Below, piece after piece: positions 1-54,802 of a stretch of 54,802 bases of DNA (its first letter is position 1; the number at the start of each line of letters is the position of its first letter). Below the pieces are notes generated by a model, which saw only the letters and a program-made list of their open reading frames with translations, did no database searches and was not told where the DNA came from. A program made the translations under genes and the position numbers. The DNA lies in assembly GCA_003225295.1 (NCBI GenBank), contig QHYZ01000023.1:1-54802 (forward strand), given 5' to 3'. This stretch comes from Acidobacteriota bacterium. Lineage in GTDB: Bacteria > Acidobacteriota > Terriglobia > Acidiferrales > UBA7541.

Positions 1-79
1 CGTCTATCTGGTATCGCGGCGCGGAGCACGCCTCCCGCATGCCGCCAGTGAGCTCATGCGCATCCTTCGCGAAGAGTAA
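1..79 (+). CDS. C-terminal end of a possible LysR-type regulator (partial)
   Basis: An open frame enters from the left edge (codons begin at base 2) and stops at TAA 77-79. The 25 visible residues begin VYLVSRRG and end RILREE. This resembles the last strand and helix of LysR-type regulator effector domains, where a 'V.L..RRG..L.PAA..F...L' tail is common. Too little is present to name the regulator, and the assignment rests only on this short match. If right, the following minus-strand dehydrogenase gene converges on it with about 110 bases between. Confidence 0.4.
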   Translation, partial: VYLVSRRGARLPHAASELMRILREE

Positions 80-192
80 ATCTCCGCGACAGCAGCAATG
101 TCTTCCGCGCCAGCCGCTGCAATTGTCACCGATTCAGCTCACGCTGACCGTGAAGTAGCGCAATTTAGACAAAGCTGTGGCGCTCGACCAGG

Positions 193-1386
193 CTATTTTG
201 CCGCGGAGACGCGGTAAATCACGGCCGCTCCGTCATCCGACACCAGTAGGGATCCGTCCGGTGCCACGGCCACGCCGGCAGGCCGTCCGTAGACACCCGG
301 CTTGGTTGGATCGGGAACCAGCCCAGTCAGGAACGGCACGGGATCGGCGAAAGGCTTGCCGTCCTTGAAGGCCACAAACGCGACCTGGTATCCGGCACGA
401 ATAGAACGGTTCCACGAGCCATGTTCCGCTACGAATGCGCCGCCGCGGTAGCTCTCCGGAAATTGCTTCCCGGTATAAAATGCGAATTGGATCGGCGCCA
501 CGTGAGCTCCGAGCAGCACATCGGGAATGATGGCCCGCGCAACGCGTTCCGGATGTTCCTGCTTCACGCGTGTATCGACGTTGTCGCCGATGTAGCTGTA
601 CGGCCAGCCGTAGAATCCGCCGTCTTTCAACGACGTAAAGTAATCGGGAGGAAGATCATCCCCGAGACGGTCGCGTTCATTGACTGTCGTCCAGACCTCT
701 CCTGTCACCGGTTCCAGCGCCAGTCCCACCGGATTCCTCAGCCCCGTTGCGTACAGCCGCGCATTCTTGCCGTCGGGATCGCAGATGGTCACCGCAGCCC
801 GGCGGGGATCTTCGCCTGTGTCAATATTCGAGTTCGAGCCAACAGAGACGAAGAGATGCTTGCCATCCGGCGAAAATGCCACTGCTCGCGTGCTATGTCC
901 GCCCGTCGGCAAGTCCATAAGATGTTCCTTTTCCCCGAGCCGCTTCGATGTCTTGGGGTCATAGCGAAACCGCACGATTTCGTTCGTATTCCCGACGTAC
1001 ACATAATCTTCGTGGAAAACGATGCCGAAGGGTTCCTTCTGTCCATCCACAAACACTTCACGTTCTTGCGCCCCTCCGGTGTTCTTCAGGTCGCGCATCA
1101 CGACGATTTCCCCAGCCCCGGAATCCGCGAGAAAAATGTCCCCGTTCGGGGCGATCGTCAGCCAGCGTGGATATTTGAAATTTGTGGCGAATACATTTAC
1201 GCGAAATCCCTTCGGCACCGTGGGCAGAAATCCTGCGGGCGGCTTCGCTGCCTCCGGCGCGTTGCCCGCCGATTTTGTCGCGAACGGCGCCGGCAGCATC
1301 GGCTTTTGGCCGTGCGTTACTTGCGCCGGCGCCAGAGAAGGCAGCAAAAATGTGAAAGCTAAGGTAAGAATATTTCGCGCGCGCAT
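193..1386 (-). CDS. secreted PQQ-dependent sugar dehydrogenase (glucose/sorbosone dehydrogenase family)
   Basis: The 397-residue protein starts with a Sec signal peptide (MRARNILTL...APAQ, about 22 residues). A six-bladed beta-propeller of the GSDH/sorbosone dehydrogenase type follows. Typical elements are GFRVNVFATNFKYPRWL near residue 60, the GGHSTRAVAFSPDGKHLFVSVGSNSN block near 160, the RNPVGLALEP segment, and AEHGSWNRS near 325. Family members oxidise sugars in the periplasm with PQQ, but the substrate cannot be read from sequence. An AAGGG-like ribosome site lies 6-10 bases before the ATG. It is transcribed alone and diverges from msrA. No PQQ biosynthesis genes are in the window. Confidence 0.82.
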   Translation of the reverse strand: MRARNILTLAFTFLLPSLAPAQVTHGQKPMLPAPFATKSAGNAPEAAKPPAGFLPTVPKGFRVNVFATNFKYPRWLTIAPNGDIFLADSGAGEIVVMRDLKNTGGAQEREVFVDGQKEPFGIVFHEDYVYVGNTNEIVRFRYDPKTSKRLGEKEHLMDLPTGGHSTRAVAFSPDGKHLFVSVGSNSNIDTGEDPRRAAVTICDPDGKNARLYATGLRNPVGLALEPVTGEVWTTVNERDRLGDDLPPDYFTSLKDGGFYGWPYSYIGDNVDTRVKQEHPERVARAIIPDVLLGAHVAPIQFAFYTGKQFPESYRGGAFVAEHGSWNRSIRAGYQVAFVAFKDGKPFADPVPFLTGLVPDPTKPGVYGRPAGVAVAPDGSLLVSDDGAAVIYRVSAAK

Positions 1387-1601
1387 AGCGATACCCTTTC
1401 AGAAAACAAAATTGTCGTTTCGCTTCCTATAATGCCTTAGACGGACGCGCGATTCCAGATGGCCCTGACGCTCACTAGCAACGGTGTTTCGTCTGAAGCC
1501 GGCGAAGACGACAGGGTATTCCTCATCCGACAGGCTGCGATGGGCATCCAATCCAGGGTCGGCATAGTAAGCTAAGACAGTTGTTTTTAGGGAGACCAAC
1601 C

Positions 1602-2294
1602 ATGCAGAGCCCTTACATTGGTCGCGGCATCGCGTTAATCGTGATTACCGGCCTCATCGCTTGGACTGCTTTCCGTGCCCTCGGCTCGAGGCCTCCCGAA
1701 ACTCCGAAGTCACCCTTCCCAGCGCCGGCCATCGAAACGTCATTGGCCGCAGCAAAAAGCGGGCAAAGAGCTGTCTTTGCTGGAGGCTGCTTCTGGGGCG
1801 TCCAAGCTGTCTTCCAGCATCTACAGGGAGTATCGAGCGTGACTTCCGGCTATTCCGGAGGCCACGTCAAGTCACCGTCGTACGAAAGCGTGAGCATGGG
1901 TGTGACAGGTCACGCGGAAACGGTCAGCATTATCTATGATCCGTCTCAGCTCACCTATGGTCAGCTTCTGATGGTCTTCTTCTCCGTCGCCCATGATCCC
2001 ACGCAATGGAACCGGCAAGGTCCGGATACCGGCTCACAGTATCGCTCCGCCATCTTCTACACGACTGAAGATCAAAAGCGTGTCGCGCAGGCATACATCG
2101 CGCAGCTCGATGCCGCGAGGGTTTATTTCCGGAAGATCGTCACAAAGGTTGAGCCATTCCAGGCCTTTTACGAGGCGGAGAGCTACCACCAGGACTACCT
2201 GAAAAACAATCCCGATAATCCTTACATTGTCTACAACGACTTGCCGAAGCTCGAGAATCTGAAAAAGAATTTTCCCAATCTCTATCGCCCATAG
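1602..2294 (+). CDS. msrA: membrane-anchored peptide methionine sulfoxide reductase A
   Basis: The protein of about 230 residues has one N-terminal membrane segment (about residues 8-25), a Pro-rich linker, and a complete MsrA domain with the catalytic motif GGCFWG near residue 62. It reduces the S-form of oxidised methionine. The anchor places the domain on the periplasmic side. GCFWG holds the only cysteine, so the usual C-terminal recycling cysteines are absent and a different reduction route is expected. The ATG at 1602 was chosen because GGGAG lies 8 bases upstream; a start at 1581 has no such site. sodC follows in the same direction 156 bases on, so the pair looks like periplasmic oxidative defence. 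Confidence 0.9.
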   Translation: MQSPYIGRGIALIVITGLIAWTAFRALGSRPPETPKSPFPAPAIETSLAAAKSGQRAVFAGGCFWGVQAVFQHLQGVSSVTSGYSGGHVKSPSYESVSMGVTGHAETVSIIYDPSQLTYGQLLMVFFSVAHDPTQWNRQGPDTGSQYRSAIFYTTEDQKRVAQAYIAQLDAARVYFRKIVTKVEPFQAFYEAESYHQDYLKNNPDNPYIVYNDLPKLENLKKNFPNLYRP

Positions 2295-2450
2295 GTCTAA
2301 CCAAATCTCGTTGTCCCAAATTCACACGGGTGGCTATCGGTTTGGGAACAAGTTGTTACTTCTCTAACGAATATTGCGCTAGATTGATGTGGGGCGTTTT
2401 TCGGAGAGAGTCCTAATCCTAGAACACCATACCCTGTGAGGAGAACCAAC

Positions 2451-2966
2451 ATGAGATCACTCGCATGTGCAGCACTGTTCTTGTCGGCAATAGGTCTAAT
2501 GCTTGCGCAGGACAGTCTTGCCCGCGCCGCGACGAAGCCTGTCACCGTGGATATCAAAAACGCGCAGGGCCAGAGCATTGGCACTGCGACACTAACGCCT
2601 GCGGCCAAGGGCGTCACCATCAAGATTGACATCAAGAACCTGCCGCCGGGTGAACACTCCATTCACATTCATCAGGTCGCAAAGTGCGAGCCTCCGGATT
2701 TCAAATCCGCCGGTCCACATTTTGGAGGTGGCGGCCATGGCCATGAAGGAATGCCTGCGGGCGACATCCCGGACTTTGCGCTAATTGTTGGAGCGGATGG
2801 CACGGCCCACGCTACAACCGTCGCGCCAAATGTCACTCTCGGCGCGGACGAAAACTCGGTGTTTAGTAATGGCGGAACGGCGATTGTCATTCATGCCGTC
2901 GCCGGCGGCACCGGTTCCGGCGCTCCCCCGCGCATCGCTTGCGGCGTCATCACCAAGCCGGAATAA
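2451..2966 (+). CDS. sodC: periplasmic Cu/Zn-type superoxide dismutase
   Basis: A Sec signal peptide ([10 protein letters not shown]...ARA) is followed by a SodC domain. The copper pair HIH occurs in GEHSIHIHQ, the bridging His in SAGPHF, a His-rich HGHEG loop, AGD, a later His in VIHAVAG, and the active-site Arg and Cys in PPRIACGV. SodC dismutates superoxide in the periplasm. The family's usual HAGD zinc motif is PAGD here, so one zinc ligand appears lost. The loop after the last copper His is short. The start at 2451 has a strong GAGGAGA site 7 bases upstream; an ATG at 2436 lies before that site. Confidence 0.88.
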
Positions 2967-2989
2967 CTTCGGCCGCACGCTTCTCAGAA

Positions 2990-3601
2990 CTATTTCTTGT
3001 CCGGGCGCTCGGTCACGGCTTTGCCCGCAGCGCCCGGAAGAGGCGTCTTTTTGCCGCCGGCTGCTTCTCCGTCGAACAACGCGTTCAGGTTCGGATAACC
3101 ATAAATGGTCGGCGCATGATTCTGCATGAGCCCACCGGTATCGGCCGTTGGTCCGTAATTGCTGTGTAAATCTCTTCCCAGCATCCGGAGCATTGCCATC
3201 TGCTGGCCTCGATGGTGCGCCGTGTGAGCAATTCTACGGACCATCACCCAGGCCCGCGATCGCTGCAGGTCAAAGAATTTCGTTTCCGACTCCCACCACA
3301 CATCATCTTTGGTCCGCAGCGCCGTGAGCCGCTTTTCGCTGTCTTCGGCATAACGCTTCATGAATTCCAGCCTCGTTTCCGTCGCCGGCAACGGCGGCGC
3401 GCCAACATCAATTCCCAGCATGTTGACGAACCACAGATTTTCGCTCACGCATTGATGCACCATCTGCTCTTGCACGCTTCGCCCTCGCGCATCACCGTCG
3501 CGCGGACGCGCCGGAAGATCGTGGTCGCGGAATTCACTCCACACGCTCACCACTTTGATTCGCTCGGTTTCGTAAGTTTCAACTAGGAATTCGTATCTCA
3601 T
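2990..3601 (-). CDS. DinB/YfiT-like metal-binding family protein
   Basis: The protein of 203 residues matches the DinB-like four-helix bundle. It has an early helix with SVQEQMVHQCVSENLW, where the His is a likely metal ligand, and the motif RRIAHTAHHRGQQMAMLR, which supplies the paired His residues typical of the fold. Such proteins bind a divalent metal and some are thiol-dependent transferases. No substrate can be inferred. The start at 3601 was chosen because AAGGA lies upstream; an in-frame start at 3658 has none. The C-terminal 40 residues are Gly/Lys-rich and probably disordered. It converges on sodC with a 23-base gap. Confidence 0.7.
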   Translation of the reverse strand: MRYEFLVETYETERIKVVSVWSEFRDHDLPARPRDGDARGRSVQEQMVHQCVSENLWFVNMLGIDVGAPPLPATETRLEFMKRYAEDSEKRLTALRTKDDVWWESETKFFDLQRSRAWVMVRRIAHTAHHRGQQMAMLRMLGRDLHSNYGPTADTGGLMQNHAPTIYGYPNLNALFDGEAAGGKKTPLPGAAGKAVTERPDKK

Positions 3602-3765
3602 GGAACTATCCTTACGCGGTTTTGGCGGGCATTCTCCCGCCGCAACTATTGTTAACAACTGGTGGTTGACTTCGCCGTAGCACAGGAGTATCTACACCCT
3701 ACGCGCGCTCCGCTGTGGTCCCTCCCGTTTCCGGCGCGCACGTTCAAACAACCAAGGAGATCACC

Positions 3766-4254
3766 ATGCCAAATCCTGTCCGAGCTATCCCTGAAGGGTA
3801 TCATTCCATTACGCCAGGCCTGACGTGCAAAGACGCCGGCCGCGCCATGGATTTCTACAAACAAATTTTTGGCGCGACGGAAATCATGCGCATGCCCGGG
3901 CCCGACGGCAAAGTCATGCACGGCGAACTCAGAATCGGCGACTCCGTCATTTTCGTCGCTGACGAGTTTCCCGGCATGTCCTGCGCCCCCATGCCCGGCG
4001 CTACAAACCCCGTTTCCATTTTTATGTACACGGAAAATGTGGATGCCACGTTCAATCGAGCCGTTGCCGCGGGCGCCAAAGTGGACATGCCGCTCATGGA
4101 TCAGTTCTGGGGAGACCGCTATGGAAAACTTACGGACCCATTCGGCCACCAGTGGGGCCTTGCGCAACACATCGAGGACGTAGCTCCCGAGGAGATGAAG
4201 CGGCGTTCCGCAGAGTGGACCGCGAAGATGGCCAAAGCTGCCGGCCAGAGCTAA
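3766..4254 (+). CDS. VOC-superfamily protein (PhnB/glyoxalase-like)
   Basis: This 162-residue protein has the paired beta-alpha-beta-beta-beta modules of the VOC superfamily. It opens with ITPGLTCKDAGRAMDFYKQIFGATE and ends with WGDRYGKLTDPFGHQWGLAQH, both hallmark segments of PhnB-like proteins. Metal binding and substrate are uncertain, and members range from dioxygenases to resistance proteins. AAGGAGA 5 bases before ATG 3766 is a strong ribosome site. It is a single gene ending at the hairpin 4282-4313, which it shares with the converging mak. Confidence 0.78.
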   Translation: MPNPVRAIPEGYHSITPGLTCKDAGRAMDFYKQIFGATEIMRMPGPDGKVMHGELRIGDSVIFVADEFPGMSCAPMPGATNPVSIFMYTENVDATFNRAVAAGAKVDMPLMDQFWGDRYGKLTDPFGHQWGLAQHIEDVAPEEMKRRSAEWTAKMAKAAGQS

Positions 4255-4281
4255 AGGCCTTTCGACTCTATCCAAGGAAAA

Positions 4282-4313
4282 GGCCCGTCAGTTCTCAACC
4301 TGCTGGCGGGGCC
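4282..4313. terminator. bidirectional intrinsic terminator between the VOC gene and mak
   Basis: GGCCCGTCAG and CTGGCGGGGCC pair into a stem with one bulge and one wobble. On the minus strand the stem is followed by CTTTTCC; on the plus strand by a T-rich ACTTATTCC. It lies between converging genes and could serve both. Confidence 0.6.
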
Positions 4314-4322
4314 ACTTATTCC

Positions 4323-5252
4323 TTATTCCAAGGGCCAAAGCCAGGCCGCGCCGCGTACTCCGCTCGCGTCTCCATGCTTCGCCGGAAGAATGGGCGTGTC
4401 TGCTTCGTGGCCGAAAACATACTCCTTCAGTCGAGGCGGAACATTTTGGTAGATGCGCGGAATTTGCGAAGCTCCTCCACCCATCACGATTACATCCGGA
4501 TCAAGAAGGTTGATGAGGTGTGCTAATGCCCGCGTGAGGCGGTCTTCAAATCGACCGAGGGCGGCAAGCGCGGCTGCTTCACCTGCGCCGCTTCGCGCTA
4601 TAATCCCGGGACCTTTGAGGGGAACTCCTGTGGCGCGATTATAGTCCGCTTCCAGCCCCGTTCCGGAAATCCACGTTTCGATGCACCCGTTCCTCCCGCA
4701 GTAGCAGGCCGAGCCGGGAAACTCGTCCGAACGCATCCACGGCAAAGTGTTGTGTCCCCATTCGCCGGCAACTCCGTTCGAACCGCTGTGCACGCGGCCA
4801 TCCACGGCAATTCCGCCGCCGCAACCTGTCCCCAAGATCACCGCAAAGACAATGTGCTTGCCCGCGCCCGCGCCGTCGGTCGCTTCGGAAACCGCCAGGC
4901 AGTTAGCGTCATTGGCGCAGCGCACTTCGCGCCCCAGCGCGCGGCCCAAGTCCTTGTCGAAGGGCTTTCCGTTCAGCCACGTGGAGTTGGCATTTTTCAC
5001 CAAGCCGGTCTTAGTGGAAATAGTCCCGGGAATGCCCAAGCCGACGGTGGCGCTCCGTCCGAGTTTTTTCTCGATTTCCTGTGTAGCCTCCGCTATGGCC
5101 CGTACCGTGCCGTCATAGTCGTGCCGCGGCGTAGCGATGCGGTGGCGATGCAATTCCCTGCCGTCTCGCTCGAGCGCGACGAATTCGATCTTGGTGCCGC
5201 CAAGATCCACGCCGATGCGAAGGTGTTCCTGTTTTTCTTGAATTGTCGGCAT
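4323..5252 (-). CDS. mak: ROK-family fructokinase, Mak type
   Basis: This 309-residue kinase follows E. coli Mak closely along its length. It has the N-terminal phosphate-binding segment [37 protein letters not shown], the catalytic-Asp region [13 protein letters not shown], the ROK signature with GEWGH, the zinc cluster [11 protein letters not shown], and the C-terminal [15 protein letters not shown]. Mak phosphorylates fructose to fructose-6-phosphate in the cytoplasm; activity on other hexoses is possible. ATG 5252 has GGGGAAG upstream. A longer form starting at 5297 is less likely, because the extra residues do not match the family. No sugar transporter lies nearby. Confidence 0.85.
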
Positions 5253-5360
5253 CGATGGAGCTTCCCCGGCGAGGAGGTAGTCTACACCGCAGCGCACCTC
5301 TGTAAATGGTTGTGTTCTTGAAATTGTCGTGCAGTCAGAGGAGGGCGTCAGGGGCCAGCT

Positions 5361-7886
5361 TTATTCGTCGCCGCGGACTTGCCACCAATCGAGGCGCTCA
5401 ACTTCGGCCATTTTTTCGGAGCCGTGTTCCTGATACCAGCGGCTCCAGGCGAGCGCGTCCGCCGGCAGGTTTTCATCGGTGATTTCTTGCAGTGCGAGGA
5501 AAGTCCAGCTTCGCATTTGCCCGGTTGTGCGAGGATTCATGGCCAGATCAAGGAGCTTCGGAACTATCGTCATTCGCTGCTTGCGCGTGAAAATTCCGCA
5601 ATCGGAAATATTGCAGCCCGCGCGATCGCGCACGGCGGTAGCGGGATCTTCCGTGAACGAAGTGAACAGTTCATCGAGAACCTCATCCTTGGCTAGAAAG
5701 CGCATCCCCTCGACGGCCCATTGCCGCACAGTCGGGTCCTTATCGTTCCGCGCGTAATTCAATAGCACACCGTGGATGCGTTCGTAGTCTACACCGCGAC
5801 CCGCCAGCATTCCCAGATAGTAGACCGCCCAGGCGCGGTAGCGCGGGTCAGATTGCGCGCGCTGAATCAAAAGATCGACGGCTTCCTGATTCTTTTGCCA
5901 GCCTTCCAGCACAAGATTGATGTCAGCATTGGCGTAACGGACTCGTAGGTCCTTGGAAAACTCGGAGCGCCGCTCCAACTGCTTCATGCGGTCGCTCATT
6001 CGAATGCGGCCACGCCATCCGTCAACCAGCTCATCGAAAAGCTCCAGAGCACGCGTGTCGTGACCGATGGCGCGTTCGAGCAATTCTTCCGCCTGCACTT
6101 GCGCGGGAAGTGCGCGCACGCGCTCCACGTCCGCATCGGTTAACAGGGCCGAAAAGACGCGCCGCGCCACCGGCGGCTTGGTACGAGCAGCTGCCACTGT
6201 GCGGGAGTTATTTGTGCGCGCAGTGAACGAGGTCATTCGCCACGCCATGAAACCGAACATCCCAAGCACCATCGCAAAAAACACGCCGATAGATACGGCC
6301 GTGGACGCGCGTGGCCTGGCCTGAGTGAATGTCTGCCCTGGCTGTTGTGGAACAGGCGTGAGAGGCACACCGAGAGGCAGATCCACTTCCACGTGCGTAT
6401 CCAATTTCATGCCTGACCAGGTCTCGATCTGCGATACCACCCAGCGCGCTTCCTGGCGGCCGGCGATTTCGTCGGCTAGCGTGATTTTGCTGCCATTCTT
6501 GAGCCGCATTCGAATGGCGTGCAGTGCGTTGTCCGAATTGCCGCCTTGCTGCATGCTGACCACGGGCAGGATGGAAACCACTTCGGAAACTTGAAATCTG
6601 CGGGTGCGTCCGAGGCCGAGGATTCCCCTGCACGAAAGAATTTCTCCGCTGCGAGCGCCGATTCGCGAACTGCCAAAGGTAGTGTGTAAAAAGCCAGCTA
6701 TGATCAGCACGTCGCTCAGCCCAAAAAGAATAAAAAACAAAGTGGGCGCGTGCTGCCGGTACATCAGGTAAATCACCGCGCTCCAGACCACGGTGACAAG
6801 GAGCAGAATCAGGGCGCGGGTGGGGTTTCGAAGTGGCGGAAAATAGAATTCCGTCCCGCCGGAACCCATCGAAACGATCACTTTTGTATGCGCGGGCTGC
6901 GCGACCTCGCCGGATTCCATGGTGCTCGGTTGCGATGAGGGAAAACCGAAGCTGTCGGCTCCCGTGGTGATCCGTGCCCCGAAATCACTCGCCGGTGCGG
7001 ACGTGGCTGCGGCGCGAAAAACAGGAATTTCAAAATCGTCCGAATAATCCACGCCTGGCACGTCATCCTGCGCGTGCAGCACCCAAAGAACCTGGTCGTT
7101 CGGGTTGTCCAAATCAGTGACCGAACTGTCTGCGGGAACCGAAAAATCCACGGGAATGGCACGGCCAAGCGGTCCTGGCTGCACGGCCCCGGCGGGAACA
7201 TTCTGATCCGCCTGCCACAGCACAACCTTAGTGGTGCTGCGGCTGTCGCCCGTTCCGGAAACGATCTTGCGCACGCAAGAAAGCTTCAGATCGATGCCGT
7301 GCTCCGCGCGAGTTTCGAATTTCAGGTGAATCCTTCCACTCACGTGCTGGCCAGGTAAAAACGGAAGCGCATCGAACTCAAAGTACGTGTCCCCAAAGCG
7401 CCTGTGGCGAATCGTGGCGCGCAGGGCGTTCACGAGAAGAATCAAGCCCATAAACGAAAATCCGAGAAGCACAAATACGCGGGGATCGCTTGCGCGCACC
7501 ATGTTCGGGGCGAGCATTGCAACCACGGGGAGCGTGACCATATTGCAGAAAATGCAGATCACCCAATACGTGATTTGGCTCTTCCTGTTTTGGCTTTCCG
7601 CTTGGCGCGAGGCCCAATCCGTTCGCCACAGCCAGGGAGAGAGCGGATTCGATTCCACGCGGGCGGCCTGCTGCTTCAATAGCGTGTAGCCGTGAAAGGC
7701 CGCATAGATGAATCCACCGCCGATGGAAACAAAAACAGAGCCGAACAGGATTGCAGCGATAGTTTCTATAGTTCGAAAATTTCCGCGGCTGACGATTTGC
7801 GCGTAGATGAAGGCGAGGCCTGCACCCGCAAATGGCAGTCCGAAGAGAGTCCGGAAGGCGGCAGCGCCCTTAGAAGGCTGGGTCAT
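5361..7886 (-). CDS. large membrane protein with arrestin-like region and C-terminal helical repeats
   Basis: No named family was recognised for this 841-residue protein. Visible parts, in order: hydrophobic segments near residues 14-32, 46-65, 106-128 and 137-156; a beta-rich region at about 168-293 (FLPGQHVSGRIHLKFE, AIPVDFSVPAD, DFEIPVFR) that resembles an arrestin-like sandwich; two more membrane segments near 355-410; a stretch resembling a PH-like domain; another hydrophobic segment near 525-545; and a helical repeat region from about 580 to the end (DPTVRQWAVEGMRFLA, PATAVRDRAG) that looks like HEAT repeats. The N-terminal layout recalls DUF3592-type proteins. It has no catalytic motif and stands alone on its strand. 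Confidence 0.65.
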   Translation of the reverse strand: MTQPSKGAAAFRTLFGLPFAGAGLAFIYAQIVSRGNFRTIETIAAILFGSVFVSIGGGFIYAAFHGYTLLKQQAARVESNPLSPWLWRTDWASRQAESQNRKSQITYWVICIFCNMVTLPVVAMLAPNMVRASDPRVFVLLGFSFMGLILLVNALRATIRHRRFGDTYFEFDALPFLPGQHVSGRIHLKFETRAEHGIDLKLSCVRKIVSGTGDSRSTTKVVLWQADQNVPAGAVQPGPLGRAIPVDFSVPADSSVTDLDNPNDQVLWVLHAQDDVPGVDYSDDFEIPVFRAAATSAPASDFGARITTGADSFGFPSSQPSTMESGEVAQPAHTKVIVSMGSGGTEFYFPPLRNPTRALILLLVTVVWSAVIYLMYRQHAPTLFFILFGLSDVLIIAGFLHTTFGSSRIGARSGEILSCRGILGLGRTRRFQVSEVVSILPVVSMQQGGNSDNALHAIRMRLKNGSKITLADEIAGRQEARWVVSQIETWSGMKLDTHVEVDLPLGVPLTPVPQQPGQTFTQARPRASTAVSIGVFFAMVLGMFGFMAWRMTSFTARTNNSRTVAAARTKPPVARRVFSALLTDADVERVRALPAQVQAEELLERAIGHDTRALELFDELVDGWRGRIRMSDRMKQLERRSEFSKDLRVRYANADINLVLEGWQKNQEAVDLLIQRAQSDPRYRAWAVYYLGMLAGRGVDYERIHGVLLNYARNDKDPTVRQWAVEGMRFLAKDEVLDELFTSFTEDPATAVRDRAGCNISDCGIFTRKQRMTIVPKLLDLAMNPRTTGQMRSWTFLALQEITDENLPADALAWSRWYQEHGSEKMAEVERLDWWQVRGDE

Positions 7887-8026
7887 TCCTTGATTCTAGA
7901 ATCGTTCGAACGGACGAAGCAGCAGTTGCAAGCTAAATTGCTATTGCGGTTATACCTGAACGCAGGGACAGGTCTGGCTTTCCATTCCAGGCAGAACGTA
8001 GCGGGGAGCGTCCAGCAGCCGTCGAT

Positions 8027-8251
8027 TTAAGCGGCGACCAGTTTCGGCCCGGGTTTGCGGCGAGGCTTGCCGGATTCTTCGAGCAGCTCGCGCTCGGCGC
8101 GGGTCCAGTCCTCGAGCGCATTTCCGGGTGCTCCACCTCGCTCCAGATAGATATGGTAAGCGCGCAGCGCGATCTCTTCCGTGGTCGGACGCATCGTGGC
8201 CGCCCGCGGTTTTCTCACGGTCGGCGAGGAACCTTTTCCATTCTTGGACAT
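8027..8251 (-). CDS. DUF2934 family small protein
   Basis: The protein of about 74 residues has the DUF2934 pattern TTEEIALRAYHIYLERGGAPGNALEDWTRAERELL, a short helical domain of unknown function common in soil Acidobacteria and proteobacteria. The ends are basic (KPRRKPGPK). ATG 8251 is preferred over the in-frame ATG at 8257 because AAAGGGG stands 6 bases before it and abuts the other. It may bind nucleic acid given its charge, but that is a guess. Confidence 0.7.
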   Translation of the reverse strand: MSKNGKGSSPTVRKPRAATMRPTTEEIALRAYHIYLERGGAPGNALEDWTRAERELLEESGKPRRKPGPKLVAA

Positions 8252-8407
8252 GCCCATCCCCTTTCGACTGCCGCTTCATTTTACAATTAGTGGAACGCCA
8301 TCGCTTCAAAATTCGTCGGAGGCGCAATCGAAAGATTCACTAGTTCAAATCGAAGAAACGGGGAAAACGCGGACAGTCGCGCCCCAAAAACCAAATGGGC
8401 GGCAAAT

Positions 8408-8617
8408 TCAGTAACCTTCGGTCTCTGCCAGGATGACTCGCGTGTGGCGATTCCACAGAGCGACTTTTATGCCCGGGTATTGGGCAGCGAGCGCAGGGAG
8501 CCGCCGACGGGCAGTGTCTAAATCCTTGAAACTCTCCAATTCAAGGTGCTGACCGTCAGCGTCCAGAATCAAAATGTCGTAAATGGCATCTAGCGCGAGA
8601 GAAGCTTTTCCCGCCAT
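8408..8617 (-). CDS. small protein of unknown function (69 aa)
   Basis: A strong ribosome site (GGAAGGAG, 7 bases before ATG 8617) supports this short gene. The protein has an N-terminal strand (AIYDILILDADGQHLELESF), a helix (DTARRRLPALAAQYP) and a closing strand pair (IKVALWNRHTRVILAE), so a compact alpha-beta fold is likely. No family was recognised. It is probably cytoplasmic, because no signal or membrane segment is present. It lies between the DUF2934 gene and the SnoaL-like gene, all on the same strand but with gaps over 100 bases. Confidence 0.6.
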   Translation of the reverse strand: MAGKASLALDAIYDILILDADGQHLELESFKDLDTARRRLPALAAQYPGIKVALWNRHTRVILAETEGY

Positions 8618-8731
8618 GATGGACTCCTTCCTAACTAAAGAGTAGTGCGGAAGAAGTGGAAATCGTTTCAGTTTGGGAAAACGGCTCCAGTCCTTTGAAG
8701 GCAGCGACTTGCTTCCGGTAAAGCTAAAACA

Positions 8732-9184
8732 TCAGCGAGCAGCGGCGCCTTTCGGCTCGCCAAAGGCAGGAACAACGCCAAGCTGATGCATTAGTCCCCA
8801 AACGTCCCAACTGACGTAAGAATCCATGATCTTGGCATTCACGGTGTGGATGATGGTGATTCCGTCCACGGACACTTTCTTGTTGGTGGCGGGGATTCCC
8901 ATGAATTCGCCTTTGTGAGTGCCGGAAATAGTCCACGCGACGGCCAGCTTTTCATTTTCGCCGAAGAAGTCTTCGATGACAAATCGCAAATCGGGAAAAG
9001 CAGTGACAAAACGTGTGACTAGGCGTTTGTACGCTTCGGGGCCAACCGCCGAACCAGTAGCATTGGGATCGTGGAGAGCGTGACTGGGAGAAATGATTTC
9101 GTCCACGAGTTCGAGCCGGCGTTTGTTCCAGACTTCTTCATAGAGTTGCCGAATGATGGCTTTGTTTTCGGCATCGCCTGACAT
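8732..9184 (-). CDS. SnoaL-like ester cyclase-family protein
   Basis: The 150-residue protein matches the SnoaL-like/ester cyclase family of the NTF2 fold. It starts ENKAIIRQLYEEVWNKRRLELVDEIISPSHALHDP, then FVTAFPDLRFVIEDFFGENEKLAVAWTISGTHKGEFMGIPATNKKV, which is the typical core, and ends with the strand around SYVSWDVWGLMHQLG. Members include polyketide cyclases, but most bacterial ones have no known substrate. GGAGGAGG lies 6 bases before the ATG. It is a single gene with no polyketide genes nearby. Confidence 0.75.
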   Translation of the reverse strand: MSGDAENKAIIRQLYEEVWNKRRLELVDEIISPSHALHDPNATGSAVGPEAYKRLVTRFVTAFPDLRFVIEDFFGENEKLAVAWTISGTHKGEFMGIPATNKKVSVDGITIIHTVNAKIMDSYVSWDVWGLMHQLGVVPAFGEPKGAAAR

Positions 9185-9430
9185 GGGGTTCCTCCTCCGG
9201 ATCGTTACGGTCCGGCAATCACGGAGATGGGCCCTGCCTCACGAAGTGATTGTTTGCGAAGCTGGAGGGAGTGAGGCTCGCCTGAGCGTACTCCTCGTAA
9301 GACTTGTTTGCAATCCGTTCACGGGTTCCCACGGGTTCCCAGTTTTTCATTGAGCCGACGCGCGTTCGATGCGGAACACCAAGTAGCCCGCCGTGGCGCT
9401 TTTGACCAGAGATAGTTACCGAGCAAAACA

Positions 9431-9522
9431 CACCTGTGCCCGCCGCAGCGAAGGCTGCAGCGGGCACAGGTGGAAGCTGAAATGATTTCAGCGTTGCGAA
9501 GACAGCCGGAGGCAGTCTTCGC
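9431..9522. terminator. three consecutive hairpins, the last a likely terminator for the glycine-zipper gene
   Basis: Just past the stop of the minus-strand gene at 9528, three inverted repeats follow one another. GCGAAGAC 9496-9503 pairs with GTCTTCGC 9515-9522. GCTGAAAT 9476-9483 pairs with ATTTCAGC 9485-9492. A perfect 13-bp stem pairs 9431-9443 with 9460-9472, extended by GCAGC/GCTGC around a GAAG loop. On the minus strand the last stem is followed by TGTTTTGC, as expected of an intrinsic terminator. Confidence 0.6.
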
Positions 9523-9527
9523 TGAAG

Positions 9528-10148
9528 TTAACTCTTTGCCGGAATGGAAACCGGCTCAGAGAGTTTGAACGTAAGGTGCGTCTCGGCAGGAAGCTTGACG
9601 TCCTTTTTGTTGGTTAAGATGGCCGCAGCAGTGCCAGCACCTGCGCCGACTGGGCCACCGATCAAAGCGCCCGCACCGCCGCCGGCGAGCGCGCCGATGA
9701 GCACGCCTGTTCCGGCGCCGCCACCGATCATCAGCAAGTTGCGCCTCTTGTGGCTCTTACTGGAGCGGTGAAACGCCGTGGTGTGAATGGGATAGCTTGT
9801 GCCATTCACCTTAACGCTGTGGAGAGCGAGCCGGAGGTCCGCCTCCCCCTTGATTCGCCCGCCGTGGCGTGATTCCACAACGACGCCACTCACGCGAGCG
9901 CCCTTGGGAATCACCGTGTTTCCATCAACGACGACCGGCTGCGCAACGGTTGCTGCGAAGCGGTCACCGGCTTTGGTCCGGTCTGCCGAAACAGGCTGAT
10001 CGAGCACCACCTGGATCGGCGTGTGCTGCGGCAGCGTCATGCTGTCGCGGCTGCCTGCTCGCACTTTGGTCGCGACGCCAAGTCCCAGCGCTAGTGACAA
10101 CGCTGCGAGGCCACCGACCACACCGTAGGAGCGTTTGGTTAATTGCAT
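9528..10148 (-). CDS. secreted or membrane-associated glycine-zipper protein
   Basis: The 206-residue protein starts with an N-terminal signal or anchor (YGVVGGLAALSLALGLGVATKVRA). A beta-rich domain follows, from SMTLPQHTPIQVVLDQPVSA through VIPKGARVSGVVVESRHGGRIKGEADLRLAL. A glycine-zipper stretch at about residues 137-175 (IGGGAGTGVLIGALAGG...) could cross a membrane. The last 30 residues return to beta (ETHLTFKLSEPVSIP). Function is unknown; proteins of this layout are common in acidobacterial envelopes. ATG 10148 has GGAGGTG 4 bases upstream. The reading frame continues to 10319 but has no other ribosome site. Confidence 0.68.
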   Translation of the reverse strand: MQLTKRSYGVVGGLAALSLALGLGVATKVRAGSRDSMTLPQHTPIQVVLDQPVSADRTKAGDRFAATVAQPVVVDGNTVIPKGARVSGVVVESRHGGRIKGEADLRLALHSVKVNGTSYPIHTTAFHRSSKSHKRRNLLMIGGGAGTGVLIGALAGGGAGALIGGPVGAGAGTAAAILTNKKDVKLPAETHLTFKLSEPVSIPAKS

Positions 10149-10493
10149 GAACACCTCCGTTAGTTTCGGACGCAGTGCTTTTGCCAGAGGAGGCCCTTCT
10201 AACATGCTCAAATAACATGGTTTATTGAGGGTGTGCGCTGGTTGGGAAGTAAGAAATTCCGGTGGGGAGTAATGTGGATGTACTGTCAGTACTAGTTTCT
10301 GGATCATGCAGAAACACAACTCTGAGTTGCCACGTCCGCCGCAACCAACGCCCTGATCTGTCTCGGACTAGTTGAAGAGCGACCTACCCAACTCGCGGCC
10401 GAGCAAGGGTGGTGAGTAAACCACCCTTCGCCGGAACCGTTGGGAGAAACTGAGCAACAGCCAAAATGCAATCGTAAACTGCGGATCCGCGAA
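10149..10493. other. intergenic stretch, upstream region of the glycine-zipper gene
   Basis: No gene was seen here. A 13-base palindrome, GTACTGTCAGTAC, lies at 10280-10292, about 130 bases before the glycine-zipper start. It could be an operator or a chance repeat. Confidence 0.3.
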
Positions 10494-10865
10494 TTAAGGG
10501 GTGACGCGCACGCTGATCGCAACGTTGGAGCCTTTTTCCTGACGATACGTTACGTCGGCGTTGGCGCCAACCTTCAGGCTGCCGTCTATGGTCGTATTCT
10601 TGTCGATCAGGAAGGTCATGGTCTTGGCAGTGGCGGGATCCTGCTGCAGGTTTTGCGTTTGCGACTGTCCCACAGTGAGAGTAAAGGAAGTCTTCTCCAC
10701 TGACGCAATCTTGCCGGATACAGATTGTTCTTGTGGAACGTTGGAAGTGCTTGACAGATTTAGAAGCGCGGCCTCCTGGGTGCTGGGGGGTGAAAACGCC
10801 CACACTGCCACCACGAGAGTTAGACCGGCTACGGTGGTAAGAAATACTCGTCCGACATTCTTCAT
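10494..10865 (-). CDS. small secreted protein, DUF5666-like
   Basis: The 123-residue protein has a signal peptide (MKNVGRVFLTTVAGLTLVVAVWA) and a single beta-barrel-like domain: VSGKIASVEKTSFTLTVG, a Gln-rich turn, KTMTFLIDKNTTIDGSLKVGANADVTYR, and a final strand ISVRVTP. The pattern 'G.I.......F.L........F.......I.G....G..V.V.Y' is that of DUF5666 and related OB-like periplasmic domains. Function is unknown. GGAGGG lies 8 bases before the ATG. Confidence 0.62.
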   Translation of the reverse strand: MKNVGRVFLTTVAGLTLVVAVWAFSPPSTQEAALLNLSSTSNVPQEQSVSGKIASVEKTSFTLTVGQSQTQNLQQDPATAKTMTFLIDKNTTIDGSLKVGANADVTYRQEKGSNVAISVRVTP

Positions 10866-11154
10866 TTTTGAACCCTCCTCAGATTTTCGGCCGAGCCTGT
10901 TTGTTTTGCAGCAGATTTGCCACGGCTGCTGTGCAGCGTGAAAATGTTATATCCTCAGTCGAATATTGAGGTTACGAGGTGTGCCAACAATAGAAATCTG
11001 GTTGGGGATAGGTACTAGAACGGGAAATCTCTTCATGATTGATTTCAAATCCGGCTAGTTTCTGCACGATAGCCAAGGGGCCTCGAACAAAAAAGTTATG
11101 GCGACTCTCGCGTCGCTTCAATAGGGGTCCGGTAGTTCTCGCCCTGGGCAGGCC

Positions 11155-11640
11155 TTATTTCGTCGCGGACTTCGAGTCCCCGGCAGGCTGACCCCCTGGA
11201 TCAAGGAACGAGGAATTCAGAGATGCCGTGAGGTCAAAAGACTTTCCGCGGTCGGTGAGTCCTGTGACGAGGAGTTCGTAACGGAAGCCCTCCGGGTGGG
11301 TCTTGCTTCTCAAAAGCACGAGCAAGCCTCGCACTTCCGCTTCGGAATGGACGATCACCTCCCCTTCCGAAACCAGTGGAGTCACCAGCGTGCCGCGAAA
11401 TTCAGTGCCGTCCCGATCAGAGTCCGAATCGATGGAATCCAGTATTCTTACCTCTAGGACCATGCCCTTGGGAAGGGCGTCCAAAGCATCTCCGCTCGTC
11501 TGATTAAGACGAGTTTGTAGATGAAATTTCAGGACCGTCCCTGAGGTGACTCGGACGGGGGCAATGGTTGGGCTCTGACCAAGAGCGAGGGTCGCAAGCA
11601 GACTGATGGAACATATTGCGGCAGCGAAGGAACGGCGCAT
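11155..11640 (-). CDS. secreted beta-rich protein of unknown function
   Basis: The 161-residue protein has a clear signal peptide (MRRSFAAAICSISLLATLALGQ). The domain VRVTSGTVLKFHLQTRLNQTSG...LPKGMVLEVRILDSI...EVIVHSEAEVRGLLVLLRS has the same strand order as the N-terminal domain of the glycine-zipper protein at 9528-10148 (a strand with L/V repeats, 'I/LPKG', then a strand pair), so the two may be distant relatives. No family name can be given. Together with the two genes before it, it forms a row of three unlinked minus-strand genes for exported proteins. Confidence 0.6.
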   Translation of the reverse strand: MRRSFAAAICSISLLATLALGQSPTIAPVRVTSGTVLKFHLQTRLNQTSGDALDALPKGMVLEVRILDSIDSDSDRDGTEFRGTLVTPLVSEGEVIVHSEAEVRGLLVLLRSKTHPEGFRYELLVTGLTDRGKSFDLTASLNSSFLDPGGQPAGDSKSATK

Positions 11641-12154
11641 GGGCTGGGCCTTTCTCCCTCAGAAAAACGAGAGTGACACAGATAATTTTAGATTTGAGCA
11701 AAGACGTGGTCAACGCGAAACGCGGCGGCGAGTAGCGAATCTACTACCGCGCATCGGGACAGGAGCCAAATCCGGCCCGAAGATTTAGCGCCAGGCATAT
11801 GACACACTGAGCAGGCTCATTGCGAATGGGAGTTTATGAAGAACAAACGCGCTTCATATTCTGCTGCCCCACGACCTGGTAAAAGGAAATCGATTCGATT
11901 GTCGGACCGAGGGAACGCAGCGCATTCCTGATCGAAACTGTCCGGGAAGCTGCGCGAAGAAAAAAGCTGCTGCGTTTCCTGGAAAGCGATACTCCTGCCT
12001 GGAAAGCGGATCATCCGGAGTTAGTCCGAGGCCCGGCGGGATGGCGGCGCGAGGTTCGACAGGAGAGCGAGCGGAAACGCACGAGCAAGCAGCGGCACGC
12101 GAAAAAATGAGCTGCGGCTGGACACGTCCATCCTGATGGACAACAAAGCGCAAT
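11641..12154. other. intergenic stretch downstream of the 16S rRNA unit
   Basis: No gene, tRNA or 23S rRNA sequence was recognised between the 16S terminator and the preceding secreted-protein gene. Its open frames are short and lack ribosome sites. Confidence 0.4.
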
Positions 12155-12185
12155 AAAAAAGGGCCGCGGAAGAAACACGCGGCCC
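12155..12185 (-). terminator. intrinsic terminator of the 16S rRNA unit
   Basis: On the minus strand GGGCCGCG and CGCGGCCC form a perfect 8-bp stem with a 9-base loop, followed directly by TTTTTT. It lies about 230 bases past the 16S 3' end and closes the transcript before any other rRNA gene. Confidence 0.85.
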
Positions 12186-12413
12186 AAAATCGCAAGTATA
12201 AGTTGTTTGCCCTTTGACCCTTTGCGGAAACCCGTGCAAAGGAAACTCGACACGATCTGCCAGAATCTGCCCGAATCTACCGTGACTCCAGCCTAGGCCA
12301 AAGAAGGGTAGTGTGAGTAACTCGAAGCGTGCATCCCCGCGGCCCGTGAGAGCTTAGGCATGCAATGCGTGGCATGACCCGCACACCATAGCGGGTTGAG
12401 CCACGACTACTTT

Positions 12414-13948
<1,535 letters not shown>

Positions 13949-14137
13949 TCTGGTTGCTTGGCGAAAAAAAATCCCGGGATTTGCATCCCAGGCAGCCTGC
14001 CAAGCGAATTGTTGATCGCTCGAATTTACTCAGACCATTGGCGCTCGAAAACTCCAATGGTTTCGAACAGATTCTGGCACATCGTATCGGTTGTCAAAGA
14101 GCAAGGCCCCCCTGTCCAGCAGAAAGGCTAATCTACA

Positions 14138-14174
14138 ACCCACGAAGTATGTCAAGGAGAGGAAGAAATGTCAA
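14138..14174 (-). promoter_or_regulatory. likely promoter of the 16S rRNA gene
   Basis: On the minus strand a perfect TTGACA (14169-14174) is separated by 17 bases from CATACT (14146-14151). A start near 14138 would give a leader of about 190 bases. A second TTGACA at 14150-14155 overlaps this -10 and could belong to a tandem promoter, but no good -10 follows it. Confidence 0.6.
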
Positions 14175-14612
14175 CCACGGATTGACGATATCCACAGGCA
14201 TCCTCAACTGGACGCTAACACGCTTTCTCAGGGGATCGCCTCCCCATCCCAACGCTGTTCCACCCTTTGTTCCACCCTTTCTGCGGCTTCGGCTTCCTTC
14301 GCCTGCCCTCACAGCTTGGCCTGCCGCTCAGACAGCACCGGCATGTGCACGGTACACGGACGGACCAAGCCGCCATCGAGCATCTCGGCGGCCCTCAAAC
14401 AGTCCCGGATCGGCTAGCAGCGCTGGTGAACGAACTAATACGGTTTTGATCACCGAAGGCCAGCTGGAAATTCTCACTAGCGGGGCTAGCTTAGGGATCT
14501 TGCCGAGGTCGAGAAGCTCGTGGGCAGGGCCAAAGACGAAAAATAGCCACCAGGCTCAACTGCACCAGCTGCGTGAGTTTTACCGGCTCGACTGTTACCA
14601 TCAACCATCAGA
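14175..14612. other. intergenic stretch between the divergent 16S and tilS units
   Basis: No gene was seen. The 12-mer GTTCCACCCTTT occurs twice in tandem at 14257-14280. A TACCAT box at 14596-14601, 11 bases before the tilS ATG, may be its -10. Confidence 0.35.
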
Positions 14613-16100
14613 ATGAGCACTACCCCTGCCGCGCTTTCGAAACTAGTTCGGTCCTTGCTCGCCTGCATGCAAAGCGAGGAATTGCTGCGTCCGGGTGATC
14701 GTGTCGGTGTAGCCGTGTCTGGCGGGGCAGATTCGGTGTCGCTCCTGCTGCTCCTTCTGGAGTTACGCAAGAAACTGGGTATCGTGCTCAGCGTGGTGCA
14801 CTTCAATCACAAATTACGTGGCAAAGCTTCCGATGCGGATGAAGCGTTTGTCGCCAAACTGGCCGCGAAGCACGGTCTGGAGTTTCATTCGGCTTCTGTG
14901 GACGTTGCCAAGAAAGCGAAAAAGGAGCGGATCAACCTCGAGGACGCGGCACGACGGGCACGGTACGACTATTTCCGTTCGCTAGCGGAATCGGGAGCTT
15001 GCCCGCGAATCGTGGTGGCGCACACGGCCGACGATCAGGCGGAGACCGTGCTCGCGCACTTGCTCCGGGGTACGGGCCTCACGGGGCTCGGCGGAATTCA
15101 TCCCGTCGCCGGCCCGGTGATTCGTCCCCTGCTAGGCATTCGCAGGGGAGAACTTCGGCGTTTTCTTCGCGCTCAAAAACAAACCTGGCGTGAGGATGCC
15201 ACCAACCGCAACACGAAGAGGATGCGCGCGCGGATTCGGAAGAAGCTCCTGCCCCTGCTCGAGAAACAATTTCAACCGGCTATCGTTAAGCATCTAGCAA
15301 CGCTGGCGGAACTCGCAAGAGACGACGAAGCATTTCTGGAGGCCATCGCGGAAGAACGGGCCGGTGTGCTGGTTCAAAAGAACGATGAGCGGTCGCGAAT
15401 CGGCGTGGACGATTTGTTCCCAGCGCACGCGAGAAGAGCATTCAACACGGAGGTCACCGAGAAGCCGGGGGCAACAAGAGCACTGAGCAAGCGGATAGTC
15501 CGGCGAATCGTGGAAGGCATCAAGCCGCGCGACGGGCAACTTGGGGCGGCGCATGTAGAAGCGGTGCTGCAACTGGCGCGCAATGGGCAAAGCGGGAGTT
15601 CGCTACTTCTGCCCGGTGGTGTAGAAGTACGAAGACTGCGAGACGCACTTGTATTTCAAGCCATAGAAAATGCAGGAATGCGAAATTCTCAGAGCGCGCC
15701 GCAGAAATACGAGTACCAGGTCGATTTGGCAAGAGGTGGCGCGGAAGTGCATGTGGCGGAGGTGGGGTGCGTATTCCGCCTCAGGGTGATTGACTGGCCT
15801 CCCCAGAGAGGGGAAACTAGTAGGGATGGGGCGGTTCTGGACCGCGACCGGTTGTGCGCTCCGATGGTGCTGCGTAATTGGCGCCCCGGAGACCGATTGC
15901 GTCCCGCGGGTCACCGAAGAGCCCGCAAGCTGATGCGGCTGTTGAACGAGAAGCGCATCAGCCGGTGGGAGCGTGACGGCTGGCCGGTGCTGACGAGTGG
16001 CGGTGTTATTGTATGGGCTCGCGGCTTTCCGCTCGCCGCGGAATTTGCCGCGAGTGAAAGGACCAGAGCTGGAGTCGTGATCACCGAGGAACAACCTTGA
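14613..16100 (+). CDS. tilS: tRNA(Ile)-lysidine synthase
   Basis: The enzyme converts C34 of the CAU-anticodon tRNA-Ile to lysidine so that it reads AUA. The 495-residue protein has the PP-loop ATP motif SGGADS near residue 35, HFNHKLRG, AHTADDQAETVLAHLLRGTGLTGLGGI, the RPLL...RR segment with EDATN, and a C-terminal TilS domain with RNWRPGDRLRP and GWPVL near residue 455, matching long-form TilS. No Shine-Dalgarno is visible before ATG 14613; a TACCAT box lies 11 bases upstream. It is the first gene of the conserved tilS-hpt-ftsH order and its TGA overlaps the TTG start of the next gene. Confidence 0.95.
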   Translation: MSTTPAALSKLVRSLLACMQSEELLRPGDRVGVAVSGGADSVSLLLLLLELRKKLGIVLSVVHFNHKLRGKASDADEAFVAKLAAKHGLEFHSASVDVAKKAKKERINLEDAARRARYDYFRSLAESGACPRIVVAHTADDQAETVLAHLLRGTGLTGLGGIHPVAGPVIRPLLGIRRGELRRFLRAQKQTWREDATNRNTKRMRARIRKKLLPLLEKQFQPAIVKHLATLAELARDDEAFLEAIAEERAGVLVQKNDERSRIGVDDLFPAHARRAFNTEVTEKPGATRALSKRIVRRIVEGIKPRDGQLGAAHVEAVLQLARNGQSGSSLLLPGGVEVRRLRDALVFQAIENAGMRNSQSAPQKYEYQVDLARGGAEVHVAEVGCVFRLRVIDWPPQRGETSRDGAVLDRDRLCAPMVLRNWRPGDRLRPAGHRRARKLMRLLNEKRISRWERDGWPVLTSGGVIVWARGFPLAAEFAASERTRAGVVITEEQP

Positions 16101-16660
16101 GCAGGGGGAAGGGAGGAGCCTATTCCGCGGCACGCATCGCCGCCCGGGTGGCAGAGCTGGGGAAAGAGGTTTCGCGGGAGTGCGAAGGGCGGCGGCTGGA
16201 TGTGGTGGTAACTTTGGATCGTGGTTTTATTTTCGCGGCGGACCTGATGCGGCAAATCGACGCGCCGGTTGTTTGTCACTTCGTGCGCGAAGAAGTGCGG
16301 GACGTCCAGGATAGCGGGAACGCGCGGCGCGAGGTTTTTTTTGGCTCCGGGCCGGAGTTGAAAGGCCGAGACGTGCTGGTGGTCGACGCGGTTCTGGAAA
16401 GCGGTGTGACACAGGAATTTTTGTTGCGGCGGCTGGGCGAAAGCGGGCCGCGCTCGATCCGGCTGGCAGTGCTGCTGGATAAGCCCAGGAAGAGACGGGT
16501 AGCCCTGGAGCCTGATTACTTTGGCTTCCGCACCGCATCTAACCAGGTATGGGTTGGCTACGGACTTGCAGCAGCCAACGGGACGGGGCGCAACCTGCGG
16601 CAGCTTTCCTCCGGAGCAAATGGGTCGCTTAGGAAAAGCGTCAAGGGGCGGAAGAAATAG
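16097..16660 (+). CDS. divergent hypoxanthine phosphoribosyltransferase-like protein
   Basis: Gene order (tilS-X-ftsH) and the overall 187-residue pattern identify this as the hpt position: ARIAARVAELGKEVSRE, VVTLDRGFIFAADLMRQI, RREVFFGSGPELKGRDVLVVD, LLDKPRKRRVALEPDYFGF, VGYGLAAANGTGRNL. However, the PRPP loop, normally V-E-D-I-I-D-T-G, is V-D-A-V-L-E-S-G, and the nucleobase-contact VGYGLD is VGYGLA. The acidic residues that bind ribose and act in catalysis are therefore changed. It may be a weak enzyme, a changed-specificity enzyme or a non-catalytic relative. The TTG start overlaps the tilS stop (TTGA); a GGGAGGAG inside could instead serve a later GTG. Confidence 0.72.
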   Translation: MSRGKGGAYSAARIAARVAELGKEVSRECEGRRLDVVVTLDRGFIFAADLMRQIDAPVVCHFVREEVRDVQDSGNARREVFFGSGPELKGRDVLVVDAVLESGVTQEFLLRRLGESGPRSIRLAVLLDKPRKRRVALEPDYFGFRTASNQVWVGYGLAAANGTGRNLRQLSSGANGSLRKSVKGRKK

Positions 16661-16708
16661 GCAAGATGCGGTTTTTTTCCGGCAGGTTGCAGGATTAGTG
16701 AGGACAAC

Positions 16709-18655
16709 GTGAATTCTAGCTCCACGGCAAAAACAATTCTCTTTTGGATCTCCATCGTCTTCTTGGGCGTGATGCTCTGGAAGCTGGTGTCCGCCAACGG
16801 ATCACAGACGCGCGAGGATACTCCCACGTATAGCGTGTGGTTGGCCAAGGTCGATGCGGGCGAGGTGAAGGAAGTAACGATGTACCTGTCACCCAACAGC
16901 TACGACCTGCAGGGTGAGTACTACAAGCCCGCGAACATGAAATTCCAAGTCACCATTCCAAAGGAAGAAGCGCCGACGGTCACCAAAGCCCTAAGGGACA
17001 AGGCCGTACAGCTGAGGGTGAAGGAGGTGCGAAGCGGTGACTGGGTGTTGATCCTGCTGAACGCCGCACCGCTGATTCTTCTGGTGGGCTTCTGCCTGTT
17101 CCTGATGCGGCAGATGCAATCGGGCGGAAACAAGGCATTGAGTTTTGGCAAGTCGCGCGCGCGGTTGCTCTCCGCGCAGCAGAAGAAGGCCACGTTCAAG
17201 GATGTCGCCGGAACGGACGAGGCCAAGGAAGAGCTGCAGGAAATTATTGAGTTCCTGAAAGATCCGCAGAAGTTTCAGAAGCTCGGGGGGCGCATTCCCA
17301 AGGGTGTGTTGCTGGTGGGACCTCCGGGCACGGGCAAGACTTTGCTGGCGCGCGCCATCGCCGGTGAGGCCAATGTTCCGTTCTTCTCGATTTCTGGTTC
17401 GGACTTCGTGGAAATGTTTGTTGGCGTGGGCGCAAGCCGCGTGCGCGATCTCTTTGAACAGGGCAAGAAAAACGCGCCCTGCATCATTTTCATCGATGAA
17501 ATTGATGCGGTTGGGCGGCATCGCGGAGCAGGTCTCGGCGGGGGACATGATGAGCGCGAACAGACCTTGAACGCCTTGCTCGTGGAGATGGACGGCTTCG
17601 AATCGAACGAAGGTGTGATCTTGATCGCCGCGACGAACCGGCCAGATGTTCTGGATCCGGCGCTGTTGCGGCCGGGCCGCTTCGACCGCCGTGTAGTTGT
17701 GGCACGTCCTGACGTGAAGGGTCGCGAAGAAATTCTTCGTGTGCACACGCGCAAGGTGCCGATCGGCGATGACGTGGATTTGTCCATCATCGCGCGGGGC
17801 ACGCCGGGCTTCTCCGGTGCGGACCTCGCGAACCTGGTAAACGAAGCGGCGCTGTGGGCCGCACGCCAGAACCGCAAATTCGTCATGATGGTCGACTTCG
17901 AGATGTCCAAAGACAAAGTGATGATGGGCGTCGAGCGCAGATCAATGATTCTATCCGACGAAGAGAAGAAGAACACCGCGTATCACGAGGCCGGCCACGC
18001 GCTGGTTGCGGCCATGACGCCGGGCGCCGATCCGGTCCACAAAGTGACGATCATACCGCGCGGTATGGCTCTCGGCCTCACCATGCAGCTTCCGGAAGAC
18101 GACAAGCACACCTACACGCGCGGGTATCTGGAAGCGATGCTGGCCGTGCTAATGGGCGGACGTTCGGCCGAAGAAATTTTCCTTGGCCACATCACGACGG
18201 GCGCGGGCAACGACATCGAGCGCGCCACGGACATCGCGCGCAACATGGTCTGCGAATGGGGTATGAGTGAGCTGGGGCCGCTAGCCTACGGCAAGAAGGA
18301 CGAAGCTATTTTTCTCGGCCGCGAAATCGCACAGCATCGTGATTATTCGGAAGACACCGCCATCCAGATCGACAAGGAGGTCAAGCGCATCGTCAACGGC
18401 GGCTACGAAAATGCCAAGAACCTGCTGGCGAACAACCGGGAAACGCTAGAGCGCATCGCGCAGGCACTCCTCGAACGGGAGGTCATCGACGCCAACGAAG
18501 TGAAATTGCTCATGGAAGGCAAGCCGCTTCCGGAAAAACCGCGCACGCCTCCCCCGCCGCCACAAGTTGCGCCCAGCACGGACCCCAAAGTGGTGCGTCC
18601 GGAGTTGCGGCCGGCGCCCGGATTCACCCGCGGCGAGAATCCCGCCAAGGCCTAG
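16709..18655 (+). CDS. ftsH: ATP-dependent zinc metalloprotease FtsH
   Basis: The 648-residue inner-membrane AAA+ protease degrades damaged membrane proteins and short-lived regulators. Two membrane segments (about 10-28 and 112-130) flank a periplasmic domain. The AAA module has Walker A GPPGTGKT, Walker [12 protein letters not shown], the FVGVGA pore motif and SRH residues in [20 protein letters not shown]. The M41 protease has HEAGH. A Pro-rich tail (PRTPPPPPQ) is typical of the group. The start is GTG 16709 with GAGGA upstream, 48 bases after the Hpt-like gene. A terminator follows at 18678. Confidence 0.97.
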
Positions 18656-18677
18656 CGCATTTTGCACCACTGACGGC

Positions 18678-18703
18678 AGGGGCCCATCGTGCCCCTATTT
18701 TTG
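18678..18703 (+). terminator. intrinsic terminator after ftsH
   Basis: AGGGGC (18678-18683) pairs with GCCCCT (18691-18696) across a 7-base loop, followed by ATTTTTG. It closes the tilS-hpt-ftsH unit. Confidence 0.75.
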
Positions 18704-18761
18704 CTCTCCTTGGTCCGCCATGCGGGCGTCGCTTGTCGTGCCTGTTGCGGGGAAAATGGCG

Positions 18762-18767
18762 TAGAAT
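18762..18767 (+). promoter_or_regulatory. -10 box TAGAAT, leaderless-type promoter
   Basis: TAGAAT ends 6 bases before the ATG at 18774, and no Shine-Dalgarno stands between. Transcription would begin at or next to the start codon. No -35 box was found at the usual distance. Confidence 0.45.
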
Positions 18768-18773
18768 ACGGCC

Positions 18774-19082
18774 ATGGCGAAGCAGGACAGCGAAAACCTC
18801 CACGTCACGTGCCCGTGTTGCCACGCAAAACTGACCGTTGATCCAGTTTTGGGCGCTGTGCTCTCGCACGAGCTTCCCGTGAAAGCGGGCCCGAACGTGG
18901 ACCTTACCGACGCCCAAAAGATCCTTGCCGAACAAAACCGCCAGCGCGAAGACAAATTCGCGGACTCTTGGTTCCAGGAAACGAACAAAGAAGACATCCT
19001 GGCGAAGAAATTTGAAGAGGCCATGAAAAAGGCTAAAGACGCGCCGGCAGGCAAACCCATCCGCGATTTTGACCTGGACTAA
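18774..19082 (+). CDS. small conserved-looking Cys-motif protein of unknown function
   Basis: The 102-residue cytoplasmic protein has an N-terminal LHVTCPCCHAKLTVDPVLGAVLSHEL, a single CxxC pair like half a zinc ribbon. A charged helical half follows (AQKILAEQNRQREDKFADSWFQETNKEDILAKKFEEAMKKAKD) and may form a coiled coil. No family name is known to me. It sits between ftsH and folP on the same strand, 27 bases before the folP frame, so it may be co-transcribed with folP. It has no ribosome site and a -10-like box directly upstream. Confidence 0.65.
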   Translation: MAKQDSENLHVTCPCCHAKLTVDPVLGAVLSHELPVKAGPNVDLTDAQKILAEQNRQREDKFADSWFQETNKEDILAKKFEEAMKKAKDAPAGKPIRDFDLD

Positions 19083-19108
19083 GAGTGCCTCGTGACTAGT
19101 AGTGACTC

Positions 19109-20047
19109 ATGGAAGAGCCTTCCTTTCCGCAAGGAAGAGCGCCGCATTTCGCGTTCTTTCGAATGAACTCCAGGAAAAAATTCAACCTCCGATTGCGCTC
19201 AGGAAAGCTCGTACTAGGCGAGCGCACCCTGGTGATGGGCGTGCTGAACATCACCCCGGACAGCTTTTTCGATGGCGGTAAGTTTTACGCCGAAGAACAA
19301 GCGATGGAACATGCTGTGGAAATGGAGCGCGCCGGCGCGGATTTGATAGACGTGGGCGCGGAATCAACAAGGCCGGGGTCCCAGGAGATTTCCGGCGAGG
19401 CAGAGCTGCGGCGGGTCTTGCCCGTGCTCGGCGGCCTTCGCCGGCTGCTCAAGATTCCTATTTCGATCGACACGCAGAAGGCGGAGGTCGCGGAAGCCTC
19501 GCTCGATGCGGGCGCAGAGATCATCAATGACATTTCCGGGTTGAAGAACGATCCTCGGATTGCCGAAGTCGCCGCGCGCCGCCGGGCGCCACTCGTCCTG
19601 ATGCATATGCGCGGCGAGCCGCGAACGATGCAAAAGGGGCCGTTTGCACGTGAGGTCATGAGGGACGTAATCGAGGGCCTGCGCAAGTCGGTGATCCTCG
19701 CCAGGAAAGCCGGCGTCCCGAAATCGCTGATCATTCTCGATCCGGGCATCGGTTTCGGCAAGAGCTTTCGGCAGAATTACGAATTGCTGCAAAAACTTCC
19801 GCAACTGGCGAGGCTCGGCTATCCGCTCTTGGTGGGCACTTCGCGCAAAGGCTTCCTCGGTGCTACCTTGGCTCGGGATGGCAAACCTGCGCCACCGGAA
19901 GAGCGTATCTGGGGCACTGCCGCAACGGTTACCGCCAGCATCTTGAATGGGGGACACATTGTCCGCGTACACGACGTCAGCGAAATGGTGCAAGTCGCGC
20001 GCGTCGCGGATTGCCTCCTAGATCCGCAACGGAGGCTGAAGAACTAA
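19109..20047 (+). CDS. folP: dihydropteroate synthase
   Basis: The TIM-barrel enzyme joins p-aminobenzoate with dihydropterin pyrophosphate in folate synthesis. Family motifs are present: VMGVLNITPDSFFDGGKF, VGAESTRPGSQEIS, SIDTQKAEVAEASLDAGAEIINDISGL, LMHMRGEPRTMQ, LDPGIGFGKSFRQN and VGTSRKGFLGA. No clear ribosome site marks the start. ATG 19109 gives 312 residues; ATG 19163 gives 294 and fits the usual family start better. Sulfonamide-contact residues look standard, but this is not a resistance prediction. Confidence 0.95.
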   Translation: MEEPSFPQGRAPHFAFFRMNSRKKFNLRLRSGKLVLGERTLVMGVLNITPDSFFDGGKFYAEEQAMEHAVEMERAGADLIDVGAESTRPGSQEISGEAELRRVLPVLGGLRRLLKIPISIDTQKAEVAEASLDAGAEIINDISGLKNDPRIAEVAARRRAPLVLMHMRGEPRTMQKGPFAREVMRDVIEGLRKSVILARKAGVPKSLIILDPGIGFGKSFRQNYELLQKLPQLARLGYPLLVGTSRKGFLGATLARDGKPAPPEERIWGTAATVTASILNGGHIVRVHDVSEMVQVARVADCLLDPQRRLKN

Positions 20048-20073
20048 ACACGGAGATATCTACGTTCCTTCGG

Positions 20074-20079
20074 TATAAT
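20074..20079 (+). promoter_or_regulatory. -10 box TATAAT upstream of the M28 peptidase
   Basis: A perfect TATAAT with a GG just before it lies 60 bases ahead of the peptidase start. No good -35 box was seen 16-18 bases upstream. Confidence 0.45.
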
Positions 20080-20138
20080 GCGCTGCAATCGGAACACAAA
20101 AGCAGCGCATTGAAATTCCAGGAAAAGAGAGCCACCTC

Positions 20139-21710
20139 ATGACGGGCCGCACGATTTCTCTTATTTCCTTGCCGCTTTGTCTTTTCGCTGCACTGCCATC
20201 TTTGCAGGCGCAGCTGCCGCCGGCCAACAAAGACCCTCTGCTCCCTTCGCAAAGCGCCCAGGGAAAAGCGGGTTGCTCCGTGACCGAGACATCATCGTGC
20301 GCGGAGGCGGCGGCGAAGATTCTGCCGATCGTGATGGGTTCATCGCCGATGGAGGAGAATCTCCGGCGGCTGACGGATGAGATTGGCGGGCGAGTAACGG
20401 GCACGCCAGAAATGGCCAAGGCCGTGGATTGGGGTGTGGGAGCGTTTCGTGCGGCAGGAGTGGAAGTTCACACCGAGAAATATACCCTGCCGGTGACGTG
20501 GAGCGACGGAGACACGCGGCTGGAATTACTCGGCCCGGTGAGATTTCCCATACGGCTGAAAGCGGAGGGGTGGTCACCAGCGACCCCGGCGGGCGGGATT
20601 GAAGCGAATGTCATCGATGTGAGTTACGGCAACGAAGACGAATTTGCAAAGGCGGGGGCACTGGTCAAGGGCGCGATTCTGCTCGTTCACAGTGACATCG
20701 GATCAACATGGGCCGATCTCTTCAACGAGTATCTCCGGCCACCAATGATTATCGATCATGCGGTGAAGGAAGGAGCGAGGGCCATTCTATGGATGGGCGC
20801 GCGGGAGAGACTGCTGCTCTATCGCCACACGAATTCATTGTCCGGTGAAATTGACAAGATTCCGCAGGCCGTTGTGGCGCGCGAAGACGCCATGCGACTT
20901 GCACGGACCGTCGCAGCCTATCCAGGGAAGGTGCGCGCGCGCTTCGACATGCCCAACAAGATTGGCGGGCCCATCGGACAGGAAAACGTTGTGGGCGAAA
21001 TTCGTGGCTACGAGAAGCCGGATGAAATCGTCATCCTCGGCGCACATCTGGATTCGTGGGAGCTGGGCACGGGAGCGCTCGACAACGGCTGCAATGCGGC
21101 GCTTGTGATTGAAGCGGCGCGCGCCATTAAGGCAACTGGGCTTTTGCCGCGGCGGACAATCCGCTTCGTGCTCTTCAGCGGCGAGGAACAAGGCACGGTT
21201 GGATCGTTTGAGTATGTAAAGGCGCACCACGCGGAGCTCGACAAAATCCGCGCGATGATCACCTACGACTCGGGGATCGGCCGCGTCACTGGGTATTCGC
21301 TGGGTGGTCGCCGCGACATCGAAGCGGGCGTACGGGAAGCGCTCAAGCCGCTGGAATCCTGGGGCGCGAACAATCACACCTATGACGCCTCGTTCGGTAC
21401 GGACAATTTTGACTTCATGCTCGAAGGCGTGCCGACGCTGGTAGCAAATCAGGAAGAGGCCAACTACCTGCCGAATTATCATGCCGATTCGGACACGCTG
21501 GACAAGATCGATATGCGCGAATTGAAGCTGCATACGGTGCTCGCCGCGCTGACGGCCTGGGGAATCGCGGACCGCGCCGAACCACTCGGGAAACGCCTTT
21601 CGCGCGTGGAACTCGAGGTTCTCGTGAAAGAAACCGGCCTCGACCAGCAGCTCAAGTTGCTTGGTTATTGGAACGCGTGGCAGAGCGGCGCGCGCGGACG
21701 GAGACCGTAG
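20139..21710 (+). CDS. secreted M28-family metallopeptidase with PA domain
   Basis: The 523-residue protein has a signal peptide (MTGRTISLISLPLCLFAALPSLQAQ), a PA-like insert (about 150-260, with ILLVHSDIGS) and a C-terminal M28 peptidase domain. The zinc ligands are readable in order: AHLDSWELG (His, Asp), GALDNG (Asp), SGEEQGTVGS (Glu pair), YDSG (Asp) and YHADSDTLDKID (His). It is likely an aminopeptidase or carboxypeptidase acting outside the cytoplasm, with two zinc ions. The specific substrate cannot be inferred. It ends about 95 bases before ruvX and probably has its own promoter at 20074. Confidence 0.88.
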   Translation: MTGRTISLISLPLCLFAALPSLQAQLPPANKDPLLPSQSAQGKAGCSVTETSSCAEAAAKILPIVMGSSPMEENLRRLTDEIGGRVTGTPEMAKAVDWGVGAFRAAGVEVHTEKYTLPVTWSDGDTRLELLGPVRFPIRLKAEGWSPATPAGGIEANVIDVSYGNEDEFAKAGALVKGAILLVHSDIGSTWADLFNEYLRPPMIIDHAVKEGARAILWMGARERLLLYRHTNSLSGEIDKIPQAVVAREDAMRLARTVAAYPGKVRARFDMPNKIGGPIGQENVVGEIRGYEKPDEIVILGAHLDSWELGTGALDNGCNAALVIEAARAIKATGLLPRRTIRFVLFSGEEQGTVGSFEYVKAHHAELDKIRAMITYDSGIGRVTGYSLGGRRDIEAGVREALKPLESWGANNHTYDASFGTDNFDFMLEGVPTLVANQEEANYLPNYHADSDTLDKIDMRELKLHTVLAALTAWGIADRAEPLGKRLSRVELEVLVKETGLDQQLKLLGYWNAWQSGARGRRP

Positions 21711-21791
21711 ACCCAACATCCGGTTCTCGCGACAGTTCTGCGTGACAGGCGTCTCTTAAGGCGCATCGCATATACCCCAGGGACCTTCCCG

Positions 21792-21797
21792 GTATAC
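21792..21797 (+). promoter_or_regulatory. -10 box TATACT, leaderless-type promoter of ruvX
   Basis: TATACT preceded by GG ends 7 bases before GTG 21805. No Shine-Dalgarno fits between, so the ruvX-mltG transcript may begin at the start codon. Confidence 0.5.
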
Positions 21798-21804
21798 TGG
21801 AAGT

Positions 21805-22314
21805 GTGAGCAGCGCTACGAACGAGCCGAACAGAATTGAGCGCCGATCCATTCTGGCGGTGGATTATGGGCGCGCGAGGATTGGAATTGCTCTCGCGGAC
21901 GCGGAGACACGGATGGCGCAGCCGCTGATGACGATGGAGCGCATCAATCGAAATGAGGACATGCGGCGGCTCCGTGAACTGGTGCGCGGTCACGACGTGA
22001 AGCAGATCGTGGTGGGTTTGCCACTGCGGCTGGATGGCACGCGCGGCGAAATGGCCGAAGAAGCGGAGCGCTTTGCGCAACGCGTGCGGAAACAGATGGG
22101 CGTGCCGGTGGAGTTGGTGGACGAAAGGCTGACGAGCTGGGAAGCCGAGCGCTTGCTGGAAGAAGTTCAGGGAAGATTTATACGCCATGAAAAACTGACC
22201 GGCAGTAACAAACCGCAGAATGTGCAGGCCAAGATGACCGTGGATGCCGTGGCGGCTGCCGTTATTTTGAAAGAGTACCTGGATCGACAGAGGCAGACGG
22301 CCGAGAAGGCTTGA
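21805..22314 (+). CDS. ruvX: RuvX/YqgF, putative Holliday junction resolvase and pre-16S rRNA nuclease
   Basis: The 169-residue RNase H-fold protein has the acidic sites of the YqgF family: SILAVDYGRARIGIALAD, QIVVGLPLRLDGTRGEMAEEAERFAQRV, VELVDERLTSWEAERLL, and a closing MTVDAVAAAVIL. E. coli YqgF completes 16S rRNA 5' maturation; resolvase activity is reported for some relatives. The start is GTG 21805. Its TGA overlaps the TTG of mltG by 4 bases (TTGA), so the two are likely translated together. Confidence 0.93.
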   Translation: MSSATNEPNRIERRSILAVDYGRARIGIALADAETRMAQPLMTMERINRNEDMRRLRELVRGHDVKQIVVGLPLRLDGTRGEMAEEAERFAQRVRKQMGVPVELVDERLTSWEAERLLEEVQGRFIRHEKLTGSNKPQNVQAKMTVDAVAAAVILKEYLDRQRQTAEKA

Positions 22315-23450
22315 GCATCACAAGAAACCGGAACCGTGAGGCTAAATTGAAGTTTTTGCTCGCTCTATTGCTCTTGATCGTACTGATTGGCGGAGGCGCT
22401 GCGGCGTGGATGTGGTATGGAATGACGAAACCGTACCAGGGCTTTGCGGCGGAAGGCGTCTTCGTCGATGTGCCGCGCGGGACTTCCAGCCGGCATGTGG
22501 CGTACCTGCTGAAAACAAATGGCGTGGTGCGCAGCGCTCTGGCATTTGAGATCTATGCGCGGCGGCATCCGAAGCGCACGCTGCTGGCCGGCGAATACTT
22601 TTTTGATCATGCCATGACGGGCCGCGAAGTCTTCTGGAAGCTCGCCAACGGCCAGGTTTACCAGCAGCCGTTCACGGTGCGCGAAGGCGAAACAATGTTC
22701 GACATTGCCCGCGAACTCGAAGCAGGAAAGTTCATGCGCGTGGGCGATTTTCTCTATGCCGCCGGCGATCCGGCGCTGATTCGCGATCTTGCGCCGGGCG
22801 CTCAGACGCTCGAAGGTTTCCTGTTTCCGGCCACTTATGAACTTCCCCGGCACCCAGCAGCCAGCGAACTGATCGCAGAAATGGTGCACAAGTTCAAAGA
22901 GGAGTGGAAGCGTATGGACTTGCCAATGGCGCGGGGACCGACCGAAGAGGGCAACCACAGGTCCGTCAACAGGATCGTGACCCTGGCGTCGCTCGTTGAG
23001 AGGGAGACGCCAAAGCCGGAAGAGCGGCCACTGGTGGCTGGTGCATTTGAAAACCGATTGCGCAAAGGCATGCGGCTGCAGTGTGATCCGACGGTAATCT
23101 ATGGACTGGAGCGGCTGGGAAAATACAGAGGAACGCTAACGGGGAAGGACCTCGGTTTCGATTCTCCGTACAACACATATGAGCATGGCGGGCTACCTCC
23201 CGGGCCAATTGGAAATCCCGGGGAAGCATCGTTGCGCGCCGCGCTCCAGCCGGCGCAGACGAATTACCTTTATTTCGTGGCCAACACCCAGGGAGGGCAT
23301 TTTTTTAGTGCCACCCTGGCGGAACACAACAAGAATGTGGTGAAGTACCATCGGCTGCTGGCCGGTCTTCCGGCGGATCCACCGCCGCAACCACCTCCGC
23401 CCAGTCCGAAGAAGAAACAAGGCAAGCAACACCGAGGCACAGCACGATGA
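22311..23450 (+). CDS. mltG: endolytic peptidoglycan transglycosylase MltG
   Basis: The 379-residue protein has one N-terminal membrane segment (about 14-36), a LysM-like region, and the YceG/MltG catalytic domain. Family motifs are GVFVDVPRGTSSRHVAYLL, LEGFLFPATYELPR, IVTLASLVERETPKPEERPLVAGAFENRL (the Glu of LVERE is the expected catalytic residue), LQCDPTVIYGL, SPYNTYEHGGLPPGPIGNPG and NYLYFVANTQGGHFF. It cuts nascent glycan strands in the periplasm and sets their length. The C-terminus has a Pro/Lys tail. Its TGA overlaps the next ATG (ATGA). Confidence 0.95.
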   Translation: MSITRNRNREAKLKFLLALLLLIVLIGGGAAAWMWYGMTKPYQGFAAEGVFVDVPRGTSSRHVAYLLKTNGVVRSALAFEIYARRHPKRTLLAGEYFFDHAMTGREVFWKLANGQVYQQPFTVREGETMFDIARELEAGKFMRVGDFLYAAGDPALIRDLAPGAQTLEGFLFPATYELPRHPAASELIAEMVHKFKEEWKRMDLPMARGPTEEGNHRSVNRIVTLASLVERETPKPEERPLVAGAFENRLRKGMRLQCDPTVIYGLERLGKYRGTLTGKDLGFDSPYNTYEHGGLPPGPIGNPGEASLRAALQPAQTNYLYFVANTQGGHFFSATLAEHNKNVVKYHRLLAGLPADPPPQPPPPSPKKKQGKQHRGTAR

Positions 23451-24004
23451 CTGAAGATTTGAAAACGAAGAAGGCACTGATCTTGGAGACCGCGCGGGAG
23501 ATCAAGGTACAGCAATGGACGCCGGCGGAGATCGATCAATTGCGGCGGCGGCTCCTGGCGGAGCACGGCGAGGCCGGCAAAACGGGAATGGAATACATTG
23601 CTGACGTGCTGAAAGACGCGGGACAAAAAGTAACGATTAACCAGCAGGAAGAAGCCGAGGACCAGTACGAGGAAGAATTCGAGGATCTGCTGCACTTCAG
23701 GACGCTGGAAGATGCTGAAGTCAGCATCATGCGGCTGGATGAATTGATGCGCAAGTTTCGCGGGCAAAACGAACACGCGGCGGTGGGGCGCGTTTTGAAC
23801 GTAGCGCGGCTCGGTAAGCGCCGCGCGGAGATGATCTCGCGCAACAACAAGGTGGAAGCTCACAAGCGCGCCGAAAAAGTAGAGATCGCCAGCTGGTTCC
23901 GTATCTGGCTGGAAACCCCGGATGCTTTCTTCGACTGGCTGGACGTTCGGAAGCAGTCGCCGGAATTTCGCGCCAAGTTTCCGCAACTGGAGACTGAAGA
24001 ATGA
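23447..24004 (+). CDS. unknown helical protein coupled to mltG
   Basis: I do not recognise this 185-residue cytoplasmic protein. It is acidic in the middle (EEAEDQYEEEFEDLLHF) and basic after (RVLNVARLGKRRAEMISRNN), mostly helical by composition, with no signal or membrane segment. The end has WFRIWLETPDAFFDWLDVRKQSPEFRAKFPQL, an unusual aromatic-rich motif. It overlaps mltG upstream and the next gene downstream by four bases each (ATGA), so it is translationally coupled with both. A role near cell-wall synthesis or ruvX is possible only by position. Confidence 0.7.
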   Translation: MTEDLKTKKALILETAREIKVQQWTPAEIDQLRRRLLAEHGEAGKTGMEYIADVLKDAGQKVTINQQEEAEDQYEEEFEDLLHFRTLEDAEVSIMRLDELMRKFRGQNEHAAVGRVLNVARLGKRRAEMISRNNKVEAHKRAEKVEIASWFRIWLETPDAFFDWLDVRKQSPEFRAKFPQLETEE

Positions 24005-24603
24005 GCACGCCGGGAACTGCGGCGCCAGGAAACGGTGCGCTGGAATTGCCGCCCTTTTCTCTGGATGTGCAGGCGCTGGACCTCGGTGGCGACGTCAAAG
24101 CGGTGGCACTCGAGCTAGTCGAAACTGAAAACCGCGAGCCGGTACGAGGCAGGGACGCGGCAGAGATCTGGTCGGCGGTCTTTCCTGCCCTTGCGGGGAA
24201 CGAATCGTACGCCGTGGATTTTTTCAGCCACATCGAGAGGGTAAGAGAGTTTTGCAAGACGCGCGAAATCGCGTTGCGCGATGCGGCGGAGCGCTGTGTC
24301 GTGCTGCCGCAGCCCAATCAAGAGCAGTTGCAGCAGATCTTTGAACGACTGGAAGGCGAGACATTCGGCCTTCGAGCAGGCCGGGCGGCGCAATCCGCCG
24401 ATGCGGCACTCGAAGGCAACTTGTCAAAGTGGGGGTTAAACGCCTATCAGCCAGTCTACGCCGGCTACACGTTCTGCGCCATTTGCGAGCCAGAAGACGG
24501 CTGGGTGACGTTGCTGAGCGAGTCGCTCTGGCCCAGCGAAGTCATCCGGCGGGTGCGGCCGGCAGTTGAGCGATTTAACATCCACATTGCGCGGCCCAAT
24601 TGA
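24001..24603 (+). CDS. unknown 200-aa protein, end of the ruvX-mltG operon
   Basis: No family was recognised. The protein is soluble with two apparent parts. The first (about 1-110) has LPPFSLDVQALDLGGDVKAVALELVE and AVDFFSHIERVREFCKTREIALRDAAERCVVLP. The second (about 110-200) has AYQPVYAGYTFCAICEPEDGWVTLLSESLWPSEVIRRVRP, a beta-rich segment with a CAIC pair. ATG 24001 overlaps the previous stop by 4 bases. It ends 91 bases before the lipoprotein gene that opens the Lol-like locus. Confidence 0.68.
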   Translation: MSTPGTAAPGNGALELPPFSLDVQALDLGGDVKAVALELVETENREPVRGRDAAEIWSAVFPALAGNESYAVDFFSHIERVREFCKTREIALRDAAERCVVLPQPNQEQLQQIFERLEGETFGLRAGRAAQSADAALEGNLSKWGLNAYQPVYAGYTFCAICEPEDGWVTLLSESLWPSEVIRRVRPAVERFNIHIARPN

Positions 24604-24694
24604 AAGACTTCCTGGCCGTGACCCGCATGGATTGACCGGCATCCGAGTGGTTGCTAGATTGCTTCATTTGAACGAGTGAGAACGGAACTGATTG

Positions 24695-25594
24695 ATGCGA
24701 CGTGTGAAAACATGCCTGGTGCTGGCGACACTGGCGGCTAATTCCTGCGGCTGTAGTAGCAGAAATGGCGTAAAGGGCCACACCGAACTAACTCAGTCGC
24801 AGAGGTCAGTCGCGAAGGAGGCCACGCGTGAGGAACTCTTCGAAGCATACAATCTGATCGCGCGCAGCACAAAAACGCTGAACGCCACCGTTGAGTTGAA
24901 GCCGACAGCGGGGTCAAAGTATAGCGGGGTGATCGACGAGTACCATGAGGTTAAGGCCTTTATTCTGGCGGTGCGGCCGGCGGAGATTCGCGTGATCGGG
25001 CAGGCGCCGGTGATCGGAACCACGGTGTTTGATATGGCCAGTGATGGCGAAACGTTTCGAGTCTCGATTCCACCGAAGAAAAAGTTCCTCGTTGGACTGG
25101 TGGCTGTCGAGCGCTCCAGCAGCAAGCCGATCGAGAATCTACGGCCGCAGCATCTGCTGGATGCGCTGCTCTGGCCGGAAATTCGAAAGGAAGAATCTGT
25201 GACTTTGCGCGAGTACAACGAGGAGAACGCCAGGTATTACATATTGACAGTTCTTCGCGGCGGCTATCAGGTCGAAGTGTTGCGGGAAATCTGGTTTGAC
25301 CGCTCGGAGCTGCAGGTATCCCGCATGCTGACTTTCGGGCCGAAAGGTGTTCTACTTTCCGATGTTCGCCTCGGTGACTGGCAACCTTCAGATGCTGCGA
25401 CGTCATCAACTGCCGCGGCCTTGTTTCCGCGCGCGATTCGAATCGAAAGACCGCACGACGACTACCAGCTCGATTTGCGGGTCACCAAGGTCATCATGAA
25501 TGAAGAGATTCCGGCCGAGCGATTCAAACTCGAGCAACCGGCGGGGGCGGAATTGGTGCCTGTTGGAAAAGCCTCGGAGTCCAAGCAACCATGA
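24695..25594 (+). CDS. LolB-like outer-membrane lipoprotein (LolA/LolB fold)
   Basis: The protein of about 299 residues has a lipoprotein-type signal (RRVKTCLVLATLAANSCGC); the acylated Cys would be residue 18 or 20, though neither box is ideal. The body has the strand pattern of the LolA/LolB superfamily: STKTLNATVELKPTAGSKYSGVIDEYHEVKAFILAVRPAEIRVIGQAP, then TTVFDMASDGETFRVSIPPKKKFLVG. Such folds bind the lipid tails of lipoproteins. A DUF4292-type assignment is the main alternative. It overlaps the permease by 4 bases (ATGA), a strong hint that they work together. Confidence 0.7.
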   Translation: MRRVKTCLVLATLAANSCGCSSRNGVKGHTELTQSQRSVAKEATREELFEAYNLIARSTKTLNATVELKPTAGSKYSGVIDEYHEVKAFILAVRPAEIRVIGQAPVIGTTVFDMASDGETFRVSIPPKKKFLVGLVAVERSSSKPIENLRPQHLLDALLWPEIRKEESVTLREYNEENARYYILTVLRGGYQVEVLREIWFDRSELQVSRMLTFGPKGVLLSDVRLGDWQPSDAATSSTAAALFPRAIRIERPHDDYQLDLRVTKVIMNEEIPAERFKLEQPAGAELVPVGKASESKQP

Positions 25595-26688
25595 TGGGGG
25601 AGCTGATCCTCCGCAACCTCCTGCACCGGCCAGTGCGCACGCTGATCGGAGCAATGGGGATTGCGGTGGAAGTTGCGCTCGTCGTCCTAATCGTCGGGCT
25701 GACCAGCGGGCTGCTGACTGAGACGGCCAGGCGCATTGAAGGCATTGGAGCGGACATCATGCTGCAGCCGCCATCCGCGTCTTTCCTGTTCGCCTTTGGC
25801 AGCGCGCCCATGCCCATCAAAATCGGCGACCGGCTTGCGGAATTGAAGTACGTCCAATCCGTTGCTCCCGTGCTTTTCCAGTTTAATACGTCGGGCGTCG
25901 AAATCGTTTACGGAATTGAACAAGAGAGTTTTCGAGCCGTCTCCGGCGGATTTGTGTTCCTTCAGGGACACGACCTGGAAGGACCCGACGACATTCTGGT
26001 GGACGACATTGCGGCGAAAATGAAAAACATACAGCCGGGGCAGACTTACCGCATCTTCGATCACGATTGGCGCGTCACGGGAATCGTCGAGCATGGAAAA
26101 GGTTCCCGACTATTTGTTCCCCTCGCAACGCTTCAGGAACTGGTGGGCGCGCGGAATAAGGCCACCATTTTCTTTATAAAGTGCACGCGGCCCGAACATA
26201 CCGAAGACGTCATGGAAAATATGCGTCACGTCCTTCCTGGCTACACGGTGCGGCCGCTCAAAGACTATCTCTCGCTGATGACCTCGACGAATATCCCGGG
26301 CCTCGAGGCCTTCATAAACGCCATGATCCTGCTGGCCATCTCCATCGGGCTACTGGTCATTTTTCTCACCATGTACACCACGGTGATCGAACGCACCAAG
26401 GATATCGGCGTTCTGAAATCGCTCGGCGCAAATCACTGGTTCGTCATTCGGGCGCTGCTCTCGGAATCCGCGGCGCTTTGCGTCCTGGGAATCGTGGCAG
26501 GCATCGGTCTGAGCTATCTGGTGCGAGCCGGTTTTATCTGGAAGTTTCCGACGCTGACCATTCTCATCACCTCGGGATGGATTCTTCGCGCGGCCGGCAT
26601 TGCACTCCTGGGCGCGCTGTTTGGCGCGAGCTATCCAGCATGGCTGGCCAGCCGCAAAGATGCGGTTGAAGCATTGTCATTCGACTAG
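25591..26688 (+). CDS. FtsX/MacB-type ABC transporter permease
   Basis: The 365-residue permease has the four-helix layout of the MacB/LolCE/FtsX group: one N-terminal helix (about 17-38), a periplasmic MacB-PCD domain (about 40-235), and three C-terminal helices (near 245-265, 288-315 and 330-352). The typical coupling segment YTTVIERTKDIGVLKSLGANHWFVIRALLSE and end GASYPAWLASRKDAVEALSFD are present. It probably acts as a homodimer, because only one permease is in the locus. Family members extract lipoproteins from the inner membrane or export small molecules. The ATPase gene starts 151 bases downstream. Confidence 0.88.
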   Translation: MMGELILRNLLHRPVRTLIGAMGIAVEVALVVLIVGLTSGLLTETARRIEGIGADIMLQPPSASFLFAFGSAPMPIKIGDRLAELKYVQSVAPVLFQFNTSGVEIVYGIEQESFRAVSGGFVFLQGHDLEGPDDILVDDIAAKMKNIQPGQTYRIFDHDWRVTGIVEHGKGSRLFVPLATLQELVGARNKATIFFIKCTRPEHTEDVMENMRHVLPGYTVRPLKDYLSLMTSTNIPGLEAFINAMILLAISIGLLVIFLTMYTTVIERTKDIGVLKSLGANHWFVIRALLSESAALCVLGIVAGIGLSYLVRAGFIWKFPTLTILITSGWILRAAGIALLGALFGASYPAWLASRKDAVEALSFD

Positions 26689-26790
26689 GAGACCCGGGCG
26701 CGGAGTACGCCGAGAACACAACGGACACCAAGAAGAGAGGAAAGGGCCGCGAAACAAGCCGGATGCCTAGGCACGAATGCGAATCGCAGC

Positions 26791-26796
26791 TACAAT
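26791..26796 (+). promoter_or_regulatory. possible -10 box TACAAT before the LolD-like gene
   Basis: TACAAT lies 43 bases before GTG 26840. If used, it would exclude the upstream in-frame ATG at 26777 as the start. Confidence 0.3.
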
Positions 26797-26839
26797 ACCT
26801 GAACCTGCCGAAGGGCTGATTTTCCAGGGAAAAAAGAAC

Positions 26840-27523
26840 GTGGAGCCGATACTCAGGACAGAGAATCTGTGGAAGCTTTACCGCGCGGGCAAGGTGGAAG
26901 TGCCCGCCTTGCGCGGCGTGAATTTCGAGGTCCAGCCTGGCGAATCAGTCGCGGTGATGGGGCCCTCGGGATGCGGCAAGTCTTCCTTGCTGTATGTGAT
27001 CGGCGGCCTGGCGCAAGCCTCCCGGGGAAAGGTTCTGGTTGACGGGAATGACCTCACCGAGTTGAGCGACGCCGCGCGCACCAAATTGCGCCGCCACAAA
27101 ATCGGCTTCGTCTTCCAGCGATTCAATCTGCTCCCCACGCTGACGGCCAAAGGGAATATCGCCATCGCGCAGTTTATTCATGGCGACGGATTCGACCCGC
27201 ACCGCTTCGATGTTGTGACGCAGATGCTCGGTCTGGCAGGGCGTTTGCACCACAAACCCTCGGAACTCTCCGGCGGCGAGCAGCAGCGCGTAGCCATCGC
27301 GCGGGCGATCATCAATGAGCCGAAGATTCTCCTCGCGGACGAGCCCACGGGAAACCTGGATTCGAAGAATTCGGAAATCGTGCTGCAGATGCTGCGGCAG
27401 CTGAACAAGGATCTGGGCCAGACCATCGTAATGATCACGCACAACCCGGAAGCAACAACCTATTTCGACCGCGTGGTACACATGCGCGATGGGGTTATCG
27501 TCGACGGCGTGCCTGCGGATTGA
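26840..27523 (+). CDS. LolD/MacB-type ABC transporter ATPase
   Basis: The protein of about 227 residues has all ABC motifs in order: Walker [10 protein letters not shown], a Q-loop near [13 protein letters not shown], signature LSGGEQQR, Walker [14 protein letters not shown] and a switch His in MITHNPEA. The N-terminal [26 protein letters not shown] is standard for LolD. The GTG at 26840 was chosen because its protein start matches the family and AGGGAAAAAAG precedes it; an ATG at 26777 would add 21 odd residues. It powers the upstream permease. The next gene starts 1 base after its stop. Confidence 0.9.
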
Positions 27524-27524
27524 C

Positions 27525-27911
27525 ATGGCAAGCCTTGGCCAAATTCTTGCCCGGACGTTTTTCTGGTCCTACGAGCGCGGCACGTGGCAATATGACGTCG
27601 CGGTAATCCTGATTCTGGTCTTCGTGCTTCTCACGCCTCGGAACTGGTTCCGCGATAAACCGCAAAGCGGAGCGCCGGTCACACCAGGGCAGGTCCAATT
27701 TATTTCGAAAGAGGGAAACCGGCTGACCTATCGCGTGGATGCCCGCATCCTGGCCCCGCCGACAAGGCTCGCTCTTCAAAACGACCTGCACACCGCGTTG
27801 CAGGAGGCGCTGCCCGAACTGCACAGCGGGAACTTCTCGATCGCCAAAATCGAACCACTGCGCGATGACCAGGGCACGGTGATTGCCTACCAGGTCGACA
27901 TTCACCGTTAG
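27525..27911 (+). CDS. small single-pass membrane protein of unknown function
   Basis: The 128-residue protein starts one base after the ATPase stop, so it is very likely in the same operon. It has one membrane segment (YDVAVILILVFVLLTP, about 27-42) and then a soluble domain with GQVQFISKEGNRLTYRVDARIL, LQNDLHTALQEALPE and IEPLRDDQGTVIAYQVDIH, a beta-alpha-beta pattern likely on the periplasmic side. No family was recognised. Position suggests an accessory of the ABC system. Confidence 0.68.
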   Translation: MASLGQILARTFFWSYERGTWQYDVAVILILVFVLLTPRNWFRDKPQSGAPVTPGQVQFISKEGNRLTYRVDARILAPPTRLALQNDLHTALQEALPELHSGNFSIAKIEPLRDDQGTVIAYQVDIHR

Positions 27912-28040
27912 CGCCGTTCTGACCGGGGGCCACACCTTGCTTCCGGGTATCCTTGAGGCGCGCTCGCGCATCTCTTTGTATATGTTAGGATTGCGAAGGT
28001 TTGTCTGAACTGCCGCATCTTTACTGGATCGAGGTTACGT

Positions 28041-28745
28041 TTGAGACGTCCATCTTGTCTTCTTTTCGCGATGCTTAGTCTGTGCTGCTCGCTAAGCGGG
28101 CTTCGAACGCTGTCCGCGCAGACTACTGCAAATTGGACCATCGAAGGCATCCTGGGCATGATGGACAAGTCCGCGCAGGATTTTCGCACGCTAACGGCCG
28201 ACATTGAACACATCAAGTACACGGCAGTAGTGAAAGACACTTCCACGGAAACGGGCCACATTTTCGTGCGGCGCGACGAAAAGATGCGTATCGAAATCGC
28301 GAAACCTGATTTGCGCACGATTCTGCGAACCGGCGATTCTCTCTTCGTCTACAACCCGAAGATCAATCGAGTGGAAGAATTCGACCTCGGCAAGAACCGT
28401 TCGATGGTCGATCAATACGTTCTTCTTGGCTTTGGAACAAAGAGCGACAATATCAGGAAAAGTTATTTGGTTTCTGTCGTTGGCGAAGAAGAGCTCGATC
28501 ATAAGAAGACAGTGGTTCTGGAGTTGACACCCAAATCAGAACAGATCCGCAACCAGATCATCAAGATTCAGATGTGGATTGATCAGGCTTCCTGGCTGCC
28601 GATTCAGCAAAAGTTTTTTGAGGCTGGCTCGGGCGACTACTTTTTGTTTCATTACATCAACGCCATGAAAAACCTGAAAATCGGCGATGGAAAATTTAAG
28701 CAAGATTGGCCGAAGAGTGTCAGCCGCGTGAAACCTCACGCGTAG
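28041..28745 (+). CDS. LolA-like periplasmic lipoprotein carrier
   Basis: The 234-residue protein has a signal peptide (RRPSCLLFAMLSLCCSL...LSAQ) and a complete LolA domain: TLTADIEHIKYTAVVKDTSTETGHIFVRRDEKMRIEIAKP, SLFVYNPKINRVEEFDL, KKTVVLELTPKS, IQMWIDQASWLPIQQKFFEAGSGDYFLFHY. LolA carries lipoproteins between the inner and outer membranes; related proteins serve other lipid carriers. The start is TTG 28041 with GAGG upstream. It lies 129 bases after the membrane protein and is the last gene of the Lol-like locus. Confidence 0.85.
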   Translation: MRRPSCLLFAMLSLCCSLSGLRTLSAQTTANWTIEGILGMMDKSAQDFRTLTADIEHIKYTAVVKDTSTETGHIFVRRDEKMRIEIAKPDLRTILRTGDSLFVYNPKINRVEEFDLGKNRSMVDQYVLLGFGTKSDNIRKSYLVSVVGEEELDHKKTVVLELTPKSEQIRNQIIKIQMWIDQASWLPIQQKFFEAGSGDYFLFHYINAMKNLKIGDGKFKQDWPKSVSRVKPHA

Positions 28746-28790
28746 TTTCCTGCGCTTCAGCTTCACTGTTCTCACATTTTTTGTGGGGGG

Positions 28791-29873
28791 TCAGTCCCCG
28801 GCGGAGCGCTCCTGCGCCAGCAACTGTTCTTTTCGAGCGAGCCCCCAACGATAACCGGCCATGGTACCGTCCTCGCGAATGACGCGGTGGCACGGTACCA
28901 CGATGGACACGGGATTCGTGGCGCAAGCTCTAGCAACGGCCCGAACGGCCTTGGGCTTACCGAGGGACTGTGCGACTTGCGAGTACGTGCGCGTCTTGCC
29001 ATGCGGAATCCGCTGCAGTTCCTGCCAAACACGGCGCTGAAACGCCGTCGCCTGTAGGTCAAGCGGGAGTTCCAATCGAGGCTGTTTGCCTTCGATGCGC
29101 TGCACGATTTCCCGCACCCAGCGCTGGAACGAATCCGTGGCGGGCGCAATTTCCGCGCGCGGATATTCTTCACGCAGTTCGGCGATCATGGTGTTCTCCC
29201 TATCGCCGAGATAAACGGCCGACACTCCGCGCTCGGTCGCAGCCACCAAAATTTTCCCCAGCGGCGATTTCGCAATGGTGTATCCGATCTTCATACCCAG
29301 TCCTCCCTTTCGATAAGTGGCTGGCGTCATGCCCAGCTGTGCATTGCTGCGCTCGTAGACGCGGCTGGATGATCCATACCCTGTTTCGTAGAGTGCATCG
29401 GCAATGCTCTGGCCCGCGCGGAGCATTGCTTTGAACCGCTTGATACGCAACGCTTCGGCAAGCTCGCGCGGTTTCAGTCCGGTCACCTGCAGGAAAGCGC
29501 GCCGCAGGGTGCCTTGCGTGGTCCCAAGCGTCCTGGCTAGGCCTCCCAAACGAACACCCTCTTCGGAAGACGCGGCGAGATGACCGGCGGCGCGTTGCAC
29601 TAACGCAACTGCACCGGAAATCTCATTCGGTCGGCAACGCAAGCAAGGCCGATAACCTTGCTTTTCCGCCTCTTCGCGCGTGCGGAAGAAAGTGACGTTG
29701 CGCCGGAGCGGCCGGCGCGCCGGGCACGAAGGCCGACAATAGATGTGAGTCGAGCGCACGGCAAGCACGAAGCTTCCATCGGCCCGGGAGTCGCGTGTCA
29801 GCGTGGCCCGCCAGTACCGCGCGGCTGCGTGTGCCGAGATGTTCTGTACGAATTTGGTTAGTGCGTGGCTCAT
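28791..29873 (-). CDS. ada: Ada: DNA-alkylation repair methyltransferase and regulator
   Basis: The protein of about 360 residues has the full three-part Ada layout. The N-terminal zinc domain has four Cys (IYCRPSCPARRP, RPCLRCRP); the first Cys accepts methyl from phosphotriesters. An AraC-type helix-turn-helix lies at about 95-190. The C-terminal O6-methylguanine methyltransferase has the active-site PCHRV near residue 335. Methylated Ada activates alkylation-repair genes. A TTG at 29879 is an alternative start; ATG 29873 fits better. No clear ribosome site is visible. It converges on the lolA-like gene with 45 bases between. Confidence 0.95.
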   Translation of the reverse strand: MSHALTKFVQNISAHAAARYWRATLTRDSRADGSFVLAVRSTHIYCRPSCPARRPLRRNVTFFRTREEAEKQGYRPCLRCRPNEISGAVALVQRAAGHLAASSEEGVRLGGLARTLGTTQGTLRRAFLQVTGLKPRELAEALRIKRFKAMLRAGQSIADALYETGYGSSSRVYERSNAQLGMTPATYRKGGLGMKIGYTIAKSPLGKILVAATERGVSAVYLGDRENTMIAELREEYPRAEIAPATDSFQRWVREIVQRIEGKQPRLELPLDLQATAFQRRVWQELQRIPHGKTRTYSQVAQSLGKPKAVRAVARACATNPVSIVVPCHRVIREDGTMAGYRWGLARKEQLLAQERSAGD

Positions 29874-29970
29874 GTTCAATATGCCAAAAGTAACGCAGCC
29901 TGAAAAGGAAATCTATCCGCAATCGTGCGGCAAAGTGAAGCAGGGAAAATCCATCGAAAGGGTGGAACGA

Positions 29971-30972
29971 TCAGACTTCCCCAGGGGCAGGAACCGGATC
30001 CCTGACTGGCGCAGGGGTGCGATGCGGCGCGGTGATCACCAGAATGACCGCCGTAAGGATGACCGCAGTGGCAATGACGGTACGCAGCGTGATGGTCTCG
30101 CCGAGGAGCAGCCAGCCCAGGAACAGCGCCACGACGGGATTCACAAACGCATAGGTTGCCACGCGCGTCGCAGTGCTCTGGTGAAGAATGTAGATGTACG
30201 CGCTAAAGCCAATGCCCGACCCGAAGACCATGAGATAGGCGAGCGCAAGCCAAGAGCGGAGCGCGATCGCGCCAAGATGTAGCCCGCGGAATTCTCCGGC
30301 GAACAGCCCGGCGATCAATAGAATTGCTCCCCCCGCGAGGCTTTGCATGGCCACCCCCAGCATCGGCGAACTGGGCATCCCACCGTGTTTGGAATAGAGC
30401 GAACCACACGCCCAGGCCAGGGAGGCAACCACCAGCACCGCACCTCCCCGTGGATCGACGCGCTCTGAACCTCCAAGGTGCGCAGGCCCGACCAGCAGCG
30501 TGAGCCCGGCAAATCCCATTAGAAGCCCTATCCCCACCCGGGGAGCAGGCCTGAGGCCACCAGGGCGGAGCCAGTCCACAATCACCAGCCAGAGCGATAC
30601 CGTGGCCACCAGGAGCGCCGCGATGCCCGAGGGCACGGTCTGTTCCGCCCAACTGACCCCGCCATTGCCAACGAACAGCAGCAGAGTGCCGGCCACGACG
30701 GCTGTGCGCCAGTTTGCGGCAGTCGGCCTGATCCTGGTCTTGGCACGCAGCACCGGGTAGAGAAACAGGCCCACGATCAGGTGGCGGAGTCCCGCCAGGA
30801 TCAGCGGTGGAAACGATTCGATCCCGATGCGGATCGCCAAATAGGTCGAGCCCCAGACCACGTAGACGGCAGCAAAAGCCATCAGCACCAGAGTCGCCGT
30901 GCGGGCGGGAGTGTAAGGCAGGGGCGCGGGAGTCCCCAGGGTCTGTTGCGTCTCTAATGTCGTCGTAGACAT
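29971..30972 (-). CDS. EamA/DMT-family permease
   Basis: The 333-residue protein has about ten membrane segments in two repeats of the EamA fold. The first opens with FAAVYVVWGSTYLAIRIGIESFPPLILAGLRHL and the second ends with TYAFVNPVVALFLGWLLLGETITL, both family signatures. It is YedA-like by pattern. Such transporters export metabolites or amino acids in the drug/metabolite class; the substrate is unknown. It lies just upstream of ada on the same strand, separated by 97 bases. Confidence 0.85.
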   Translation of the reverse strand: MSTTTLETQQTLGTPAPLPYTPARTATLVLMAFAAVYVVWGSTYLAIRIGIESFPPLILAGLRHLIVGLFLYPVLRAKTRIRPTAANWRTAVVAGTLLLFVGNGGVSWAEQTVPSGIAALLVATVSLWLVIVDWLRPGGLRPAPRVGIGLLMGFAGLTLLVGPAHLGGSERVDPRGGAVLVVASLAWACGSLYSKHGGMPSSPMLGVAMQSLAGGAILLIAGLFAGEFRGLHLGAIALRSWLALAYLMVFGSGIGFSAYIYILHQSTATRVATYAFVNPVVALFLGWLLLGETITLRTVIATAVILTAVILVITAPHRTPAPVRDPVPAPGEV

Positions 30973-31277
30973 GTTTGCTTACCAAGACCTGCACTTCCAT
31001 GAATAGCGGCGAATGGCCGAGGTGTCGAGCACCATATTGGTAGCGGGTGCTGCCAAGGAATCCACAGAATGTTGTGGGTAAGCTTCAGTACCATTACGAA
31101 GTGTTTGAGGTTAGGACACTTCCGGCGTTTTCCACAGGTTGACGCTGAACACTTCTGGTGACATCTTAGCGTTCAACACCACACTGGTGCGGACCGGGGA
31201 ATTCCAGAAAGTCAGTTTGGCGGTTCAGGTTGTTGGGCCGTTGCCAGCGACAGTGAAGGGGCGTCCCTGAGAGCTAG
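30973..31277. other. intergenic stretch between the divergent EamA and PilZ genes
   Basis: No gene or RNA was recognised. It must contain the promoters of both neighbours, but no convincing boxes stand out. Confidence 0.3.
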
Positions 31278-31811
31278 ATGAGCGCGACGAAGCCCGCAAC
31301 TGCATTTGAATTGTGGCTTGCCAAACCAGCCGCGGAAACTCGCGACGCTGCGATTGTAGCGCAACCGCTCGCGCATGTTCCTGCGCTGCGCCTGGCCCCA
31401 CTTCTGTGCCCCAGCCAGCCTCGACGATTCCTCCGCGTGCCTACGCACGCCGTAGGCGTGCTTCCCGAACATCGGGAATATCCGCGCGCCACGCTGAACC
31501 TGCCGCTGCGTCTTCGCAGTACCGGCGGAATCCCCGAGGAATTCCCGATTACTCTGGTCAGTCGCAACATCAGCTCAACGGGGGTCTATTTTCTCTGCCC
31601 CAGGCAGCTGTCGGTTGGCACCTCGATCGAGCTTGACATCGTGTTGGTAAGCAAGCCCTTGGGCCTCGGAAACGTCGTGGTTGCCACCATGGCGCATGTG
31701 TGCCGGGCAGAGGCCGCCGCTATGCCAGATTGGTATGGCATCGCCGCAACCTTCGATGATGTCCAGTTTGGCCGCGACGACCGCATTCCTTCGCGTTATC
31801 TCCAACCGTAA
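31278..31811 (+). CDS. PilZ-domain protein (possible c-di-GMP receptor)
   Basis: The 177-residue protein carries one PilZ domain in its second half. The two c-di-GMP binding motifs are both present: RxxxR as REYPR near residue 66 and N-x-S-x-x-G as NISSTG near 98. The N-terminal 60 residues (ATAFELWLAKPAAETRDAAIVAQPLAHVPALRLAPLL) lack a known domain and may be disordered. PilZ proteins of this size act as cyclic-di-GMP receptors for motility, secretion or polysaccharide control. The ribosome site is weak. No motility genes are nearby. Confidence 0.8.
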   Translation: MSATKPATAFELWLAKPAAETRDAAIVAQPLAHVPALRLAPLLCPSQPRRFLRVPTHAVGVLPEHREYPRATLNLPLRLRSTGGIPEEFPITLVSRNISSTGVYFLCPRQLSVGTSIELDIVLVSKPLGLGNVVVATMAHVCRAEAAAMPDWYGIAATFDDVQFGRDDRIPSRYLQP

Positions 31812-31895
31812 GCCTCGCGCCTTCCTTCCATTCCGAATTAGACTCCTCGCCATCCGTCTGGAGTGTCTTCAGAATTCGACCTCCGCGAATTCTGC

Positions 31896-31901
31896 TACTC
31901 T
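31896..31901 (+). promoter_or_regulatory. possible -10 box TACTCT, leaderless-type promoter
   Basis: TACTCT ends 8 bases before ATG 31910 and no Shine-Dalgarno is visible before the start. Confidence 0.35.
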
Positions 31902-31909
31902 CTGGAACG

Positions 31910-32566
31910 ATGGCCGAGAATCGCAAACCTAGCATTGAAGGAGTCCTGTTCGACTGGGATGGCACACTTATCAATTCCTACCACGCCGATACATCGGCGT
32001 ACTTGGCAATGTTCAAGGAGATGGACATCTCTTGGGGGATCGCCGAGCTCGAGAAAAACTATTCGCCGAACTGGTATCAGGTTTATCGCGCTGCGGGGTT
32101 GCCGCGGAGGCGCTGGAAAGATGCAGACCGCGCGTGGCGGAGGCATTATGCAAAGCATCGGCCGAAGCTGATCGCCGGTGCGCGCCGGGTCCTGGCGAGA
32201 TTGGGCAACGCTCATAATCTTGGCCTGGTCACCAGCGGCGATCGCGATCGTGTCACTCGTCAATTGCGCGAGTTCCGCTTGACGAAACTTTTCGCGGTGC
32301 GCGTTTACAGCGGAGATACCATGCGCAAGAAACCGCATCCCGACCCGCTGCGTCTGGCCTTGCGGCAGATGGAGCTGCATCCCTCCGCGTGCGTGTACGT
32401 AGGCGACGCACCACAGGACGTAGAGATGGCCAAGCGTGCTGGTGTGTGTGCGATTGGCGTGCTCGGTCCGTTCCCCACAGAAAAGCGTCTGCGCGCCGCC
32501 CACCCGGAGTTTCTGATCGGTTCGATCGAGGAATTGCCGGATGTACTGAAGCGATTACTCCGCTGA
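31910..32566 (+). CDS. HAD-superfamily phosphatase (phosphoglycolate phosphatase-like)
   Basis: The 218-residue enzyme has the four HAD motifs: FDWDGTL near residue 15 (nucleophile and acid Asp), LVTSGD, the Lys in KKPHPDP, and YVGDAPQD. A helical cap of type C1 lies between motifs I and II. It resembles Gph/PpaX-like phosphatases, but the natural substrate cannot be read. It converges with a LolA-like gene on the opposite strand. Confidence 0.83.
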   Translation: MAENRKPSIEGVLFDWDGTLINSYHADTSAYLAMFKEMDISWGIAELEKNYSPNWYQVYRAAGLPRRRWKDADRAWRRHYAKHRPKLIAGARRVLARLGNAHNLGLVTSGDRDRVTRQLREFRLTKLFAVRVYSGDTMRKKPHPDPLRLALRQMELHPSACVYVGDAPQDVEMAKRAGVCAIGVLGPFPTEKRLRAAHPEFLIGSIEELPDVLKRLLR

Positions 32567-32639
32567 TGCGCTGGCCCGGGTTTTTCACCAGATAGGATCT
32601 CATCTGCTTCGCACCTGGTCACAAACATTCAGTTGAGAT

Positions 32640-32670
32640 CCTAAGGGTTCGACTTGTTCGAGCCCTTAGG
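32640..32670. repeat. strong inverted repeat between converging genes
   Basis: CCTAAGGG-T-TCGA pairs with TCGA-G-CCCTTAGG across a 5-base loop, a 13-bp stem with one wobble. It lacks a T-run on either side. It lies 74 bases past the HAD gene and 73 bases past the LolA-like gene, so it may be a factor-assisted terminator. Confidence 0.5.
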
Positions 32671-32742
32671 ATGACCGTGCTGGCTACGCTCGTTGACAGA
32701 GTCCAGACAGGGAGACGCGCTCCAGATTCTTAGCGATCGTGC

Positions 32743-33636
32743 TTAGGGCTTCGGAGGAGTTGTAGGAGTCGACGGCGATGACGTCTGGGGCGCGCTGGGA
32801 ACGGGTTTGAAGTCCGTCCACTTGATAACGATGCGAACAGGAATCTCCAGCCCCTTCAGATTCAGCGTGTCATCCGAGCGGGAATAGCTCGGGAACCAGT
32901 ATTTCCCATCGACATTTTCGCGATAGGTTTCGAACAAAGTAAAGGGCAGATCCGCGATCGTGTGTACGTCGCCCTGATCGGTAACCCATTTTCCGTATGT
33001 TTTCACGACTTCCAGATATTTCGCATCGACCCACACGATGCCATCGAAATAGGCCTTGATGCGTTCGACGACTCTTGGCTTGGCCTGAAAAATGTAGCAG
33101 TCGACTTCGTCCACCTGCTCTTTGCCCAGGTATTTTAGGTCGTATTTCGAGAGCTGGCTTGAAGTGAGGGGAAACGCGGGGATGCGCTGAAGGCTGTCGA
33201 GATCTTCCGCCCTGAGGAAGAGATGCTGAAGGGTGGAACGAGGCTTCTCGACTACCTTTTCAAACAGTTTCCCTTCCGCGTCGCGGCCTGGTTGAGTCAC
33301 CAGCACAAATTCACCCGAAGGCTTCCCGTCCGCACCAAACTCCTGGATTCGAATCGTCTTCCGGTAGGTATAGCGTGTGCGCCAAAGGATGTACTGGTCT
33401 TCTTTTTGGGAAAAACTCTTGACGATTTCGGCCTCGGGGAGCGACGGCGGCGCTTCCGGTTCTGACTCATTTCCGATCCGCGTGACGTGATGCTCCGGCG
33501 GCGGAGCGACCGGCCCCTGCGGGGCGTCCTGCGCGCGCAGCGGCGACCCGTGAATAGCGGCCAGAATAAAGAAGACGATTGTGGACAAAACAAATGAGAC
33601 GCGTTTGAAGCACTTCAATAGTCTGGCCTGGCTCAT
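32743..33636 (-). CDS. secreted LolA-fold protein (outer-membrane lipoprotein-sorting-like)
   Basis: The protein of about 297 residues has a signal peptide (KRVSFVLSTIVFFILAAIHGSPLRAQ), a Pro-rich linker and a body with the LolA-like strand order: QYILWRTRYTYRKTIRIQEFGADGKPSGEFVLVTQPG, LKYLGKEQVDEVDCYIFQAKPR, YFDGIVWVDAKYLEVVKTYGKW, FTLFETYRENVDGKYWFPSYSRSDD. A Ser/Pro/Thr-rich tail closes it. It probably binds a hydrophobic ligand in the periplasm. ATG 33636 was preferred; a GTG at 33657 would lengthen it. It stands alone, 4 kb from the Lol-like locus. Confidence 0.7.
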   Translation of the reverse strand: MSQARLLKCFKRVSFVLSTIVFFILAAIHGSPLRAQDAPQGPVAPPPEHHVTRIGNESEPEAPPSLPEAEIVKSFSQKEDQYILWRTRYTYRKTIRIQEFGADGKPSGEFVLVTQPGRDAEGKLFEKVVEKPRSTLQHLFLRAEDLDSLQRIPAFPLTSSQLSKYDLKYLGKEQVDEVDCYIFQAKPRVVERIKAYFDGIVWVDAKYLEVVKTYGKWVTDQGDVHTIADLPFTLFETYRENVDGKYWFPSYSRSDDTLNLKGLEIPVRIVIKWTDFKPVPSAPQTSSPSTPTTPPKP

Positions 33637-33775
33637 AGGAAATTGGATGCGCGCCACTCATCTTTGGGCCGCCTAACGCGCCTTGCCGAATCAAGAGTCT
33701 AGCGCACTCCGAGCATACTACCCTAGCAAGACGGACAGGATTAGGGCCGCCGAGGAAGAATCAAGAGCTCTCTGC

Positions 33776-33781
33776 TACAAT
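33776..33781 (+). promoter_or_regulatory. possible -10 box TACAAT before acylphosphatase
   Basis: TACAAT ends 11 bases before GTG 33793, leaving at most a few untranslated bases; no Shine-Dalgarno fits. Confidence 0.4.
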
Positions 33782-33792
33782 TTTGACGATTC

Positions 33793-34086
33793 GTGCGCGA
33801 CGCAAAACTAGCCAAGCGGTATTTCGTGTCGGGAATGGTCCAGGGCGTGGGCTTTCGTTATTACACGCAAGCTGCCGCGGAGAGACTGCGCGTCAGCGGT
33901 TTCGTCAGAAACCTCCATGACGGCCGCGTGGAAGTGTTTGCCATCGGTGAGCCGCAGCAGCACGCGGAATTTCGGGCCGCGCTGGAACGTGGACCACGGT
34001 TCTCCAGCATCAGCGAAGTTCAGGAAGAAGCCGCGGCTCCGGATCCGCGGTACGAAGGCAGATTTGTCATCAATCCCAACGCTTGA
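33793..34086 (+). CDS. acyP: acylphosphatase
   Basis: The 97-residue protein is a standard acylphosphatase. The phosphate loop [11 protein letters not shown] supplies the catalytic Arg, and [18 protein letters not shown] supplies the catalytic Asn. It hydrolyses acyl phosphates such as carbamoyl phosphate or 1,3-bisphosphoglycerate in the cytoplasm. The start is GTG 33793. apt follows 43 bases on and has its own strong ribosome site. Confidence 0.92.
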
Positions 34087-34129
34087 AATACCCGAACAGA
34101 CGTGAGTCGAACCGCGAGGAGATGTTCGA

Positions 34130-34651
34130 ATGAACAATTTGAAGAAACTGATCCGCGAGGTGCCCGACTACCCGAAGCCAGGCATTCTCTTTTACGACCT
34201 GACCACGCTGCTGAAAGACAAGCAGGGCTTTCACACGCTGATCGAGCGACTATGCGAACACTACCAGGGCCACACGGTTGACGTGGTAGCGGGGATCGAA
34301 GCGCGCGGCTTCATTTTTGCTCCTGTTTTGGCGTACCAGCTGGGCGCCGGGTTTGTTCCCATTCGAAAACCGAAGAAGCTCCCTGCCGAGACCGCGAGCG
34401 TCTCCTATGCCCTGGAATACGGCACGGACACGCTCGAAATCCACGAAGACGCCGTCAAACCTGGCCAGCGTGTGATCATTTGCGACGACCTGCTGGCCAC
34501 CGGCGGCACGGCCGCCGCGACCGCCAAACTCATCCAGCAACTCGGCGGTACGGTCGAAGGAGCCGCCTTCGCCGTCGAACTCACTTTCCTCAACGGCCGC
34601 AGCAAACTGAACGGCGTCGATGTCTTCGCACTGATTCAATACGACAAATAA
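34130..34651 (+). CDS. apt: adenine phosphoribosyltransferase
   Basis: The 173-residue enzyme salvages adenine to AMP using PRPP. It starts [27 protein letters not shown] and has [31 protein letters not shown] and the PRPP loop [14 protein letters not shown], all intact, unlike the Hpt-like protein at 16097. GAGGAGA precedes ATG 34130. It converges on rlmB with 40 bases between. Confidence 0.96.
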
Positions 34652-34691
34652 GAAAGCGCCATGGCCATTTCGGGTGCACAGGGGGAGGCAC

Positions 34692-35441
34692 TCACTTCCC
34701 TCGCGCGCGCGCGTTCCGCTGGCGAATAGCTTCGAAGAGCACGACCCCGGCCGCGACCGAAACGTTGAGAGATTTAATGGGGCCCGTGGTTGGGAGCGAA
34801 ACAACGAAATCGCACCGCTTGCCCGTCAGCTCATGCAGGCCTTGGCCTTCGCTGCCGAGGACGATTCCCACTGGCGACGTGTAGTCCACTTCAGTGTAAT
34901 TTTTGTCCCCCTGCTCATCGAGGCCCACAAGCCAATAGCCGGCATCCTTCAACTCCTCCATCGTCCGCACGAGATTGGTCACCTTCGCGACCGGCAGATG
35001 CGCCAGCGCTCCTGCGGAAGCTCGCGCGACGGTATCAGTCAGTCCCGCCGCGCGTCGTTCGGGAATCACCACGCCGTGCGCGCCCGCGGCTAGCGTCGTT
35101 CGAATGATCGCGCCCAAGTTGTGCGGATCTTCTACCCCATCCAGCAAAACGATCAGCCCCAGCTGGCCGTGGCCAGCATTGGCATTTGCCAGAATGTCTT
35201 CCAGACTCGCCGCCGCGCGCGCCGCCGCCAACGCGACCACTCCCTGGTGGTCTTTCGAGTTGGCCAACCGGTCGAGTTGCCCGCGGTCTTCGAACCGCAC
35301 CGGAACGCCCTGCTTGCGCGCCAACTGCACGATTTCTTCGACTCGCGTGTCCTGCCTACCCTTGGCGATGGCGATGCGATCGATAGGGCGCCATGCTTCC
35401 AGTGCTTCCTTAACAGCGTGTATGCCGGTTAGTTTGTCCAT
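34692..35441 (-). CDS. rlmB: 23S rRNA (guanosine-2'-O-)-methyltransferase RlmB
   Basis: The 249-residue SPOUT methyltransferase has an N-terminal substrate-binding domain (LTGIHAVKEALEAWRPIDRIAIAKG...VPVRFEDRGQLDRLA) and the three SpoU motifs: LIVLLDGVEDPHNLGAIIRT, GIVLGSEGQGL, and VSLPTTGPIKSLNVSVAAGVVLFEA. In E. coli RlmB methylates G2251 of 23S rRNA. TAAACT lies 9 bases before ATG 35441 with no ribosome site. In Firmicutes rlmB is part of the gltX-cysS neighbourhood, which matches its place here. Confidence 0.93.
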   Translation of the reverse strand: MDKLTGIHAVKEALEAWRPIDRIAIAKGRQDTRVEEIVQLARKQGVPVRFEDRGQLDRLANSKDHQGVVALAAARAAASLEDILANANAGHGQLGLIVLLDGVEDPHNLGAIIRTTLAAGAHGVVIPERRAAGLTDTVARASAGALAHLPVAKVTNLVRTMEELKDAGYWLVGLDEQGDKNYTEVDYTSPVGIVLGSEGQGLHELTGKRCDFVVSLPTTGPIKSLNVSVAAGVVLFEAIRQRNARARGK

Positions 35442-35493
35442 GGAAAGGACAGTTTACAGATGAGCGTCTGCAGTTGAAAGCAGTGGCCGTTGA

Positions 35494-35519
35494 TGGGACG
35501 GGCATTCTTGCCTGTCCCA
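35494..35519. repeat. short palindromic repeat, copy 1
   Basis: TGGGACGGGCA and TGCCTGTCCCA form an 11-bp stem with one wobble and a TTCT loop. Nearly the same unit (GGGACAAGCATTCTGGCCTGTCC) recurs at 45391-45413. This suggests a dispersed REP-like element. Confidence 0.55.
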
Positions 35520-35556
35520 CTAGGCCACGGCATGCCGTGCACGCTGGCCGCAACGG

Positions 35557-36105
35557 CTAATCCAATACCGAGCAGAACTCGAGAATTCTTGCGCGAGCGG
35601 ATTTTACCGGCGCGGCGAAGGAAAGTGCGGCCGCCTCGTCCAGCAGCAAGATCACCCGATCGAGTTCACCTTCCCCGGCACGCCCAGCGAGCGCCAGCCG
35701 GATCGGATGAAACAGCTCGCGTCCGCGCAATTCCATGCCATCTTTGAGTGCTGTGACAATTTCCTTGAACCTTTCAGTCGTCAGGGGCACGCCATCCAGC
35801 AGCAGCAGCCCCACCTGCCGGAGCACGTCCCGCGCCGCATAACGCGACAGCACTACGTGGCTCTCGACTCGGGAGATGATTTCGCGCGCGTCGTATTGAA
35901 AAACCAGGTCCAGCAGATCAGCCAGAGCGGCGCGGTCAGACGCGTGCCCTCCGAGCACCAAAGCGGCGCGTTCGCACCAGGCATCTTGCTCAAGCGAAGG
36001 CTCTGCGGCAAGCCGGCCGCGCTCACGCAGAATGGCAACAACATCCGCAACGGTAAAGGGATTAGCAGCGGCGACAGGAGTGTCAGAAGGATCGCCAGGA
36101 AGCAT
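35557..36105 (-). CDS. stand-alone GluRS/GlnRS-type anticodon-binding domain protein
   Basis: The protein of about 182 residues lacks any synthetase catalytic motif (no HIGH, no KMSKS) but its C-terminal part, ELRGRELFHPIRLALAGRAGEGELDRVILLLDEAAAL, matches the end of class I glutamyl-tRNA synthetases (GK..F.P.R.ALTG...GPEL...L.LLG). The N-terminal 100 residues look like the helical rest of that domain. It sits directly after ispF and before rlmB, the place of gltX in Firmicutes, so it may be a gltX-derived fragment kept as a gene. ATG 36105 has TACAAT 7 bases before it. Confidence 0.72.
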   Translation of the reverse strand: MLPGDPSDTPVAAANPFTVADVVAILRERGRLAAEPSLEQDAWCERAALVLGGHASDRAALADLLDLVFQYDAREIISRVESHVVLSRYAARDVLRQVGLLLLDGVPLTTERFKEIVTALKDGMELRGRELFHPIRLALAGRAGEGELDRVILLLDEAAALSFAAPVKSARARILEFCSVLD

Positions 36106-36112
36106 CAGCAAA

Positions 36113-36118
36113 ATTGTA
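36113..36118 (-). promoter_or_regulatory. -10 box TACAAT, leaderless-type promoter
   Basis: On the minus strand GG-TACAAT ends 7 bases before ATG 36105, with no Shine-Dalgarno between. Confidence 0.45.
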
Positions 36119-36189
36119 CCGTAGCCACGCCGTTTTATCCTGAGCGCGAGTAACGGAATGCCGCGCCCTTACCAGCACACTTCGGCAAT

Positions 36190-36669
36190 TCAGCGGGAAG
36201 TGAGTGTAGCAATCACATATGCCGCGATGGCTCCCCCGCGGCCGATCGCATCGACGCCTTCGTTGGTCTTGGCCTTGAGATTAATCTTTTCGGGGCCGAC
36301 ACTCAGAGCTTTCGCAAGTGCCCCGCGCATCTTCGGGAAATGTGGGCCCAGCTTGGGCTTTTCGGCGATGACCACCGCATCGATGTGCTCGATCGCGAGA
36401 CGTTTCTCGTCCACCAGCTTTCTTGCATGTTCCAGGAAGAGCATGCTGTTCGCACCCTTCCACTTTGGATCGGTGTCCGGAAAATGGGTGCCGATATCGC
36501 CAAGCCCCGCGGCGCCTAGCAACGCATCGCACAGCGCGTGCGCCAGCACGTCGCCATCCGAATGTCCTACTGGTCCCTTGTCAAAAGGCAGTTCAATCCC
36601 GCCGACAATGAGTTTGCGGCCCTCCTCCAAGCGATGCAGGTCATAGCCGATTCCGCAGCGCGTGCTCAT
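36190..36669 (-). CDS. ispF: 2-C-methyl-D-erythritol 2,4-cyclodiphosphate synthase
   Basis: The 159-residue enzyme makes the cyclic diphosphate of the non-mevalonate isoprenoid pathway. It opens RCGIGYDLHRLEEGRKLIVGGIELPFDKGPVGHSDGDVLAHALCDALLGAAGLGDIGTHFPDTD, with metal ligands in DLH and the HSDGD segment, and ends in FKAKTNEGVDAIGRGGAIAAY-like form (LKAKTNEG). Its start overlaps the ispD stop by 4 bases (ATGA), with AGAAGG upstream. Confidence 0.97.
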   Translation of the reverse strand: MSTRCGIGYDLHRLEEGRKLIVGGIELPFDKGPVGHSDGDVLAHALCDALLGAAGLGDIGTHFPDTDPKWKGANSMLFLEHARKLVDEKRLAIEHIDAVVIAEKPKLGPHFPKMRGALAKALSVGPEKINLKAKTNEGVDAIGRGGAIAAYVIATLTSR

Positions 36670-37382
36670 GCCTTCTGGCGCTCGCGTTCGAGGTAGAAGC
36701 GGGCCAATTCCATATCCGCGGGCTTGGTGATTTTCATATTCCGCTCGGAGCCCAGCACGACGTGCACATCGTGCCCGATGCGCTCGACGAGCCCCGCTTC
36801 ATCCGAGGCACTCACTCCATCGGCCTCTGCTCGCGCAAATGCCTCCTTCAGAAGTTTTGTAGAAAACCCTTGCGGCGTCTGTGCCAGCACGACGCGCTCG
36901 CGCGGCATCGTACCCATAATCAGCGCCACGTCCTCCGGCAAGCTGGCACGCTTTACTTCCTTCACTGTGTCCATCGCCGGAATACCCAGAATCGCCGCCT
37001 CGCACCGTCGCGCTTCTTCGATCACGCGTGCAATCTGCTCCTCGGTCACGAAGGGCCGTACGGCGTCGTGCACCAGCACGATCTCCGTATCGTTTGCCAC
37101 CTCGCGCAGCGCCGCAGCCACTGAATCCTGCCGTGAATCGCCACCCTTTACGACGCGCACCGGCTGTTTGAATTTTTCCCTCGTGATCCGCTCTTTGAGA
37201 CGCGCTACTTCATCCGCACGCGTCGCCACAATGATGTCCGTAACCTGCGGGCACGCAGCGATCCGCCGCAGGCTGAGGATGACAATCGGCGTACCGTCCA
37301 GCTCTAGAAACTGCTTGGGCGTTTCCGCGCCCATGCGTGTTCCCAGACCGGCCGCCGGAAGAATGGCAGCGATTCGGCTCAT
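36666..37382 (-). CDS. ispD: 2-C-methyl-D-erythritol 4-phosphate cytidylyltransferase
   Basis: The 238-residue enzyme transfers CMP to methylerythritol phosphate. It has the nucleotidyltransferase start IAAILPAAGLGTRMGAETPKQFLELDGTPIV, VHDAVRPFVTEEQI, ILGIPAMDTVKEV, and AQTPQGFSTKLLKEAF. ATG 37382 was chosen to match the family; an upstream in-frame start at 37427 adds 15 unmatched residues. It overlaps ispF downstream. Confidence 0.96.
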   Translation of the reverse strand: MSRIAAILPAAGLGTRMGAETPKQFLELDGTPIVILSLRRIAACPQVTDIIVATRADEVARLKERITREKFKQPVRVVKGGDSRQDSVAAALREVANDTEIVLVHDAVRPFVTEEQIARVIEEARRCEAAILGIPAMDTVKEVKRASLPEDVALIMGTMPRERVVLAQTPQGFSTKLLKEAFARAEADGVSASDEAGLVERIGHDVHVVLGSERNMKITKPADMELARFYLERERQKA

Positions 37383-37555
37383 GTTTGGAGCGATTCCGCC
37401 CAGACGCTGCAAGGCGCGGACTCGCAAACTTCAGAGTGTACCTCAAGCGGGGGCACGGGGCGAGGTCGACAGCCATGACGCGCTCTCCGGAGGCCACCGG
37501 CCCCCACTTCAACAGATAACTTTAGGAAATGCCAGGTGTGCTCCCATGTGCTCAA

Positions 37556-38830
37556 CTACTCCGCATCGGGCCCTGGAAAGATGGGGCGGGCTTGGCGGTC
37601 CATGGTGTCCTGCTCCGGAAGACGAGCGGATGTTGCCGTCCGGCTGGTTACCAGGGAACGTACGCCACCATCGCCGTCGCCACGACCTGCGCCGGCCGCT
37701 TGCCGCAACGCAGGCGCCGATTGTTCCGCGCGTTCTTCCAGGCGACCAAAGATCATTTTGCCCGCGGTAGTCTGATGGACGGAGGTCACAATCGCATCGA
37801 CGCTCTTGTTGATCATCCGGTGCGCGCCATCCACCACGACCATTGTGCCGTCATCCAGGTAGGCCACGCCCTGGTTCGGTTCCTTGCCTTCACGAAGAAT
37901 CAAAACGCGCATGGGCTCGCCGGGAAGCACGGCAGGCTTGAGCGCATGCGCCAGCTGGTTGACATTGAGCACCGCGCAACCTTGCACCGTGGCCACTTTG
38001 TTCAGGTTGAAGTCGTTGGTGACAATCTTCGCGCCGATGCGCCGCGCCAGCTCGACAAGTTTGTGATCCACGTCCCCGGCCTGCGGAATGTCTTCCTCCA
38101 GAATCCGCACATTCACCTGTGGCATCTTCTGAATCTTTTGCAGTACCTCGAGCCCGCGCCGTCCGCGTTGGCGCTTCAAAGGATCCGAAGAATCGGCAAC
38201 CATCTGCAGCTCGTGCAACACGAATTGCGGCACTCCGAGAATACCTTCGAGGAACTGCGCATCGCAGATATCGGCGATGCGGCCGTCGATCAATACGCTG
38301 GTGTCTAGAAGCTTCACGGATTCCGCGAGAGCCGAGTTCTTGCCCAAGAACCCGCCCAAAGCATTAACTTGCAATTCCCCGCCCCGGACTGAGCCAAGGA
38401 CGAGTCCGAGATAGCCAAGAGCGAACAATGCAGTAAATTCGAGGAAGGACTTGGTGGGTTCGGGCTCATCCGTGTGGGAGAGGACCAGGGTCACGAGCAG
38501 AGCGGCGAATACGCCAAGGACGGCGCCAAACGCCCCGCCTAGCAGCCCGCTCAGCGCCGCCCGGCGCAGTCGCAACTCCGCCAGCAGGACTACCAGTGCC
38601 ATCAGAAATCCCACGCTAGCTGCGGCAAATCCTCGGAGGCCGAACGGACCCAAGCTATAGCTCACCGCCCCCGTGCAGGCCACGAGAAAAGCGCGCACCA
38701 TCCAGAAATCCCACTCCCCCCGCGATGCCCAGGCAGGACGTGCGTGGATCGCCTGATCTTCCCGCTGGGGTGAAACTCTGGATTCCGGGGAAGGCAATCG
38801 CCGCTGCGCTTCGGGACTGATCCGGCTCAT
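37556..38830 (-). CDS. YacL-like membrane protein with PIN and TRAM domains
   Basis: The 424-residue protein has four N-terminal membrane segments (about 43-150). Then comes a PIN nuclease-fold domain with its acidic residues (LLDTSVLIDGRIADI, VLHELQ, GDVDHKLVELARRIGAKIVTNDFNLNKVA). A TRAM-like RNA-binding domain (GEPMRVLILREGKEPNQGVAYLDDGTMVVVDGA) follows. A non-conserved tail of about 70 residues closes it. This is the architecture of Bacillus YacL, encoded before ispD there as here. Its function is not established; RNA cleavage at the membrane is plausible. ATG 38830 has GAGGT upstream. Confidence 0.88.
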   Translation of the reverse strand: MSRISPEAQRRLPSPESRVSPQREDQAIHARPAWASRGEWDFWMVRAFLVACTGAVSYSLGPFGLRGFAAASVGFLMALVVLLAELRLRRAALSGLLGGAFGAVLGVFAALLVTLVLSHTDEPEPTKSFLEFTALFALGYLGLVLGSVRGGELQVNALGGFLGKNSALAESVKLLDTSVLIDGRIADICDAQFLEGILGVPQFVLHELQMVADSSDPLKRQRGRRGLEVLQKIQKMPQVNVRILEEDIPQAGDVDHKLVELARRIGAKIVTNDFNLNKVATVQGCAVLNVNQLAHALKPAVLPGEPMRVLILREGKEPNQGVAYLDDGTMVVVDGAHRMINKSVDAIVTSVHQTTAGKMIFGRLEERAEQSAPALRQAAGAGRGDGDGGVRSLVTSRTATSARLPEQDTMDRQARPIFPGPDAE

Positions 38831-39024
38831 ACGACCTCACAGTTTCGAGCTTTCACTGCAAAATCAGTACAGCCAGCCCGCAGAAGCGAAGGGAAAAAGG
38901 GCCGATGCGGGATGTGGAACGCGGTTCACGTCGTCTATATACTCTCTCAATAGTATGGCGTCAAGCAGGTATCAAATCAGCAGCGGTGAAAACACCGAAC
39001 GCCGTGGACAAAAAAACTTCTAAA

Positions 39025-40233
39025 TTAGGTGACGTAGAGCCGCGGAACACGTTGGCTCACGGCACACAGCAGATCTGAGGTGACCGTCCCGACTCCGCGC
39101 GCCACGCGATTCGCCGGCAGGATATGTGTGCCATCCGTACCATAGATCGTGGCCACATCACCGACCTCTGCGCCTTCCACGTCCGTGACATCGATCATGG
39201 TCACGTCCATGGAAATGATGCCGACGATCGGCACGAGCTTCCCGCGCAGAAGCACGTGGCCGCGATTTCCCAGCGAACGGAGAATTCCGTCTCCGTATCC
39301 CGCGGCTAGAACGCCGATGCGCGTAAGCCGCTTGGCTACAAACGTCGCGTTGTAGCCTACTCCCGCGCCAACAGGGACGCTGCGTAGGCTGATGATTCGC
39401 GAGCGAAGGCTCATCACCGGTTTCAGCGGGAGCCGCACCTCGGCTTCCTCGCGCTTTTCCGAGGGGTCGTAGCCAGGATGGTAGCCATAAAGGATCGCTC
39501 CGGGCCGCACCATCTCCGCCCAGGTTTCCGGCCGCGTCACAATCGCCGCGCTGTTCGCCAGGTGCACAATCCCCGGATCGATCCCCAGGGAGCGCAGGCG
39601 CTGGAGCGCGGCGTAAAAACGCCCTTCTTGTTCGCGTGTCTGCTGGCCAACGGCGGTATCCGTGAAAACTTCCGACGAAGCAAAGTGCGAAAAAATACCG
39701 GTAAGCTGCAGGTGCTTGCACTTTCCCAATTGCCGTGCAAAGCAATCCACCTCGCCGGTCGCAATGCCCAGCCGGTTCATTCCCGTATCGATCTTCAAAT
39801 GGAAGGTTACCGGCTTCTTACCGCCGCGGCGCGACGCCGCCCGATTCAGTAACTCCAATTGTTCGCAGCGATGAATCACTGCCGTAAGGTCGTAATCCAC
39901 CAGCCGGTATTCTTCTCCGGGCACGAAACTCGTGAGCACCAGGATCGGCTTTCGAACACCGTTCTGGCGAACCGCGATGCCCTCGTCCGTGCACGTAACG
40001 CCGAACCAGTCCGAGCCAGCCTTCTCCAGTGCCTTTGCTACTTCCGGGCCGCCATGGCCGTAGCCATTGCCTTTTACGATGGAGAGAATTTTGCGCGGAG
40101 ACTCGCGCTTCTCATGCGGCGGATTTACGTACTTGCGAATCGCTGCGAGATTGTACATCAAGGCGGAGAGAGAAACTTCGGCCCATACCGGACGTCGCAC
40201 TTCTTTGCGGGGACTCTTTTGTGTGCCTGCCAT
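39025..40233 (-). CDS. alr: alanine racemase
   Basis: The 402-residue PLP enzyme makes D-alanine for peptidoglycan. The PLP lysine is in IVKGNGYGHG (usually VKANAYGHG), followed by HLKIDTGMNRLGI, IFSHFASSEV, VRPGAILYGYHP, GVGYNATF (second catalytic Tyr) and AAGYGDGILRSLGNRG. Length and order are standard. GGAAGA lies before ATG 40233. The gene is monocistronic between the PIN-TRAM gene and dnaB. Confidence 0.94.
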   Translation of the reverse strand: MAGTQKSPRKEVRRPVWAEVSLSALMYNLAAIRKYVNPPHEKRESPRKILSIVKGNGYGHGGPEVAKALEKAGSDWFGVTCTDEGIAVRQNGVRKPILVLTSFVPGEEYRLVDYDLTAVIHRCEQLELLNRAASRRGGKKPVTFHLKIDTGMNRLGIATGEVDCFARQLGKCKHLQLTGIFSHFASSEVFTDTAVGQQTREQEGRFYAALQRLRSLGIDPGIVHLANSAAIVTRPETWAEMVRPGAILYGYHPGYDPSEKREEAEVRLPLKPVMSLRSRIISLRSVPVGAGVGYNATFVAKRLTRIGVLAAGYGDGILRSLGNRGHVLLRGKLVPIVGIISMDVTMIDVTDVEGAEVGDVATIYGTDGTHILPANRVARGVGTVTSDLLCAVSQRVPRLYVT

Positions 40234-40782
40234 GGGTCTTCCGAATAAAATAGTTTACGCCATTCAGGCGTCCTCGACCTGCCGTCAGATGGGCTGCCGC
40301 GTGAATGACAACAACCTTCCTACACTGCAACCCCAAGGCCCTTCCATCCAACCGAGGGGACACTTCTAACTGGCTGCGGAAAAAAAGAACTGGTCATTCT
40401 GAGGGCCTTCGACAAGCCTGCTCTCCTACCTTTCCCGGGATGCATCTCCACAGTCGAACGGCGTCCGATTTACCATGTAGGCCGTAAAGCCTCGGCGTTT
40501 CTAGGCCGGGGAGAAATTGATTCTCTGCCGCTCCCTCCCCCCTATTTCTTATAAGTGTTGATTCTAAAGAAGCTAGCGCGGTGCCGAAAGACTGATTCAG
40601 GAATCTGTGTGCGCAGGGGTCCAAACGCTCAGTGGCGGAAACAGTTCCAGCTGAGACTTTTCAGGCATCCTCGTCAAGATTGCGACGCAGAACTTCGAGG
40701 CTCCACATGGGCCAAGGGAATTCTCCGGGGAGGCTAGTCGGCATGCGCAAAGTGTGGGCAAACTGCCGCGCTGTGGCAGCAA
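40234..40782. other. intergenic stretch between dnaB and alr
   Basis: This 549-base stretch, one of the longest non-coding regions in the window, has no convincing gene. The frames inside are short with no ribosome site. A sequence CATTCTGAGGGCCTTCGAC occurs near 40395, of a kind often repeated in acidobacterial intergenic DNA, but only one copy was seen here. It holds the alr promoter region. Confidence 0.35.
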
Positions 40783-42150
40783 CTACATGTCCTCGGGGGT
40801 GAATTGCGAGAAGGCGTCCGGTGCGGCTTCCTCAAAGCGCGTGAATCGGCTGCGAAAGACAAAATTCACGCTGTCCACCGGCCCGTTGCGCTGCTTGGCG
40901 ATCTTCAATTCCGTCTCTTCCCTTTCTTCGGGTGTGGCGCCTTGCTTGAAGAAATGTGGCCGGTAGATGAACATCACCACGTCGGCATCTTGCTCGATGG
41001 CGCCCGATTCGCGCAGATCCGATAGCTGCGGCCCGCGCTCATCGCGCTCCGGCGCGCGCGTGAGCTGGCTGAGCACCAGCACGGGAATCTGCAGTTCCTT
41101 GGCGAGGCCCTTCAATGCCCGCGAGATGCTGGCGACTTCTTCCTGGCGGTTTCCAAAGCGTCCCCGCGCGGTGAGGAGTTGAAGATAATCCACCACCAGC
41201 ATCGACAATCCTTTGTCGCGCTTTAGCCGCCGGGCCTTGGCTCCAATTTCCAGGACGCTGATCGAGCCTGCGTCATCGATCCACAGCGGCGCGGATGAAA
41301 TCGTTCCCAGCGATTCCGTCATTCGCCGCCAGTCTTCCCGGCTCAGATGACCAGTGCGGAATTTGTGCGCGTCGATCTGCGCCACGGACGCCACCAGCCG
41401 CTGCAGCAGCGATTCCTTGGACATTTCCAGGCTGAACATGGCCACCGGGCGCCCGCCTCGAATCGCAATGTTTTCTATGAGATTCAGCGCCAGGGCTGTT
41501 TTCCCTTGCGAAGGGCGCGCCGCCAGAATCAGTAGTTCGGAAGGCTGCAGGCCAGACGTGAGCTTATCCAGCTCGGTGTAACCCGTGGGGATTCCCGTGA
41601 TGCTCTTCCCCTCGCGGAAGATTCTTTCCAGCCGCTCGAAATTGTCGCGGACGATGTCCTTTATCGGGAGCAATCCGGCCCGCACGCGATCTTCCGCCAG
41701 CGCGAAAATCGAGGATTCTGCGCCGTCCAGAATGGCGTCCGCACCGTCCTCACCCTCGAAGGCGCGCTGCTGAATATTGTGTGTGGTGTGAATCAGATTG
41801 CGCAGGATCGCCTTCTCCTTGACGATGCGCGCGTAATGCTCGATGTTCGATACCTTGGGCATGCCGTCGGCGAGCGCCGCCAGGTACGGCGCGCCGCCGG
41901 AGGCTTCCAGGTCGCCCTTGCGGTTGAGCTCCTCGGTCAGGGTCACAAGGTCGATGGCCTGCTGCCCTTCGCCCAGCGCGATCATCTGTGTGAAGACGCG
42001 CCGATGCTGGAGCAGAAAGAAATCCTCCGGACGGAGATGTTCGATCGCCCGATTCAGCGCGTTGTTGTCCAGCAAAATCGCGCCAAGAACGGAGCGCTCG
42101 GCGTCCAGATTATTCGGCAAAGGCTTCTCGAGCGTGGCGTCAACAGGCAT
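40783..42150 (-). CDS. dnaB: replicative DNA helicase DnaB
   Basis: The 455-residue hexameric helicase has an N-terminal helical domain (NNLDAERSVLGAILLDNNALNRAIEHLRPEDFFLLQHRRVFTQM) and a RecA-like domain with Walker A ARPSQGKTALALN, QRLVASVAQIDAHKFRTGHL, SMLVVDYLQLL, and the arginine-finger region SALKGLAKELQIPVLVLSQLTRAPERD...LSDLRESGAIEQDADVVMFIYRP. No intein is present. ATG 42150 fits the family; a start at 42213 would add a basic stretch. It follows the terminator of the ribosomal operon. Confidence 0.97.
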   Translation of the reverse strand: MPVDATLEKPLPNNLDAERSVLGAILLDNNALNRAIEHLRPEDFFLLQHRRVFTQMIALGEGQQAIDLVTLTEELNRKGDLEASGGAPYLAALADGMPKVSNIEHYARIVKEKAILRNLIHTTHNIQQRAFEGEDGADAILDGAESSIFALAEDRVRAGLLPIKDIVRDNFERLERIFREGKSITGIPTGYTELDKLTSGLQPSELLILAARPSQGKTALALNLIENIAIRGGRPVAMFSLEMSKESLLQRLVASVAQIDAHKFRTGHLSREDWRRMTESLGTISSAPLWIDDAGSISVLEIGAKARRLKRDKGLSMLVVDYLQLLTARGRFGNRQEEVASISRALKGLAKELQIPVLVLSQLTRAPERDERGPQLSDLRESGAIEQDADVVMFIYRPHFFKQGATPEEREETELKIAKQRNGPVDSVNFVFRSRFTRFEEAAPDAFSQFTPEDM

Positions 42151-42345
42151 GGAGGTCTCTTTTGTGGTTCGCCTTTTCTTCGCTTTTGTACCACGATCTC
42201 CGCGGGAGGGCAAGCGGAGAAATTTTCATGCCCGGTACGAACACTTACTTGTTCAAAGCGATGGCGTATTGTGGGTGGAAGTAAAGCGCGCGTCAATTAG
42301 AGTGCCTGTGCATGGCCTCGGAAATCTCTGCAAAACTTTCCAGGC

Positions 42346-42382
42346 CAAAAAAGCGGGGGCCTCCGCCGCAGCGGAGGCCCCC
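42346..42382 (-). terminator. intrinsic terminator after rplI
   Basis: On the minus strand a 12-bp GC-rich stem (42371-42382 with 42355-42366, loop of four) is followed by GCTTTTTTGG. It separates the rpsF-rpsR-rplI operon from dnaB. Confidence 0.88.
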
Positions 42383-42411
42383 CGGGAGCAACCGTTTTGA
42401 TCGGAGCTGTT

Positions 42412-42858
42412 CTAAGCTTCCTTCTCGACGTTCACCTTGATCTGCGCAGTTACATCGCGGAACACCTTGATGGTCACGGGAAATTCCCCGATGGTCTTGA
42501 GGGGCTCGCCAAGCTGTGCCTGACGTTTGTCAATCTTGAAGCCCTGCGCCGCGAGTCCTTCCGCGATATCCGCAGAGGTAACTGAGCCGAACATCTGATC
42601 GTTCTCCCCAGTCTTGCGCGTAAACTTCAGCGCCACGCCATTCAGCAGTTCGGCTTGCTTCTGCGCGGCTTCCACTTCGGTGGCCGTTTTCTTGGCCAGT
42701 GACGTGCGAATCCGCTCAATCGCCTTCAAGTTACCTACAGTCGCCTCTACGGCAAGCTTTTGTGGCAGAAGAAAATTGCGCGCATAGCCCGGCTTCACGG
42801 TGACAACGTCACCGCGGCGACCCAGCTTTTCAATGTCTTCCTGAAGAATGATTTGCAT
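42412..42858 (-). CDS. rplI: 50S ribosomal protein L9
   Basis: The 148-residue protein has the L9 N-terminal RNA-binding domain MQIILQEDIEKLGRRGDVVTVKPGYARNFLLPQKLAVEAT, the long central helix and the C-terminal domain (MFGSVTSADIAEGLAAQGFKIDKRQ). The start 42858 has AGAGAAGAT upstream; the frame stays open to 43212 but overlaps rpsR. It is the last gene of the rpsF-rpsR-rplI unit. Confidence 0.97.
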   Translation of the reverse strand: MQIILQEDIEKLGRRGDVVTVKPGYARNFLLPQKLAVEATVGNLKAIERIRTSLAKKTATEVEAAQKQAELLNGVALKFTRKTGENDQMFGSVTSADIAEGLAAQGFKIDKRQAQLGEPLKTIGEFPVTIKVFRDVTAQIKVNVEKEA

Positions 42859-42899
42859 ATCTTCTCTCTTGGCTCCTGTTTCTTTACCCCCGTGGGGGC

Positions 42900-43406
42900 C
42901 TACGCCTTGGGCACTTCGGCGGCTGGCACCGGTGTCACCGGGGCCGGCGTTAGTGTTCCATGCGCTGGCGCGGCATGAGCCGCTCCAGGCACGACCACGC
43001 GGGGCGCTTGCGTTCCTGCGGCGCTGCCCGCAAATGGCAGCAGGGCGATGTTGCGTGCCCGCTTGATGGCCACGCCCAGCCAGCGCTGATGACGCGCGCA
43101 AACGCCGGTCATCCGTCGCGGCAGAATCTTGCCACGCTCCTGCACGAACTGCGACAGGATGTCCGCGCGTTTGTAGTCGATGAAGTCCATCTTCTCGACG
43201 CAGAACTTGCAAACCTTCTTCTTGCGAAAATACTGGCGCTTGCCCCGGGGCCGGCCACCGGGACCACCCGGGCCGCCACCGCCGGGTCCGCCTTCGCGCC
43301 GCGGACCACCGTGCCCGCCGCCCGGGCCGCCGTGACCTCCGCCATGACCGCCTTCACGCCGCGGAGCCCCGCCGGGCGCTGATGCTTGTTTCTGTTCTTC
43401 TGCCAT
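42900..43406 (-). CDS. rpsR: 30S ribosomal protein S18 with long low-complexity extensions
   Basis: The core ([70 protein letters not shown]) is a normal S18 of about 70 residues that keeps three Cys of the zinc-type form. It is preceded by a Gly/His/Arg/Pro-rich segment (repeats of GGHGG and GGPGG, about 50 residues) and followed by an Ala/Pro-rich tail of about 45 residues. Total length is 168, roughly twice the family norm. ATG 43406 is preferred; the upstream ATG 43427 is possible. It lies between rpsF and rplI. Confidence 0.93.
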
Positions 43407-43519
43407 ACCTTCCACCCTTTCACTCATCGCCCGGCATTGCCGGGGTCAATCTGCTGGTGAGCCCGGTCGAGCCGATGCCACTTTTCTCGATTCAAAAAAC
43501 TCTTTCGGCGAGCGCAGAA

Positions 43520-43936
43520 CTAGCTGCTAGCCGCGGCCTGTTCTGGCGCTGCCGCCGCTGGTGCGGGAGCAGGTGTGCGGCGCGGACGCCGCGCGGCGCG
43601 CTTCTCGCGCTTCTGCGAAAGCTTCTTCTGGCGCTTCAGATCCTCGTCCAGCCGTACCGTCTGATACTTGATCACCGGGTCCTGCACGCGCAGACGGCGC
43701 TCCAGCTCGGCAATCAGCTCACCATGCGTGGTGCGGATTTCCTGGTGAACGTAGATACCTTCGCGGTGCTTGGCCACGCGATACGCGAGCTTGCGTGTGC
43801 CCCAGTGCTCGGTCTTCTCGATCTTGCCGCCTTTTTCCGCGCAGGTGTGCTCGATGACCGTGAGGACTTTCTTGATCTCGTCTTCCGGCGTCGCCGGCCG
43901 CACGATAAAAACCAAATCGTAATAACGCTCTTCCAT
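43520..43936 (-). CDS. rpsF: 30S ribosomal protein S6
   Basis: The 138-residue protein starts MEERYYDLVFIVRPATPEDEIKKVL and has KIEKTEHWGTRKLAYRVAKHREGIYVHQEI and the C-terminal LIAELERRLRVQDPVIKYQTVRLDE, the normal S6 core. A basic stretch (KREKRAARRPRR) and an Ala/Pro tail like that of S18 follow. GAGGT stands 6 bases before the ATG. It starts 49 bases after the pth stop. Confidence 0.96.
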   Translation of the reverse strand: MEERYYDLVFIVRPATPEDEIKKVLTVIEHTCAEKGGKIEKTEHWGTRKLAYRVAKHREGIYVHQEIRTTHGELIAELERRLRVQDPVIKYQTVRLDEDLKRQKKLSQKREKRAARRPRRTPAPAPAAAAPEQAAASS

Positions 43937-43985
43937 GATGACCTCTTTCCATTCACTCCGGGCACGCAGCCCGGCAAAATCGTCT

Positions 43986-44582
43986 CTACTTCTCTTCCGG
44001 CTCTTCCACGTCGGCCGGTTTCCGCCGGTTGTACTTCGTCATCGCCGCGTCGAGGCCCTGAGTCAGGATCATCTCCACCGCGTCCCCGGCTTCACCGATC
44101 ATTTCCGCCGCTACTTCCAGCTCCGCTTTCTTCATCGGCCGCAGCACGTATTCCTTGCGGCTGGTCAACGGATGATCGGGTCGACAACCCAGCCGCAGCC
44201 TCGCAAATTCCTGGGTGCCGACCAAGCTGATCACCGACTTCGCGCCGTTATGGCTTCCCGCGCTGCCGTCGGGATGAATTCGAATCGTTCCCAGCTGCAG
44301 TTGCGCCTCATCCCACAGCACCAGCAGATCTCGCACATCCAGCTCGTACTTCTCCAGCAGCTCTCGTACGGAAATGCCGCTGAGATTCATGTACGTCTGC
44401 GGCTTCGCCAGGATCACTTCTTCCCCGGCGATCTTTCCTCGGCCCACCAGCGCCTTGGCCTCGGGCCGTTCCACGCGAATCCCGCCGCGATTCGCGAGTT
44501 CATCCACGGCCATGAAACCCAGGTTATGCGGCGTCCAGTGATACTCCGGATCGGGATTCCCAAGTCCGACAATGAGCCGCAT
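43986..44582 (-). CDS. pth: peptidyl-tRNA hydrolase
   Basis: The 198-residue enzyme releases peptides from stalled peptidyl-tRNA. Key residues are visible: LIVGLGNPDPEY (Asn), TPHNLGFMAVDELA (catalytic His), YMNLSGISV, and DGSAGSHNGAKSVISLVGTQEFARLRLG. The C-terminus is charged (RRKPADVEEPEEK). It lies between rplY and rpsF, a common order in bacteria. Confidence 0.96.
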   Translation of the reverse strand: MRLIVGLGNPDPEYHWTPHNLGFMAVDELANRGGIRVERPEAKALVGRGKIAGEEVILAKPQTYMNLSGISVRELLEKYELDVRDLLVLWDEAQLQLGTIRIHPDGSAGSHNGAKSVISLVGTQEFARLRLGCRPDHPLTSRKEYVLRPMKKAELEVAAEMIGEAGDAVEMILTQGLDAAMTKYNRRKPADVEEPEEK

Positions 44583-44636
44583 AAGCGTTTTTCCAGCCGT
44601 CCGCCGAACGCCGGCTTCTTCTCCCGCAGTGATGCG

Positions 44637-45362
44637 TTACTTTTTCTTCTCGCCCTTGTCGCTCTTCTCCACCTTGGGTTTGACTTCCGTCTCGGCGCCT
44701 TCTTCGCCTTCCACTTCCTTCTTGCCCTTCTTGATGACTTCCGGCTCGGCTGGCGTTGCCGCTTCCGCTGCCACGGCCTCCGCGGGCTTCTCCTCTTCCA
44801 CCTTCAGCGCCACCACGTGCGCCAGCACGCGTTCCGGCTCGGTAATCAACTTCATCTTGGCCGTGTCGAGCGGCAATTCATTGGCGCGAAGCTGCTTGCC
44901 AAGCATCAACCCGCTGACATCCACCTTGAACTCCGTCGGGATATCCGCCGGCAAGCATTCGATTTCCACTTCGCGTGTGACCACCTCGAAAACTCCACCC
45001 TGCACCTTCACGCCGGAAGGCTCGCCAAACGTGTGCACGGGAACCTTCACCTTCATACGGACGTCCATGGCCACGCGCAGAAGATCCACATGTAGTAATT
45101 TCCCACTGGTGGGATCAACCAGCCAATCCTTCAGAATCGCGGGCTCCTGCTTCCCGCCGAGATCCACCTGAAAAAGGGTGTTATGCCCGCTCTCGGACCG
45201 GAGAATCGCGCCAACCTGTTTGGCGTTCAGCGCCAGTGTGAGGGCCGCGCCTTTCCCGCCATACAGGACCGCCGGCACCTGGCCGGTCTGCCGGAGCCGC
45301 CGGGCTTCATTCTTGCCGCGCAAGGCGCGGGGCGAACCTTCCACTACAATCTTCTCTGCCAT
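44637..45362 (-). CDS. rplY: 50S ribosomal protein L25, long CTC form
   Basis: The 241-residue protein has the 5S-rRNA-binding L25 domain (VEGSPRALRGKNEARRLRQTGQVPAVLYGGK...LFQVDLGGKQEPAILKDWLVDPTSGKLLHVDLLRV) and the TL5/CTC C-terminal beta domain (VKVPVHTFGEPSGVKVQGGVFEVVTREVEIECLPADIPTEFKVDVSGL). An Ala/Glu/Lys-rich tail of about 60 residues ends it. ATG 45362 has AGAAGGA upstream; a start at 45401 is less likely. It lies between prs and pth, as in many bacteria. Confidence 0.96.
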   Translation of the reverse strand: MAEKIVVEGSPRALRGKNEARRLRQTGQVPAVLYGGKGAALTLALNAKQVGAILRSESGHNTLFQVDLGGKQEPAILKDWLVDPTSGKLLHVDLLRVAMDVRMKVKVPVHTFGEPSGVKVQGGVFEVVTREVEIECLPADIPTEFKVDVSGLMLGKQLRANELPLDTAKMKLITEPERVLAHVVALKVEEEKPAEAVAAEAATPAEPEVIKKGKKEVEGEEGAETEVKPKVEKSDKGEKKK

Positions 45363-45388
45363 GTCCTTCTTCCCTTCTTGAATTCCAA

Positions 45389-45457
45389 GTGGGACAAGCA
45401 TTCTGGCCTGTCCTCTTGCTGAAATTTCCCGCGGACAGACGGGAATGTCCGTCCCAC
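45389..45457. repeat. compound palindromic repeat, copy 2
   Basis: GTGGGAC (45389-45395) pairs with GTCCCAC (45451-45457), enclosing two smaller hairpins, each GGACA...TGTCC (45392-45413 and 45433-45450). The first half repeats the unit at 35494-35519. It lies between prs and rplY, and its T-poor flanks argue against a plain terminator. Confidence 0.55.
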
Positions 45458-45461
45458 AAAA

Positions 45462-46430
45462 CTAAATAAACAGTTCGCTGATGGAGGTCTCTTCGTGAAT
45501 CGATCGAATCCCGCGCGCCAGCAAATCCGCGACGCTCAACACTTTGATCTTCCCCATCTTCTTCCCTGCTTCGCTCAACGGCACGGAGTCCGTCGCCACC
45601 ACTTCGGTAATGATCGATTTCGCGATCCGCTCCACTGCCGGACCGGAAAGTACTGCATGGGTGCACGCCGCATAGACTTGCGTGGCTCCTTCGCGCGCCA
45701 GCGCCTCGGCCGTCTTCACCAGCGTCCCCGCCGTATCGATAATGTCGTCCACGATCAGCGCACTGCGTCTGCGAACGTCGCCGATCAGGTTCATCACTTC
45801 GCTGACATCCACGTCCACGCGGCGCTTGTCCACGATGGCCAGCGGCGCATCTAGCTTCTTCGCGAAAAACCGCGCCCGCTCCACTCCGCCTGCATCCGGC
45901 GAAACCACCGTTAGATTCGGCAGCTTCATGTGCCGAAAATGTTCCACCAGCACAGGCGAACCATATAAGTGATCCACGGGCACGTCGAAATAGCCCTGAA
46001 TCTGTGGCGCGTGCAAATCCAATGTGAGTGCCCGGCTGGCACCGGCCGTTTCCAGCAAGTCCGCCACGAGTTTCGCGGAGATCGGAACCCGGGGCTTGTC
46101 TTTGCGGTCCTGCCGCGCATAGCAGTAATACGGCAGCACCGCCGTAATTCGCCACGCCGACGCGCGCTTAAACGCGTCGATCATCAGCAGCAGTTCCAAC
46201 AGGTGGCTGTCCACGGGGGCATGGCACGGTTGCACGACGAATACGTCCGCGCCGCGCACATTCTCCAAAATTTGGAAATAAATCTCACCGTCGCTGAATC
46301 GCCCCAGCAGCGCTTTGCCCAGCGGCACGTCCAAGTGGCGGCAGATACTCTCCGCCAGTATCGGATTCGCGGTCCCGGAGAAAATCTTGAATCGGTCGTC
46401 GTTCACGACGCTCGCGCTCCGTGTGGCCAT
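45462..46430 (-). CDS. prs: ribose-phosphate pyrophosphokinase
   Basis: The 322-residue enzyme makes PRPP from ribose-5-phosphate and ATP, feeding purH, apt and the Hpt-like protein. It has FSGTANPILAESICRHLDVPLGKALLGRFSDGEI, the ATP-binding PYYCYARQDRKDKPRVPISAKLVADLL, DLHAPQIQGYFDVPVDHLY, SPDAGGVERARFFAKKL, and the PRPP loop LIVDDIIDTAGTLV. No strong ribosome site precedes ATG 46430. ispE is 101 bases upstream. Confidence 0.97.
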   Translation of the reverse strand: MATRSASVVNDDRFKIFSGTANPILAESICRHLDVPLGKALLGRFSDGEIYFQILENVRGADVFVVQPCHAPVDSHLLELLLMIDAFKRASAWRITAVLPYYCYARQDRKDKPRVPISAKLVADLLETAGASRALTLDLHAPQIQGYFDVPVDHLYGSPVLVEHFRHMKLPNLTVVSPDAGGVERARFFAKKLDAPLAIVDKRRVDVDVSEVMNLIGDVRRRSALIVDDIIDTAGTLVKTAEALAREGATQVYAACTHAVLSGPAVERIAKSIITEVVATDSVPLSEAGKKMGKIKVLSVADLLARGIRSIHEETSISELFI

Positions 46431-46531
46431 TCAGCGGCCACACCACCATGCAGGCCACCGTACCGGAAGGATCTTTCAAACGAGATGGACACGAAGAGAC
46501 GCTGAGGCAGAATCCACGACACGCTCCGAGA

Positions 46532-47434
46532 CTACTCGGCGATGCGCATCAAACGAGCGTACCTCTCGCGCGAGACAGTCTCGCAAACGAAGGTCTGATC
46601 GTGCGGAAACCCAACAGCGGCTCGGCGCGCCGTCGCTGGGCTCGGGAAAACTCCAAACACCGCCGAACCGCTACCCGCCAGCGAGGCTCCTGCAGCTCCT
46701 TTTTGGAGCAACTCCCGCTTGATTTGATCAAGCCGGGGATGCCGCCGGAAAACCGCCCCCTCAAAATCATTCGAAAGGCCGCTTCCCGGCCCACTCCAGC
46801 ATAGAGCACAGAACTCAAAGAGCTTAGAGGTTCCCGCGAATTTTGTCAACCCAACCGGCCTAGCCTTAACCCAGCGATACGCGTCCGGCGTCGAGACATG
46901 AATCTTTTTCGGCGAGACAACCAGGACATGTAGCTTCGGGATATCGGGCAGCGGATAGATCTCGTCGCCCTTGTTCACACCCAGTGCCCGCCCGCCAAAC
47001 AGGAAAAACGGCACATCCGCGCCCAACGATGAACAAATTTCCATCAAACGTGCTGCCGACAGCGTCTTTTTCGCGAGCCGCAGATATCCCCGCAGTGCCG
47101 CGGCGGCGTCGCTAGATCCCCCGCCCAGCCCCCGCCCGGCAGGGATCGCTTTGCTTAGCTCGATTTCGACCCCGCCGCGGATTCTCAGTTCCCGCTGCAG
47201 CGCATCCACGGCGCGATACACGAGATTTTTCTCCACCGGTTCTGCGGAGAGCGGCTGGTTTCCCTCGACGGTCAGGGTAATTGCTGGGCGGCGCGATGTA
47301 CGCAGCCGCAATTCGTCGTGCACCGAGATGGTCTGAAAAATGGTCCGCAATTCGTGAAATCCATCCGCGCGTTTGCCGAGGATATCCAGGCGAAGGTTGA
47401 TTTTTGCGAAAGCGGGAATGCGCACTTCGGACAT
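46532..47434 (-). CDS. ispE: 4-diphosphocytidyl-2-C-methyl-D-erythritol kinase
   Basis: The 300-residue GHMP kinase completes the ispD-ispE-ispF trio in this window. It starts VRIPAFAKINLRLDILGKRADGFHELRTIFQTIS and has the ATP-binding PAGRGLGGGSSDAAAALRGYL, DVPFFLFGGRALG and the late GASLAGSGSAVFGVF. The enzyme phosphorylates the 2-hydroxyl of CDP-methylerythritol. It begins 8 bases after the TPR-protein stop, so they probably form one operon. Confidence 0.95.
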   Translation of the reverse strand: MSEVRIPAFAKINLRLDILGKRADGFHELRTIFQTISVHDELRLRTSRRPAITLTVEGNQPLSAEPVEKNLVYRAVDALQRELRIRGGVEIELSKAIPAGRGLGGGSSDAAAALRGYLRLAKKTLSAARLMEICSSLGADVPFFLFGGRALGVNKGDEIYPLPDIPKLHVLVVSPKKIHVSTPDAYRWVKARPVGLTKFAGTSKLFEFCALCWSGPGSGLSNDFEGAVFRRHPRLDQIKRELLQKGAAGASLAGSGSAVFGVFPSPATARRAAVGFPHDQTFVCETVSRERYARLMRIAE

Positions 47435-47442
47435 GCGCGGAA

Positions 47443-49566
47443 CTACGGCTTAGCGTCGCTGGTCGTGGACTTTTGCGCCACGCGATGCTTCGATCGCGAG
47501 ATCTTCTTTTCGAGTTCCGCGACTTTATCGGTCTCCATGTCCGCGGGCAGCGAGCGGCGCCATTCCACCAGAGATTTTTCCCATTCCGCGGCGGCTAGAT
47601 CGCCCCGGCCCGTCTTGGCGTAGAGATCGCCGAGGTGCGAATGTATCGTCGCGTCGTGCCTTTCGCGCTCCACGGCCTTCCGGAGCGTGCTCTCCGAAGG
47701 GCCGAACTTGCTCTCTTTGAAATAAATCCAGCCGAGGCTATCGAGGTACGCCCCGTTGAAAGGGTCTTCCTTCAGCGCCTGTTGGACCAGCGCTTCCGCT
47801 TCGTCAAGCCGTATCCCCAAGTCGCCCAGCATGTAGCCATAATAATTCAACACCGGAGCATTTCTCGGATTTACGGCAAGCACTTTCTTGAACTGCTCCT
47901 CGGCCTTGTCGAAAAACTTCTGCCGCTCATAGATCGCGCCGAGCAGAAACCACACCATTTCGTTCTCGCGCGCCTGCCCCGGCAGCACTTCCGCGGCGCG
48001 AGCCGCCTCTTCGGCTTCCTTGTAGCGCCGCCCGCGCTCGTACACTTGCGCGATGTTCAAATACGTCTCGCGGTCTCCCGCATCGCCGTGGAGTTGCGTT
48101 CTCAGAATCTTGACCGCCTCGTCTGTCTGTCCGTTCTCGCCGAGCAACAGCGCGTGACTTGTGCGAATCGCGGGATCGGCCGGGTATTTCGCCAGCGCTT
48201 CCTTGCCCGTCTGTAGGGCTTTGGGCAGGTCTTTTGCCGCGCGGTACGTATCCATGATCATCATCCGCGCGCGGCGATCCTCTTCGTCCCCCAGATGCCC
48301 CAACTCCTCGAAGGTATAAGTCGCGGCCTGATAATTTTGCGTATCGCGATAAAGCTGCCCGAGTTGCTGATACAGGATGGCCAGCGACCGCCGCCGCGAC
48401 GACGCCGCGGGAGGCTGTCCCTTGATGCCCGTCACGGCGTCCGACAAGACGCGGATGGCATCTTCAAAGCGCCCCTGCGCCTGGTACAGCATGGCCTCGT
48501 TGTACATTACTTCCAGGCTGCCCGGTGCGTACTGCCGCGCCTTCACGAGATTCTCTTCTGCCTTATCGAGCCGGTGCAGTTCGCGGTAAATCTGGGCGAT
48601 TCGCAAATACACGTCCGAATCGTCCGGCATCACGTCCGCAAGCTTCTCGTACACCTTCAACGCTTCGGAATATTTCTCTTCGGCCAGCAAAGTCTGCCCC
48701 AGCCCGCGCTGGTGGCTCACCTCCGAAGGATCGAGTTCAGCGGCCTGGCGGTAGGCCTCTTCCGCTTTCTCCAACTCATGCGCCTGGGTGTGGGCATCGC
48801 CCAGAAGATCCAGCAGCACCGGTGTAGGAGAATGTGCGGTGATTCCCTCGAGCAGCGTAACCGCCTGGGGGGACTTGCCCTGGTCCATCAGCAACTGTGT
48901 CAATTGCTCGACCGCCGGTTCGTTTTCCGGATCGTTCTTCAGGATGCTCCTCAGAACCTGTTCGGCCTTGTCGTGTTCGTTCTTCAGCCGGTAAAGACGC
49001 GCCAGCCACAATGCCGACTCGCTATCCGCAGGATCGAGCCGGTTAATCTCGCGGTATTGCTCGATGGCGCGGTTCACCGTTTCCGACTGGCCGCTGCTCA
49101 CACTGACGTCCCCCAGGCTCCGCAAATAGATCCGCCCCAGCAGCCGGCGCGATTGCACGTTATCCGGGTCGCGTTTCAGGATTTCCTGCGCTTCGGCTAC
49201 GGCATCGTGAATCCGCTGCGCCTTCCAGTACATCTCCGCCAGCCGTTCGCCGATGACCTGCGACTTCGGATCCAAGGCATACGCTTTCTTGTACGCCTCG
49301 ATCGCCTTTGTGGCGTATTCCGCGTTACTGCTCGCTTCGTACTGCTGTTCGTAGATGTGGCCGATCGTGAAGTTGTAGTAGGCCTCGGCGCGCGTGGAGT
49401 CTTTTTCGAGAGCGGCGGTTTTCGAGTCGGCAGATTGCTCCTGCATCGCAGCAGGAGAATCGGTCATCTTTTCAGTCCCCGGGTTAGCGGGCATCTGCGC
49501 CACGGCAGCCGCGCCGGTGGCACCCGTTAACAGTATGGCAAGAGTAACCCGTCTAAGGTTCATCAT
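47443..49566 (-). CDS. exported TPR-repeat protein
   Basis: The 707-residue protein has a signal peptide (RRVTLAILLTGATGAAAVAQ). Tetratricopeptide repeats then run nearly end to end, with clear units such as AIEQYREINRLDPADSESALWLARLYRLKNEHDKAEQVLRSILKNDPENEPAVEQL, ALKVYEKLADVMPDDSDVYLRIAQIYRELHRLDKAEENL and KAEEQFKKVLAVNPRNAPVLNYYGYML. No enzymatic domain is seen. It is likely a periplasmic or outer-membrane scaffold. It precedes ispE by 8 bases, an unusual partner. The tail is basic. ATG 49563 is an equal alternative start. Confidence 0.85.
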   Translation of the reverse strand: MMNLRRVTLAILLTGATGAAAVAQMPANPGTEKMTDSPAAMQEQSADSKTAALEKDSTRAEAYYNFTIGHIYEQQYEASSNAEYATKAIEAYKKAYALDPKSQVIGERLAEMYWKAQRIHDAVAEAQEILKRDPDNVQSRRLLGRIYLRSLGDVSVSSGQSETVNRAIEQYREINRLDPADSESALWLARLYRLKNEHDKAEQVLRSILKNDPENEPAVEQLTQLLMDQGKSPQAVTLLEGITAHSPTPVLLDLLGDAHTQAHELEKAEEAYRQAAELDPSEVSHQRGLGQTLLAEEKYSEALKVYEKLADVMPDDSDVYLRIAQIYRELHRLDKAEENLVKARQYAPGSLEVMYNEAMLYQAQGRFEDAIRVLSDAVTGIKGQPPAASSRRRSLAILYQQLGQLYRDTQNYQAATYTFEELGHLGDEEDRRARMMIMDTYRAAKDLPKALQTGKEALAKYPADPAIRTSHALLLGENGQTDEAVKILRTQLHGDAGDRETYLNIAQVYERGRRYKEAEEAARAAEVLPGQARENEMVWFLLGAIYERQKFFDKAEEQFKKVLAVNPRNAPVLNYYGYMLGDLGIRLDEAEALVQQALKEDPFNGAYLDSLGWIYFKESKFGPSESTLRKAVERERHDATIHSHLGDLYAKTGRGDLAAAEWEKSLVEWRRSLPADMETDKVAELEKKISRSKHRVAQKSTTSDAKP

Positions 49567-49720
49567 AGCCCCAGAAACTTAAAGTATCCCATGCGGCCGA
49601 AACGCGGTCAAAAACCAAATGGCAGACGTTTCCAGAGCTTGGGCGCCCCCGGAGATTGGATGCAGCCCAGCGGAGAAACGTTCTCAACCGGGGGGCCGGA
49701 GGTGAACTACAGAGCAAATT

Positions 49721-51292
49721 TCAGTGCAGAAAGTGCCGCATACCAGTAAACACCATGGCTAGGCTCAGCCGATCGGCGGCGGCTATGACCTCTGCATCGC
49801 GCACCGAACCGCCAGGCTGGATCACCGCCGTCGCTCCCGCTTTCGCTGCTTCTTCAACTCCGTCCGCAAAGGGAAAGAATGCGTCGGAAGCAACCACCGT
49901 ACCGGCCAGCGAAGATTGCGCCTTCATCACCGCAATTCTCACGGAATCGACCCGGCTCATCTGTCCTGCGCCGACGCCCAGCGTCGCGCCATCCTTGGCG
50001 AAGACGATGGCATTCGACTTCACGTGCTTCGCCACTTTCCACGCGAAGCGCATGGCGTGCATCTCTTCGGCCGTTGGCGCACGCTTGGTCACCATGCGCA
50101 GGTCGTCGTCCTTGATCTCCCCCAGGTCCGGCTGCTGCACAAGCATCCCCCCAAGAATGCGCTTGAGCTGCAATTCGCGTTCCGGCTCCAGGCCACCCGC
50201 GGGCAGCTCCAGCAGCCGCAGGTTTTTCTTCGCCGCGAAGATTTCTTTTGCGCGGTCCGCAAAGCCGGGCGCGGCGATGCATTCCACGAAAAGTTTCGCG
50301 ACCTCTTCCGCGGCTGCGGTATCCACCGCGCGGTTGAATGCCAGCACCCCGCCGAAGGCCGAGACCGGGTCGCACGCCAAGGCCTTCAAGTACGCATCGA
50401 CCAGCGTTTCTCGCTCCGCGGCCCCGCAGGGATTGTTGTGCTTGATAATCACCGCCGCTGGATTCTTGAATTTCGCGGCCAGGCTCCGTGCCGCCTCCAG
50501 ATCAACGAGATTGTTGTAGGAAAGTTCCTTGCCCTGGAGTTGCTTCGCCGCCGCCAAACCCAGCGGGGCGCGCTCCGCCGGAACATACAGAGCCGCGGCT
50601 TGGTGGGGATTTTCCCCGTACCGCAATTCCTGCTGTCGCCGCAAAACGATATGCACGAATTCCGGGAGCACTGGTTTCGCTTCCAGGGCAACCCGCCCGG
50701 ATCCCGCCGACAGCCGTTCCAATTCCGTAGCGATCATGCCGTCGTACCGCGAAGTCCTGGCGAAAACTTTTCGTGCCAGCTCCAGCCGTGTCGCCAGCGT
50801 CGTTTCGCCCGCGCTCTCGATTTGCCTCGCCACACGCTCGAAATCCGCTGCGTCCGTCACCACCGTCACGCTCTCGAAATTCTTCGCCGCCGATCGCAGC
50901 ATCGTCGGTCCGCCGATGTCGATGTTCTCGATCAGCTCTGTGGCCGTCAGACCCGCTTTCGCTGCCGTCGCTTCAAACGGATACAGATTCACCGCCACCA
51001 GATCGATCGGCGCGATTCCGTATTCGGCAGCCTGTTTCTCGTCTTCCGTGTGCCCCCGCCGGAAGAGCAGCCCTCCGTGCACTTTGGGGTGTAGGGTTTT
51101 TACGCGTCCGCCCAGCATTTCGGGCCAGCCCGTGAAATCTGAAACATCGCGAACAGCGATTCCTGCTTCACGCAACAGCTTGGCGGTCCCGCCCGTCGAA
51201 AGAATCTCGATCTTCTGCGCGGCCAGCCGCTTGGCAAATTCCACGACCCCGGTCTTGTCAAACACGCTGATCAGCGCGCGCCGCACCGCCAT
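49721..51292 (-). CDS. purH: bifunctional AICAR formyltransferase/IMP cyclohydrolase
   Basis: The 523-residue enzyme does the last two steps of IMP synthesis. The N-terminal cyclohydrolase has RRALISVFDKTGVVEFAKRLAAQKIEILSTGGTAKLLREAGI and GRVKTLHPKVHGGLLFRR. The C-terminal formyltransferase has ALYVPAERAPLG, VIIKHNNPCGAA, SAFGGVLAFNR and ASDAFFPFADGVEEAAKAGATAVIQPGGSVRD. GGAGGAA precedes ATG 51292. The gene appears to stand alone between the TPR protein and the coiled protein. Confidence 0.97.
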   Translation of the reverse strand: MAVRRALISVFDKTGVVEFAKRLAAQKIEILSTGGTAKLLREAGIAVRDVSDFTGWPEMLGGRVKTLHPKVHGGLLFRRGHTEDEKQAAEYGIAPIDLVAVNLYPFEATAAKAGLTATELIENIDIGGPTMLRSAAKNFESVTVVTDAADFERVARQIESAGETTLATRLELARKVFARTSRYDGMIATELERLSAGSGRVALEAKPVLPEFVHIVLRRQQELRYGENPHQAAALYVPAERAPLGLAAAKQLQGKELSYNNLVDLEAARSLAAKFKNPAAVIIKHNNPCGAAERETLVDAYLKALACDPVSAFGGVLAFNRAVDTAAAEEVAKLFVECIAAPGFADRAKEIFAAKKNLRLLELPAGGLEPERELQLKRILGGMLVQQPDLGEIKDDDLRMVTKRAPTAEEMHAMRFAWKVAKHVKSNAIVFAKDGATLGVGAGQMSRVDSVRIAVMKAQSSLAGTVVASDAFFPFADGVEEAAKAGATAVIQPGGSVRDAEVIAAADRLSLAMVFTGMRHFLH

Positions 51293-51382
51293 GGATTCCT
51301 CCACATTGAGAAAAGCACAACAGTGTAAGGGGATGACGCGAATAGGGAAAGTACAAAACCTGTGGGAAACGCCGGGGAGTGC

Positions 51383-51994
51383 TTACGCCTTCACGAGGGC
51401 TTTCAGTTTGACATGGCCTTGGACTACTTCCACGACATATTCGACGTCGCGGCATTTCTTCTGCGTTTGCAATTCTTTTGTTTTCTTGCGCACGAATTCG
51501 TTGAAGCTAGAGCGCGAAAGATTTTCCGTCTCTTCGCCGGCGGTCTGCTTAGCCTGCAGGAACGCCCGGTACAACTGGTCGACCTTCTCTGTTTCACGCT
51601 CCGGCTCGGAGCAGGTAATGCGAAATGCTCTGGACTCACCCGCCACGGCTGCAGTCGCGTGCTCTTCGGCTTCTTTTTTAGCGCGGGCCGCTTCGATCTC
51701 CTTGGCGGCCGCGCCGAAGTGCCGCTGGATTTTCCCTTCTTCTTTCTGCGCCGTTCGCTTCCTAAAGATGTCTTTATATTTTGCGTAGGTTTGCGAGAGG
51801 TTGTTGAAACGGAACCGTTGCGCGAACTTGAGTTCGCCGCCGCGTTCCGCATAGCGCTTCACGATAATATCGATGCGCCATTCGATCTCCGTGGGCGGAC
51901 GCTTCCTGCCTCCCCCGAAATACTGGTCGTATTCGATCTTGAGCTGACGGATGTCCCGTTCGAGCTGGCCCAGCTCTTCGTCGATGGTCGCCAT
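51383..51994 (-). CDS. helical protein, MXAN_5187-like family
   Basis: The 203-residue cytoplasmic protein is mostly helix. Its N-terminal part, LGQLERDIRQLKIEYDQYFGGGRKRPPTEIEWRIDIIVKRYAE, resembles a family first noted around myxobacterial MXAN_5187, to my memory. The middle (RKRTAQKEEGKIQRHFGAAAKEIEAARAKKEAEEHA) is likely coiled coil. The end has YRAFLQAKQTAGEETENLSRSSFNEFVRKKTKEL, a segment like an RNA- or protein-binding helix pair. Function is unknown. The frame stays open into selA, but ATG 51994 gives the sensible start. It diverges from selA. Confidence 0.68.
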   Translation of the reverse strand: MATIDEELGQLERDIRQLKIEYDQYFGGGRKRPPTEIEWRIDIIVKRYAERGGELKFAQRFRFNNLSQTYAKYKDIFRKRTAQKEEGKIQRHFGAAAKEIEAARAKKEAEEHATAAVAGESRAFRITCSEPERETEKVDQLYRAFLQAKQTAGEETENLSRSSFNEFVRKKTKELQTQKKCRDVEYVVEVVQGHVKLKALVKA

Positions 51995-52157
51995 GCGTAG
52001 AGAAATCCCTCGAGTCTCCATGCTAGGAGTACGGAAGAACGGAGTCAACCGGGCGGATCCATTCGCGACCATGCCCATCCGGCAGCACGCGCGGTCGCGC
52101 CCCGGGGCGCCGGTTATCGGCATTGCCCGCCGCTTCGCACTGTGCTGAAATGTTCGC

Positions 52158-53588
52158 ATGGAAACGCGCGGTAGGAGAACGGTTTCAGCGGAGCGGGCGG
52201 AATTGCTGCGGAAGATTCCGTCGGTGGATGAACTGCTGCTGCAGCCGCGACTGGCGGCACTCTCGAAACGCGCGGACCGCAACTTGGTCGTCGAAGTCAC
52301 GCGTGCTGCGCTTGCGGATTTGCGTGCACGCATCACAGGTGATTCGAATTGGACAGCCATCAGTCTGGACTCCGCTTCCGTGGAAGAGCTCATCTCGGAC
52401 CAAGTGGAAAAAATTCTGTCGCGCTCGCTGCAGCCGGTCATTAACGCGACCGGAGTGATTTTGCACACGAATCTGGGCCGCGCGCCGTTGCCGGAAACAG
52501 TCGTGGACGAATTCCGGCGCACGGCGACGCAATATTCGAACCTGGAATACGATCTGGAAGCGGGTGCGCGGGGGAAGCGGGATGTGCATACATCCGAATT
52601 GCTGACCCGACTCACGGGGGCGGAAGCCGCCGTTGTGGTCAACAATTGCGCGGCGGGGGTGCTGGTGACGCTTGCGGCACTGGCACGGGGCGGCGAAGTG
52701 ATCGTTTCGCGCGGAGAGCTGATTGAAATCGGGGACGGCTTTCGAATTCCGGAGATTATGGAGCAGAGCGGCGCGGTCCTTCGCGAAGTCGGGACAACCA
52801 ATCGCACGCACCTTGCGGACTACGGAAACGCAATCAACGAAAAGACGCGCATTTTGTTGCGCGTGCATCCCTCGAATTTCAAGGTGACTGGATTTACCGA
52901 TAAACCTTCGATCGAAGAACTGGTGGCGCTCAGCCAGCAGAAGGGGTTGCCGCTCGTGGAGGATCTCGGCTCAGGCTGCCTCGTGGATCTTTCCGAGTAT
53001 GGCGTCAGCGAGCCAACCGTGAAGCAAAGTGTCCAGGCTGGTGTTTCCGTGGTGATGTTCAGCGGCGACAAGCTGCTGGGGGGTCCGCAGGCGGGTGTCA
53101 TCGCGGGGAAAAAAGAGCTCATCGCCCGCATCCGGCGCCACCCGCTGTTTCGCGCACTGCGTGTGGACAAACTCACTATCGCCGCGCTGGAAGCCACTCT
53201 CGGGTCCTATCTTCGCGCGGCCTGGGAGGAAATCCCCGTCATTTGCATGATTCGCGCGACTCCGCAGGAACTGAAGCGCCGCGCGGAGAATTTCATTCGC
53301 GAGCTGCGCCCCGAACTCCCTCTCGATGAAGTCGAGATTGAAATCGCGGATGGAAGTTCTCTCGTTGGCGGTGGCTCAACACCTTCGCAATCGCTTCCTA
53401 GTAAGATGATTCGAATCGCCAGCGCGCGCTATTCCGCGGCGAAACTCGAACAGCGGCTTCGCTGTGCCCCCGCCGGAGTCTCGGTAATCGCCCGCGTGGA
53501 GGACGACCGGCTCATCCTGGACCTCCGCACGGTATTCCCCGAGCAGGAGCCAGTTTTGGTGAAGACGCTCGCCGCCGCGCTTCACTAG
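52158..53588 (+). CDS. selA: L-seryl-tRNA(Sec) selenium transferase
   Basis: The 476-residue PLP enzyme converts Ser-tRNA(Sec) to Sec-tRNA(Sec). It starts LLRKIPSVDELLLQPRLAALS and has the family core PVINATGVILHTNLGRAPLP, VVVNNCAAGVLVTLAALARGGEVIVSRGELIEIGDGFRIPEIMEQSGA, VHPSNFKVTGFT, LPLVEDLGSGCLVDL and the PLP-lysine motif FSGDKLLGGPQAG. Its presence implies that the organism makes selenoproteins. selB, selD and tRNA-Sec are not in the window. No ribosome site is clear before ATG 52158. Confidence 0.95.
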   Translation: METRGRRTVSAERAELLRKIPSVDELLLQPRLAALSKRADRNLVVEVTRAALADLRARITGDSNWTAISLDSASVEELISDQVEKILSRSLQPVINATGVILHTNLGRAPLPETVVDEFRRTATQYSNLEYDLEAGARGKRDVHTSELLTRLTGAEAAVVVNNCAAGVLVTLAALARGGEVIVSRGELIEIGDGFRIPEIMEQSGAVLREVGTTNRTHLADYGNAINEKTRILLRVHPSNFKVTGFTDKPSIEELVALSQQKGLPLVEDLGSGCLVDLSEYGVSEPTVKQSVQAGVSVVMFSGDKLLGGPQAGVIAGKKELIARIRRHPLFRALRVDKLTIAALEATLGSYLRAAWEEIPVICMIRATPQELKRRAENFIRELRPELPLDEVEIEIADGSSLVGGGSTPSQSLPSKMIRIASARYSAAKLEQRLRCAPAGVSVIARVEDDRLILDLRTVFPEQEPVLVKTLAAALH

Positions 53589-53705
53589 CCTGGAATTTGC
53601 GGCTATCGTTCCGGTCAATTCCGGCGTCGAAGAAAGCAAGTGAAGGTTGTAGCCGGAATCACAGCCGGTAGCCACGCGTGTGGGGCTCCTGGTGAGGAAA
53701 AGGCC

Positions 53706-54802
53706 ATGTTGGAAAACCTGCAGCAAGACATCCGCTACGGAATTCGGACGCTCGGGAAGAATCCGGGGTTCACAGTTATTGCGGTACTAACGCTGGCGCT
53801 GGGGATTGGGGCGAACACGGCAATCTTCAGCGTGGTCGAAAACCTGCTGCTGCGGGCGCTGCCTTATCGGCAGCCTGAACGGCTAGTGGAGATCGCGAAC
53901 ACGTATCTGCCTCAGATTCCCAGAGCGGGATTGTCTCCCGGGGATTACGCGGACTGGCGACGTCAAAACGCGAGCTTTTCGGAGATGGGAGCGTGCGCGG
54001 AGATTTTGCAGGGATTCAACTTGTCTGGCGAGGGCGAGGCACAACGCGTCCGGGCAGCCTACGCGGACGCGGGACTCTTCCCGATGCTGGGGATTCGTTC
54101 GGTAGTGGGGCGATCGTTTGTACCGGAAGAAGACCGGACGGGAAGCGCGCCGGTGGTGATCCTGGGCCACCGGCTATGGCAAAGCCGTTATGGTGGAGAT
54201 CCGCGCCTGGTGGGCCGCAGCATTTCTCTCGACAACCAGCGCTACACGGTCGTGGGCGTTCTGCCTGCCGGGTTGCAACTCTCGCGATCCGCCGATTTGT
54301 GGATGCCCTTTGGCCAATTCAATGACGACCTAACCGAGCACGTACATCATGTATTCGTGGCCATCGCGCGGCTAAAGCCGGGAATCAGCTTGGCACAGGC
54401 ACGGGATGAGGTGGGCAGGCTCCATCAACAAGAGGCCATCGCCTACCCGGATGCACCTAGGAATTTTGGCGCGCTGGTGGAGCCGATTCAGGATGCGGCG
54501 GCGGCTAGGCTGCGCACCACCTTATTGGTGTTGTTTGGAGCCGTGGGGGTGGTGTTGCTGATTGCTTGCGCGAATCTTGTGAATCTGCTGCTGGTGCGGA
54601 ACGCGACGCGGGAACGAGAAGTCGCGGTGCGGACGGCGCTGGGCGCGAGCCCGTGGCGATTGATCCGCCAGCTGCTCACGGAGAGCATGCTGCTTTCCTT
54701 GTTTGGCGGCGCACTGGGCCTGCTGTTTGCTGTTGTCGGACTGAAAGCGTTGCTGGCCTTTGTCCCCGCTGACCTCGGGGTGCTGCGTGAGGCCGGTCTG
54801 AA
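53706..54802 (+). CDS. ADOP-type ABC permease (partial, runs off the window)
   Basis: From ATG 53706 (GAGGAAAAGG upstream) an open frame runs to the edge, giving at least 365 residues. It begins MLENLQQDIRYGIRTLGKNPGFT, the short N-terminal signature of the acidobacterial duplicated orphan permeases, then a helix (VIAVLTLALGIGANTAIFSVV), a MacB-PCD domain with LPYRQPERLV, GIRSVVGRSFVPEEDRTGSAPVVILGHRLWQSRYGGDP, and the first FtsX helices (LVLFGAVGVVLLIACANLVNLLLVRNATREREVAVRTALGAS). No cognate ATPase lies in the window. The function of the family is not known. The C-terminal half is missing. Confidence 0.85.
   Translation, partial: MLENLQQDIRYGIRTLGKNPGFTVIAVLTLALGIGANTAIFSVVENLLLRALPYRQPERLVEIANTYLPQIPRAGLSPGDYADWRRQNASFSEMGACAEILQGFNLSGEGEAQRVRAAYADAGLFPMLGIRSVVGRSFVPEEDRTGSAPVVILGHRLWQSRYGGDPRLVGRSISLDNQRYTVVGVLPAGLQLSRSADLWMPFGQFNDDLTEHVHHVFVAIARLKPGISLAQARDEVGRLHQQEAIAYPDAPRNFGALVEPIQDAAAARLRTTLLVLFGAVGVVLLIACANLVNLLLVRNATREREVAVRTALGASPWRLIRQLLTESMLLSLFGGALGLLFAVVGLKALLAFVPADLGVLREAGL

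Follow-up and report, generated by a model that had tools for sequence, protein, structure and literature searches.

In a 54,802-nucleotide stretch of an Acidobacteriota genome (the window; assembly GCA_003225295.1, contig QHYZ01000023.1), five genes form a conserved set and one unit. We interpret this operon as a second, dedicated inner-to-outer-membrane shuttle, built from Lol-type parts and separate from the Lol pathway. Its cargo would more probably be a membrane lipid than bulk lipoproteins, and we estimate the probability of this reading at about 0.5. The reading is based on the co-occurrence of the parts, a LolA/LolB-fold pair with the expected hallmark loops, a coexisting canonical-type Lol set, the absence of a Hook insertion from the permease and the adjacency of the genes for the carrier and a small membrane protein. 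These observations were obtained by computation, as were the genes, the folds, the conservation and the lipid-gene associations in other genomes.

All five genes were located on the forward (+) strand. They encode a LolB-like lipoprotein (Lip; 24695..25594, 299 aa; ATG start, with a TTG at 24692 also possible), a single MacB/LolC-type permease (25591..26688, 365 aa), a LolD-like ABC ATPase (26777..27523, 248 aa; ABC_tran, 124.4 bits), a small bitopic membrane protein without known family (Sml; 27525..27911, 128 aa) and a LolA-like periplasmic carrier (28041..28745, 234 aa; TTG start). The lipoprotein and permease genes overlap by four bases (ATGA), and the Sml gene begins one base past the ATPase stop. 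An earlier analysis of the DNA letters (the sequence-only reading) had described five same-strand genes with this overlap and this gap, and its coordinates were all confirmed. It had also proposed checking the gene order in other Acidobacteriota genomes. Among 37 stretches taken from other members of the class, tblastn recovered the five-gene order intact in 22, while the remaining 15 were cut by a contig end or missed some of the five genes. Because all five genes were recovered in the same order in 22 stretches, they are real genes and not chance reading frames.

Both permease domains scored above their cut-offs (PF12704, 55.7 bits against 27; PF02687, 55.4 against 25.5). Profile scores were highest for MacB (101 bits), followed by LolC (45), LolF (42) and LolE (29), and the lolC/E model TIGR02212 gave 30.1 bits, below its cut-off of 362.45. 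The Hook insertion, which is reported to recruit LolA (PMC10865981), was missing from all 39 permeases of the window type. In one alignment, E. coli LolC and the acidobacterium's own LolF had the insertion and the window permease did not; E. coli LolE, the domain of which does not bind LolA, also carries an insertion at this place, and the length of the insertion by itself is therefore a rough indicator of a Hook. The best NCBIfam match of the ATPase was LolD (TIGR02211; 221.1 bits, below the cut-off of 307.75). As had been noted before, the operon contains only one permease gene, for which a homodimer would be the simplest assembly.

The permease shares its domains and its best profile score with MacB, which also comprises its closest solved relatives by sequence, and like MacB it has no Hook insertion. 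These likenesses would suit a MacB-like exporter, working by mechanotransmission or efflux on a small hydrophobic molecule, in which the LolA-fold proteins act as binding proteins. Such an exporter is nevertheless improbable: unlike in MacAB-TolC, the ATPase and the permease are separate, unfused genes, no MacA-type adaptor was found among the nine genes scanned (21805-28742), and the permease co-occurs strictly with two LolA-fold proteins.

The AF2 model of Lip had a pLDDT of 88.4. Its best fold match was the LolB of P. gingivalis (9tpm; VIA Z 17.6), and the comparison with E. coli LolB (1iwm) gave a VIA Z of 13.9. The lipobox cysteine (Cys20; 24752..24754, +) was invariant in 45 of 45 lipoproteins, and lipidation is predicted. 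According to the AF2 strands, an Arg-Pro loop (R94-P95) and the β3-β4 loop APVIGT (residues 104-109) are encoded within 24974..25021 (+); R/K-P occupied positions 94-95 in 41 of the 45 family members, and positions 106 and 107 were both hydrophobic in 42. The P. gingivalis protein shares the arginine in the β2-β3 loop and the hydrophobic β3-β4 loop, as far as described in PMC13103446, although it comes from another phylum and is only 11% identical over 221 aligned residues. Lip thus has the hallmarks of LolB, namely a LolB-like fold, a predicted lipid anchor and a hydrophobic β3-β4 loop.

Pfam contained no family matching the window Lip at E ≤ 1, and hence PF03550 (LolB) was not matched either; one of the 45 family members matched PF03550 (E 0.018). 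With the Lip family aligned, DUF4292 was matched in 17/45 and LolA_like in 16/45 at E ≤ 0.1. Against PDB sequences, the Lip sequence alone had no match and the Lip profile had four weak LolA-like matches (best E 1.1e-04). Alignment of the profile to single E. coli LolB or LolA with hhalign yielded nothing useful (probability 1.75%), and a fold comparison was therefore needed. The carrier was above the cut-off for two Pfam families, PF17131 (42.9 bits) and PF03548 (LolA; 32.5 against 23.6), and below that of the LolA equivalog TIGR00547 (37.6 against 112). Its profile matched the LolA structure 2w7q (E 2.9e-07) and aligned to E. coli LolA with 83.5% probability over 168 columns, whereas hhalign to E. 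coli LolB gave nothing (1.05%). The assignments in the sequence-only reading were thereby borne out for both proteins: for the LolB-like lipoprotein by its fold and LolB-type protruding loop, and for the LolA-like carrier by PF03548, 2w7q and the alignment to E. coli LolA.

The same reading had regarded the locus as possibly a complete Lol pathway, to be checked by the absence of another lol set from the genome, and this did not hold. Contig C223 of the same genome encodes a LolC/E-type (lolF-like) permease with a LolD-like ATPase alongside, and a better LolA than the window carrier is encoded on contig C73. The C223 permease scored 316.6 bits against TIGR02212 (next best 85), short of the curated cut-off of 362.45. 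LolC/E-type permeases were found in 96 of 101 genomes (the organism's own and 100 relatives), only 5 of the 101 passing that cut-off. Since the genome has a lolF-like/lolD-like pair and a better lolA at other sites, the window operon is not the organism's own Lol pathway. One locus does hold every functional Lol class, but the separate permease, ATPase and LolA, together with the spread of LolC/E-type permeases, make it extremely improbable that the operon is the complete and only Lol pathway, and we rejected this candidate. With Lol (LolCDE or LolDF, LolA and LolB), the operon shares an ABC permease, a LolD-like ATPase, a LolA-fold carrier and a LolB-fold lipoprotein with its loop. It differs in the permease scoring far below the lolC/E cut-off and having no Hook insertion, in the extra Sml, in its arrangement as a single operon and in its coexistence with the C223 and C73 genes.

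In this genome, no PF03550 LolB scored above cut-off; the best match reached 16 bits. A second lipoprotein-sorting pathway, serving a special subset of lipoproteins or supplying a LolB-type receptor where PF03550 was not detected, would agree with this result and with the LolB-type loop and fold of Lip; specialised LolA-LolB pairs have also been reported or suggested in Bacteroidota (PMC11885536, PMC13103446). We consider this unlikely, as the permease has no Hook insertion of the LolA-recruiting kind (PMC10865981) and its profile scores place it nearer MacB than LolC/E/F; in other genomes, moreover, several of the neighbouring or fused genes belong to lipid synthesis or transport.

Profiling across the phylum took in the permease, lipoprotein, Sml and carrier; the ATPase was left out as too generic. 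The genome-contig scan covered the best 80 of 164 relatives, and the set may therefore not be confined to one phylum. All four profiled parts were present in 141 of 396 Acidobacteriota genomes, and an incomplete set that included the permease or lipoprotein was found in only 5 of the 396. Every genome with both permease and lipoprotein (141/141) also had Sml and the carrier; the LolA-like profile is unspecific, matching 262 of the 396 genomes, 116 of them without the other three parts. Genomes G070 and G078 had the permease, Sml and carrier and no lipoprotein match. In G095 (family f11), the parts were scattered yet retained, with the lipoprotein at C1:832670, the permease at C2:1258415 and Sml and the carrier from C2:313347 onwards.

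A low-confidence model of Sml (pLDDT 68.8) shows a single hydrophobic helix (residues 21-36), and the fold search with this model returned no match at E ≤ 0.001. In its conserved 46-residue core (27525..27662, +), W14, R18, G19, Y23, D24, F33 and P38 were invariant (alignment of 24 rows), and in several other classes the protein is hardly more than the single helix. A Pfam/NCBIfam scan of 33 members assigned no family, with scattered matches in 1-3 members at E ≥ 0.02. Judged by sequence, Sml represents a family of small membrane proteins not described before, in agreement with the prior suggestion of a new accessory: the family is conserved and has no existing model. It was present in 190 of the 396 genomes, with one match per genome. 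The permease was not found in 47 of these 190, which means that Sml is not confined to genomes with the transporter. The tightest pair was Sml and the carrier, which were neighbours in 72 of 73 loci with room. A radical-SAM gene was located downstream of the carrier in 23 of 129 loci.

In 7 of 8 loci of distant families, the Sml core either shared an ORF with a CDP-alcohol phosphatidyltransferase (3) or followed it directly (4). The arrangement DedA-Lip-Perm-ATPase-Sml-LolA, facing CDP-alcohol transferase-MlaD, was observed in two loci of the same class and some of other classes. Neighbours among the 129 loci, not all of which are independent, included DedA (14), CDP-alcohol transferase (16), MlaD (9) and MlaE (5). 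These lipid neighbours were lineage-limited and were absent from the window's own locus, where the other genes are ruvX, yceG and two unknowns. According to Pfam, the nine window proteins scanned (21805-28742) contained neither an MlaE-type permease nor an MCE domain; MlaE and MlaD occurred as neighbours of the operon, but solely in other genomes. A relative of the CDP-alcohol transferase in the same genome (contig C75, 53% identity) did not form a cluster with Mla or shuttle genes. In genomes of family f31, second copies of the permease, belonging to the same clade, were fused to an HpnL-like PF03706 domain; as proof of a partnership this fusion was rejected, since G476 also encodes the complete operon, including a permease of its own. 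A Terriglobales strain is reported to contain a little phosphatidylinositol (PMC12935467). The link to a lipid cargo is indirect and is based on the CDP-alcohol transferase/Sml links, the DedA and Mla neighbours, the HpnL-like fusions and this phosphatidylinositol.

For the dedicated shuttle, we infer the permease homodimer, the direction, the outer-membrane location, the role of Sml and the cargo. Two permease and two ATPase subunits would form a MacB-fold transporter that lifts acylated cargo from the inner membrane. Beside it, the bitopic Sml may dock the carrier as a substitute for the missing Hook. The soluble LolA-like carrier would then ferry the acyl chains through the periplasm and hand them over, mouth to mouth, to the LolB-like lipoprotein, from which they would enter the outer membrane. 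An inositol phospholipid, or another one derived from a CDP-alcohol, is a possible cargo. More tentatively, and somewhat unlikely in its entirety, the operon may represent a widespread acidobacterial forward route for phospholipids from the inner to the outer membrane, with a new one-helix subunit that would couple synthesis by the CDP-alcohol phosphatidyltransferase to extraction and dock the LolA-like carrier, and a LolB-like receptor.

Comparable systems have been described in other bacteria. As reported, the Borrelia BBJ23-29 cluster likewise combines a proposed homodimeric MacB-like transporter with a separate ATPase, a LolA-like carrier and an unknown protein, and runs parallel to another LolA (PMC13078400). 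Its description includes Omp85 and TPR proteins but lacks a LolB (PMC13078400), whereas the window has a LolB-like lipoprotein and Sml, and no Omp85 or TPR genes were found by Pfam among the nine window genes scanned. In Flavobacterium, LolA2/LolB2 of the flexirubin loci are also a specialised LolA-LolB-fold pair, suggested to serve pigment or locus lipoproteins; unlike the window genes, they lie within a pigment-synthesis operon, for which the account in PMC11885536 notes no MacB-type permease or Sml. The window set suggests that pairs with the LolA/LolB fold were adopted for other cargo on more than one occasion.

Outer-membrane building is poorly charted outside Proteobacteria, and it is still under discussion in which direction and by which routes phospholipids travel. 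As the arrival of lipids at the outer membrane is poorly understood, a possible shuttle beside the ordinary lipoprotein pathway is of relevance, and the set of parts, present in more than one-third of the Acidobacteriota genomes sampled, is a defined genetic handle on it.

Five genes on the same strand were found at 24695–28745 of the window, encoding a lipoprotein (24695–25594, 299 aa), a permease (25591–26688, 365 aa) whose gene overlapped the lipoprotein gene by 4 bases, an ABC ATPase (26777–27523, 248 aa), a small bitopic membrane protein, here called Sml (27525–27911, 128 aa), starting 1 base past the ATPase stop, and a carrier (28041–28745, 234 aa) with an N-terminus resembling a signal sequence. 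This gene arrangement was as described in the sequence-only reading. On the same strand, ruvX and yceG lay upstream of the operon, followed by two genes whose products (185 and 200 aa; 23447–24603) had no Pfam match over cut-off; this upstream arrangement was retained in many relatives (tblastn). The opposite-strand gene downstream was read as Ada-like. The source genome comprised 8.1 Mb in 385 contigs, the window being one entire contig (C5, 54,802 bases). A MacB-type permease frame, read as ADOP-like, ran off the contig end (53640–54800), and in the genome each of the 150 MacB core-domain candidates that were scored, out of 300, was a match.

The carrier exceeded the cut-offs of both Pfam LolA_like and Pfam LolA, and its profile found Pseudomonas aeruginosa LolA (E 2.9e-07), bearing out its description as LolA-like. 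With hhalign, it aligned to Escherichia coli LolA over 168 columns (83.5%) and to the lipoprotein family over 195 columns (96.4%). The window lipoprotein itself had no match in a Pfam scan; among 45 aligned family members, 17 matched DUF4292, 16 LolA_like, one LolB and one LolA at E ≤ 0.1. The lipobox cysteine was invariant (45/45). The best structural match of the AlphaFold2 model (pLDDT 88.4, pTM 0.81) was Porphyromonas gingivalis LolB (9tpm; Z 17.6, 3.5 Å, 221 residues, 11% identity), followed by LolA-like proteins, LolA and E. coli LolB (Z 13.9), and the Foldseek top row was the LolA-like protein 3buu. The predicted structure thus shows a LolA/LolB superfamily fold, for which structural scores alone do not tell LolA from LolB; in our analysis, the two types were better separated by their loops. 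The β2–β3 loop of the model carried Arg/Lys-Pro in 41 of 45 members, and the β3–β4 loop read APV-I/V, with residues 106 and 107 both hydrophobic in 42 of 45. In the published account of P. gingivalis LolB, whose residues at these two places are Arg and Leu, Arg-Pro in β2–β3 is a LolA motif and a hydrophobic residue in β3–β4 that of the LolB loop (PMC13103446). The E. coli LolB stretch TNPLGSTE was read, by eye rather than from a computed alignment, as standing at the place matching the β3–β4 loop. The fold match to P. gingivalis LolB and the LolB-type hydrophobic loop upheld the earlier naming of the lipoprotein as LolB-like.

The proposal that the operon was the complete Lol pathway did not hold, as a LolC/E-type permease, an ATPase and a LolA were encoded elsewhere in the genome. 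The permease, on contig C223 beside a gene read as lysS, matched the LolC/E model TIGR02212 with 316.6 bits (next best 85), below the curated cut-off of 362.45; the adjoining ATPase was 36% identical to that of the window. A better LolA (68 bits) was located on contig C73, and LolB over cut-off was not found in the genome. Among the genome and 100 relatives, the LolC/E-type permease was detected at E ≤ 1e-40 in 96 of 101, including all 73 of good quality, with two copies in two genomes; five of the 101 passed the curated cut-off. Since the genome already has a LolC/E-type permease, ATPase and LolA, the operon is extra.

The operon permease contained MacB core and FtsX domains and scored 101 bits with the MacB profile, versus 45, 42 and 29 bits with LolC, LolF and LolE. 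In E. coli, the Hook of LolC (residues 167–179) recruits LolA and is essential, and it was predicted to enter LolA in every LolC/LolF species modelled, while LolE is described as not binding LolA (PMC10865981). In one alignment, E. coli LolC and LolE and the genome's own LolF had an insertion at the Hook place, and the window permease, a distant homologue and MacB had none; across the permease family, the insertion was present in 0 of 39 members. An insertion is no proof of a Hook, because LolE has one yet is said not to bind LolA, but its absence still argues against a Hook. Judged by sequence, the permease is not within LolC/E/F by the tests made, and it may nonetheless operate like them. 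In genome G000 (contig C69, 55995–57074; locus L125, 7996–9141), a further member of the permease family, scoring 418.7 bits with its profile, adjoined an FAD/NAD oxidoreductase; other shuttle genes were not found within about 7 kb, and the tree gave it no firm placement.

Sml is an undescribed small-protein family: when 33 members were scanned against Pfam and NCBIfam, just scattered matches of one to three members were obtained. The new small accessory suggested earlier is thus a conserved family without a model in either database. Its core of 46 residues consisted of a short stretch followed by a single hydrophobic helix; across the 24 aligned rows, W14, R18, G19, Y23, D24, F33 and P38 did not vary. 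Outside the window's class, several members had little beyond this core, and the C-terminal domain carried by members of that class seems to have been added. A scan of a collection of genome contigs (84,980 species according to its description) gave 164 relatives, of which the best 80 were examined; two pairs among these shared sequence. Their titles named acidobacterial groups, except that one gave Actinomycetota with a scaffold named Acidobacteria, two gave HR bacteria and one gave a Candidatus. Counting the loci with room among these best 80, Sml was followed by the carrier in 72 of 73 and preceded by the ATPase in 61 of 76; the permease and lipoprotein were present in 46 of 68 and 50 of 62, respectively. 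Where there was room on both sides (n = 56), 37 loci had all four partners, 11 the carrier only, seven all but the permease and one all but the carrier. Because the permease is without a Hook insertion and Sml is most closely tied to the carrier, we infer that Sml docks the carrier. At locus L187 (5372–6854), we read a tandem pair of similar 231-aa LolA-like carrier frames behind the ATPase and Sml.

The lipoprotein was present in 93 of the 101 genomes. By tblastn, the five-gene order was conserved in 22 of 37 stretches from other genomes of the class, the remaining stretches being cut or missing some genes. A survey of 396 genomes sampled from the phylum gave permease matches in 145 genomes (E ≤ 1e-60) and lipoprotein matches in 142 (E ≤ 1e-8); Sml was detected in 190 (E ≤ 0.001), and 262 matched the carrier profile (E ≤ 1e-15). 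All four were found together in 141, which was every genome with both permease and lipoprotein. Five genomes were incomplete: G481 had the lipoprotein only, G070 and G078 were without it, and G370 and G385 had the permease only. The Fisher value for permease versus Sml was 5e-63, indicative only as related genomes are not independent. In all three genomes inspected from family f11 (G095, G360 and G235), the Sml–carrier pair lay apart from the permease, and nearly all sampled f11 genomes retained the four parts (exception G481). Retention of scattered parts in f11 argues for a common function beyond operon inheritance.

Lipid genes adjoined some loci. Among eight picked mainly for Sml sitting in a long frame, seven had a CDP-alcohol phosphatidyltransferase: in three it shared an ORF with Sml (Pfam PF01066; L231, 5606–6466; L233, 5479–6378; L234, 6081–6962), and in four it lay directly upstream; the eighth was a normal operon. 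The permease was not found in the three genomes with the shared frame. A DedA-type gene preceded the lipoprotein in loci of the same class (L064, L069), in other-class loci (L130, L132, L143) and in L156; in all six, a CDP-alcohol transferase and MlaD lay convergent past the carrier, with MlaE too in L132, L143 and L156. The L143 transferase was nearest to archaetidylinositol-phosphate and phosphatidylinositol-phosphate synthases, below their cut-offs. A little phosphatidylinositol is reported for a Terriglobales strain, which the species description in the same paper does not repeat (PMC12935467). These neighbours, like the permease fusions described below, were lineage-limited: of 129 loci, not all independent, 14 had DedA, 16 the transferase, nine MlaD and five MlaE. 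The window locus had none of the CDP-alcohol transferase, DedA/Mla neighbours or an HpnL-like fusion. A conserved radical-SAM gene lay downstream of the carrier in 23 of 129 loci (e.g. L152, 6050–7069; L162, 6100–7122; L130, 3205–4233); for that of L152, the NCBIfam models among the matches listed were all far below cut-off.

In family f31 genomes, a permease was fused to an N-terminal membrane domain (L135, 4951–7143; L136, ORF 5029–7272; L138, 4832–6979). The L138 protein, the one scanned, matched PF03706 (70.9 bits, over cut-off) and was nearest to HpnL (TIGR03476, 86 bits, under cut-off). In the tree, the fused permeases grouped with mostly operonic ones in a clade of 16 rows (100/100), beside another non-operonic copy (98/91). 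Since a complete operon is present in G476 as well, the fused permease represents a second copy and was set aside as proof of a partnership.

The nearest published arrangement found was Borrelia BBJ23–29, where a MacB-like transporter proposed to be homodimeric is likewise accompanied by an unknown protein and a LolA-like one; as that account presents it, the cluster also includes Omp85 and TPR proteins but lacks LolB (PMC13078400). Specialised LolA–LolB pairs have been suggested for flexirubin loci (PMC11885536). Searches on Acidobacteri Lol/MacB and LolA-like phospholipid transport, with subscription papers and preprints outside their scope, gave no account of this system among the matches listed. 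On the computed fold, loops, conservation and coexistence with a Lol set, the first reading is partly supported: the operon is Lol-like in build but distinct from the Lol pathway. A permease homodimer with two ATPases would lift acylated cargo out of the inner membrane, and Sml would present the carrier. The carrier would then cross the periplasm and pass the cargo's acyl chains on to the lipoprotein, presumably at the outer membrane; the hydrophobic loop of this LolB-like protein may enter the carrier cleft by analogy with known LolA–LolB pairs. A lipid is tentatively favoured as the cargo over a subset of lipoproteins.
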